Origin: a virus
DNA: 36,484 nucleotides
Virus record (IMG/VR): IMGVR_UViG_3300022707_000257
Span: 1-36,484 of that record
Strand: one strand, 5' to 3'
Below are positions 1 through 36,484 of this stretch, one piece after another. Position numbers and translations under genes: made by a program. Positions within the stretch are counted from its first letter, which is position 1. Each line of letters begins with the position of its first letter. The notes under the pieces were generated by a model. The model searched no databases. It was not told the DNA's origin and saw nothing but the letters and a program-made list of their open reading frames with translations.

Positions 1-38
1 AAGCATTATTGCTACATCAAACATTACGGAGAGTTAAA

Positions 39-203
39 TTGAAAAAAGTAAACATAGCATTAACAAGTAAAGCAGCAGGCGACCTAAAGCAGATATCTAC
101 AATCAGAAAAGAGCGCGGGGATTTAATTAAGTCACAGGTCGCGATAACAGAACAGCTAATCACTAAGGAGCTAGAGCGGGAGGAAAGACGAAATGATAGA
201 TAA
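39..203 (+). CDS. Small ribbon-helix-helix-like protein
   Basis: Predicted 54-residue basic protein starting at TTG 39, chosen because GGAG at 28-31 is correctly spaced; the longer frame from position 9 has no such site. An N-terminal beta-like stretch (KKVNIALTSKAA) followed by two charged helices (ISTIRKERG, then AITEQLITKELERE) is the layout of small Arc/MetJ-type DNA-binding proteins found in phage early regions. Its last codons overlap the start of the next ORF. Function as a regulator is inferred; no DNA target can be named. Confidence 0.55.
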   Translation: MKKVNIALTSKAAGDLKQISTIRKERGDLIKSQVAITEQLITKELEREERRNDR

Positions 204-318
204 AAAATTAGGATTCAGGCGGAAGTATCACAAACTGCAGTGTCCGCAATGGGTTTTATCTATGGCTTATAGCGCAATGTTTTGGTTCTTTATTTTTGCC
301 GCTTATTCCATAGCATAA
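193..318 (+). CDS. Small single-pass membrane protein
   Basis: A 41-residue ORF whose ATG overlaps the end of the upstream gene. A basic N-terminal half (KKLGFRRKYHK) is followed by a hydrophobic aromatic-rich C-terminal segment (about residues 21-41) that would span the membrane with the N-terminus inside. Translational coupling to the upstream gene is likely. Function unknown. Confidence 0.45.
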   Translation: MIDKKLGFRRKYHKLQCPQWVLSMAYSAMFWFFIFAAYSIA

Positions 319-339
319 AAAATCCCGCGCCAACGGGAT
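317..339 (-). terminator. Minus-strand intrinsic terminator-like hairpin
   Basis: ATCCCG (322-327), six-base loop, CGGGAT (334-339), preceded on the plus strand by a run of six A (317-322). Read on the minus strand this is a GC stem followed by a T tract. On the plus strand there is no T tract after the stem. It therefore looks like a stop for leftward transcription although the genes around it run rightward. Confidence 0.6.
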
Positions 340-363
340 AAGTAACCATACAGGTATAGTTTA

Positions 364-1119
364 ATGAAAAATTACTTCAAGGTCAAAAACTGGGATGACT
401 TTCAGCATTATAAAGATCGAAACCCACCGTGGATAAAACTTCATAACCACTTGTTGGATGATTACGATTTTGAGTGCCTGGGTGATGCAGCCAAAGGCCA
501 TTTATTATGCATCTGGATGTTGGCAAGCCGGACTAAAAACCTAATGCCATTCGATGTGAATTGGATTTCAAAGAAAATCGGAAGCTCGTCAAAGGTAAAT
601 CTTAAATCCCTTATAGAATCAGGATTTTTGGTTATGGAGCATGACGCTAGCAAGTCGCTACAAGGTTCGGAGCAAAATGATACAGGCAGCGCTCCCTCAG
701 TAGAGGAGAGTAGAGGAGAGACAGAGGAGAGACAGAGTAAAGAAGATCTTCTGTCGGAAAATCCCGACTCTATAGAAATTATTAATTACTTGAATTTAAA
801 GCTTGGCACAAAATACAAGTCATCAACCAAGTCACATATTCAAAATATTAGCGCCAGACTAAACGATGGCCATTCAATTGATGATTTAAAATCAGTGATC
901 GATTCTAAGTTTAGTCAATGGGGTGGTGATCCGAAGATGGCCCAATATCTCAGGCCTCAAACTTTATTTGGCCCGGGTAAATTCCAGGGTTATTTAACGG
1001 CATCAAAAACAGTTGCCAGTGGTAAACACCGAAACATTAACGACATTGGAACGGACTTTTCGGCACCACCAGGATTTGCAACAACAAATTATGATTTGCA
1101 GGGGAATGAAATACCATGA
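364..1119 (+). CDS. Phage replication protein, O-like (TIGR02220 C-terminal domain)
   Basis: Likely replication initiator of 251 residues. The N-terminal 95 residues resemble the winged-helix part of phage/plasmid initiators (aromatic start, then a helical region with WISKKIGSS). A polar linker (about 96-134) is rich in Ser, Glu and Arg. Residues 135-212 match the conserved phage C-terminal domain TIGR02220: a II.YLN..LG motif, a central ID.KFSQW.GD and the signature YLRP.TLFG. Its stop overlaps the start of the DnaC-like loader by 4 bases, the usual initiator/loader pairing of lambdoid phages. The replication origin, if present, may lie inside this gene, but no iterons were recognised. Confidence 0.75.
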   Translation: MKNYFKVKNWDDFQHYKDRNPPWIKLHNHLLDDYDFECLGDAAKGHLLCIWMLASRTKNLMPFDVNWISKKIGSSSKVNLKSLIESGFLVMEHDASKSLQGSEQNDTGSAPSVEESRGETEERQSKEDLLSENPDSIEIINYLNLKLGTKYKSSTKSHIQNISARLNDGHSIDDLKSVIDSKFSQWGGDPKMAQYLRPQTLFGPGKFQGYLTASKTVASGKHRNINDIGTDFSAPPGFATTNYDLQGNEIP

Positions 1120-1847
1120 GTGAACAATCAACTTTAGACAAAATAAAGGCAATGTCTAAGCGAGGTAATCACCAATATTCACGCGAGGACATCGAGAGGT
1201 TGCGAACTGAGGGCGAACGGGAGACCTCGCAAGCATTCGTAGCGCACCACGAATCGCACCGTTCAAAATCGATTGTAGGGCGCTCTGGTATCTTGCGGAT
1301 TCATCAGGGTTGCACTGTTGATAATTACAAAATCGACTATCCAGACCTTGGCCAAACTAAGGCGGCGGGATTCGCCAGGAGCTTTATTCAAAGCTTCGAT
1401 GAAAATAAAGGGCGCAGCTTTTTCTTTTCTGGCACCGAGGGCACCGGTAAAAACCATCTATCAGCGGCCATATGCAACGAGCTGATGGCGAAAAACAAAA
1501 CTTGCTTAATCATCACTGTGTCAGAGCTAATGATGCGATTAAATAAGTGCTACGGCAATCACCCTGAAATGTCAGAGGACCAATTCTATAACGCTATGAT
1601 CAAGCTTGATTTGATGATCATTGACGAAATTGGACTTGGCCGAACCCGGGTAGACGCTGCCAACAATGAGCGGCTAGCTTTAAATCAGATTATTGATAAA
1701 CGGCTTGGCCACCTTAAACCGACCGGACTTTTAACAAATCTAGGTCAAGATGGCTGCAAAAAATATTTGGGCGTTCGAATAATGGGGCGAATGAGAGCAA
1801 ATAAGGGCAGTTGGATTGATTTCAACTGGCCGTCATTTAGAAAATAA
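1116..1847 (+). CDS. dnaC: DnaC-like helicase loader (AAA+ ATPase)
   Basis: A 243-residue AAA+ protein expected to load the host DnaB helicase at the phage origin. Walker A is GTEGTGKN at residues 106-113, Walker B LDLMIIDE at 164-171, a sensor-like LLTNL follows at about 205-209 and the arginine-finger segment RIMGRMRAN at about 221-229. The GKN in place of GKT is the normal form in E. coli DnaC, and the C-terminal WIDFNWPSFR also matches DnaC, whose length (245) is nearly the same. The N-terminal 100 residues, with a basic helix, would be the DnaB-binding part. It is cotranscribed with the O-like gene through a 4-base overlap. Confidence 0.9.
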   Translation: MSEQSTLDKIKAMSKRGNHQYSREDIERLRTEGERETSQAFVAHHESHRSKSIVGRSGILRIHQGCTVDNYKIDYPDLGQTKAAGFARSFIQSFDENKGRSFFFSGTEGTGKNHLSAAICNELMAKNKTCLIITVSELMMRLNKCYGNHPEMSEDQFYNAMIKLDLMIIDEIGLGRTRVDAANNERLALNQIIDKRLGHLKPTGLLTNLGQDGCKKYLGVRIMGRMRANKGSWIDFNWPSFRK

Positions 1848-1858
1848 GGGAAAATAAG

Positions 1859-2212
1859 ATGGAAACAACTAAACATCAAAATGAATTAATGTGGCACACA
1901 ATTGGACTAGGAACGGGCGAAAACAGAAATTGGTTCGGGACCAGCCTTGGTAATAAAGACTCTGAGGGATTCGAAGAACTAATAAAAATCGGGTTAGCAG
2001 AAAAAAGGAACCCGCCATCATGGTGTGGTGATGATGTAATTTACTCATTGACTGAGAAAGGCATCGAAGTGGCAAACGAAACATTTCCAAAGCCCAAGAA
2101 GTTGACCCGAAGCAAAGCTAGATATCAGAGATATCTTGAGTATGGTGATAGCTTTGATTCATTCAAGCATTTCTTGGGCTGGGACTGCGAAAAAGAAAGA
2201 GAATGGAATTAA
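1859..2212 (+). CDS. Hypothetical phage protein, possible winged helix
   Basis: 117 residues, starting 11 bases after the DnaC-like gene. It has a segment typical of winged-helix folds (EELIKIGLAEKR, then VIYSLTEKGIEVA), where a recognition helix is followed by a wing ending in LTEKG. The C-terminal half is rich in Lys, Arg and aromatic residues (ARYQRYLEYGDSF). Similar short proteins occur downstream of replication genes in phages. DNA binding is an inference. Confidence 0.5.
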   Translation: METTKHQNELMWHTIGLGTGENRNWFGTSLGNKDSEGFEELIKIGLAEKRNPPSWCGDDVIYSLTEKGIEVANETFPKPKKLTRSKARYQRYLEYGDSFDSFKHFLGWDCEKEREWN

Positions 2213-2238
2213 ACAACAATAAATAATTGGATAATGAA

Positions 2239-2421
2239 ATGCCTAACATATACCACCCTAAAGGCTCTATGTGCGCAGTATGTGTGAATAGAGATTCAGA
2301 TTGCGCAAAGTTAGATTTTAAATCCATGCCGGCAATGTCGCAATACAGCCCGGCGAATAGTGAAAACGTTTACAAAATCGTCAAATGCACGATGTTTAAC
2401 AATTTGGGTGAAATGAAATGA
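2239..2421 (+). CDS. Small Cys-containing phage protein
   Basis: 60 residues from ATG 2239, preferred over TTG 2227 because the GGA at 2229-2231 then sits as a Shine-Dalgarno site seven bases upstream. Opening MPNIYHPKGSMCAVC is a pattern seen in small phage proteins with a C-x2-C pair and further Cys residues (four in all), which suggests metal binding. The stop overlaps the next start (ATGA). Role unknown. Confidence 0.6.
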   Translation: MPNIYHPKGSMCAVCVNRDSDCAKLDFKSMPAMSQYSPANSENVYKIVKCTMFNNLGEMK

Positions 2422-2837
2422 TATTTGCAATTGATTTTGACGGGACGTGCGTAACACACGAATTCCCAAATGTTGGCCGGGATATTGGCGCAGCAAAAGT
2501 GCTGAAGAAGCTCAACGCAAAAGGCCATAAATTAATTTTATGGACCATGAGGTCTAATGTTGATAATCCAACGAGCGACGACCCATCGATAATAAATAAA
2601 GCAGGTAATTATTTAGATGATGCCGTTGAATGGTTCGCGAAGAACGACATTAAATTATGGGGAACAAATGAGAATCCAGAACAAAAAAGTTGGACTCACT
2701 CCCCGAAAGCTTACGCTCAAATATATGTCGACGACGCCGCGCTTGGTGCGCCATTAAAAAATGGCAAGGAAGGTGAGAGGCCATATATCGATTGGGAGTC
2801 GGTAGAACGAATTCTCACTGGCGTCGGGCTTATTTGA
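2418..2837 (+). CDS. HAD-superfamily hydrolase (phosphatase-like)
   Basis: 139 residues. Motif I IDFDGT at residues 5-10 gives the nucleophile Asp6 and acid/base Asp8. LILWTMR at 39-45 fits motif II with a shifted polar residue. VDDAALG at 104-110 fits the terminal acidic motif. The minimal HAD core without a large cap resembles small phage/BT0820-type phosphatases. The substrate is unknown; a nucleotide or sugar phosphate is plausible. It is coupled to the upstream gene by a 4-base overlap. Confidence 0.8.
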   Translation: MIFAIDFDGTCVTHEFPNVGRDIGAAKVLKKLNAKGHKLILWTMRSNVDNPTSDDPSIINKAGNYLDDAVEWFAKNDIKLWGTNENPEQKSWTHSPKAYAQIYVDDAALGAPLKNGKEGERPYIDWESVERILTGVGLI

Positions 2838-2861
2838 TGTTTAGTTATTTACGAGGTAAAC

Positions 2862-3116
2862 ATGAAAAATAATCTGAAGAAGTTTAGGGAAGCCGCTAGT
2901 TTGACATTACAAGATCTGAGCGACATTTGCGGTGTTACTAAAGTGCATTTACACAATTTAGAGAAAGAAACCGGATCGTGCCCGAAATTATCAACTGCCT
3001 ACGGTATCGTTAACGTGCTCGGAAAAACCGTTTATGAGGTTTGGCCGGATACAACGGAAATAATTGAAGAGACAATTATAGTGCGCCGGATTAAAACCGC
3101 TAACAACAGTAAATAA
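2862..3116 (+). CDS. XRE-family helix-turn-helix regulator
   Basis: 84 residues. Residues 1-60 form a Cro/CI-type five-helix domain: LTLQDLSDICGVTKVHLHNLE is the helix-turn-helix, with a Gly in the turn. The C-terminal 25 residues are beta-like and basic. It begins after an AGGTAA-type ribosome site. It sits inside the early operon rather than opposite a repressor, so it is more likely an auxiliary regulator than the lysis-lysogeny switch. Confidence 0.75.
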   Translation: MKNNLKKFREAASLTLQDLSDICGVTKVHLHNLEKETGSCPKLSTAYGIVNVLGKTVYEVWPDTTEIIEETIIVRRIKTANNSK

Positions 3117-3128
3117 TTGGAGAGAATA

Positions 3129-3548
3129 ATGGATATTGAGAATATCAAAGAAGGAATCGATAAGATCAAAGAAGGCATGAGCATTCTTTCAAAAGGACCA
3201 ATGGATTATTACCTTAAAGGGTTAATGGAGTGCCGGGAAGAACTATTTAAAAGATGCTGCCCTTTTCAGATAGGTGACGAGGTTGAATTGATTGTTGATT
3301 TGAAAATCGAAAAAAGTAGCGACTGGTATAGTTGTCGACATTTTTTAATCGTAGGCGTTAAAGCGATGGTTAGAGAAGTTGATTTTTATAGAGGTGGATT
3401 CAAGTTTGAATTAGAGTTTTACAATGAATCATTTATAGATTTTCATGGCGATGAACACCCCATTATAAATAGACACATATTCGTTTTTGACGAAAATAAA
3501 TTGCGATTAGTTCGTGGCGATATAGAGCCAGCCATAGTTAAAAATTAA
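3129..3548 (+). CDS. Hypothetical early protein
   Basis: 139 residues from ATG 3129, which has GGAGAG at 3119-3124; the longer frame from TTG 3117 would start on top of that site. The first 25 residues form a heptad-like amphipathic helix in which the unit NIKEGIDKIKEGM repeats the motif IKEG. The middle (about 50-130) is beta-rich with many aromatic and acidic residues, like small SH3/barrel folds. No family recognised. Confidence 0.55.
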   Translation: MDIENIKEGIDKIKEGMSILSKGPMDYYLKGLMECREELFKRCCPFQIGDEVELIVDLKIEKSSDWYSCRHFLIVGVKAMVREVDFYRGGFKFELEFYNESFIDFHGDEHPIINRHIFVFDENKLRLVRGDIEPAIVKN

Positions 3549-3609
3549 CAGCCTAAACCAAGGTTTAATGATTACAATAATATGTAAAAGCGATAAAAAC
3601 ATATTAAAC

Positions 3610-3633
3610 CGTTAAAAGTATAAAAACTTAACG
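3610..3633. repeat. Imperfect inverted repeat upstream of the methyltransferase
   Basis: CGTTAAAAGT (3610-3619) and ACTTAACG (3626-3633) form an inverted repeat with a 2-base bulge and a six-base AT spacer. It lies in the AT-rich 106-base gap at 3549-3654 between two genes, 20-40 bases before the methyltransferase start at 3655. It could be an operator or part of a promoter region. No convincing -35/-10 pair was found in the gap. Confidence 0.35.
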
Positions 3634-3654
3634 ATTCAACAATAGGAGAGAGTA

Positions 3655-4389
3655 ATGATCAGTCTAATGCAAGGTGATTGTCTCGATCGAATGAAAGAAA
3701 TAACAGATAGTTCAGTTGATATGATTTTAACGGATCCGCCGTATGGTACAACAGCATGTAAGTGGGATTCAATTATTCCACTTGAGCCAATGTGGGAGCA
3801 ACTGAAGCGGGTTATTAGACCTAACGGCGCTATTGTGATGACAGCAAGCCAACCCTTCACAAGTGTTTTAGTGGGTAGTAATTTAAAGTGTTTTAAGCAT
3901 GAATGGATCTGGGAGAAGAATAGAGGCAGTAATTTTGGCGCTGCAAAATACCAACCTTTAAAGGAACATGAATCAGTTTTGGTATTTAGTAAATCTGGAG
4001 GTACGGTTAATTATTATCCCATAAAAGAACCGAGAAAAGGATCTGGCGCTGAACGCGTTAAATACGCATTTAATGGTAGTAATACGGGAAAACGCGATGC
4101 GTATAATGGTTTTGTTGATAACAGAAAAAACCACAGAGAGCAAGATTTGCGTTACCCAAGCACAATACAAAAACACAATACTCAGGTTGGTTTGCATCCA
4201 ACGCAGAAGCCTGTCTCTTTAATGGAATACTTAATAAAAACATACACCAACGAAGGCGACTCGGTCTTGGATTTCACAATGGGCAGCGGCACTACAGGAG
4301 TGGCCGCTAAAAATTTAAATCGTGATTTTATTGGTATTGAATTGGATGAGAGTTATTTCAATATTGCCAAAGAAAGAATCGAATCATAA
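3655..4389 (+). CDS. Site-specific DNA methyltransferase (N4/N6, beta class order)
   Basis: 244 residues. The catalytic motif DPPY is at residues 27-30, preceded by the usual SVDMILT. The SAM-binding motif FTMGSGTTG is at 207-215, after the conserved HPTQKPVSLMEYLI (181-194). Order catalytic motif, target-recognition region, SAM motif is that of beta-class amino-methyltransferases. A central variable region (about 95-175) would set specificity. It has a good ribosome site, AGGAGAGAGTA. There is no cognate restriction gene beside it, so it is probably an orphan enzyme that protects phage DNA or regulates transcription. Whether it makes N6-methyladenine or N4-methylcytosine cannot be read directly, though DPPY is compatible with both. 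Confidence 0.9.
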   Translation: MISLMQGDCLDRMKEITDSSVDMILTDPPYGTTACKWDSIIPLEPMWEQLKRVIRPNGAIVMTASQPFTSVLVGSNLKCFKHEWIWEKNRGSNFGAAKYQPLKEHESVLVFSKSGGTVNYYPIKEPRKGSGAERVKYAFNGSNTGKRDAYNGFVDNRKNHREQDLRYPSTIQKHNTQVGLHPTQKPVSLMEYLIKTYTNEGDSVLDFTMGSGTTGVAAKNLNRDFIGIELDESYFNIAKERIES

Positions 4390-4391
4390 GC

Positions 4392-4460
4392 ATTAAAACT
4401 GACACCAAAATCAACGAACTCATCAAATACACAAAATGGTATGGAGACAATAGAAAATGA
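4392..4460 (+). pseudogene. Possible remnant or ATT-start mini-ORF related to the 4672 gene
   Basis: An open stretch from ATT 4392 to TGA 4460 would encode 22 residues (KTDTKINELIKYTKWYG and so on). It resembles the N-terminus of the ORF at 4672, which has KSEIDELIRYVRFHE at the same place. No ribosome site is visible. It overlaps the next gene's start by 4 bases. It may be a decayed partial duplicate or a small gene with a non-ATG start. Confidence 0.25.
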
Positions 4461-4681
4461 ATAAAGTGATTATTAGAACGAGAGGCCAGGAATTAACGCC
4501 AGCAATGAGAAATTTTGGCAATTATTGCGCTGAAAGTTTTATTAGAGATGAATGCAGTGAAGGGTGGGAAGGTGTTCCTTATTGTAATGATGCTCTCGGC
4601 CTTTCTGGATGGGCTAAGCTAAGCAGTTCTGGAACATTAAGCGTTTTAGTTGTTAAGTCGGCTGTTAATCCATGCAATTAA
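4457..4681 (+). CDS. Hypothetical phage protein
   Basis: 74 residues, start preceded by GGAGACAATAG. It has four Cys and ends with a Ser/Val-rich stretch. The aromatic, acidic centre (SEGWEGVPYCNDALG) has no family I recognise. It overlaps the next ORF by 10 bases. Confidence 0.45.
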   Translation: MNKVIIRTRGQELTPAMRNFGNYCAESFIRDECSEGWEGVPYCNDALGLSGWAKLSSSGTLSVLVVKSAVNPCN

Positions 4682-4842
4682 AGCCAAAATCCGAAATAGA
4701 CGAACTTATCCGGTATGTTCGATTTCATGAGGGCACCAAGGCAATGCCGACAGATAACCATGCTAGAAATTGGCTTAACCAGGCTATACCAAACTGGCTT
4801 GAGGCTCACGACACTAAAATAACTTATTCCGATAGGATATGA
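4672..4842 (+). CDS. Small hypothetical phage protein
   Basis: 56 residues. The pattern KSEIDELIRYVRFHEG followed by NHARNWLNQAIPNWLEAHD resembles short phage proteins in which an N-terminal helix is followed by an H-A-R-x-W-L motif. The start overlaps the upstream gene's end. Function unknown. Confidence 0.5.
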   Translation: MQLKPKSEIDELIRYVRFHEGTKAMPTDNHARNWLNQAIPNWLEAHDTKITYSDRI

Positions 4843-4852
4843 GAGGATTAAA

Positions 4853-5020
4853 ATGGGTGATAGCACGACTATAAAATGGGGGAATAATGGCAGATGGGGA
4901 ACCACAAGCACGGAACCTCCTAAGCTTGGGATTTATACAAGAGTTATTGTTTCAACACAGAAATCAAGAGAACAAGAAAGGGTTTTAGCGCTAAATTTAG
5001 AACTTAAAAAAACCCCTTAG
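4853..5020 (+). CDS. Small hypothetical protein
   Basis: 55 residues, starting ten bases after the previous stop with GAGAGGA as ribosome site. It is Thr/Ser/Lys-rich with an amphipathic C-terminal helix (REQERVLALNLELK). Its last codons form the left arm of the hairpin at 5013-5034. Function unknown. Confidence 0.45.
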   Translation: MGDSTTIKWGNNGRWGTTSTEPPKLGIYTRVIVSTQKSREQERVLALNLELKKTP

Positions 5021-5034
5021 ATTTAACTAAGGGG
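5004..5034 (-). terminator. Minus-strand intrinsic terminator-like hairpin
   Basis: CCCCTTAG (5013-5020), six-base loop, CTAAGGGG (5027-5034) form a perfect 8-bp stem, with seven A at 5004-5010 on the plus strand. On the minus strand this is a stem followed by a T tract, a textbook intrinsic terminator. On the plus strand no T tract follows. It overlaps the stop codon of the gene ending at 5020. Confidence 0.65.
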
Positions 5035-5120
5035 CAAAATGAACAACATCAACATCGACCTACAGAGAGAGTCGAAACGCCATAGTGACACATAAAACTA
5101 ATAAATTAAAGGGGAAGGTT

Positions 5121-5318
5121 ATGAGTGTTAAAATGAGTGATGTGTTTGATTTGCCGATGCAGCAGGGTGATCACCAGAGATTTTTACTCGATAGTAATGA
5201 CGTTTATATTTGCGAGACAGAATATAATAATCAATCTGAAGCTGCCAAGATAGCAATCAACACATATGTAATTTGCATGGTGGCATTTCAATTTTCCAAC
5301 AAGAAAATATTGAATTAA
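5121..5318 (+). pseudogene. N-terminal half of a split phage protein
   Basis: 65 residues from ATG 5121, which has GGGGAAGG immediately upstream; the GTG at 5085 lacks this. The N-terminus (MSVKMSDVFDLPM) and the segment SEAAKIAINTY are typical of phage proteins that continue into a long helical part. Here the reading frame drifts after residue 48 into a hydrophobic tail (VICMVAFQF) and stops. The expected continuation is found in another frame at 5273, so this is probably one gene split by a frameshift. Confidence 0.5.
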
Positions 5319-5659
5319 TAAAGAAAGTTAAACACTGGAAATCAAATCACGGTAACTTGGTAATAAAACTGCGCGTTTTTACTTCGAGGCCCGATCTGAC
5401 AATCAACAAGCAGCAAGAAGAAATTAAGGCGTTGAATGCGCATATCGAGTCAGTAAGATCCGCCTTCGAAAATTACGAAGACCATGTTGTTTTTGAAATT
5501 CTAAACAAAACCCCGAAACAATGCCTTGCTGATGTTAGGGCTGATGCTGTTGATGAGTTTATTAAGTTAGTGACCAGTAAGCATGGCAACGCTTTGACTC
5601 AGCCAAGACTTAGAGCTTGCGCCAAACAACTAAGGGGTAACGCCAATGCTAGCCAGTGA
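5273..5659 (+). CDS. C-terminal half of a split helical phage protein
   Basis: The frame is open to 5659 with a weak TTG at 5273 and no ribosome site. It begins in the middle of an apparent coiled coil (QQENIELIKKVKHWKSNHGN). The C-terminal part contains the family-typical NKTPKQCLADVRADAVDEFI and ends CAKQLRGNANASQ. It lies two positions off the frame of the ORF at 5121 and overlaps it by 46 bases. The two together would make a protein of about 175 residues. It may still be translated by coupling or by frameshifting, but I see no slippery heptamer. Confidence 0.6.
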   Translation: MHGGISIFQQENIELIKKVKHWKSNHGNLVIKLRVFTSRPDLTINKQQEEIKALNAHIESVRSAFENYEDHVVFEILNKTPKQCLADVRADAVDEFIKLVTSKHGNALTQPRLRACAKQLRGNANASQ

Positions 5660-5810
5660 AATAATTAAACAGTCATGCTGCGGCCAGCTTCTTGATGTTC
5701 GAGTTTGTGAGCTGGTTAAAATGGTTGAAAGCTTGGAAGGTAAAGCCGCATTCTTAGAGCATCAATTAAATAATGCGATCGCCGAATTGCAAAGGCGTGG
5801 TAAAAGATGA
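5646..5810 (+). CDS. Small helical protein
   Basis: 54 residues; the ATG at 5646 overlaps the end of the preceding gene and the stop overlaps the next start (ATGA at 5807). It contains a CC pair and a leucine-rich helix (CELVKMVESLEGKAAFLEH) that could form a coiled coil. Translational coupling on both sides supports it as a real gene. Function unknown. Confidence 0.5.
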   Translation: MLASEIIKQSCCGQLLDVRVCELVKMVESLEGKAAFLEHQLNNAIAELQRRGKR

Positions 5811-6025
5811 CTAATTCATTTTTAGAAAACTTAAAGCGATGTAGTGAAATAGTAAAAACTTGGCCGGAGTGGAAGCGTAACCTGTTAATTACTTCCAACT
5901 CAGTTAAGAAAATGAACTCTAAGCCTCATTTTAAGTATAACTGGAATTTGCAAAAATGGGAGTTAGTAGTTCAAATTGTCGATTGCAATTCCGATTGGCC
6001 TTATTGTGGAATATCGCTAAAATGA
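5807..6025 (+). CDS. Hypothetical phage protein
   Basis: 72 basic residues, rich in Trp (five), Asn and Lys. The start overlaps the upstream stop and its own stop overlaps the DUF1367 start at 6022, so it sits in a tightly coupled string. No recognised domain. Confidence 0.5.
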   Translation: MTNSFLENLKRCSEIVKTWPEWKRNLLITSNSVKKMNSKPHFKYNWNLQKWELVVQIVDCNSDWPYCGISLK

Positions 6026-6462
6026 AAGTTAATTTCATTAAATGCGCGGGTGGGACGATGGTTCCTGCCGATGACATGCAGGTTGAAAAGCTAACTAAAC
6101 TTGGTAATGGCGAAGAATACGAAGTTGATATCAAGCTGAAACAAAACGGGAAACTCCACCGTAAAATCATGCTGTTCTTTTCGTTCTGCACTCAACATTA
6201 TTATGGCGATAGCGAGGCGCATAAAGACAAGTATCAATATGATTACGTCAGGAAGAAGCTAACGATCATTGCCGGATATCATCGGCAAGTCTTTAATCGT
6301 GATGGAGGTTTTGAGGTTGTCGCTCAATCTTTAAGCTATGAAAAAATGTCACCGGATGAGCGATCGGAATTTTACAAGCGGATAGTCACTGCGGCACTGG
6401 CCAGGGTTTTTGACCGGACAGCCGACGAGAACATACTAAACCAATTGTATAACTTTTTTTAA
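6022..6462 (+). CDS. DUF1367 family phage protein
   Basis: 146 residues from ATG 6022; the longer frame from 5956 is not supported because 6022 overlaps the previous stop in the ATGA manner. It shows the DUF1367 layout: GGTMVPADD near the start, the KLHRKIMLFFSFC segment (compare K.HRKFFALLNF), then a C-terminal helical region with MSPDERSEFYKRIVTAAL. DUF1367 proteins are common in lambdoid early (nin-like) regions; their role in recombination or replication is not established. Confidence 0.75.
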   Translation: MKVNFIKCAGGTMVPADDMQVEKLTKLGNGEEYEVDIKLKQNGKLHRKIMLFFSFCTQHYYGDSEAHKDKYQYDYVRKKLTIIAGYHRQVFNRDGGFEVVAQSLSYEKMSPDERSEFYKRIVTAALARVFDRTADENILNQLYNFF

Positions 6463-6472
6463 GGAGCGAATA

Positions 6473-6838
6473 ATGACCGAACTAACTAAACTTGATATTT
6501 GCAAGAAGATTGCGGCGATTGAGGGTGTTGATATTATCTTGCCGGGCGAAAGGTGCGGTAATGGTTACGATAATGAGGTTATTTATCAAGCAACGGAACG
6601 AAGCGAGGCTGGGGTTTGGGTTAGGAATAAAGAATACAATCCACTAACCAACAAGGCTTTGCTATTTGATTTAATGGTTAAGTATGATATTTACATTGAC
6701 CATCATGTTGGTTATTGCTTTGTTACAGGTAATGGTGAGGATGGGGAATTTACCCGTTGTGAGATTAAATTTGAAAATAAACAAGAAATACCCCACGCCG
6801 TTCTATTGGCGATTATTGAGGTACATGACAATGGCTAA
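6473..6838 (+). CDS. Hypothetical phage protein (DUF2591-like features)
   Basis: 121 residues after AAGGAG. The central YNPLTNKALLFDLMVKYDI resembles small phage proteins such as the NinX/DUF2591 type, which carry a Y.P..D...A..L...Y motif; the match is loose. The C-terminus HAVLLAIIEVHDN fits the same group. The stop overlaps the next gene's start at 6831. Function unknown. Confidence 0.5.
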   Translation: MTELTKLDICKKIAAIEGVDIILPGERCGNGYDNEVIYQATERSEAGVWVRNKEYNPLTNKALLFDLMVKYDIYIDHHVGYCFVTGNGEDGEFTRCEIKFENKQEIPHAVLLAIIEVHDNG

Positions 6839-7193
6839 CGCATTGGAAACGAGATGGCATGGAATTATAGCTGATTGGTATCAAAGCATCGGCTACAGTA
6901 ATGAGACCTTAAATGACTGCTACAGGAATCAACACCATCATGTAATTGGCAGAAAGGGCAAACACAACAAGGTGCATATCGGGGGCTTTTTCGTTTTGCC
7001 ATTACCCGCAGAATTTCACGATCCTCACAGTAATAGCGTGTATAACGTGACGCATCGCCGCCACAATTTCACCGCACATTTCGGCCTTCAATCTGAGCTG
7101 TTCAAGGAGATGATCGATTCAATGGTAAGTTTTGGCTATGACTTGCCATTCGGGCAGGATGTAATCGATGCAATAATGGATACCGGGAAATGA
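6831..7193 (+). CDS. Histidine-rich HNH/Ref-like phage protein
   Basis: 120 residues from ATG 6831; the longer frame from 6684 is a shadow of the previous gene. HHHVIGRKGKH at 35-45, LPLPAEFHDPH at 56-66 and FTAHFGLQSELF at 80-91 follow the spacing of Ref/DUF968-like phage nucleases, which have HH..., LPLC..HH and a FG.Q motif. The Cys expected for zinc is replaced by Pro here, so catalytic activity is uncertain. The next gene, a PD-(D/E)XK protein, overlaps by 4 bases, which suggests a recombination module. Confidence 0.5.
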   Translation: MANALETRWHGIIADWYQSIGYSNETLNDCYRNQHHHVIGRKGKHNKVHIGGFFVLPLPAEFHDPHSNSVYNVTHRRHNFTAHFGLQSELFKEMIDSMVSFGYDLPFGQDVIDAIMDTGK

Positions 7194-7471
7194 GCTTTAG
7201 ACGGGCGGCCAGGGTTGATACTAACCAACCTGAGATAGTTAAAGCGTTTCGAGATCTAGGTTGGTACGTATTGATAATTAGCCAACTAAAGAACTGCTGC
7301 GACATCATTGTCAGTAAAAACGGACGGACAATTGCTGTCGAGATAAAAGACGGATCAAAACCTCCAAGTCAACAAAGGCTATCACAAGGCGAGATTAAAT
7401 TTAAAAAAGAATGGCAGGGAGAATACGCGTTAATAACATCAATCGATGATGTCACAGAGTTGATCTTATAA
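7190..7471 (+). CDS. PD-(D/E)XK nuclease-like protein
   Basis: 93 residues. Asp38 (CCDIIV), then Glu51 and Lys53 in AVEIKDG give the D-x12-E-x-K core of the restriction-endonuclease/Holliday-resolvase fold. The N-terminal RVDTNQPEIVKAFRDLGW and the SKPPSQQRLSQGE motif after the catalytic site are typical of small phage VRR-NUC-like proteins. Expected role is branched-DNA cleavage during recombination. It is coupled to the upstream gene. Confidence 0.75.
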   Translation: MSFRRAARVDTNQPEIVKAFRDLGWYVLIISQLKNCCDIIVSKNGRTIAVEIKDGSKPPSQQRLSQGEIKFKKEWQGEYALITSIDDVTELIL

Positions 7472-7472
7472 C

Positions 7473-7574
7473 ATGCCACACCGGCCAGTAAAAGATGATC
7501 TCTCATACAAAGAGAATCTATTTTGCTTTGCCCTGGCGGTGGTGTTTTTGTTGGGATTGGTTTATATGTTATGA
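7473..7574 (+). CDS. Small membrane protein
   Basis: 33 residues: a polar 15-residue N-terminus, then a hydrophobic helix (NLFCFALAVVFLLGLVYML) to the end. It starts one base after the preceding stop. No clear ribosome site beyond the coupling. Function unknown. Confidence 0.4.
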   Translation: MPHRPVKDDLSYKENLFCFALAVVFLLGLVYML

Positions 7575-7602
7575 TTAGTTAATTAAAAATTTAAGGAATA
7601 TC

Positions 7603-7707
7603 ATGGGTAGTGTATTTAAAGCAAAACGCGCACCGGTTAAGAGAAAGAAAAATACACCATCTAAATCGAAGGTTAAACGCTCAACAAATAAGAGGACTCC
7701 CAAGTGA
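7603..7707 (+). CDS. Small highly basic protein
   Basis: 34 residues, about half Lys or Arg, no acidic residue. AAGGA precedes the ATG. The stop overlaps the GTG of the next gene. Such short Lys/Arg-rich proteins bind nucleic acid or ribosomes, but its role is not known. A second protein of this kind lies at 13447. Confidence 0.45.
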   Translation: MGSVFKAKRAPVKRKKNTPSKSKVKRSTNKRTPK

Positions 7708-8186
7708 GTAAAATACATCTTAGAGCCCCGATTACGACCTGTGCATACTTAGTTGCGCTATTCGCTGTAGATGCGTCTTATGAATTTGACACCTGGCAAG
7801 CTATTTCAACTTATATCCTTGTTGAGCTTTTATTTATCTCATACATATTATGCAGTGGGATAAATTACATCAAAGCTAGATGGATGGCTTTACTGTTAAG
7901 GGCGGCTATGATATTTGGCGGGGCTTTTTGTATGATTGTGTTTATAAGGGAATACGGAATTATAAATAAGAACTCTGACGCCTTCGCCTTTTTTGAATTA
8001 TCATACCAATACATCAATATAACAATAACAGTACTTCTATTTTTAACCGCCTTTACTAGACAAAAACTATTGAGCAAATTCGATGATTTATGTTGGCCTA
8101 GTATTTTTAATAATATTTATATTTGCAGTGACGATGATAGCTGGCAAGATAATAAAGAGACACAAAGATGCCAGCGCAAGCAATAG
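7704..8186 (+). CDS. Multi-pass membrane protein
   Basis: 160 residues starting at GTG 7704, overlapping the previous stop. Four hydrophobic segments lie at about 8-25, 33-52, 62-82 and 104-122, so residues 1-125 form a compact integral membrane protein. The last 35 residues are polar with several Cys (LCWPSIFNN, then DDDSWQDNK) and overlap another membrane ORF in a different frame, so the C-terminus may be an artefact of a frameshift. It could belong to a lysis or superinfection-exclusion function; this is not proven. Confidence 0.5.
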   Translation: MSKIHLRAPITTCAYLVALFAVDASYEFDTWQAISTYILVELLFISYILCSGINYIKARWMALLLRAAMIFGGAFCMIVFIREYGIINKNSDAFAFFELSYQYINITITVLLFLTAFTRQKLLSKFDDLCWPSIFNNIYICSDDDSWQDNKETQRCQRKQ

Positions 8187-8223
8187 TCGAAATAATCAAG
8201 GAGGAACTAAGCGAGATGACTAA
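8083..8223 (+). CDS. Small single-pass membrane protein
   Basis: 46 residues: hydrophobic helix at 3-20 (VGLVFLIIFIFAVTMIAG), then a basic polar tail (KIIKRHKDA and on). It lies in another frame over the last 104 bases of the previous gene and its stop overlaps the start of the next at 8216. The clean membrane-plus-basic-tail architecture suggests this frame is the coding one in the overlap. A weak GAG lies eight bases upstream. Confidence 0.45.
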   Translation: MIYVGLVFLIIFIFAVTMIAGKIIKRHKDASASNSRNNQGGTKRDD

Positions 8224-8473
8224 GACGTTAGCGGATAAAATATTACTTGGTTCGATAGCTACCACTACAAGCATTACAACAGCACAGGCGGCTGAAGTTA
8301 TACCCATTACCACAATGGACGTAGCAACGTGGGCAATGACTGATTACGGGCTAGCAATATCCATGATAGCGGGTATTGTTTTAGTTTTAGAGCGAATTCA
8401 ATCCATGGTATATAAAGCGAGAGACAGGAAGAAACAAAAATCCGAATTAATAGTTAAATCGAATAAGGGTTAA
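8216..8473 (+). CDS. Putative holin-like membrane protein
   Basis: 85 residues from ATG 8216; ATG 8168 is the alternative, but the AAGGAGG at 8198-8204 lies between them and favours 8216. It has a moderately hydrophobic stretch at about 8-24, a strong membrane helix at about 45-63 (YGLAISMIAGIVLVLERI), and a basic C-terminal tail (KARDRKKQK). That layout is common in small phage holins. A true GTA/3-TM-type holin is encoded separately at 34611, so this could be a second lysis or exclusion protein. Confidence 0.4.
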   Translation: MTKTLADKILLGSIATTTSITTAQAAEVIPITTMDVATWAMTDYGLAISMIAGIVLVLERIQSMVYKARDRKKQKSELIVKSNKG

Positions 8474-8476
8474 GTT

Positions 8477-8671
8477 ATGATTAATATCATATTGGGATTG
8501 CTATCAATGGTTATTGGTACAGCTTTATTGGTCGAAGGGATGAAGCTAATGTTTATGAGTAACGGCGAAAAGGCAATCACACTCGACAAACTGAATAAAG
8601 ATCATCAGAGGCTATTAAACGAACGCCGATTTGTTAGGGAATTTCACGAACTGGCGAGGATTAAGAATTAG
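8477..8671 (+). CDS. Small membrane-anchored helical protein
   Basis: 64 residues. One membrane helix at 2-28 with the N-terminus outside or inside undetermined, then a charged helix (DKLNKDHQRLLNERRFVREFHELARI). An N-terminal anchor plus coiled coil resembles an inner-membrane spanin, but it is shorter than usual and no outer-membrane lipoprotein partner was found. It is the last gene before the non-coding segment and terminator at 8672-8808. Confidence 0.45.
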   Translation: MINIILGLLSMVIGTALLVEGMKLMFMSNGEKAITLDKLNKDHQRLLNERRFVREFHELARIKN

Positions 8672-8783
8672 ACGGCACGGGCACGCTACCCAATCATCTT
8701 CGACTAAGGAGGTGTTGACCATCTAGGGATTTGGCAACCCCAGGCGCGGGTATTATCGAGAAGATAAATCTACCATGGTAATC
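8672..8783 (+). ncRNA. Candidate structured non-coding RNA or leader with strong SD-like core
   Basis: No convincing gene lies here. TAAGGAGGTG at 8705-8714 is a 10-base perfect match to the complement of the 16S rRNA 3' end, yet no start codon is correctly spaced after it (ATC TAG at 8721). Downstream the sequence folds: GTTGACCAT (8714-8722) can pair with ATGG and TCAAC (about 8775-8786), enclosing a hairpin TTATC-GAGAA-GATAA extended by GGTA/TACC (about 8748-8774). The intrinsic terminator follows immediately. It may be a small RNA, a 3' UTR or a regulatory leader. The closing stem and terminator stem would compete for 8784-8786. Confidence 0.35.
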
Positions 8784-8808
8784 AACCAGCTTAACCGCTG
8801 GTTTTTTA
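8784..8808 (+). terminator. Intrinsic terminator
   Basis: AACCAGC (8784-8790), loop of six, GCTGGTT (8797-8803), with six T at 8802-8807. It closes the early rightward transcript ahead of the repeat-protein gene at 8887. Confidence 0.8.
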
Positions 8809-8886
8809 TTGCCTTAAAATTAACTGGTCGGATATGTTTAATCTGATTTAAGCGTTAAAGTAAATGGAACTAACAAGGAGAAAGTC

Positions 8887-9723
8887 ATGAAAAATAAAAA
8901 ATATGAATTCACAGGTAAAGAAAAGATAATTTTTGGTAGAACTCTAAAGCAGATAGTTTGTATTACGGCGTTTTCTTTTGTTTCTGTTGGTGATAAAGGC
9001 GGGTGGATCGAATTAGATAATAATCTTATTCAGTACGGTGATGCTTGGGTGTACGGTGATGCACAGGTGTACGGTGATGCTCGGGTGTCCGGTGATGCAC
9101 AGGTGTACGGTGATGCTCGGGTGTCCGGTGATGCTCGGGTGTCCGGTGATGCTCGGGTGTACGGTGATGCTTGGGTGTCCGGTGATGCTCGGGTGTACGG
9201 TGATGCTTGGGTGTCCGGTGATGCACAGGTGTCCGGTGATGCTCGGGTGTACGGTGATGCTCGGGTGTACGGTGATGCACAGGTGTCCGGTGATGCACAG
9301 GTGTACGGTGGCGCTCGGGTGTCCGGTGATGCTCGGGTGTCCGGTGATGCTCGGGTGTACGGTGATGCACAGGTGTACGGTGATGCTTGGGTGTACGGTG
9401 ATGCACAGGTGTACGGTGGCGCTCGGGTGTCCGGTGATGCTCGGGTGTACGGTGATGCTCGGGTGTACGGTGATGCTCGGGTGTCCGGTGATGCACAGGT
9501 GTACGGTGATGCTCGGTCAACAAGAAAGGTGGTTACTATATCTTCAATTCATTATCATGTGTCTATCACAGATAATCACATAGCTATCGGTTGCCAACAA
9601 CATACAATTAAGCAGTGGACAAAAATATCAAGAAAAAAACTTATTGAAATTGATGATGAGAAATCTGCTGATACATGGTTTAAATATAAGGAATTTATCT
9701 TAATGCTTGCTAACGGTGAGTAA
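8887..9723 (+). CDS. Hexapeptide-repeat (beta-helix-like) protein with 27 repeats
   Basis: 278 residues, good ribosome site AAGGAG. The N-terminal 49 residues (KYEFTGKEKIIFGRTL and later GDKGGWIE) match the cap of a phage/bacterial group with GDA.V repeats. Residues 50-210 are 27 units of the form (Y/S)G(D/G)A(R/Q/W)V. The residue-six periodicity with a small residue and Val suits a left-handed beta-helix, but in place of acyltransferase motifs there is only solenoid. The C-terminal 68 residues (HIAIGCQQHTIKQW, then KEFILMLANG) are a conserved tail of the same group. Function unknown. The 18-bp DNA unit makes the gene prone to copy-number change. Confidence 0.8.
   Translation: MKNKKYEFTGKEKIIFGRTLKQIVCITAFSFVSVGDKGGWIELDNNLIQYGDAWVYGDAQVYGDARVSGDAQVYGDARVSGDARVSGDARVYGDAWVSGDARVYGDAWVSGDAQVSGDARVYGDARVYGDAQVSGDAQVYGGARVSGDARVSGDARVYGDAQVYGDAWVYGDAQVYGGARVSGDARVYGDARVYGDARVSGDAQVYGDARSTRKVVTISSIHYHVSITDNHIAIGCQQHTIKQWTKISRKKLIEIDDEKSADTWFKYKEFILMLANGE
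9034..9516 (+). repeat. Tandem 18-bp repeat array, 27 units, inside a gene
   Basis: Unit GGTGATGC(T/A)(C/T)(G/A)GGTGT(A/C)C, in phase with the reading frame. Variation is limited almost entirely to two codons: TAC/TCC (Tyr/Ser) and CGG/CAG/TGG (Arg/Gln/Trp), plus GAT to GGC in units 16 and 22. All units are the same length. Two other frames stay open across the array (one plus, one minus), a by-product of a stop-free 18-mer. Confidence 0.95.
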
Positions 9724-9724
9724 T

Positions 9725-9868
9725 ATGAAAATAACCAAAGCACAGGTAAAGGCGGCGCTAAGAATATTTAAGTCTAAGGATAAGTCTTATCTACCTGGTA
9801 GTCCTAAAGCCATTTACAAAGAAAACTTTCAAGGAGAGGGTAATGAAAGCCCCAAAACGCATGGATGA
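9725..9868 (+). CDS. Small basic hypothetical protein
   Basis: 47 residues beginning one base after the stop of the repeat protein. Lys-rich helix (ITKAQVKAALRIFKSKDK) then a polar tail. Its 3' end overlaps the next ORF in another frame, and the GGAGAGGG ribosome site of that ORF lies inside it. Function unknown. Confidence 0.45.
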   Translation: MKITKAQVKAALRIFKSKDKSYLPGSPKAIYKENFQGEGNESPKTHG

Positions 9869-9959
9869 TTATCACAGAATAGAACGTCCTTTTTACATAA
9901 TTGAATTTGGCGTTATTGTAATTGTTGGATTAATTTATTTATCGAAATTCGCAACGTAA
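9843..9959 (+). CDS. Small single-pass membrane protein
   Basis: 38 residues: basic N-terminus (MKAPKRMDDYHR) and one membrane helix (YIIEFGVIVIVGLIYLSK). A strong ribosome site GGAGAGGGTA precedes the ATG. N-inside topology predicted from the charges. Function unknown. Confidence 0.5.
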   Translation: MKAPKRMDDYHRIERPFYIIEFGVIVIVGLIYLSKFAT

Positions 9960-9983
9960 AACAAAGATTAACAAGGGAATCAA

Positions 9984-10352
9984 ATGAGAGACCTAACACA
10001 GCAAGAGATTGATGACGCGCCTGATTGGGCTAATTCGACATTTATAAATTCAAAAGGCTTGATCGTCTGGTTCAATAACGAGTCTGGAAAGGCTAAAGTC
10101 ATTGGATGGGATGTTGATGCGGTCATATTGAGTCGAGTTCATTATGCATTCAGCCATAATAAATCAATCCCGCGCAAAGAGTTTGATATTGGCAGTCATG
10201 ATTGGTCGGATGAATCAATAGTGGTAATCGCAGCTGATGATGACTGCATTGAATTAATGTGTGATATCAGTGGTGATGTTTTTGATCTCAGTCGCGAAGA
10301 TTTTATTGCAGGCGCCAAGCACTTCAAACTAACAGAGAGCGATCTGAAATGA
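9984..10352 (+). CDS. Hypothetical acidic phage protein
   Basis: 122 residues after AAGGGA. The opening DLTQQEIDDAPDWANS recurs in small phage proteins that begin with a DAPxWA motif. It is acidic (many Asp) with no membrane segment. It overlaps the next gene's start by 4 bases. Function unknown. Confidence 0.55.
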   Translation: MRDLTQQEIDDAPDWANSTFINSKGLIVWFNNESGKAKVIGWDVDAVILSRVHYAFSHNKSIPRKEFDIGSHDWSDESIVVIAADDDCIELMCDISGDVFDLSREDFIAGAKHFKLTESDLK

Positions 10353-10537
10353 TTAAATTCTTAGTTCGTTATTATAACAACGGCAAGTGGTATGGTACGC
10401 ACATCTACGCTACAGATTGGGGTAATGCTGATAGTATATGTAAAAGACATAACCTCCAATTAGATGGTGAGCATATACTAACTGTGTCTGGTATTTTCGG
10501 ATATATCCTTAATTTTTTCATTAAGGAAGATAAGTGA
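10349..10537 (+). CDS. Small hypothetical protein
   Basis: 62 residues, coupled to both neighbours by 4-base overlaps. A beta-like N-terminus (KFLVRYYNNGKWYGTHIYA) and a helix with NADSICKRH resemble short phage proteins with a YNN.W...I.A...A...A layout. The C-terminus is hydrophobic (IFGYILNFFI). Function unknown. Confidence 0.5.
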   Translation: MIKFLVRYYNNGKWYGTHIYATDWGNADSICKRHNLQLDGEHILTVSGIFGYILNFFIKEDK

Positions 10538-11760
10538 GCAACCTAACACAGAATGACTGCTACACTCGCCAACAATGGCAAAACATTCGCTATGAGTTAG
10601 GCTTTAATGATCCTCGGATAGTAAAATTAGTAAAATCTCACGGTATTATTACTGGGCGCACGTCACCAGCATCACAAAAGGAAACCGAAATGACATTTAC
10701 ATTAGATAACACGAAAAGAGCGACGCACGTTGCGATGTGTTTAGCTGGCTCTACTGGGCATCAGTTCTATAAAAATATAGCGGATCCAAGTTTTGAACTT
10801 CTATCAGAGCTAACCAGTTTCTCATGGGAGGTAATCTATAATTCCCCATCTTATGAATTAATCGAGCTATCCCGCCCACACAACGAAACAAAAGAACACT
10901 GGACAACTAACGGTGCCACTCAATACGCACAGCCAGTTAAAAAGATACCAGTACACTGGTTAAAAGCTAAAGGGATTGAATTGGCGTTTGGTGACATGTT
11001 TGCTAACGAAGGTGAAATGCTGCCTTTATATTTAATCGCATTCGCCGACCGCCCAAACACCGGCGTTCAGCCTGTTGCTGATAATGTGGTTGTTGATGTC
11101 ACTTATTCTGACGCATCAACGCATATAAGATTGGCACAAGATACTAATTGGACTGCTCCGCCATCTCATCTTGTATGTTATCGACCAAACTTCGACGCCC
11201 TCCACGAGATTTACGAAAAGGAAACCACCATGAAAAAGCCAATTCACGATCCAGATCAATATTTGGCCAAAGAATGCCCGACAGAATCGCTTACTCTTGG
11301 AGTGTTGCCCATGGCAGAATTCCCGCATCACAAATTAGAAGCAACACCAAAACCTGAATGTTACGCCAAGGCTGATGATAAGCCGGTGTTTACTCAGGCG
11401 ATGGCTGATGCAAAAGTTCCCCCGCAGCTTGGTAGCGAGTTCAGTCTTGATTCTTATTTCGGAGAGAAAACGACATTCTTAGTGATAGGCGTTAAGACTA
11501 ATGGAAGTTTAGTTTTTGAGGTTTTAGATGGTAAAAAGGCTGGTGATTTAGACGCCGCAACACCTGGAAGTGACTTCAAACCAATCGACACCAGAAGCGA
11601 CGAAGAAAAGGCGATTGATGCAATGTTTGTAGAAATGGAAACGAATATGCAGCTACGCGGTGCTAATAATGACCACCTTGTTAATGATGACACGCAAGTT
11701 GGTGCTGAGTTCGTTGTTGAATACATGGAAGCTAACGGATTTAAGTGGGTGGGTAAGTAA
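10534..11760 (+). CDS. Large hypothetical accessory protein
   Basis: 408 residues, the largest gene of the accessory stretch, starting GTG 10534 in overlap with the upstream stop. It seems to have several parts: a start with NDCYTRQQWQ, a region 50-230 with no known motif, an internal Met-rich junction near 231 (ETTMKKPIHDPDQYL), a proline-rich linker, and a C-terminal 130 residues with a barrel-like segment (VPPQLGSEFSLDSYFG, then TTFLVIGVKTNGSLVFEV). No family recognised. The multi-part look suggests a mosaic protein built from several small phage genes. Confidence 0.55.
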   Translation: MSNLTQNDCYTRQQWQNIRYELGFNDPRIVKLVKSHGIITGRTSPASQKETEMTFTLDNTKRATHVAMCLAGSTGHQFYKNIADPSFELLSELTSFSWEVIYNSPSYELIELSRPHNETKEHWTTNGATQYAQPVKKIPVHWLKAKGIELAFGDMFANEGEMLPLYLIAFADRPNTGVQPVADNVVVDVTYSDASTHIRLAQDTNWTAPPSHLVCYRPNFDALHEIYEKETTMKKPIHDPDQYLAKECPTESLTLGVLPMAEFPHHKLEATPKPECYAKADDKPVFTQAMADAKVPPQLGSEFSLDSYFGEKTTFLVIGVKTNGSLVFEVLDGKKAGDLDAATPGSDFKPIDTRSDEEKAIDAMFVEMETNMQLRGANNDHLVNDDTQVGAEFVVEYMEANGFKWVGK

Positions 11761-11861
11761 TGCCGCAGGAGTGTTATCAATATGCCGCAATATTCGGACT
11801 GGTATGCTTCCTCTTGGGATCGATAGCGGTCGAGCTTTTACATTGGCGTAAATTAAAATAA
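11760..11861 (+). CDS. Small single-pass membrane protein
   Basis: 33 residues; the ATG shares its A with the preceding TAA. Hydrophobic helix at about 8-26 (AAIFGLVCFLLGSIAVELL) and a basic C-terminus (HWRKLK), suggesting N-outside, C-inside. An earlier GGGTGGG within the upstream gene could serve as ribosome site. Function unknown. Confidence 0.4.
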   Translation: MPQECYQYAAIFGLVCFLLGSIAVELLHWRKLK

Positions 11862-11873
11862 AAGGATAACAAA

Positions 11874-12104
11874 ATGATTGAGCGTAACTATCACGATAAC
11901 GAGGCATCATCAATAAACAGCCAAAACGCACAAGAACAAAGCGAATTTAATCTATTTGCAATGTTAAAACCTGAATTGAAAAAAGACGGTAATCAGTGGT
12001 GCGTTTTATACGGTAAGGATTTACAACTTGGTATTGCTGGATTTGGAAATTCGCCGTATTTGGCAATAATGGATTTTAACTCACAATGGTATGAATCAAT
12101 TTAA
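11874..12104 (+). CDS. Small phage protein of a common type
   Basis: 76 residues after AAAGGATAAC. The C-terminal part, FNLFAMLKPELKKDGNQWC then VLYGKDLQLGIAGFGNSP, is a pattern shared by many small phage proteins (YG.DLQ.G..GFG.SP). Soluble. Role unknown. Confidence 0.6.
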   Translation: MIERNYHDNEASSINSQNAQEQSEFNLFAMLKPELKKDGNQWCVLYGKDLQLGIAGFGNSPYLAIMDFNSQWYESI

Positions 12105-12143
12105 TATGTAAATTTCAAAATAGTATAAAAATTGGAGAATAGT

Positions 12144-12542
12144 ATGAGTAAAATATTTTTAGGTGGAACTTGTGCCGAAACAACTTGGCGAGAAGAGTTG
12201 ATCAACTTAATCCAGGTCGATTATTTTAACCCGGCAGTTGATGACTGGACGCCCGAATGTATCGAAATAGAAAACAACGAAAAAGAAATTTTTTGTGATA
12301 TTCACTTATATGTCATTACAAAAGAAATGATGTGGGTTTATTCTATCGCCGAGGTGGTTGAGTCTGCCATGACTAGTGGCAAAGTGACGATATTCCATGT
12401 TATTCCGAAAGGTTTTAACGATGGGCAGCTCAAAAGCCTAAAGGCCGTTGCGGGGCTAGTTAGGAATCATGGTGGTATTGCTTATCTTGATAATGATTTG
12501 CATAGAACTGCTCGAGTTATTAACTATTCATTCAAACAATAA
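12144..12542 (+). CDS. Nucleoside 2-deoxyribosyltransferase-like protein
   Basis: 132 residues from ATG 12144 with GGAGAA upstream; TTG 12132 is part of that site. KIFLGGTCAETTWREELI (3-20) and DYFNPAVDDWTPECI (26-40) are the fingerprints of the phage branch of this family. CDIHLYVITKEMMWVYSIAEV (51-71) carries the expected catalytic-type Glu70. Known relatives move or hydrolyse the base of deoxynucleosides, so a role in nucleotide salvage or in preparing modified nucleotides is likely. Substrate unknown. Confidence 0.75.
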   Translation: MSKIFLGGTCAETTWREELINLIQVDYFNPAVDDWTPECIEIENNEKEIFCDIHLYVITKEMMWVYSIAEVVESAMTSGKVTIFHVIPKGFNDGQLKSLKAVAGLVRNHGGIAYLDNDLHRTARVINYSFKQ

Positions 12543-12555
12543 AGAGGAATAAATA

Positions 12556-12918
12556 ATGACAAAAATAAAAATAGAAAAACCGTGGGACTTCAATGATGAT
12601 CAGGCGATAACTGTTTTCGATAAGCAGTACAACATACATGCCGCAGTGACCCTGGCGCGGGATATCGAAGTAAAAGAGTTACCAATAGTTGATATGTATA
12701 TAGGGTATAAATCTCCGTGCAATGCATCGCTTCGGTCATTTTTGGAACACGTAAAATTAGTTCAAGATGCCGATCTAAGCTACCCTATATTGTTAAACGA
12801 AGACGGGTTCATAATTGACGGCAGGCATCGACTGTCAAAAGCCATATTAACCGGACGTAAAACAATAAAATCGAAGCGGTTCAAGAAAGACCCGGACGCT
12901 TGTTTTACGTGGGTATAG
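12556..12918 (+). CDS. ParB-like domain protein
   Basis: 120 residues after AGAGGAA. ILLNEDGFIIDGRHRLSKAI (about 79-98) matches the ParB/sulfiredoxin-like motif in which DGRHR binds a nucleotide phosphate. An upstream segment EVKELPIVDMYI corresponds to the first ParB box. It lacks the helix-turn-helix of partition ParB, so it is not a segregation protein by itself. Small phage ParB-like proteins have been linked to nuclease, NTPase or modification roles; which applies is unknown. Confidence 0.65.
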   Translation: MTKIKIEKPWDFNDDQAITVFDKQYNIHAAVTLARDIEVKELPIVDMYIGYKSPCNASLRSFLEHVKLVQDADLSYPILLNEDGFIIDGRHRLSKAILTGRKTIKSKRFKKDPDACFTWV

Positions 12919-12967
12919 CGTTATTTCGGTGGCAAGATTCAGGTTATCGATGTTGAAAATGGTAATG

Positions 12968-12976
12968 TGATATAAT
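12968..12976 (+). promoter_or_regulatory. Extended -10 promoter candidate
   Basis: TGATATAAT has a perfect TATAAT (12971-12976) and the TGn extension, in the gap before the HNH gene. No good -35 lies 17 bases upstream, as expected for extended -10 promoters. It could drive the HNH gene and the late genes beyond it. Confidence 0.5.
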
Positions 12977-12999
12977 TTAATTTTACCGGAGGAATAATC

Positions 13000-13434
13000 A
13001 TGCCAAAGATCGTAACAAGGAATAAGGAATATATTCGCAATAACTCTAAGGTGATAGAAGGGTGCTGGATATGGCAAGCTAATCCGCATTGGTCTGGTTA
13101 TGCTACGGTGCGCGGTATAGAAAATTACGCACATAGATTAAGTTATAGATTGCACAAAGGTGAAATACCATCAGATAAATTTGTATGTCATACTTGTGAT
13201 AATAGAATGTGTGTCAATCCAGATCATTTATGGCTAGGCACTCAATCAGACAACATGATCGACGCGGCAGAAAAAGATAGATTAAAAGTAAAACTAACAA
13301 TTGAAGAGGTCCATGAAATAAGAATTCTGCTGTCTACTGAGATTTATAGCCAAGCAGAGATAGCGATTTGTTATAATATAAATCAATCAAACGTAAGTAG
13401 AATTCACACTAACGAAAGACGTAATCACGTCTAG
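13000..13434 (+). CDS. HNH endonuclease with C-terminal helix-turn-helix
   Basis: 144 residues after a strong GGAGGAATAATC site. The motif [18 protein letters not shown] (64-81) is the HNH_3 core with paired Cys, Asn73 and His76. [14 protein letters not shown] (44-57) is the preceding strand-helix with the first His. Residues about 97-140 ([12 protein letters not shown] and [18 protein letters not shown]) look like a DNA-binding helix-turn-helix. A free-standing homing-type endonuclease. Its stop is followed by a small basic gene and then the terminase genes, a common position for HNH proteins that help packaging or invade this locus. Confidence 0.85.
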
Positions 13435-13449
13435 GAGGATAGTCACATT
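13433..13449 (+). promoter_or_regulatory. AGGAGG ribosome site with ATT start codon
   Basis: AGGAGG (13433-13438) lies eight bases before ATT (13447-13449). Between the in-frame stop TAG at 13432-13434 and the ATT there is no ATG, GTG or TTG in that frame. The site therefore points to ATT as the start of the basic protein at 13447. Confidence 0.6.
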
Positions 13450-13545
13450 CCAAGCCATACAAAAAAAGAAAGAGCAAAGCGTATCACTAAGCCTAAACCT
13501 AGAGTGAGAAACAAAAAGAAATCGTCACATAAAAAGGCCAAATAA
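13447..13545 (+). CDS. Small basic protein with probable ATT start
   Basis: 32 residues, over 40 percent Lys/Arg. With Met at the ATT it would begin (M)PSHTKKERAKR, the opening of small basic phage proteins that normally start with ATG. The site AGGAGG is ideally placed. The stop TAA is directly followed by the ATG of the next gene. Function unknown; it may bind nucleic acid. A single-base change or sequencing error at the ATG would give the same picture. Confidence 0.55.
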   Translation: MPSHTKKERAKRITKPKPRVRNKKKSSHKKAK

Positions 13546-13860
13546 ATGGCAAACCTAAACTTCAACGAGATAGGGCAGATTATCCGGGTTAACGTGGGTA
13601 AGGATATTAGCTTATCAACGCCGGCGTTAATCCTGCAGCCTGAAGCTGGGGAAACAAAAGAAATCACAACAGGGGTTACCATTCCAAACGTCCAAGTTGT
13701 TACTGATGTTGAGACGTTCAAGGCTAACGAATATATCGAATACACGACCATTGTTGATGATCTAGATTACGTAGGGCGATGGAAGAAGAAAGCTAAATTA
13801 GAGTTTTCCGCATCTAATATTGAGCAAACTGATTTTGTTAAATTTAGGGTGTTACCGTAA
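13546..13860 (+). CDS. Small beta-sandwich-like protein before the terminase
   Basis: 104 residues. The alternating hydrophobic pattern and the pattern YIEYTTIVDDLDYVGRWKKKAKLEF resemble short immunoglobulin-like phage proteins encoded just before terminase, where DL...G.WK..L.. is typical. It could be a minor virion component. Coupled to the small terminase by one base (TAATG). Confidence 0.5.
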   Translation: MANLNFNEIGQIIRVNVGKDISLSTPALILQPEAGETKEITTGVTIPNVQVVTDVETFKANEYIEYTTIVDDLDYVGRWKKKAKLEFSASNIEQTDFVKFRVLP

Positions 13861-14354
13861 TGGGCGCGCCTAAAGGTAATCAATTCTGGAAAGCAAGAGC
13901 AAACCATGGGCGGAGTAAAATATTTAGTTCGCCCAAACAGCTATGGAATGCTTCCTGTGAATACTTTCAGTGGGTAGAAGATAACCCACTAGGAAAGGCT
14001 ATTGTCTATCAAGGGGTAGTATCAGATAAACCTGAAGCGTTAATGCGAGCCATGACCATGAAAGGGATGTGTATTTTCCTCGGTGTTAACTCTGTTTATT
14101 TCAATCATTTCGAAGAAGCTTTAGATTTAGAAAAAAAGCAAGGGAAAGATTTTTCTAAAGTCATAAGGGATATCAAAGATATTATCGAGGTTCAAAAGTT
14201 TGAAGGTGCCAGCGCGGGGCTGTTAAATGCCAACATCATAGCAAGGGATTTGGGGCTTGCAGATAAAAAGGTGGTGGACGGAGATATCCTTAATCCTCTA
14301 ACTGAAGTTATCAGAGAAATATCGGGGAATACACTTGGCCCGTCGAATGATTAG
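13860..14354 (+). CDS. Terminase small subunit (P22 gp3-like)
   Basis: 164 residues, nearly the length of P22 gp3 (162). It opens with GAPKGNQFWKAR, a typical start for this family, followed by a helical DNA-binding region with SPKQLWNASCEYFQWVEDNP. KFEGASAGLLNANIIARDLGL (about 118-138) is the family's conserved central helix pair. It would recognise the pac site and recruit the large subunit. The pac site itself was not identified; in P22 it lies within gene 3. Overlaps the next gene. Confidence 0.8.
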   Translation: MGAPKGNQFWKARANHGRSKIFSSPKQLWNASCEYFQWVEDNPLGKAIVYQGVVSDKPEALMRAMTMKGMCIFLGVNSVYFNHFEEALDLEKKQGKDFSKVIRDIKDIIEVQKFEGASAGLLNANIIARDLGLADKKVVDGDILNPLTEVIREISGNTLGPSND

Positions 14355-15912
14355 GACTGTTCGAGCAAGGGATACCAGAATACCTAAAGACGAAGCTGAG
14401 TTTAAAGAATGCCTAGCTGATCCTTGGTGGCGATTAACTAGTGGTCAGCTTTATAAGATAATGATAAAGGGTGATGATGGAGAGGAGTCTCTAGTTGCCC
14501 CATTTATACCGAATGCCACCCAGTTAGATTTACTGGCAAACCTACATACTCGCAACGATATATTAAAAGCCCGTCAATTAGGGTTTACTACGTTAATCGA
14601 AATATTCTTTCTTGATTGCTGCTTGTTTAAGGCGAACGTTAGGGCGGCGGTAATAGCTCAAAGCGAGGACGTTGCCAAGAACATATTCAGGGATAAAGTG
14701 TGTTTTGCTTATAATAACCTGCCTCCATCATTAATGGCCGCTATGCCATTAGCTAGGGACAGTGCAAGCGAGTTACTATTTGCACATAACAACAGCTCAA
14801 TCAGGGTGGCGACATCGGCTAGGTCTGGAACACTCCAATATTTACACATCTCAGAATTTGGCAAGATATGCGCCAAGTTTCCAGAAAGAGCTGATGAAGT
14901 CATAACCGGATCAATCCCGGCAGTTCCGACTAATGGCATGGTATTTATTGAGTCGACAGCCGAAGGTCAAGACGGACATTTCTATAAAATATCAAAAAGA
15001 GCTGAAGCTTTAATGCACTCCGGCAAGAAGTTAAACCCAAAAGATTATAAGTTTCATTTTTACCCTTGGCATGGCGAAGGCAAATACACAACCAATCCTG
15101 ATGATGTTGTTATCACATCTAAAGATCACCAGTACTTTGACAAAATAGAAGGCGAGGCTAAATGCACTGTCAGTATTGAGCAGCGCGCCTGGTGGGTAAT
15201 GACCAGAGATTCAGAGTTCTCTGGTGAAGAAGAAAAGATGTGGCAGGAATACCCAAGCACACCCAAGGAAGCGTTTCAGAAGTCACAAGAGGGATGTTAT
15301 TACACTGTGCAAATGACAAAGGTGCGCAAAGAGGGCAGGATCACAAGCGTTGCTTATCGGCCTGGTTATCCTGTCAATACCTTTTGGGATATCGGTAACG
15401 GTGACGGTACAGGAATCTGGCTTCATCAACGCATAGGGCAGATGGATAACTTTATCGGCTATATTGAAGGTTGGGGCGAACCTTATAGTTACTACGTTTT
15501 AGAAATGAATAAACTTGGCTATGTGTGGGGCACTCACTGGCTACCTCATGATGGTAATCACATGAGACAAGGCGAAGCTGCTAACTTATCTGCTGTAGAC
15601 TCACTTACCAACCTAGGGCTTAACGATATAGAGATAGTGCCAAGGGTAAGCGATATATCCCACGGCATACAAGCGACAAGGGATTCTCTATCAACATGCT
15701 GGTTTGATGAAAAAAATTGCAAAGATGGTATAATCCACCTAGATTCATACAGGAAGCGCTGGAATAACATGACGGCAAGGTTCACTGATTCTCCGGTTCA
15801 CGACATACATTCTGAATGCGCGGATGCGTTTAGGCAGTTTGGGCAGACCAATAAAAGCGGCGAATTAGATGGCGACAAGCATCAAGAACTTAACTTTGAT
15901 TCGGAATGGTAA
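14335..15912 (+). CDS. Terminase large subunit
   Basis: About 525 residues. ATPase: Walker-A-like KARQLGFTT (about 79-87), Walker-B-like LQYLHISEFG and coupling motif ESTAEG. The C-terminal half contains the nuclease-type FWDIGNGDGTGIW (first acidic residue), GTHWLPHDG and DIHSECADAFR, as in TerL proteins. TTG 14335 has GGGGA at 14324-14328; ATG 14347 is the alternative but has no such site. It overlaps the small subunit. Drives DNA translocation and headful cutting. Confidence 0.9.
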   Translation: MARRMIRTVRARDTRIPKDEAEFKECLADPWWRLTSGQLYKIMIKGDDGEESLVAPFIPNATQLDLLANLHTRNDILKARQLGFTTLIEIFFLDCCLFKANVRAAVIAQSEDVAKNIFRDKVCFAYNNLPPSLMAAMPLARDSASELLFAHNNSSIRVATSARSGTLQYLHISEFGKICAKFPERADEVITGSIPAVPTNGMVFIESTAEGQDGHFYKISKRAEALMHSGKKLNPKDYKFHFYPWHGEGKYTTNPDDVVITSKDHQYFDKIEGEAKCTVSIEQRAWWVMTRDSEFSGEEEKMWQEYPSTPKEAFQKSQEGCYYTVQMTKVRKEGRITSVAYRPGYPVNTFWDIGNGDGTGIWLHQRIGQMDNFIGYIEGWGEPYSYYVLEMNKLGYVWGTHWLPHDGNHMRQGEAANLSAVDSLTNLGLNDIEIVPRVSDISHGIQATRDSLSTCWFDEKNCKDGIIHLDSYRKRWNNMTARFTDSPVHDIHSECADAFRQFGQTNKSGELDGDKHQELNFDSEW

Positions 15913-15915
15913 ATA

Positions 15916-18087
15916 ATGGAACATAAAAACGAAAAAGATATCCATCTTAAAGCAATGAAACGGTTTGGTCGAGTCGAAGATAAAGAACGTGATCAACGGT
16001 TGTTATCCGTGGAGGATACTAGATTTGCTCAGGCTGAGGATGGTCAATGGGATGAGGACGCTACAAGAAAACGCGCCAATAGACCACGGTATACCATTAA
16101 CCGGGTTGCTGGTGCGATAGATCAACTAGATGGTGATCAGCGCCAAAACAGCACCAACATTAAGATCCGCCCAGTTTCGGGAGGTTCTACTGAATCTGTA
16201 GCTAAAACAATGACCGGAATTATCAGAAATATCGAAGGAGCAAGCAAAGCCAAAAGAATATACACCAATGCAATTAATGAGGTATACAACGGCGGTTATG
16301 GTGGATGGCGCATATTAACGGTATTCTCGGACGATGATCCATTTGTTCAGGATATTAAGATTAAATGGATTAGAGGTGCTGCAACCTCTTTATGGTTTGA
16401 TCCAAGCGCAGAGGAATACACCAAAAGCGATGCTATGTGGGCATTTGTTACATTTGACATGTCCAGGGAAGAAAGGGAAGAAAAGTGGCCTAATAAACCT
16501 ATCGTAAACTGGAGTCAAGACCAACGCTCGCGCCGTGGTTGTAGCACATGGTTTAAGGATGATGTCGTGCGAGTCGCTGAGTACTGGGAAAAAATAGAGG
16601 TAACTAAGAATATAGCTTTAATGACTGATGGCCGTATCCTTGACATAGACGAAGAAAAACCAGTTCTTGATGAATTAGCCGAAAAAGGCATCAAAATAGT
16701 TAAGCAAAGAGAGGTTAAATCCTTCAAAGTTCAAATGACAAAGATGGACGGCGGTGGAATACTTGAAGACCCGAAACCTTGGGCCGGTAAATTCATTCCA
16801 TTGATCCCGGTTTATGGGCATATTAATTATATTGAGGGTAAAGAATTTATACGTGGTGTGGTTAGATTCGCCAAAGATCCAAGTAGAATTTACAACTACA
16901 CAGTCAGCACAACAGTAGAAACAACGGCGCTAACTCCCAAAGATCCGATATGGCTCACAAGTAAACAGTCAGAAGGGCAGATATCGGCGCTAGAAACTTT
17001 TAATACTAAAAACTCTCCGTTCCTTTTTTACACACCGGATCCTAACGCTCCGGGGCCACCACAAAGGGGCGGAGCGCCAGCAGTTCAAAGCGCACTTATT
17101 CAGCAGACACAGCAAGCCAGCATGGATATATACCATGTCACAGGAATGCAGCCTCCATCATTGGGAGCCAATCCAGAGCTTAAATCAGGCAAGGCAATAC
17201 AGGCACAAGAGCGACTGGGTGACAGGGGTTCGTATATATATACTGACAACCTCGAAGCCTCACAAAATTACACTGGTGAAATACTTATTGATTTGATACC
17301 AAGGATTTATGACACGGCACGCCAAGTTAGGATTATGCAGCAGGATGGTGAAACCGAATTAGTAGATATCAACACAGTTAATGAGGAAATAACCGACAGG
17401 CAGACTGGCGAGACTGTTTTAGTTAACGATTTGAAGGTTGGTAAATATGGAGTAGTAACAGAAACAGGACCAGCGTTCGCAACTATACGCCAAGAATCAG
17501 CACAACAAATCATCGACTTAATATCGACATCGCCACAGTTTGAAGCGCTGGCAATGGATTTGGTGGCTAAAGACTTGCCAATACTCGAATCGAAAGAGCT
17601 AGTGAAGCGAGTTAGAAAGCAGATGATTGCACAGGGCATCGTTGAGCCAACCGAGGACGAAATTAAAGAACTCGGACTTGACCAACCTCAACAGCCTGAC
17701 CCACAACAAACGGCCATCACTGAGAACATCCAAATTCAGACAGAGAAGCTAATCTCTGATATCGAAAATCAGGATGCTAAGACACTCGAAACGACGATTA
17801 AAACACAACAAGCAACACTTGATAGTTATAAGACATTAATCGACGCTTATAAGGCACAGATTGAGGCTGGCATCCCGTTCACTCAAGATGACCATGACAT
17901 CAGAGTTAAGCAGCAAGATATCATCATCGAGGGCCAGCAAGCTTTAGATGAAGGCCCGAACCGAGAGCAGACGGCTAGCATCATTGAAGATGCGGCAGTA
18001 CAGCAAGCGGGACAACTAGACGGCGCTCCACGGCTTACAGTTGAGCAGCCTTCAACCTCAATTGGCCAAGATGATTTAAACGTATAA
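15916..18087 (+). CDS. Portal protein (P22 gp1-like)
   Basis: 723 residues; P22 portal has 725. The N-terminus with AMKRFGRVEDKERDQRL and the RPRYTINRVAGAIDQLDGDQRQN segment is typical of P22-type portals. The centre contains crown/wing-type sequences including GYGGWRILT and VEYWEKIEV-like patterns. The C-terminal 120 residues are Gln/Glu-rich and helical (TEKLISDIENQDAKTLETTI), the long barrel that reaches into the P22 capsid. Twelve copies would form the packaging channel. The stop codon lies inside the left direct repeat at 18082. Confidence 0.9.
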   Translation: MEHKNEKDIHLKAMKRFGRVEDKERDQRLLSVEDTRFAQAEDGQWDEDATRKRANRPRYTINRVAGAIDQLDGDQRQNSTNIKIRPVSGGSTESVAKTMTGIIRNIEGASKAKRIYTNAINEVYNGGYGGWRILTVFSDDDPFVQDIKIKWIRGAATSLWFDPSAEEYTKSDAMWAFVTFDMSREEREEKWPNKPIVNWSQDQRSRRGCSTWFKDDVVRVAEYWEKIEVTKNIALMTDGRILDIDEEKPVLDELAEKGIKIVKQREVKSFKVQMTKMDGGGILEDPKPWAGKFIPLIPVYGHINYIEGKEFIRGVVRFAKDPSRIYNYTVSTTVETTALTPKDPIWLTSKQSEGQISALETFNTKNSPFLFYTPDPNAPGPPQRGGAPAVQSALIQQTQQASMDIYHVTGMQPPSLGANPELKSGKAIQAQERLGDRGSYIYTDNLEASQNYTGEILIDLIPRIYDTARQVRIMQQDGETELVDINTVNEEITDRQTGETVLVNDLKVGKYGVVTETGPAFATIRQESAQQIIDLISTSPQFEALAMDLVAKDLPILESKELVKRVRKQMIAQGIVEPTEDEIKELGLDQPQQPDPQQTAITENIQIQTEKLISDIENQDAKTLETTIKTQQATLDSYKTLIDAYKAQIEAGIPFTQDDHDIRVKQQDIIIEGQQALDEGPNREQTASIIEDAAVQQAGQLDGAPRLTVEQPSTSIGQDDLNV

Positions 18088-18101
18088 TTAACCAAAGGCA
18101 T
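18082..18101 (+). repeat. Left direct repeat of the portal-scaffold insert
   Basis: GTATAATTAACCAAAGGCAT. It matches 19245-19265 except for one extra T in the latter. It includes the stop codon of the portal gene. Confidence 0.8.
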
Positions 18102-18148
18102 TTGACACGTGTCTTTTATTTTGCCACACTATTAAAAATAATTTTAAT
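18102..18148 (+). promoter_or_regulatory. Possible cassette promoter with palindromic operator
   Basis: TTGACA (18102-18107) is a perfect -35, but no good -10 lies 16-19 bases on. An alternative pair is TTGCCA (18121) with TTTAAT (18143), spacer 16. The perfect 10-bp palindrome GACACGTGTC (18104-18113) overlaps the -35 and could be an operator. It lies directly after the left repeat and before the cassette's first gene. Confidence 0.4.
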
Positions 18149-18158
18149 TAAGGTGATA

Positions 18159-18275
18159 ATGATGAATAAAAGTGACTGGACTGCGTTTAAGGTAGGCGGT
18201 GTTTTAGGGTTAACCTTTGGTTTAGGGTTTCACTTAACAGAATTTATTGCGTATTTATTGAGGTTCTTGGGATGA
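18159..18275 (+). CDS. Small membrane protein (cassette gene 1)
   Basis: 38 residues from ATG 18159 (37 from ATG 18162), preceded by AAGGTG. Glycine-rich hydrophobic helix (VGGVLGLTFGLGF) and a second hydrophobic stretch (EFIAYLLRFLG). Its stop overlaps the next start (ATGA). Function unknown. Confidence 0.5.
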   Translation: MMNKSDWTAFKVGGVLGLTFGLGFHLTEFIAYLLRFLG

Positions 18276-18595
18276 ATAACTGCGAAAAACTACTAAGGGC
18301 CTTTATAGAGGCTCAGGGTTATGAGATTCAAGAGATTAAGGAGCCTGTGCTTCTTTCAGTTGTGCATAATGTGCCTGTATTTAATATTATTGATTACAAA
18401 GTAACTAAGCAAGCAAGGATAATGCAGCATCCTGTAGAGTATTCTTCATTCGACGGTGATTTGTTTTCTCTTGGTTGTCAGGTTGCTAATGATGACATAA
18501 AAGATAGGTTAAAGCTTCTTGGGTTCGAATTAGATAAAAGCCAAATGCATGACGTAATGGAAACTATAATATTTCACATAGCGAGGAATAAATGA
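18272..18595 (+). CDS. Hypothetical protein (cassette gene 2)
   Basis: 107 residues. The N-terminus NNCEKLLRAFIEAQGYEIQEI looks like a helical start; the middle is beta-rich (LLSVVHNVPVFNIIDYKV); the C-terminus is helical. Soluble. Coupled to genes on both sides. No recognised family; a small phage protein of the kind usually found in early regions. Confidence 0.5.
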   Translation: MNNCEKLLRAFIEAQGYEIQEIKEPVLLSVVHNVPVFNIIDYKVTKQARIMQHPVEYSSFDGDLFSLGCQVANDDIKDRLKLLGFELDKSQMHDVMETIIFHIARNK

Positions 18596-18786
18596 AGATT
18601 TATAAAAGCTCAGACCTAACACACAAGCGCGCAGAGGTATTGAAAGAGGCCAAACTTAATGGCGTTATTATTCAGCAATTAGAAACTAATGGTCAAGTGC
18701 GTTGTGAGTTTTTACTCATCGCTAATGAGCCGCTAATTAAGTCCGGCCATTCAATTCAAATAGTTCGGGATATGACCGAAGCTTAA
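18592..18786 (+). CDS. Hypothetical protein (cassette gene 3)
   Basis: 64 residues, ATGA overlap with gene 2. Basic-hydrophobic helix (THKRAEVLKEAKLNG), followed by beta-like VIIQQLETNGQVRCEFLLI. No known motif. Function unknown. Confidence 0.5.
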   Translation: MKIYKSSDLTHKRAEVLKEAKLNGVIIQQLETNGQVRCEFLLIANEPLIKSGHSIQIVRDMTEA

Positions 18787-18810
18787 TATCTTTTTAATTG
18801 GAGAATGATT

Positions 18811-18990
18811 ATGACCGACGAGCAGATAATACAACTAGCTGAACACTTCGGTGTTCACATGCGAACAAGGCCTAGCGGTTTTGTAGATAACGGTGACGGG
18901 TCCATGAGTTTTAGGAAAGTTGAGCTTCACTACGCCGGGGAACAGATTATTGAATTGGTTAGGCTGATGGAGGGCGTTAAAAATGACTAA
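18811..18990 (+). CDS. Hypothetical protein (cassette gene 4)
   Basis: 59 residues from ATG 18811, six bases after GGAGA; ATG 18805 would overlap that site. Contains DEQIIQLAEHFGVH and a C-terminal EQIIELVRLMEGV helix. It overlaps the next ORF by eight bases. Function unknown. Confidence 0.5.
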   Translation: MTDEQIIQLAEHFGVHMRTRPSGFVDNGDGSMSFRKVELHYAGEQIIELVRLMEGVKND

Positions 18991-19159
18991 CAACTTTTTA
19001 GACGAAAAAGGCAGAAAGAAAGTGTTCTCAAAGATTGCCGACGATCTTAATGAGGCAATTCAAGATCACTTAAAAGAAACCAGTGAAGACAGTGTGCAGT
19101 TTTCTATTGGCATGTTTGACTTTGACATTAAAGCTAAAAAGGAGATAGAAAATGACTAA
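18983..19159 (+). CDS. Hypothetical protein (cassette gene 5)
   Basis: 58 residues. GGAGGGCG within the previous gene supplies the ribosome site. Acidic with two helices (KVFSKIADDLNEAIQDHLKE) and a final basic-acidic tail. It is the last gene before the terminator at 19181. Function unknown. Confidence 0.5.
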   Translation: MTNNFLDEKGRKKVFSKIADDLNEAIQDHLKETSEDSVQFSIGMFDFDIKAKKEIEND

Positions 19160-19180
19160 CGAATAGAAACTACCAAAACC

Positions 19181-19203
19181 AGCCGCCATTCGAGCGGCTT
19201 TTT
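19181..19203 (+). terminator. Intrinsic terminator ending the cassette
   Basis: AGCCGC (19181-19186), seven-base loop, GCGGCT (19194-19199), T tract 19199-19203. It lies between the cassette genes and the scaffold promoter, so it insulates the two. Confidence 0.75.
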
Positions 19204-19222
19204 CATGCCTAGATAATCATAT

Positions 19223-19251
19223 TTGTCAAACTCACCAATAATTAGTATAAT
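19223..19251 (+). promoter_or_regulatory. Sigma70-type promoter for scaffold and coat genes
   Basis: TTGTCA (19223-19228), 17-base spacer, TATAAT (19246-19251): one mismatch in twelve. The -10 lies inside the right direct repeat and the -35 just outside it. Transcription would start near 19258. Confidence 0.75.
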
Positions 19252-19265
19252 TAACCAAATGGCAT
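19245..19265 (+). repeat. Right direct repeat of the portal-scaffold insert
   Basis: GTATAATTAACCAAATGGCA followed by T, the partner of 18082-18101. It includes the -10 box of the scaffold promoter. Confidence 0.8.
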
Positions 19266-19266
19266 A

Positions 19267-19288
19267 CGCTCAGCCTTAATGAGCGGCT
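19267..19288 (+). promoter_or_regulatory. Hairpin, possible pseudoknot, in the scaffold 5' leader
   Basis: CGCTC (19267-19271) pairs with GAGCG (19281-19285) around a nine-base loop. AGCC in the loop (19272-19275) can pair with GGCT (19285-19288), giving an H-type pseudoknot or an alternative fold. The scaffold ribosome site AAGG lies 13 bases on. A translational control role is speculative. Confidence 0.35.
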
Positions 19289-19312
19289 AAAATTAACCGA
19301 AAGGTGTTACGC

Positions 19313-20083
19313 GTGACAGACCAAGCAGACCAAGAAAACCAAGCTGCACAGGTGGAACCTAGCTATAAAATCGAAGGCGATGATCAAGCTCAGAATTTAA
19401 CAGCAAGCGAAAACCAATCAGTCGACTCAGCAACGACTAACCAAGTTGATTCTAATAACGACCAATCTACCAGTGAACCTGCTGACGGGTTTCAAAAAAG
19501 AATCAACAAAGTAACAGCGGATAAATACGCAGAAAAGCGCAGAGCAGACGCTTTACAAGCTCAACTGGACAAGCTTAGTAAAATACCTAGCAATGAGCAG
19601 GTTAAAGCACCAGTACTTGATGACTTCGATTTTGATGATGATGCCTTTAATAAGGCGAATATTCAATATCATGTTCAACAAGAGCTATCAAAGCAAAACA
19701 CTCTGCAGAAGCAGTCAGACTCAGATGATAAATTACGCCAAGCTAGCCATGATTTCAATCAGAGAGTAAGCAAGTTTGGCAAGGAAGACTTTTTTGAAAA
19801 AGCAGGTTTAATACCTGATCTTCCTCCTGGCGTTGCTGATGCGTTAATGCAATCAGATATTGGGCTAGAGTTGATTTATCATCTTGCTGATCATCTAGAT
19901 CAGGCTGATGCTTTAGCTGGAATGACTCCAGCAGCTGCGATGATGGAACTAGGCAGAATGCACTCCACCATGACCGCCAACAAAAACATCGAACCTAGTG
20001 CAGCACCGGATCCTATACAGCCACTTTCCAGTGGTGGCGCGATGAGCGCAGAACGAGGGCCGGCCGGCGCAACATACGAATAA
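19313..20083 (+). CDS. Scaffold protein (P22 gp8 position)
   Basis: 256 residues from GTG 19313, eight bases after AAGG; the GTG at 19304 overlaps that site. The first 60 residues are polar, Gln/Asn/Asp-rich and disordered. A coiled coil with GFQKRINKVTADKYAEKRR follows and then a second helical region; the C-terminus is Ala/Met-rich. No catalytic motifs. Position between portal and coat is that of P22 scaffold (303 residues), which is also mostly helical and acidic. Identity rests on position and composition, not on a specific motif. Confidence 0.75.
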   Translation: MTDQADQENQAAQVEPSYKIEGDDQAQNLTASENQSVDSATTNQVDSNNDQSTSEPADGFQKRINKVTADKYAEKRRADALQAQLDKLSKIPSNEQVKAPVLDDFDFDDDAFNKANIQYHVQQELSKQNTLQKQSDSDDKLRQASHDFNQRVSKFGKEDFFEKAGLIPDLPPGVADALMQSDIGLELIYHLADHLDQADALAGMTPAAAMMELGRMHSTMTANKNIEPSAAPDPIQPLSSGGAMSAERGPAGATYE

Positions 20084-20095
20084 GGAATTTTTAGC

Positions 20096-21391
20096 ATGGC
20101 TAACGTATTTGACAGTAACTTTACCCGAAAATTAGCGAGGGTATTTTTAGAAAAGTTTGAGAGCGACCGCGTTCTATCGAAGAACGTAGATACTCAACTT
20201 TTAGTAGGTAAATTCTCCCCTGACACCGGTGATACCGTAGATTTTAAGCGACCAACTGATTATGTTTCAGTTCGTACACCTAAAGGCGATGTGTCAGGAG
20301 AAACCAAATCAGATATTATCACCGGCAAGGCTTCAGGAGTAGTCCAAGACTACTTCACAACTTTTGTTGATTATGATGAAGCAGACGAAGCTATTAAAAT
20401 GGATCAACTCGATCAACTTTTAGCTCCATTGGCGACTCGCATAAAAACAGATTTAGAACTTGATTTTGCCGAATTTATGATGAAGAACACAGCATTACTT
20501 GCAGGCACTGTCGGAGAAGCAGCAGATACGTGGGAAGACATAGCGCAAGCTGGTGCTATTCTGCAAGCTAGCGGCGTGCCAGCGGATATGCCTTGGTTTT
20601 ATACAGTGAATCCATTCACGCAGCGCGCTTTATCGACCAATCAAAGATCGTTAGGTGCCGGCGGTGTTGCTGGTGCTTTGATTTCCGAAGCTCACCGAAA
20701 AGCTACAATCACCGAAAACTTTGCAGGCTTTGATAAGGTAATGACTGCGACCACTCTGGCTAACTACACCATTGGTGCAGAAGCAGACCGCGCAGGCACT
20801 TTGTCAGGAACTCCAACGGTAACTTATTTAGCTGCTAAAGATACGATGACTCAAGTGTTAGCAGTCACGGCGGTTGGTGCTGGCTCTACTGTTATTGGCG
20901 CTGGTGAAACGGTAACTATTACTGCGGCATCAGGGGCAATCAATAGATTAAACCTTTCTACTAGAAAACTAATACTAGATGAAACAGGCGCACCAATCGT
21001 ATGGACAGGTACAGTAACGGAAACTGTGACTCTAACGGGTGGAGCTGGTAACGTAACAGTAACGGGTCCAGCTATCTTTGAGGCTGCAGGTGCTTTTAAC
21101 ACTGTTTCTCAATCCCCGTTATCTGGTGACGTTGTGACTTTTGCAGGCGCAGCAAATGCAATTATCCAGCCTAACTTGTTCTGGCATAAACAAGCCTTTT
21201 CAATCGGTTCAGTGCCTATTAAGAAGTTACATTCTACCGATACTATTGCGACCACGGAAGACGGATTGCAATTCCGAATCTCTAAAGGAGTTGGATTCTT
21301 AGAGAACCAGCAAAAGGTTCGTTTCGATTTCCGTCCCGCTTACGGTGTAATGAATCCGTTCTTCGCCGGACAAGGCTTCGGCGCACCATAA
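20096..21391 (+). CDS. Major capsid (coat) protein, P22 gp5-like
   Basis: 431 residues against 430 in P22. N-terminal arm and long helix region (TRKLARVFLEKFESDRVLSKNVD), then the HK97-fold segment including PTDYVSVRTPKGDVSG and the MPWFYTVNPFTQRALSTNQRS stretch, comparable to the P22 SYFFNPQDY region. Residues about 230-345, rich in Thr/Val/Gly/Ala, fit the inserted Ig-like I-domain of P22 coat. The final part (FSIGSVPIKKLHST) resumes the core. Strong ribosome site AAGGA. Highest-copy virion protein. Confidence 0.85.
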   Translation: MANVFDSNFTRKLARVFLEKFESDRVLSKNVDTQLLVGKFSPDTGDTVDFKRPTDYVSVRTPKGDVSGETKSDIITGKASGVVQDYFTTFVDYDEADEAIKMDQLDQLLAPLATRIKTDLELDFAEFMMKNTALLAGTVGEAADTWEDIAQAGAILQASGVPADMPWFYTVNPFTQRALSTNQRSLGAGGVAGALISEAHRKATITENFAGFDKVMTATTLANYTIGAEADRAGTLSGTPTVTYLAAKDTMTQVLAVTAVGAGSTVIGAGETVTITAASGAINRLNLSTRKLILDETGAPIVWTGTVTETVTLTGGAGNVTVTGPAIFEAAGAFNTVSQSPLSGDVVTFAGAANAIIQPNLFWHKQAFSIGSVPIKKLHSTDTIATTEDGLQFRISKGVGFLENQQKVRFDFRPAYGVMNPFFAGQGFGAP

Positions 21392-21396
21392 ACCAA

Positions 21397-21420
21397 TAAG
21401 CCCCGCCTAAACGGGGCTTA
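21397..21420 (+). other. Strong hairpin after the coat gene
   Basis: TAAGCCCCG (21397-21405), six-base loop, CGGGGCTTA (21412-21420), nine perfect base pairs, six bases after the coat stop. No T tract follows, so it is unlikely to be an efficient terminator. A 3' stability element for the coat mRNA or a partial terminator are both possible. Confidence 0.6.
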
Positions 21421-21439
21421 CTATCATGAGGATAATAAT

Positions 21440-21976
21440 ATGGCGTTTGATTCAACAGGCCTAAAAGCAATGGGCGGCAAAGGGAAAGCCTTTGATAAGG
21501 GCAAGATGTTTGCTTATACAACTTCCGATTCAATGGCAACAGTTAGAGCCTCTGGGTATTTCGACGGTGTATCATCTAGTCTGGATTCTGAATATTTTAT
21601 TGCCGTGAAAGCATCTGATGGTGTAAGTCTTTTAGCGCTAACGCGCGACTCTACCGGCCTGATACTTACCACGGACACAAACATCCAGGCTATCACTGGT
21701 GCTGGCGCTGTTGACGTTATTACTGATGTTACTCAGTTCACATCTGACGGCGCAGCACAGGCTTTAACTCTTGCAGACGGTTACATCGGGCAACGAAAGG
21801 TTGTCGTTCATGTAGTTGATGGAGGGAGTGGCGTATTAACCCCGGCGAATGGGCTTGGATATACGACTATCACTTTCACGACTGCTGGCGAAGCTGTTGA
21901 GCTGATGTTCCTGGCGGGTGGATGGGCCGTGATCGGTTTTGGTGGGCTTACCGCTACATTGCCTGCTATCGCTTAA
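21440..21976 (+). CDS. Putative capsid decoration or head protein
   Basis: 178 residues after GAGGATAATAAT. Almost wholly beta-strand-like, rich in Gly, Thr, Val and Ala, with repeated (S/T)DG turns. The N-terminal third includes ALGGKGKAFDKGK-like basic residues. A protein between coat and the tail genes is often a head decoration or fibre. It has no P22 counterpart at this place. Identity is inferred from position and composition. Confidence 0.5.
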   Translation: MAFDSTGLKAMGGKGKAFDKGKMFAYTTSDSMATVRASGYFDGVSSSLDSEYFIAVKASDGVSLLALTRDSTGLILTTDTNIQAITGAGAVDVITDVTQFTSDGAAQALTLADGYIGQRKVVVHVVDGGSGVLTPANGLGYTTITFTTAGEAVELMFLAGGWAVIGFGGLTATLPAIA

Positions 21977-21994
21977 TTTGCACGATAAATCAAC

Positions 21995-22014
21995 AAAGGG
22001 GTCTCGGCCCCTTT
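21995..22014 (+). terminator. Weak terminator-like hairpin
   Basis: AAAGGGG (21995-22001), loop TCTCGG, CCCCTTT (22008-22014), followed by CATTT. The broken T tract suggests only partial termination, which would reduce expression of tail genes compared with coat. Confidence 0.5.
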
Positions 22015-22030
22015 CATTTGGATAATTAAC

Positions 22031-22366
22031 ATGTCTGAATTTATAGAATGGGTAAGAGTTACCGGCTTACCAATAACACTTCAGAATACTGAAAATCTAA
22101 ATAATTACGCAAAACAGGCAGGCTGGAAGCTTGCAAATGATGATAGTGGATTATCTGCTGATGGCGATAAGGAATCCTTCGAACCTGGCAGCATCGAATG
22201 GCACGAAGCGGCGATCACAGGAATGTCTGATAAAAAGGAAATTGAACAATACGTTATTGACGTTTGTAACGTAGACATAAATACACAGGGAAAACTAACC
22301 ACGGTTCAAAATAAAGCCATTAAAGCTATTCGGGGTAATTATGACAACAGCGAGACAAATAGTTAA
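22031..22366 (+). CDS. Hypothetical protein between coat and tail genes
   Basis: 111 acidic residues. Opening SEFIEWVRVTGLPITLQN then a helical part (EIEQYVIDVCNVDIN). It overlaps the gp4-like gene by 26 bases, and the ribosome site for that gene lies inside it. A head-completion or assembly role is possible. No motif recognised. Confidence 0.5.
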   Translation: MSEFIEWVRVTGLPITLQNTENLNNYAKQAGWKLANDDSGLSADGDKESFEPGSIEWHEAAITGMSDKKEIEQYVIDVCNVDINTQGKLTTVQNKAIKAIRGNYDNSETNS

Positions 22367-22784
22367 CGGTGCTGCTGAAGAGCTTGGCGTAAAGACAGCG
22401 GAAATAACTTTAGAGCCTGATGACTTTAATATTTTTTTTAATCGCATGAATGATATGCTGCTTGAGTGGGCTGATATTGGTTTAACACCGGCATTTAATG
22501 AAGTGTTTAACGGTGATGACACTATTGAAATCGATTCAAACGCAAGGGCTGCTATTAAGTTTTCATTAGCGATAAGATGCGCCCCATCATTCCAAAAGAC
22601 AATCACTACTGGTTTAGCTGGAAATGCAAGAGATTCACTATCTAGGCTTGAGGCGTCAACAGCGTTCATTGGTGATGTTCAATATCCTGATACGTTACCA
22701 ATTGGATCTGGTAATGAATGCCCTGATTTTGGGTTTTCACAGGATGATAGGTTTTTCCCTAGCAATTCAAAAGAGAATTTCTAA
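22341..22784 (+). CDS. Tail accessory factor, P22 gp4-like
   Basis: 147 residues (P22 gp4 166). The pattern TARQIVNGAAEELGVKTAE, then DFNIFFNRMNDMLLEWADIG, is the helical head of the gp4/adaptor fold, and the C-terminal DxxFFPSN-like segment fits. Twelve copies would join the portal to the gp10-like hub and seal the packaged DNA. P22 gp4 also has muralytic activity, for which I see no separate motif here. Coupled to the next gene by a one-base stop/start overlap. Confidence 0.8.
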   Translation: MTTARQIVNGAAEELGVKTAEITLEPDDFNIFFNRMNDMLLEWADIGLTPAFNEVFNGDDTIEIDSNARAAIKFSLAIRCAPSFQKTITTGLAGNARDSLSRLEASTAFIGDVQYPDTLPIGSGNECPDFGFSQDDRFFPSNSKENF

Positions 22785-24238
22785 TGGCTCTAATCCCACT
22801 GCCAATCCCATTGGGTTTTTATCAATCAGAGAGTCTACCCTTGGCGGCTCAGCGCTGCATTAACTGGATCCCGACTATTCCACAAAATGAATCATTAAAT
22901 AATCGCGCGTTAATACAAATACCTGGAATTAAACAATTCACTGACACTTTACTAGGATCAAGTCGCGGTGGTTGGGTGATGGCCGGTGTGCCGTTCTTTG
23001 TTCAGGGTAATTCGTTGGTATCTTTATCTTCTACAGGCGTTGTAACTAACCATGGGGCAATAACCGGTTCAAGACGGGTATTCATGGCTGATAATGGCAC
23101 AAAGCTCGTTATCGTGGTTCCTGGTGGTGATTCTTTCACATTTGATGGGACGACTTTAACGCAAATAACGGATCCTGATTTCCAAGTATCCGATACTGTG
23201 GTTTTTTATCGCGGATTTTTCGTATTCACTACATCAGATGGTAAACAGTTATTCGTTTCAAATCTCAATCAACCATTAATATTTGATGCATTGGATTTTG
23301 GCAGTGCCGAGGGTGATCCAGATAGAATAATTACACAGATATTAGACCACGATGAATTATCAGTATTAGGCGAACGGACAACGGAAATATTTCGGTTAGT
23401 CGGCGGTGCTGGATTTCCATTAGCAATTATCCCTGGTGCATTCACTGAAAAAGGCGCTCATACAAAATATGGCACTGTGAAATTTGACAACACATATTTA
23501 TACCTTGGTGGTGGATTAAATGAGAAAACATCAATCTGGCGTCAAACGTCTAGCTCCAATGCTGTGAAAATATCAACCGATGCCATCGATAATGCTATTC
23601 AAAAATTTACCGAAGACGAAATATCCGAAGCATTTGCGATGACTTACTCATCTAAAGGTCAGTTATTCGCCATTTTTACGTTAAATTCAACTAGAATTTC
23701 AAGCAAGACTTTTGTTTACAATGGAACTGCATCTGTACTATCTGGTGTTCAGGTATGGTTTGAGCTACAGACAGGCGTCACTGATGACTCATGGCGAGCT
23801 AATTCGATAGTTAATGCATATGGCAAGTTATTGGTTGGCGATGATGTTGATGGCAGAATTGGATTTATTGACAATGATACTTTAGATGAATATGGCGCAG
23901 TAATATTCAGACAAATGGCAACGTCCCCATTTTTTATTAATGGGCAGACAATTTTCGAGGGTATGTTTGAGGCATTCTTCGAATCTGGAACCGGTCTAAC
24001 AACTGGTCAAGGTTCGGATCCTGTTGCAAGAATGGATTTTTCAGATAATGGTGCAAGGAAATTTAGCAGTGAGTTTAAACGCTCTATTGGCAAAATAGGA
24101 GAATTTCAACATAGGGCAGTCTGGCAGAGGCAGGGCAGGATACCAATGTCAAGAATCATTAGGCTAACAGTAACTGATCCCATTGTTTCTAATTTAATAG
24201 CAATGGCTGCAACAACGGAACTTGGTAATAATGGTTGA
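22784..24238 (+). CDS. Tail hub protein, P22 gp10-like packaged-DNA stabiliser
   Basis: 484 residues (P22 gp10 472). The start LIPLPIPLGFYQSESLPLA followed by AQRCINWIP is a clear family mark, as is the beta-propeller-like pattern of repeated ...SFTFDGTTLTQI... and LFVSNLNQPLIF segments. It forms the hexameric tail hub below the gp4 ring. The stop overlaps the next start by eight bases. Confidence 0.85.
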   Translation: MALIPLPIPLGFYQSESLPLAAQRCINWIPTIPQNESLNNRALIQIPGIKQFTDTLLGSSRGGWVMAGVPFFVQGNSLVSLSSTGVVTNHGAITGSRRVFMADNGTKLVIVVPGGDSFTFDGTTLTQITDPDFQVSDTVVFYRGFFVFTTSDGKQLFVSNLNQPLIFDALDFGSAEGDPDRIITQILDHDELSVLGERTTEIFRLVGGAGFPLAIIPGAFTEKGAHTKYGTVKFDNTYLYLGGGLNEKTSIWRQTSSSNAVKISTDAIDNAIQKFTEDEISEAFAMTYSSKGQLFAIFTLNSTRISSKTFVYNGTASVLSGVQVWFELQTGVTDDSWRANSIVNAYGKLLVGDDVDGRIGFIDNDTLDEYGAVIFRQMATSPFFINGQTIFEGMFEAFFESGTGLTTGQGSDPVARMDFSDNGARKFSSEFKRSIGKIGEFQHRAVWQRQGRIPMSRIIRLTVTDPIVSNLIAMAATTELGNNG

Positions 24239-24710
24239 TAAAATTATTGTACCAAGACGGCCCGAGGATTGGTTTGAATCAGGAACTGATAGGAAGGGAA
24301 AACCGACACTTGAATTTACACTAAGAGCGTTTCGTTTTTTTGAGGCCGTTACCGATAACTCAAACGTGTCACTTGATGATATAGCCAGGGCGCTTGCCGG
24401 ATTAACGGAATTTGATGATATATTCACAGAAAGCGCAAAAGACCAATTAAAAGATGATGTAGTTGTAACTGCTGTCGATCTTACAACTATTGGTGATCAA
24501 ATCATTGTCGCTACCGATAAATTAACGGTGAAATTAAACGCAACGCCTCAAGATAGAGAGTTAGTAAGAGTTCATGCAAATAATGGACGAGTTGATATAG
24601 ACGCAAATGGAAAAAAAATAAATGATGAGTTGGTCGCAATTATAAGACGCAACTTCACAACATGGGATATTCTTTACATTGTTGAATTAGATAGTTGGAT
24701 AATCATATGA
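24231..24710 (+). CDS. Virion-associated protein, P22 gp26 position
   Basis: 159 residues from ATG 24231. It begins with IIVPRRPEDWFESGTDRKG, a short basic-aromatic region, followed by a predominantly helical middle (DDIARALAGLTEFDDI) and beta-like end. It occupies the place of the P22 needle gp26 but is not clearly a triple coiled coil, so it may be a minor tail component instead. Coupled to the next gene (ATGA). Confidence 0.45.
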   Translation: MVDKIIVPRRPEDWFESGTDRKGKPTLEFTLRAFRFFEAVTDNSNVSLDDIARALAGLTEFDDIFTESAKDQLKDDVVVTAVDLTTIGDQIIVATDKLTVKLNATPQDRELVRVHANNGRVDIDANGKKINDELVAIIRRNFTTWDILYIVELDSWIII

Positions 24711-26170
24711 GTTTTGACCCACAACAAGAATTATCAACGACAGCATTTGGCGAGATCAAATCAGAGCAAAATACGCCAATCACACAGATAAGCGCTAGGT
24801 ACGATATATTAAACCAAGTTTTGACGGTGCTAGATGCCTCATCTTCTGGCAGTAATACAGTTGTTGAGGATAAATTTACTTGTCAAACGGGAACAGGTTC
24901 AGATGGTTTAGCTAGTATATTAACTCTAAGACAAGTCGGAGCTCGACCAGGACAAAGCATGATGGCTAGATTTGATGCCATATTTACAACCGGAGTGGCT
25001 AATAGCCAGCAAGCGGCTGGGCTTATTACGAGTGAAAACTCTTATGTGTTTGCATTTTTAGGAACGGTGTTTGGTATTGCTAACGCTCACGGTGGCGTAA
25101 GTGAGGAACAAGAATTAACAATAACTACACCAGCAGCCGGTTCGGAAACAGCAACTATTAATATCGATGGTAATCCTTTTAGTGTTCCACTGACAGCCGG
25201 CACAGTTCAGCATAATGCATTTGAAATAGCAAATAGCCTTGAAGCTCAAGTATCTAATTATAGTTTTACATCGAATAATGACCAAGTAGTAGCGCAGTCT
25301 TTATTAGCGGGCGCACAAGGTTCATTCACATTTTCTAGCGCTACAGCGGTGGCAGCATGGGTACAAGAACACGCCGGAGTGTCAGCAATTATAGATTTTA
25401 CCGCCCAATCTGATTGGAATGTTGATACTAGATTAACTGGTCCATCCACTGAAATTTTAGATCCAACAAAAGGAAACTTCTATCAAATAGAAGTTGGCTC
25501 AAGTTTTGGAGCCGTTAGATTTTATCTAGAAGATAACAATACTGGAGAAATAGTTTTAGTCCACATAATCAAAGCGGCGAATCTAAGTACAACAACTAAT
25601 GTGACAAACCCTACATTCCGATTAGGTTGGTTAGCTCAGAATCTTGGTAATACGATCAATTTAACATGTTCCGGAAATGAGGCGGGGGCATTTATAGAGG
25701 GTAGATCCCGAAGAAACAACCCACCATTAGCAGATAGTAACAATCAATTATCTGTAGGGTCTTCATTGACTAATATAATGACATTTAGAAATAGAATTCA
25801 TTTTGGCGGCAAAGTTAATCGGGTTGAAGTTTACCCACAAATAATCTCCGTTTCCTCTCAGGCTAACAAATCTACTTTTTTTGTTTTTTTAGTAAATCCT
25901 GTTTTTTCCGGTGATGTAGACTTCTTTTATATTGATAAAGACAATTCAGTAATGGAAGCGGCAATTGATTCTGTTGGGGTTACCGGAGGAAGGGAAATAG
26001 GCTCATTAACAATAGCACCTGACGGAAGTGAAACACTAAAATTAAATGAAGAATTTGATCAAGATACAATTATTTTACCGGGCCAAACCTTTGTGGTGGC
26101 GGGTTTTGTAGCAAGCGGGGCTGGCGGTGATATGCAACAAACATTCACCTGGCAGGAGGATCTACCATGA
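24707..26170 (+). CDS. Large beta-rich virion protein
   Basis: 487 residues from ATG 24707, overlapping the previous stop. Long stretches of Ser/Thr/Asn/Val strands, with a jelly-roll-like second quarter (EELTITTPAAGSETATINID-type sheet pattern) and a C-terminal domain with FGGKVNRVEVYPQ and a later AGFVASGAGG. The composition is that of tail fibre or virion decorating proteins. No P22 counterpart. Its location among tail genes and coupling on both sides support a structural role. Confidence 0.55.
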   Translation: MSFDPQQELSTTAFGEIKSEQNTPITQISARYDILNQVLTVLDASSSGSNTVVEDKFTCQTGTGSDGLASILTLRQVGARPGQSMMARFDAIFTTGVANSQQAAGLITSENSYVFAFLGTVFGIANAHGGVSEEQELTITTPAAGSETATINIDGNPFSVPLTAGTVQHNAFEIANSLEAQVSNYSFTSNNDQVVAQSLLAGAQGSFTFSSATAVAAWVQEHAGVSAIIDFTAQSDWNVDTRLTGPSTEILDPTKGNFYQIEVGSSFGAVRFYLEDNNTGEIVLVHIIKAANLSTTTNVTNPTFRLGWLAQNLGNTINLTCSGNEAGAFIEGRSRRNNPPLADSNNQLSVGSSLTNIMTFRNRIHFGGKVNRVEVYPQIISVSSQANKSTFFVFLVNPVFSGDVDFFYIDKDNSVMEAAIDSVGVTGGREIGSLTIAPDGSETLKLNEEFDQDTIILPGQTFVVAGFVASGAGGDMQQTFTWQEDLP

Positions 26171-26514
26171 GTTTACAATCAGCAGCAACGGCTAAAACAG
26201 CAAGTGATGAAAATGTAAGTTTTAATGACGTGACAACCGCATCAATTATGACTGACATTGATGCTAAAATTACCATTGAACATGACAGAACTGACTCTAA
26301 GAATGTTATTTATCAGGTTATCATCGATTTGGAGGCGGATTTAGATACCACTGATGGCGTTCCAGATATTCTAAAATCTGGCCAAAGTAATGTTTCTTTG
26401 ATGGATCTCGAAGGGACTTTAAAAGCGGCCGGTTATACGACATCATGCCGGTCAATTAAGACCAGAGATGGTATTAATAATCAAGTTAAACTACAAGTAG
26501 CGTGGGGTCCATAA
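26167..26514 (+). CDS. Putative minor virion protein
   Basis: 115 residues with the start overlapping the previous stop. Polar N-terminus (SAATAKTASDENVSF) and alternating beta-like strands; the middle contains LEADLDTTDGVPDIL. No family recognised. Forms a group of three beta-rich genes with those on either side. Confidence 0.5.
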   Translation: MSLQSAATAKTASDENVSFNDVTTASIMTDIDAKITIEHDRTDSKNVIYQVIIDLEADLDTTDGVPDILKSGQSNVSLMDLEGTLKAAGYTTSCRSIKTRDGINNQVKLQVAWGP

Positions 26515-26846
26515 TGGCCAGAACCCCACAATCAATATCATTTGGGCAAACATCCACAACTACTATTCAGACTATTTACACTGGCACTGCCGGTAATGTT
26601 CTTGCTCCTGCTTTGGTGTTTACTAACGCTTCAGCAAATATAATCGAAATTAGCGTTTTTATTAGTGATGGCACGACAGATTTTATTATAGATAAAAGGA
26701 AAATAGCTGCTGGCGTAGGCCAAAAGTGGATTGTTTCCTCAATAAATACTCAAAAAATAAACCCACTAGATTCAATCAAATTCCAGGCAGATACAGCCAA
26801 TGCAGTTAATCATCATCTATCCGGTAGCATTACAAATGACGATTAA
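26514..26846 (+). CDS. Small beta-sandwich virion protein
   Basis: 110 residues from ATG 26514, sharing a base with the previous stop. Pattern FGQTSTTTIQTIYTGTAG, then LVFTNASANIIEISVFISDG and a final ADTANAVNHHLSGS is that of phage Ig-like or decoration proteins (NxSxxxVxVxVxxxDG). Likely exposed on the virion. Confidence 0.5.
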   Translation: MARTPQSISFGQTSTTTIQTIYTGTAGNVLAPALVFTNASANIIEISVFISDGTTDFIIDKRKIAAGVGQKWIVSSINTQKINPLDSIKFQADTANAVNHHLSGSITNDD

Positions 26847-26868
26847 TGTAATTTTAACTAAAATATGG

Positions 26869-26881
26869 CATAATTGACCAA
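26869..26881 (+). promoter_or_regulatory. Possible promoter placing the start site at the ATG
   Basis: ATGGCATAAT has a TGn-CATAAT extended -10 (CATAAT 26869-26874). Seven bases on is the A of ATG 26881. No Shine-Dalgarno site is seen in the 34-base gap before the gene, which fits a leaderless transcript. Confidence 0.35.
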
Positions 26882-27351
26882 TGAATAAACTTACAGAAAA
26901 TAAAAATAATGAAATAAAAAGCAACCGAAAAATTATAGAGGATGCTGCAAGTTATCTCATTGAGCAAGTAAAAGCTGGTGACCTGGTGGAACAGGAATGC
27001 TCAGTTATTCATAGATTCACCAAAGGTTGTTATTTGCGTGAGATACTCATGCCTAAAGGTACTCGTATAATCGGAAAGATACATGCCACAGAGCACTTTA
27101 ATGTTTTGCTGACCGGTAGGGTCACAGTGATAACGGCGGAAGGGTATGAGCATATAACCGCCCCATATACATTTATTTCAAAAGCTGGTGTCCAGAAAGT
27201 TGTTATTATACATGAAGATTGCATTTGGCAAACAATCCATGTAACCGATAAGACTGGTTTAGATGAAATAGAGAAAGAGGTCATTGTTAAAAAATATGAT
27301 GATCTATTGATCGATGGTTTATTAAGTAATGAAAAAGAGAGGTTATCATGA
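26881..27351 (+). CDS. Cupin-like phage protein at P22 gp14 position
   Basis: 156 residues. After a polar, helical 50 residues, the sequence SVIHRFTKGCYLREILMPKGT, GKIHATEHFNVLLTGRV and IHEDCIWQTIHVTD resembles the small beta-barrel (cupin-fold) phage proteins with H..GC..R...MP.GT and T.HPF..L.G.V motifs. The His/Glu pair in HATEH could bind a metal. Position is where P22 has gp14, needed for head assembly and ejection. Actual function unknown. Confidence 0.6.
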   Translation: MNKLTENKNNEIKSNRKIIEDAASYLIEQVKAGDLVEQECSVIHRFTKGCYLREILMPKGTRIIGKIHATEHFNVLLTGRVTVITAEGYEHITAPYTFISKAGVQKVVIIHEDCIWQTIHVTDKTGLDEIEKEVIVKKYDDLLIDGLLSNEKERLS

Positions 27352-28022
27352 CTTGGGGTTTAGTTGCTGTTGCTGGTGCAACATTAGTTAGTTCCGTTAT
27401 TGGCGGGAAAGCAGCGGGAAAAGCAGCGGGCGCGCAGCAAGAAGGAGCCGAAGCTGGAGTCGCAGAGCAACGGCGTCAATTTGATATAGCCACCGGATTG
27501 CAGCGCCCTATATTTGAGGCGGGTGATATTGCTAGGCAGGAGTTACTCGCCTCTTTAGGTTTGGCTGGTCAGGAAGCTGAATCTCAATTCTTTGACCGAT
27601 TCAAAGAAACTAGAGGTCAGCAATTTTTGCGGCAACAGCAAGAAAAAGCAATCACCAGAACAGCCGCGGCCAGAGGTCAACTTACTGGTGGTAACGTCCT
27701 AACGGCACTGCAAGAGCAGGCAGAGGGTCGCGCAGCTGGTAGGTTGGGCGAGTTCCAGAATAGATTAGCCGCACTTTCAGGAGCAGGACAGACAGCAGCA
27801 AGTCAGGCTGGGCAATTCGGCCAGCAAACGGGCGTTAATGTGGCTAATTTGCTTGGGCAAAGCGCTCAAGCAAGAGCATCAGGAATACTTGGTCAAAACC
27901 AAGCTATCCAACAAGGGATTTCAGGATTAACGACGATAGCAGGTCAAAGCGGGTTATTTAGCAGAACACCTCCACCACCTGGCTCAACTACTGGTTTTGT
28001 AACATCTAGCGGTTTTAAATAA
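27348..28022 (+). CDS. DNA ejection protein, P22 gp7-like
   Basis: 224 residues (P22 gp7 229). A short hydrophobic, Gly/Ala-rich N-terminus (VAVAGATLVSSVIGGKAAG) leads into Gln/Ala-rich helices with QQEGAEAGVAEQRRQFD, which is the common start of ejection proteins in this family. Poly-Pro near the C-terminus (TPPPPGS). Expected to be carried in the head and injected into the cell envelope to help form a DNA conduit. Ends overlap the cupin gene. Confidence 0.7.
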   Translation: MTWGLVAVAGATLVSSVIGGKAAGKAAGAQQEGAEAGVAEQRRQFDIATGLQRPIFEAGDIARQELLASLGLAGQEAESQFFDRFKETRGQQFLRQQQEKAITRTAAARGQLTGGNVLTALQEQAEGRAAGRLGEFQNRLAALSGAGQTAASQAGQFGQQTGVNVANLLGQSAQARASGILGQNQAIQQGISGLTTIAGQSGLFSRTPPPPGSTTGFVTSSGFK

Positions 28023-28033
28023 TAGGATATAAC

Positions 28034-29182
28034 ATGGCTGACGGACAATTTCATGGGTTGGTAGCAGATGTCCCAGGGGCATTTCAGAGGGGCTTGCAAT
28101 TTCGTCAAGCGGAACAATTACGTCCTATACAACAACGGGCAGCGCGATTGGGAGTAGAACAACAGCAGCAGGCATTACAACTTGGCGGTCTTCAGCAACA
28201 ACAGGCCCAAGCTAACATACTAGGAACTCAACAAACCAATGTCAGGCAAGAAGAATTGGCGATGTTGACTAGAAATGTTAATACCGCTATTGGATTAAAA
28301 GCAACACCAGATAATCAAAAGGCTGAGTTTTTAAGGCAAGAAATACAGCAGGGCGAAAGTTTTGGCAGAGATATGACACAAAGCAAGAAGGCTTTAGAGT
28401 TAGTTGTTGCTGAAAGATTTCAAGAACTGGCCACTGGCACCGATGCATTAATAAGGGTTGGCGAACAAGCTGGGATCTCGCAAGCACCAGCTGGGGTCAC
28501 GTTATCACCGGGGCAAAAAAGAATCGTTGGCGGTAAAGTTGTTGCGGAAGTAGCATCGCTAGAAAAATTAAGCTCTTTACAGCAAAAAGTCGCAGCGGAG
28601 GGTATAGATCCAAATAGTCCAGCGGGATTTGCTAGGGCTAAAGTACTTAATGACAGAGCAGCTACTGATCCATCATTAAAACGAACTGATCAACAAATAT
28701 TAGCTAAGGCGAGCGAGGGCCAGTTAGCATCAGCTGGTTTTGCTAATCGCGTAAAAGCAGCAAATGAAAATATCGATGCTTTAATTTTAGACCCAAAATT
28801 TGACGAAACATCAATTCAAGCAGCTTTTTTTGGCGCAGTTCCTGGCGGAAATATTATTCTATCTGACCAGCAGCAGCAATTCGCCCAAGCAAAGCAAGAT
28901 TTTATTACGGCGGTATTAAGAAAAGAATCAGGAGCCGCGATAGGTGCCGATGAATTCGATAAAGAAGATAAAAAGTTTTTCCCTCAAGTCGGTGACAAGC
29001 CTGGAGTTTTAAAACAAAAGGCATTAGGTAGAAAGCGTGCATTTGAGAACTTAAGAAAACAAACTAAAGGCGTTTTTGATGTTCAATTTAAAAACCCGCA
29101 AATATTTGAAAATGGTGGCGATTTAACTCCTGCGGAACAAACTGAACTTGCAGAGCTTGAACGTCAATTTGGTGGGCAATAA
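28034..29182 (+). CDS. DNA ejection protein, P22 gp20-like
   Basis: 382 residues (P22 gp20 471). N-terminal third rich in Gln and Leu (QQQQALQLGGLQQQQAQANILGT-type helix). Middle is helical with FLRQEIQQGESFGRDM; C-terminal part has conserved-looking KSFRKALRKES-like SGAAIGADEFDKEDKKFFP. Together with neighbours it fits the second of three ejection proteins. Identity is by position and composition. Confidence 0.65.
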   Translation: MADGQFHGLVADVPGAFQRGLQFRQAEQLRPIQQRAARLGVEQQQQALQLGGLQQQQAQANILGTQQTNVRQEELAMLTRNVNTAIGLKATPDNQKAEFLRQEIQQGESFGRDMTQSKKALELVVAERFQELATGTDALIRVGEQAGISQAPAGVTLSPGQKRIVGGKVVAEVASLEKLSSLQQKVAAEGIDPNSPAGFARAKVLNDRAATDPSLKRTDQQILAKASEGQLASAGFANRVKAANENIDALILDPKFDETSIQAAFFGAVPGGNIILSDQQQQFAQAKQDFITAVLRKESGAAIGADEFDKEDKKFFPQVGDKPGVLKQKALGRKRAFENLRKQTKGVFDVQFKNPQIFENGGDLTPAEQTELAELERQFGGQ

Positions 29183-31437
29183 TGGCAACTCCACGAAAAA
29201 GGCTAAATGAATTAAGAACTTTACAGGCCCAGCAAGAACAAGTAGGTCAAATAACACCGCAACCACCGCCACAGGTTCAACAACCCCAGGCAAACCCAAG
29301 GCAAAGACTTGAACAATTAAGATCTTTGAAGCAACAGCAATTAGCTAGGCAGCCATTAGAAGGGCCGACACTACCGGGCGAGCAAGTTGAGCCAACTGCA
29401 CCAGTATCACAACCTCCACAACCTCCATTATCGCCATTTCCTGAAAAGCCCGGAGAGACTTTAGCAGCACAACAACTTCCCGAGGTAACAGCAAGTGGAA
29501 TATTAGCGGGTGAATCCGGATTAAAAGTAGCAGCATTAACTCCAGTATTATTAACGACAACCAACCCTGAAGAATTCGCCAATATATTGAAAACCAACTT
29601 TCCTGACACAATAGGCGTTCAATTTTCTCCCGGTGGCGAAGTTATAGTTGCGAATAATAAAACAGGCGTTAAAGCAATTGTAAACAAAGAAGATTTCTCT
29701 GCAATTGATGTATTGCAAGGATTAGGTTTAGTTGCTGCGTTTACACCAGCAGCTAGGACAGCAGGGCTAGTTACTGGGTTGACTACCAAAGCTTTAACCG
29801 GAGCAGCAGGAGCCGGGGCAACTCAAGTAGGAATTGAAGCAATACAAAGCCAACTTGGCGGTGAGTTAGATCAAAGTGAAATAGCAATAGCAACAGCATT
29901 GGGTGGCGTTGGAGAATTAGTTATACCAGCAATTCAAGCAGTCAGACAAGCAAGGCAAGCATCTGTACAAGCAAGGCAATTAGGTGTTGAAACAGCAGAA
30001 CGTGAAGCTGCACAGCAAGTTGTCGAGCCAGCAAAAGAGGCAGTTGAAACTATTGAACAAGTTACAGGTCAAAGAGTAGGTATATTCCCTGCACAACAAA
30101 CACAGGTGCCATCTGAGTTACTTAAGCAACGACTACTACCACAATTAGATGCAGGAGCCAAGAGAGCCGCTACAGCCCTTGAGAAGCAAAATAAAGAAGC
30201 GTTTGACGCTACTAGCGAATTATTAAACACTATTGCCGGGCCAGAAGTTACATTTACAGGTGCGGCAAGATTCAGATCAGCAGCGCAAAAATCACTTGTT
30301 GATGCAGTTCAATTAAGAACAGAATCAGTAAGGCCGCTTTACAAAGAAGCATTCAGACTAGCTAGAGAGCGCGATGAGAGTGTTAATTTAAAGCCTGTGT
30401 TAGATTTCGTTAACGGTCAGTTAAGAGGTCTTGTGAATGATGATCCGGCGGCTATTGCTTTAAGATCGTTTGCAAAAAGATTAAAAGGTAAAGAGACTAT
30501 AATCATAACTAAAGGCGCTTTAGGGCCGGACGCCGTCTTTAAAACAGGAACCAAAGAAACGATAACTGAACCGTTAACTTTGGAGCAATTGCAAAGCGCA
30601 AAAAGGACTGTTGACGCAAAAATAGAAAAGATGGGTGGCTTAATATTAAACTCAGCACAAAAGAACGCAAAAAGACTATTAGTTGAAACTGAGAAAAGAT
30701 ACATGGAACAGATAGGTAAAGTTAACCCTGAATTTTTAGGAGCAAATAGGGAATTTGCTAGGCTATCTGGCCCAATTACAGATTTAGAAAACTCAATTTT
30801 AGGCGCAGTTTCAAAAGTTAAAGATGTTGATCTACAAAATATAAGCAGAAGAATATTTTCACCAAACTCTAACCCCGCAGTCGTGAGAAATGCAAAAGAG
30901 ATTATTGATAAAGCTGATCCCGGCGCATGGGATGATATGCTTAGAACTGAACTGCAAAGAAGATTCGGTGGCATCGAAACTTTAGCTGAAGATATCCCCG
31001 GTGAACTAGTCGGAAATGTACCAGGGCAATTACGCCGGGCAATATTTGGGAATCCAGAACAAAGAAGAACGTTATTATCTGCAATGAATACGGAGCAGCG
31101 GAAAAACTTTGTTTACTTGGATAGCGTATTAAAGCGGGCATCATCAGGCAGGCAGGCCGGTTCACCTACAGCACCATTCGGAGAAGTTCTAGACAGGCTT
31201 AGAGGTACTGCTGGTGTTTTACGTGACATGATATTCAGACCTTTAAATACATTACAGCAGACTGGTGAGCGCACCTTATTTGATAGAAATGTAGCCGCAT
31301 TAACTGATGTGCTATTTGATACCAGTTTTGCACCACAATTAAATAAATTAAGAAAGTTAGATCCGAATTCACCAGCGTCAGCAAGGGCTTTAACTCAGTT
31401 AATAAACCAATCAGCAGAAAGTAAGGAAAATAAATAA
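29182..31437 (+). CDS. DNA ejection protein, P22 gp16-like
   Basis: 751 residues (P22 gp16 609), the largest internal virion gene here. Proline/glutamine-rich N-terminus (PQPPPQVQQPQANPRQRL), a hydrophobic glycine-rich span at about 180-220 (VAAFTPAARTAGLVTGL) that could insert in the membrane, then long helices to the end. Extra length is mostly the N-terminal linker. Third of three ejection proteins; its start shares bases with the previous stop. Confidence 0.65.
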   Translation: MATPRKRLNELRTLQAQQEQVGQITPQPPPQVQQPQANPRQRLEQLRSLKQQQLARQPLEGPTLPGEQVEPTAPVSQPPQPPLSPFPEKPGETLAAQQLPEVTASGILAGESGLKVAALTPVLLTTTNPEEFANILKTNFPDTIGVQFSPGGEVIVANNKTGVKAIVNKEDFSAIDVLQGLGLVAAFTPAARTAGLVTGLTTKALTGAAGAGATQVGIEAIQSQLGGELDQSEIAIATALGGVGELVIPAIQAVRQARQASVQARQLGVETAEREAAQQVVEPAKEAVETIEQVTGQRVGIFPAQQTQVPSELLKQRLLPQLDAGAKRAATALEKQNKEAFDATSELLNTIAGPEVTFTGAARFRSAAQKSLVDAVQLRTESVRPLYKEAFRLARERDESVNLKPVLDFVNGQLRGLVNDDPAAIALRSFAKRLKGKETIIITKGALGPDAVFKTGTKETITEPLTLEQLQSAKRTVDAKIEKMGGLILNSAQKNAKRLLVETEKRYMEQIGKVNPEFLGANREFARLSGPITDLENSILGAVSKVKDVDLQNISRRIFSPNSNPAVVRNAKEIIDKADPGAWDDMLRTELQRRFGGIETLAEDIPGELVGNVPGQLRRAIFGNPEQRRTLLSAMNTEQRKNFVYLDSVLKRASSGRQAGSPTAPFGEVLDRLRGTAGVLRDMIFRPLNTLQQTGERTLFDRNVAALTDVLFDTSFAPQLNKLRKLDPNSPASARALTQLINQSAESKENK

Positions 31438-33539
31438 TGAGTTCACGCTATATCTTGCCATTCGCTGACGTAGGATCTGGAATCAAACCATCTTCAGGTG
31501 CCAAACTTTTCTTTTTCGAGCCTGATGGTGTTACGCCAAAGGACACATTTAGCGATCAACTTACAACTCCAACGCCCAACACTAACCCAGTAATAGCTGA
31601 TTCTAATGGTGTATTTGGTGATATATTTATCACAGGTGAATATAAAAATACACTTAAAGACAAAAATGATGTACAGATATTTGGCGGGGTTGTAATAGAT
31701 GAGTTTCTAACTGCTGCAACATCAGGCGCCACTATTGGTGGTTTTGTTACTTATGATTTTGACACAGTAGCAGAGGCTAAAACAGGTGAAACAATAGGCG
31801 GTGAATTTGTCACATTAAAAGTTGATGACGTTATAAGAATAAAAGAGAGAAATAGTGCTTTATTTGATGTTATCTCAGGCACTGGAACGGCTAACGAAAA
31901 AGATATCATAGCAAACGGTGCGGCAACACTCAGTTACACTCTAAGATTTGATAACGAAATTAAAACCTCAACGCTAGGCTCTGCTGCTGGCGTTGATGCT
32001 GCGCCATTTGTCAGGCGCGCACAAGAATTATTAGTAACTATTGGCAGCGGTAAAATACTGATAGATATCAATGGTGCGTCGACGATGGCTGATATCTTAA
32101 CGCCAGAGGCTCCTTTTACTGACTATGTAATTGATGTCCAAAGTGGCATTGAAATAACTGCAATACCTGAATTCGAGCTACTCGCAGACAAGACAAAAGG
32201 AACTGATAACGGAGGTTATTCCCAATTTCGTATATTTGAAGATAAGAAAGACATCAAGATCCACGGTTTTAAGAACATCAACGGCATAGATAAAGACACG
32301 GTTAAGGGTATTGGTCAAGTCGTGGTCATACGTGGTGAAACTGGTGTGACTCGCGCAACTAATATTGACATATCGGACATGACCGTAAACGAAATAAGGA
32401 ATGAACCGTTTAGATTAGGGCAGACCTCGTTTGCTGGCCAAATAGGTGAGAATGTCAATATCTGGGATATTCGCGTCGATGGTTGTATTGGTCACGCGGT
32501 TGTTATGCGCTCTATGTTAAACAGTAATGCTTCAGGGCTTAATATTAAAAACGCTGGTTTGCTAGGTATAGATATCAGTTCTTTCTGTAAAAACTGTCAT
32601 TTAGACGGCGGAAGGGGTGTTAATACTTTCTTTAATACTAACGGAGGCGCAAAAGTTGACGGCGGAGACACGAATATTGATTGCTCTATAGGTGACTATA
32701 CATATGATGGTGACGCTGTCAGCCTGACAAGCTTCAACGCTTATACGTTTAGATTGATGGGTAAACGCGCAAAAGCCCATGATATATATGGCACTAATTC
32801 TGGTGGTTCAGGTATTAATATGTCAAACGGTAGTGGCGTCTCTACTTTCGATGATATGGATATGGAATTAGAGAACATCGAGATTGATATTATCACCGAT
32901 GGGGGTGGGGGTAGCTCAACATTCAACGGCAAACCGTTACTTATAAGACATAATTCATTGGGTAATCTAGGCGTTAAAATGACCAACGTACAGATATCAA
33001 ACGCTGTTGCTACAGGTCAGATTGATGCCAACAACGTTCACGGAGATTTGAGATTAGTTAACAACGATGTGTTTGTCTTTAATGAGAATACTGAAGGGCC
33101 GACTAACAATATTCATTTAAATCTTGGCCTTAAAAATTCAGTATTTAAGTTCCTAAATGATGGCACTAACGGCGGCTCTGATGATGTTAATGTCGTCATA
33201 ACAGAGCATGAGGGAACAGCAGAGATAGATTTTCAAGATACTAATACTGTACTTACCGCTAAAGCTCCAATAAGAGGCACAACAACCAGGCAAATCAGAT
33301 TTACTGATTGCGATATATTTCATGTGAGCGGTTTAGAAGGCAATGGGACATCGATGATTTTCGTTAATGGTACTGTTGTCAGGGTTATTATTGCACATTG
33401 CTCGGGTAGTTATTCAGACGGTCTTATTCAAGAGTCAGGTTCGCCAACAATAACTAAGGGTTTATACACTGGCTGCATTAACTCCGGCGCTGGTGGTTAT
33501 GTGATTACATCTACCGCAAAACAGATTGATTTGGATTAA
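31437..33539 (+). CDS. Tailspike with right-handed beta-helix
   Basis: 700 residues; start overlaps the ejection gene's stop. Residues 1-90 (SSRYILPFADVGSGIKPSSG to DVQIFGG) form the conserved N-terminal head/adaptor-binding domain shared by podovirus tailspikes. The rest has the repetitive short-strand pattern of a pectate-lyase-like beta-helix, with GF.NINGID and NGGAKVDGGDT-type turns. Host-receptor, probably glycan, binding and cleaving. The receptor cannot be predicted from sequence. Last gene of the late operon. Confidence 0.85.
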   Translation: MSSRYILPFADVGSGIKPSSGAKLFFFEPDGVTPKDTFSDQLTTPTPNTNPVIADSNGVFGDIFITGEYKNTLKDKNDVQIFGGVVIDEFLTAATSGATIGGFVTYDFDTVAEAKTGETIGGEFVTLKVDDVIRIKERNSALFDVISGTGTANEKDIIANGAATLSYTLRFDNEIKTSTLGSAAGVDAAPFVRRAQELLVTIGSGKILIDINGASTMADILTPEAPFTDYVIDVQSGIEITAIPEFELLADKTKGTDNGGYSQFRIFEDKKDIKIHGFKNINGIDKDTVKGIGQVVVIRGETGVTRATNIDISDMTVNEIRNEPFRLGQTSFAGQIGENVNIWDIRVDGCIGHAVVMRSMLNSNASGLNIKNAGLLGIDISSFCKNCHLDGGRGVNTFFNTNGGAKVDGGDTNIDCSIGDYTYDGDAVSLTSFNAYTFRLMGKRAKAHDIYGTNSGGSGINMSNGSGVSTFDDMDMELENIEIDIITDGGGGSSTFNGKPLLIRHNSLGNLGVKMTNVQISNAVATGQIDANNVHGDLRLVNNDVFVFNENTEGPTNNIHLNLGLKNSVFKFLNDGTNGGSDDVNVVITEHEGTAEIDFQDTNTVLTAKAPIRGTTTRQIRFTDCDIFHVSGLEGNGTSMIFVNGTVVRVIIAHCSGSYSDGLIQESGSPTITKGLYTGCINSGAGGYVITSTAKQIDLD

Positions 33540-33556
33540 TACGGCCTATCACTATC

Positions 33557-33605
33557 ATCCGGGTTGTTTCCGCGAATAAGTTTTGCGTAGAACGCCCGGA
33601 TTTTT
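33557..33605 (+). terminator. Terminator of the late operon
   Basis: ATCCGGG (33557-33563) pairs with CCCGGAT (33595-33601), followed by TTTTT. The 31-base loop contains a small CGC/GCG hairpin. It lies 18 bases after the tailspike stop, at the convergence with the leftward lysis genes. Confidence 0.7.
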
Positions 33606-33622
33606 ATTACTTCCTCATGTCC

Positions 33623-33718
33623 TTATTTGCGCTGCTTCGAGTTGTTATGCAGCCACATCAAGCATCCACAAACCAGAATAAACCCGATAAAGAAGATGGC
33701 ACCCTGTAAGTTAGGCAT
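33623..33718 (-). CDS. Small membrane protein, end of leftward operon
   Basis: 31 residues from ATG at 33718, with AAGG upstream. One hydrophobic helix (GAIFFIGFILVCGCLMWL) and a basic tail (HNNSKQRK). Predicted N-outside. It could be a small lysis-related protein; no motif decides. Confidence 0.5.
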   Translation of the reverse strand: MPNLQGAIFFIGFILVCGCLMWLHNNSKQRK

Positions 33719-33744
33719 TTGTTTTCCTTAGTTTATTAAATTAA

Positions 33745-34227
33745 TCACCTTTTGAACGCTTTTATACCTATTGCAGCTAGGCACTTAACCCAGCCTTTGT
33801 GTTGCTTACGCCTTCCGCAATGCACTGAGTTCATGTGACCGCTATTAAGCCTGTTATTTCTGCAAAATTTTTCTAAGTTAAAAACCTCACGTACTTCACC
33901 AGAAGGATCAATAAAAGTATAGTTTTTAGAGACAGAATACTCGTTGTTGTACTGACGAGTAACCCACTCTAAATTATTAGCGTGATTATTCGCTCTGTCT
34001 TTATCGATATGGTTTATGTGCAAACCTTCCTGATATCCTTTGCAGAACGCCATACCAGCCAAACGATGAACATAAAACTTGTTGCCCCTCCCAAGAGATA
34101 CGTGCATATAGCCATTTTCGCCATATTGCGGAACTAAATTTTTATTTCTCCTTTTATTTCTAACTTTTCCAGTATTGGAAACTTCGTAATTATCAAAACC
34201 CTTTATCGGGCGATATTCTTCAATCAT
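33745..34227 (-). CDS. NUMOD4/HNH homing-type endonuclease
   Basis: 160 residues from the ATG at 34227, nine bases after AGGA; the ATG at 34242 overlaps that site. NUMOD4 (1-20, EEYRPIKGFDNYEVSNTGKVRN), HNH core with His54, HINH at 70-73 and NNLEWVT at 84-90, and a NUMOD1-like DNA-binding tail at about 110-145. A free-standing mobile endonuclease placed between the holin and a small membrane protein, so it interrupts the lysis operon without disrupting a gene. Confidence 0.85.
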   Translation of the reverse strand: MIEEYRPIKGFDNYEVSNTGKVRNKRRNKNLVPQYGENGYMHVSLGRGNKFYVHRLAGMAFCKGYQEGLHINHIDKDRANNHANNLEWVTRQYNNEYSVSKNYTFIDPSGEVREVFNLEKFCRNNRLNSGHMNSVHCGRRKQHKGWVKCLAAIGIKAFKR

Positions 34228-34260
34228 GGTGCTTATCCTCATGTTGAGTTGTTAATGTGT

Positions 34261-34611
34261 TTACTTCATAAATCTTACACCGAATGACGACAATATTGCC
34301 ACACCCAGCCAATACTGATAAAAGTCAGGCATTTCCTCCAATACAATAAATCCGGCTTTGATGTACTGAACATAATCAGGGATAAAGCACATCACTAATG
34401 GAACAGATAAAATTATAGTCCAAAACTCATCTTTAAGACTATGGCGACCATTTTCAGCTTGAATACTTTCCCACTCAGCAAGCGCATCATCTGAGATCTT
34501 AAGGCGTTCTATCTGCTGAAGCTTTATCTTAGTTTTGTTATCGTTCTTTTTTGTGAAGTGGTTTGTTACCGGTGATATAACACCACTTACTATATCGGTT
34601 AACCAGCTCAT
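34261..34611 (-). CDS. Holin, 3-TM type (PF11351-like)
   Basis: 116 residues from ATG 34611, which overlaps the lysozyme stop (ATGA); the longer frame to 34677 lies inside the lysozyme. The N-terminal MSWLTDIVSGVISPVTNHF and the helical charged middle (KIKLQQIERLKISDDALAEWE) are typical of the GTA-type 3-TM holin family. Membrane helices lie at about 64-80 (WTIILSVPLVMCFIPDY) and 98-114. It would form lesions that release the lysozyme. Confidence 0.75.
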   Translation of the reverse strand: MSWLTDIVSGVISPVTNHFTKKNDNKTKIKLQQIERLKISDDALAEWESIQAENGRHSLKDEFWTIILSVPLVMCFIPDYVQYIKAGFIVLEEMPDFYQYWLGVAILSSFGVRFMK

Positions 34612-35021
34612 GAGAATACCCCTAAGTCCATTTGAACGCTTAAATCTAACGCACGATTTGGAACTTGCCTTGCCCATTTGCTATCCATCATTTCGATTGA
34701 TGCCGATGAATAATTGCCCGACTCAATTAATGATAATGTTTTTTTGAATTTCAATAAACCATTAACTCCCATGTTGAGTGCCATGTTAACTAGCACCGCC
34801 CGGCGAGGTTCGTCCAATAGTCGCCAAAATTCAAAAGCAGCACTCAGTTGCTCTGTTATTTCCGCTACATCATGAGATAAAAGTAACTCGGCTTCATATT
34901 TAGTTATGCCGCGATCATCAAGATTTCGACCGAAGCCAATTGTTAGTTTACCAGCCGTACATTTGTAGGGTTTTAATCTCAATCCTTCATGATGCTTTAA
35001 TTGATCTAAAAGTTTACTCAT
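34608..35021 (-). CDS. GH24 lysozyme (T4-type endolysin)
   Basis: 137 residues. Catalytic pattern Glu12, Cys21, Thr27 in HHEGLRLKPYKCTAGKLTIG: this is the T4 lysozyme E-x8-D/C-x5-T triad with Cys in place of Asp20. The Cys form is usual in part of the family and compatible with activity. C-terminal helical lobe follows (RRAVLVNMALNMGV and RVPNRALDLSVQM). No signal sequence, so it depends on the holin. Next gene is coupled by ATGA. Confidence 0.9.
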   Translation of the reverse strand: MSKLLDQLKHHEGLRLKPYKCTAGKLTIGFGRNLDDRGITKYEAELLLSHDVAEITEQLSAAFEFWRLLDEPRRAVLVNMALNMGVNGLLKFKKTLSLIESGNYSSASIEMMDSKWARQVPNRALDLSVQMDLGVFS

Positions 35022-35056
35022 AATTTTTCCGTCCTATTTATATTAATTTATATCAC

Positions 35057-35311
35057 TTAACTGATTTTAAGATGTTCCCAATCGATCGCTTTGATTTCCT
35101 CAACGATGCCGGCTATCTCATTTAGCCTTGATATTGCCCGGTTAAAATTCGACTGTGAGACATCATTAAAGAGCGCGGCCTGGGTTTCGCTGCGACCCTT
35201 AACCAAGTGATCGATAATGGCCTGTTTCTGTGCCTCGCTGCTCATCCTGGTTAAACTGATAAGTAGCTCGACTCGTTTTTGGCATTCAAGACCGCGAACT
35301 AGCATCTTCAT
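35057..35311 (-). CDS. PapB/TrfB-like DNA-binding regulator
   Basis: 84 residues after a GAGGTGA site. LISLTRMSSEAQKQAIIDHL, GRSETQAALFNDVSQSNFNRA and LNEIAGIVEEI match the pattern of the PapB adhesin regulator family, including the helix-turn-helix and following leucine-rich helix. PapB-type proteins bind AT-rich operators cooperatively. Directly upstream of lysozyme and holin, it may control the lysis genes. Its target is not known. An uncertain -35/-10 pair (TTGGTT, 18, TTTAAT) lies upstream on the minus strand. Confidence 0.65.
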   Translation of the reverse strand: MKMLVRGLECQKRVELLISLTRMSSEAQKQAIIDHLVKGRSETQAALFNDVSQSNFNRAISRLNEIAGIVEEIKAIDWEHLKIS

Positions 35312-35384
35312 TATTCACCTCGGTTAATTAAAAGTTTTCATAAATGCCCTAACCAAGCGACCTTGTTAAATTTAATGAATGAAG

Positions 35385-35900
35385 TTACTCGACCAAAACC
35401 CAATCATCGGCAAGCGAATCACTGCCACTAGGCGACCACATGGCAATGTCGTCTTGCGCTGTCTTTAAGGCCCAGTAAGGTCTTATTTTAACTATGTCAC
35501 CAAGGTTAATATCATGCCTTGCTGCTGTTTCTGCATTTGCCGGGACGCCTTCTGGGTAGCCTTTCATTATGACAAGATAAATACCAGAACCGTTCCAGCC
35601 TTTACGGGCCACTTTATGTCCACGTTTAGCCAACATGATTGCGGCACCAAATGAAACGCCTTTGGTAACATCCTGGTAAGAGTTATCAAATACCTCTTTA
35701 GGCGACCAAGAAATATAACCTTTGTGAGCGGCATGATTAGCTTTTCCGCCATCAAGATATTCAACTAGAAAACCTTCAGCACTTGAATCTTGATCTTTCG
35801 GGATGTCCCAACCCTGATATTTGTTATAGTCACCTAATGACATCGCCGCTGACATAACTAACTTAGTGCCGATACATAAACTTAATTTAGATTGTTGCAT
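35385..35900 (-). CDS. Tad2-like (DUF2829) anti-Thoeris protein with N-terminal domain
   Basis: 171 residues. Residues about 81-171 match DUF2829/Thoeris anti-defence 2: FGAAIMLAKRGHKVARKGWN then GIYLVIM, and a later WSPSGSDSLADDWVLV. The N-terminal 80 residues (LGDYNKYQGWDIP, then EGFLVEYLDGG and YISWSPKEVF) form a separate, common phage domain that is often joined to DUF2829. Tad2 proteins bind and hide the signalling molecule made by Thoeris ThsB, which blocks host defence. That this protein has the activity is inferred from the family. Confidence 0.75.
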   Translation of the reverse strand: MQQSKLSLCIGTKLVMSAAMSLGDYNKYQGWDIPKDQDSSAEGFLVEYLDGGKANHAAHKGYISWSPKEVFDNSYQDVTKGVSFGAAIMLAKRGHKVARKGWNGSGIYLVIMKGYPEGVPANAETAARHDINLGDIVKIRPYWALKTAQDDIAMWSPSGSDSLADDWVLVE

Positions 35901-35921
35901 TATTATCTTCCTGTTTTTTGA

Positions 35922-36056
35922 TTAGTTAAACACTTTCACCCAAAAGCCGCAATTAAGCGGCATCGGGAGTTGTTTGTTACTCACCACCTTTGCAGGTTCC
36001 CTGCTGGTTTGGCTTGATAACTTTAACTCTAAGGGCTTTCCCCCCTGCGTTTTCAT
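35922..36056 (-). CDS. Doubtful small ORF
   Basis: 44 residues from ATG 36056 with AGAGGA upstream. Polar and basic. Its 3' end lies over the terminator at 35942-35961, which is unusual for a real gene, although the stop lies downstream of it. I keep it with low confidence because of the ribosome site. Confidence 0.3.
   Translation of the reverse strand: MKTQGGKPLELKLSSQTSREPAKVVSNKQLPMPLNCGFWVKVFN
35942..35961 (-). terminator. Minus-strand intrinsic terminator
   Basis: On the minus strand GCCGC, loop TTAATT, GCGGC, then TTTT (plus-strand 35942-35961). It lies just upstream of the Tad2-like gene, so that gene needs a promoter downstream of it or read-through. Confidence 0.65.
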
Positions 36057-36103
36057 TGTCTTATCCTCTGGTGGTAAATATTAAAATAACTATTCTGGCA
36101 CCT

Positions 36104-36125
36104 AAAAACCCCAATTAAGGGGCTT
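36104..36125 (-). terminator. Minus-strand intrinsic terminator
   Basis: On the minus strand AAGCCCC, loop TTAATT, GGGGTTTTT; the plus-strand GC cores are 36109-36112 and 36119-36122 and the A run is 36104-36108. It ends the transcript of the gene at 36133-36432. Confidence 0.7.
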
Positions 36126-36132
36126 AGAATTG

Positions 36133-36432
36133 TTACATTAAACTATCTCGTAATTCATCTATTGCTATATGAATTTTGTCAATTTCTGCGTCCACTAACC
36201 CAGGTAATATTTCTAAAACACTAACAAGGTTACCCACCGGTTTTTCTGTTTGAGGTGCCGCCATCGGTGCGCCTGTAGGATCTTTAATTTTGACTATTGA
36301 TCTTTCCACGCCTAGTTGTGAATTTACATCATTAAGGTGTGTTATCACGCCACGTAAGTTTTCAAGCATATTTAATAACCGTTCATGCCTTAGTTGTCTT
36401 CCGCAATTTGCTTCCATATTTTCTTTAATCAC
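36133..36432 (-). CDS. Hypothetical coiled-coil-containing protein
   Basis: 99 residues from GTG 36432 with AAGAGAG eight bases upstream; ATG 36417 is an alternative. Two helices (RHERLLNMLENLRGVITHLND and VDAEIDKIHIAIDELRDSLM) are separated by a proline-rich linker (KDPTGAPMAAPQTEKP). No family recognised. The first gene of the leftward group; its promoter, if any, lies beyond the right edge. Confidence 0.55.
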   Translation of the reverse strand: MIKENMEANCGRQLRHERLLNMLENLRGVITHLNDVNSQLGVERSIVKIKDPTGAPMAAPQTEKPVGNLVSVLEILPGLVDAEIDKIHIAIDELRDSLM

Positions 36433-36484
36433 AATAATTACTCTCTTGAGTAGTTGTAAAATTGCAAAAATCGCTAGTTAATTA

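Follow-up and report, generated by a model that had tools for sequence, protein, structure and literature searches.

A likely horizontally exchanged and probably autoregulated accessory-gene cassette between the portal and scaffold genes of marine P22-like viruses

The portal-scaffold junction and its relatives

The window analysed here is the whole 36,484-nt stretch of IMG/VR record IMGVR_UViG_3300022707_000257 (positions 1-36,484), in which PHROG matches confirm the portal, scaffold and coat genes (E 1e-126, 8e-37 and 1e-56, respectively). The order portal-scaffold-coat is that of P22; however, whereas the junction between P22 genes 1 and 8 is a 13-nt gap with neither a leader nor, as the original prediction stated, a cassette, in the window the scaffold gene is preceded by a promoter of its own and by a leader that contains a pseudoknot. 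Five short coupled ORFs, likewise predicted, span 18159-19159 among the following features:

18082-18101 (+): left repeat copy; portal stop and 5' edge of the cassette promoter element
18088-19222 (+): inserted accessory cassette, missing from empty-site relatives
18094-18116 (+): terminator-like hairpin AAAGGCAT[TTGACAC]GTGTCTTT, followed by a T-rich tail and carrying the -35 box (18102-18107) as its loop
18125-18130 (+): cassette promoter -10 position; CACACT in the window, TATATT in most relatives (alignment)
18131-18148 (+): palindrome ATTAAAA-ATAA-TTTTAAT, covering the expected start site; proposed g3 operator
18159-18275 (+): g1, 38 aa; ORF with SD AAGGTG, probable single-span membrane peptide
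18272-18595 (+): g2, 107 aa; recurrent head MNNxEKLLRAFIEAxGYE, variable body
18592-18786 (+): g3, 64 aa; conserved 43-aa Phd/YefM-like head and exchangeable tail
18811-18990 (+): g4, 59 aa (61 aa from 18805); ORF with SD
18983-19159 (+): g5, 58 aa; ORF overlapping g4
19181-19203 (+): intrinsic terminator closing the cassette
19223-19251 (+): native scaffold promoter TTGTCA-17-TATAAT, 11/12 consensus, with a counterpart at empty sites
19245-19265 (+): right repeat copy; covers the native scaffold -10, the start region and the leader pseudoknot's first strand
19261-19285 (+): H-type pseudoknot of the scaffold mRNA leader; S1 19261-19263/19273-19275, S2 19267-19272/19280-19285
19296-19305 (+): small hairpin ACC-GAAA-GGT (predicted fold), adjoining the scaffold ribosome-binding site
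19313 (+): scaffold start codon GTG

Gene g2 overlaps both g1 and g3 by ATGA and belongs to a 16-member family of genes situated immediately upstream of g3; profile searches recovered no database family for it, and its AF2 model is of low confidence (pLDDT 63). For g1, g4 and g5 the fetched loci yielded no relatives, so that a function of these three is unsupported. Searches of PHROGs, Pfam, NCBIfam and PADLOC with the five genes returned nothing convincing, and the window has no match in Rfam.

Comparison of loci revealed a variable junction, with many relatives empty between portal and scaffold (L033, L055, L005-L009 and L013) and others carrying different cassettes (filled junctions include those of the window, L002-L004, L010, L011, L022, L023 and L025). 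The carriers of the portal-scaffold cassette are marine P22-like viruses of bacteria, and our literature search found nothing on point regarding an insertion hotspot at this junction. Most of the filled junctions examined close with a terminator; the one predicted for the right end in the window was found as a hairpin at 19181-19199 followed by a T-run (fold -10.1 kcal/mol, z -3.4), and is near-identical in L002, whose cargo differs. What the filled g3-type cassettes have in common is a single promoter element and a single constant gene, g3; their cargo, the body of g2 and the tail of g3 are shuffled. The cassette is also found in phages whose portals differ greatly, and two loci place it upstream of a terminase gene; its promoter DNA is 95% identical between phages with portals 28% identical. 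Judging from such sequence comparisons, the cassettes move between phages with portals less than 30% identical. The patchy presence among close relatives at exactly this one junction, together with a promoter and terminator of its own (recognised by sequence only, the window -10 being weak), bears out the earlier description of the block as moron-like.

The cassette promoter and the constant gene g3

The TTGACA element foreseen at the left of the insert is present at 18102-18107, as is the perfect palindrome GACACGTGTC (18104-18113); the latter, however, is not a functional element but a variant of an 8-bp hairpin, and we reject it as an operator because relatives conserve the hairpin rather than that sequence. 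Across 22 sequences all eight stem pairs have changed on both sides, with 90.9% paired, and the TTGACA loop is almost constant within this covarying stem. A covariance model of the hairpin promoter element recovers the window copy with E 9e-12 and finds the element in nearly all g3 loci with enough upstream sequence (E<0.01); at that threshold the same search found none in about 90 portal/coat loci without g3 and none in 77 unrelated loci. Weak partial elements occur in two further g3-less loci, and the element is missing from one g3 lineage (L261/262/266) and from L265. The predicted fold reaches -5.6 kcal/mol in the window as against -8 to -10 in relatives. The window -10 (CACACT) is probably weakened, and the window promoter copy may be weak, given the degenerate box and two G-U pairs in the hairpin.

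Immediately downstream, the palindrome at 18131-18148 is conserved in sequence and changes together with the type of g3 head. The sole constant gene of the cassette, g3 has 37 related loci; its head is conserved at the protein level (synonymous sites vary), and conservation breaks abruptly at codon 43. An AF2 model suggests a beta-alpha-beta-beta N-domain (pLDDT 75), the leading PDB matches of which are all Phd/YefM antitoxins (Z up to 5.0, with a Foldseek E of only 0.086). The PF02604 profile reaches E 0.007 with a sister head type, its best score of 16.5 bits lying below the cut-off of 29.8, and the window g3 itself gave no PF02604 match in family searches; nor did it match PDB by sequence, phage collections or plasmid collections. 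Type A heads are accompanied by the palindrome AAACTAATTT in 24 of 25 loci (at most one mismatch) and type B heads by CTGACTAATCAG in all five (no mismatches), while a third head type has its own palindrome and the diverged head of L260 has no clear one. Two backbones show this switch of head and operator: between L284 (B) and L234 (A), with portals 79% identical, and between L288 (B) and L242 (A), at 81%. Tails are distributed differently, one being common to A heads (window, L232, L233) and a B head (L287). As head type and palindrome change together on at least two backbones, we propose that g3 is a probable autorepressor of the cassette, although part of this correlation could stem from co-inheritance, since operator and head are physically linked.

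With Phd/YefM antitoxins (P1 Phd, E. coli YefM; PF02604) g3 has in common the predicted N-domain fold, a palindromic operator at the promoter and a variable C-terminal region; it differs in lacking a recognised toxin gene, in scoring below the Pfam cut-off and in residing within a multi-gene cargo cassette.

Proposed role of the cassette and alternatives

We consider it likely that the segment 18088-19222 represents an accessory-gene cassette that is exchanged horizontally and regulates itself, functionally a moron-like island of small host-interaction genes, set between the portal stop and the scaffold promoter. In such an arrangement the left hairpin would end stray transcription arriving from the portal side and its loop would supply the -35 for cassette transcription; g3 dimers would bind the start-site palindrome via the Phd/YefM-like head and would shut the promoter off after enough product accumulates, and the closing terminator would insulate scaffold and coat, served by their own native promoter. 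The cargo would most likely counter host functions or defences early in infection, with the g3 tail perhaps contributing by binding host toxins. Across cassettes, a PagP-like protein, HNH endonucleases, zinc ribbons and membrane peptides are found among the cargo; Pfam, PHROGs and PADLOC placed no cargo protein in a named anti-defence family. That the genes serve the prophage, as had been suggested, is weakened and unsupported, given that the window, isolate H6/1 and 15 of 16 further virus records, some of them fragments, yielded no tyrosine integrase.

Morons are autonomous promoter-gene-terminator insertions of lambdoid phages, and the cassette resembles them in adding genes between late genes, in its own sigma-70-type promoter and terminator and in its patchy distribution. 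It departs from them in combining several small, shuffled genes with a constant gene resembling an autoregulator and a common hairpin promoter, and in residing in phages mostly without a detected integrase. Small variable cargo, one conserved palindrome-bearing promoter and a conserved small regulator gene also recall acr-aca operons; however, while Aca proteins so far are, to our knowledge, helix-turn-helix proteins, the regulator here combines a Phd/YefM-like head with a variable C-terminus, the cargo includes no Acr recognised in Pfam, PHROGs or PADLOC and the -35 lies inside a terminator-like hairpin. Examples include the acrIC7-acrIC6-aca10 operon (PMC9410881) and, among archaeal viruses, promoters of early anti-defence genes (PMC11065993).

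In bolder terms, which we advance tentatively, the cassettes might be mobile counter-defence islands of a class not described before, housed by marine phages mostly without an integrase. In such an island a terminator-promoter hairpin and operator would be coupled to a modular regulator with a Phd/YefM-like head conferring operator specificity and a swappable tail neutralising different host toxins, and the adjoining scaffold-mRNA pseudoknot could act as a switch for scaffold autoregulation. If true, the regulator would be an Aca-like bait for new anti-defence genes. The conserved promoter and g3 head in any event provide a bait for dozens of small phage gene families, likely host-directed, and the paired changes of regulator head and operator offer a directly testable repressor code.

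A rather unlikely alternative is that g3 mainly neutralises host toxins, its head serving dimerisation and autoregulation and the other genes being extra counter-defence factors. This would suit a conserved head joined to a hypervariable, exchangeable tail that AF2 predicts with low confidence, and it has a precedent in virus-encoded inhibitors of the Phd-Doc immune system, which sit under a conserved early promoter (PMC11065993); against it, no toxin partner was found and the tails had no family match in the searches made. We regard as improbable a defective or orphan toxin-antitoxin module in which g3 is a Phd/YefM-type antitoxin and g2 or g4 the toxin, for stabilisation or abortive infection: the predicted fold and operator logic of g3 are antitoxin-like and g2 and g3 overlap, but 59 cargo proteins include no toxin family in Pfam, PADLOC or PHROGs, next to g3 or elsewhere, the genes on either side of g3 vary, and its tails are exchanged independently of neighbours. 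Late virion-associated small proteins, akin to T4 internal proteins and encoded beside scaffold for packaging into the head, might explain constant N-termini with variable C-termini at this position; the cassette's own host-type promoter, terminators at both ends, its placement upstream of a terminase gene in two loci and the DNA-binding-type fold predicted for the g3 head make this very unlikely.

The flanking repeats and the scaffold leader

The 20/21-nt repeats reported at 18082-18101 and 19245-19265 are both present. Their core, GTATAATTAACCAAA, occurs exactly twice in the window (18082-18096 and 19245-19259; chance expectation 0.29, allowing up to two mismatches), and the flanking (T)GGCAT extends the copies to 20 nt on the left and 21 nt on the right. 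The longest string common to the left and right junctions is 15 nt as against at most 12 in 100 shuffles, so the repeat exceeds the usual background, though modestly. Both copies lie within a few bases of the insert ends, as expected had the cassette entered by recombination at, or duplication of, GTATAATTAACCAAA(T)GGCAT, with the scaffold promoter rebuilt from repeat -10 and insert -35. However, eight other filled junctions have no flanking repeat above background, their longest left/right match being 6-9 nt, and we reject the repeat as an insertion boundary. The portal stop, together with the conserved 5' edge of the promoter element, accounts for the left copy, and AACCAAAGGCATTTGACAC stands at the corresponding position in L239, the portal of which is 28% identical. 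Aligning the junction across relatives, the check offered with the original prediction, also went against it: in the empty L033, L055 and L013 the portal stop is directly followed by the scaffold-promoter TTTGT(C/A)A and a -10-like box, so this promoter was not rebuilt from the insert. Repeat-mediated insertion is therefore exceedingly improbable, and across the junctions compared the matching repeats are peculiar to the window genome and do not mark the insertion point. In public contigs the 15-mer has at least 119 scattered single matches, an uninformative distribution.

The scaffold leader, the right repeat copy included, contains a strongly covarying RNA pseudoknot. In 27 sequences 99.2% of cells are paired, with 69 double changes, and covariation is 0.79 compared with at most 0.16 when the structure is slid; 46 of 89 leaders contain its strict form, as against 1.6 in shuffled sequences. 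Its shape is conserved and its sequence is not. P22 is a known case of scaffold autoregulation. Our literature search on this kind of control found nothing on point, and the pseudoknot is a concrete candidate for control of scaffold synthesis in this phage group. The small hairpin next to the ribosome-binding site occurs in relatives in ACC/GGT or TCC/GGA versions.

Turnover of the portal-scaffold junction

The five small genes (g1-g5) lying between the portal and scaffold genes of the window, whose assignments, like that of the coat gene, are sound, form an exchangeable cassette of modular build that probably regulates itself. The original prediction of a moron is right in outline. Every sequence feature it described is present at its position, and P22, as it held, has nothing at this junction, with just 13 nt from portal to scaffold, in contrast to the filled junction of the window. 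Using the portal and coat proteins as queries, we recovered approximately 107 related loci; in many of them only 30-150 nt separate portal from scaffold, and others are filled with 0.7-1.7 kb of small genes. At the empty sites of three loci (L033, L055 and L013) the motif TTTGT(C/A)A, which supplies the scaffold promoter with its -35 region, lies directly 3' of the portal stop; hence, the insert in the window runs from about 18088 to about 19222, and the scaffold gene is preceded by a native promoter, not by one rebuilt from repeat and insert as had been proposed. In the isolate Pseudoalteromonas phage H6/1 (L228 4352-5041) this junction is occupied by four small genes in reverse orientation, with no hairpin promoter found there, indicating that the site accepts different kinds of cargo. 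L002, with a portal 89% identical to that of the window, shares with it the terminator and a relative of g2 and is devoid of the promoter element and g3. Gene content at the junction is thus in rapid turnover. We also observed a terminator-like hairpin in the otherwise empty junction of L008 (8146-8290), possibly a relic of a lost cassette.

Two copies of a repeat, identical over 15 nt (18082-18096 and 19245-19259) and 20 and 21 nt long with the adjoining (T)GGCAT, flank the cassette:

18082-18101, left copy: portal stop joined to the 5' border of the cassette promoter, a conserved border also found in L239
19245-19265, right copy: scaffold -10, start region and first strand of the leader pseudoknot

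An exact match of 15 nt is more than two junction stretches of 110 nt would usually share (at most 12 nt in 100 shuffles). Nevertheless, its proposed role as the insertion mechanism is wrong: when the left and right edges of eight other filled junctions are compared, they share no more than 6-9 nt, as shuffled sequences do. The most fitting reading of the repeat is a coincidence specific to this lineage, or a local conversion involving two promoter regions that are both A+T-rich; it is not a target-site duplication that these insertions have in common. The suggestion that the cassette serves a prophage is not supported, though it may still hold: a search confined to tyrosine integrases found none in the window, in H6/1 or in 15 of the 16 other virus records examined (several being fragments).

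A hairpin promoter and a putative operator paired with the g3 head

In relatives the cassette promoter takes the form AAAGGCAT[TTGACAC]ATGCCTTT-TATTTTAC-TATATT, a terminator-like stem presenting the -35 box as its loop, 17 nt ahead of the -10. Across 22 sequences all eight stem pairs vary on both sides, 90.9% of cells are paired (sliding the alignment gives 62% at most) and covariation scores 0.66 versus 0.22 in shuffles. The window element adopts the same fold with two G-U pairs (-5.6 kcal/mol) and a weak -10, CACACT. From its shape and T-rich tail, we infer that the stem might end transcription coming from the portal side. With a covariance model, nearly every g3 locus that extends far enough upstream yields the element, once per genome and ahead of g3, whereas at E<0.01 neither the portal/coat loci without g3 from the first search nor 77 unrelated loci yield any. 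This pattern is broken by the L261/262/266 lineage and by L265, with g3 and no element, and by L273 and L274, with a partial element (E about 1e-4) ahead of a scaffold-like gene and no g3.

The g3 protein (18592-18786, 64 aa) has a head, MKTYKSSDLTHKRAEVLKEAKANGVIIQQLETNGEVRxEF, encoded by 37 contigs and joined to unrelated tails. Synonymous positions are free to vary and conservation ends at codon 43, indicating that the constraint acts on the protein. An AF2 model from 30 sequences (pLDDT 75) shows the order beta-alpha-beta-beta, with the N-domains of Phd and YefM as its best solved relatives (Z up to 5.0; best Foldseek E 0.086, probability 0.92). The predicted fold is suggestive of a Phd/YefM-like head and does not prove family membership. 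A sister head type found via the promoter, MK(T/K)FNASDLSKKPSQVF, matches PF02604 at E 0.007-0.011 but does not reach the cut-off of that family.

Behind the -10 sits a palindrome, a putative operator, that tracks the head type. Type A heads accompany AAA-CTAA-TTT, with at most one mismatch in 24 of 25 loci (the head of the one that departs, L260, is diverged); type B heads accompany CTGA-CTAA-TCAG, exact in 5/5; and a third head (L289) accompanies TTTAGA-CTTAA-TCTAAA. Both types occur on related backbones, L284 (B) against L234 (A) at 79% portal identity and L288 (B) against L242 (A) at 81%. Hence, head and putative operator were switched jointly at least twice, despite differing genes in between; physical linkage of operator and g3 could account for part of this correlation. 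Unlike this pairing, the g3 tail of the window (GHSIQIVRDMTEA) recurs in L287, where it follows a head of type B.

Cargo and spread of the cassette

Phages with portals only 28% identical have promoter DNA 95% and g3-head DNA 85% identical. The cassettes of L237 and L264 each precede a small terminase gene resembling that of Sf6, and P22-type head genes are undetectable in the fetched stretch of either contig. Among the cargo are g2-type proteins, in which the head is constant and the body changes, as well as membrane peptides, zinc ribbons, HNH endonucleases and two single proteins, one lipoprotein-like and one PagP-like; apart from a homing endonuclease model, the cargo matches no known defence or anti-defence family. 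Since a comparable architecture is known from acr-aca operons (PMC9410881) and from early anti-defence genes of archaeal viruses (PMC11065993), we posit that the cargo may act against the host or a competitor. HNH-type homing endonuclease-like proteins are among the cargo at the L017 and L022 portal-scaffold junctions, and these could drive the spread of the cassette.

Chimeric small genes in L265 (start about 614) and L251 (start about 3832) join the first g3 residues (MKTYKSSD) or the g2 head to transmembrane segments, which suggests that recombination within conserved gene starts may create new proteins. In the window, AAAATGACTAAC at the g5 start (18980-18991) recurs at the g5 end (19149-19160), where it opens a four-codon remnant, ATG ACT AAC GAA TAG; this copy looks like a scar left when a gene start was lost or duplicated.

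A pseudoknot in the scaffold leader

An alignment of 27 leaders, made purely on sequence, supports an H-type pseudoknot 3' of the scaffold promoter, with these stems in the window:

19261-19263/19273-19275, stem S1
19267-19272/19280-19285, stem S2

In this set 99.2% of cells are paired, 69 show changes in both partners and the score reaches 0.79 versus 0.16 or less when slid, a count biased towards the pseudoknot because the leaders were chosen for a drawable one. By a less biased count, 46 of 89 distinct leaders contain a strict form of it; the control counts are 1.6 in shuffled sequence and 4 of 266 in coding windows. A single-strand fold program, which cannot draw pseudoknots, recovers S2 together with a different outer pairing. 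The P22 scaffolding protein limits its own synthesis. In the window (19261-19305) and about half of the 89 related leaders the pseudoknot is accompanied by a small hairpin at the ribosome-binding site, and together they are a candidate for scaffold autoregulation, the pseudoknot RNA being hypothetically the switch and a counterpart of the P22 control.
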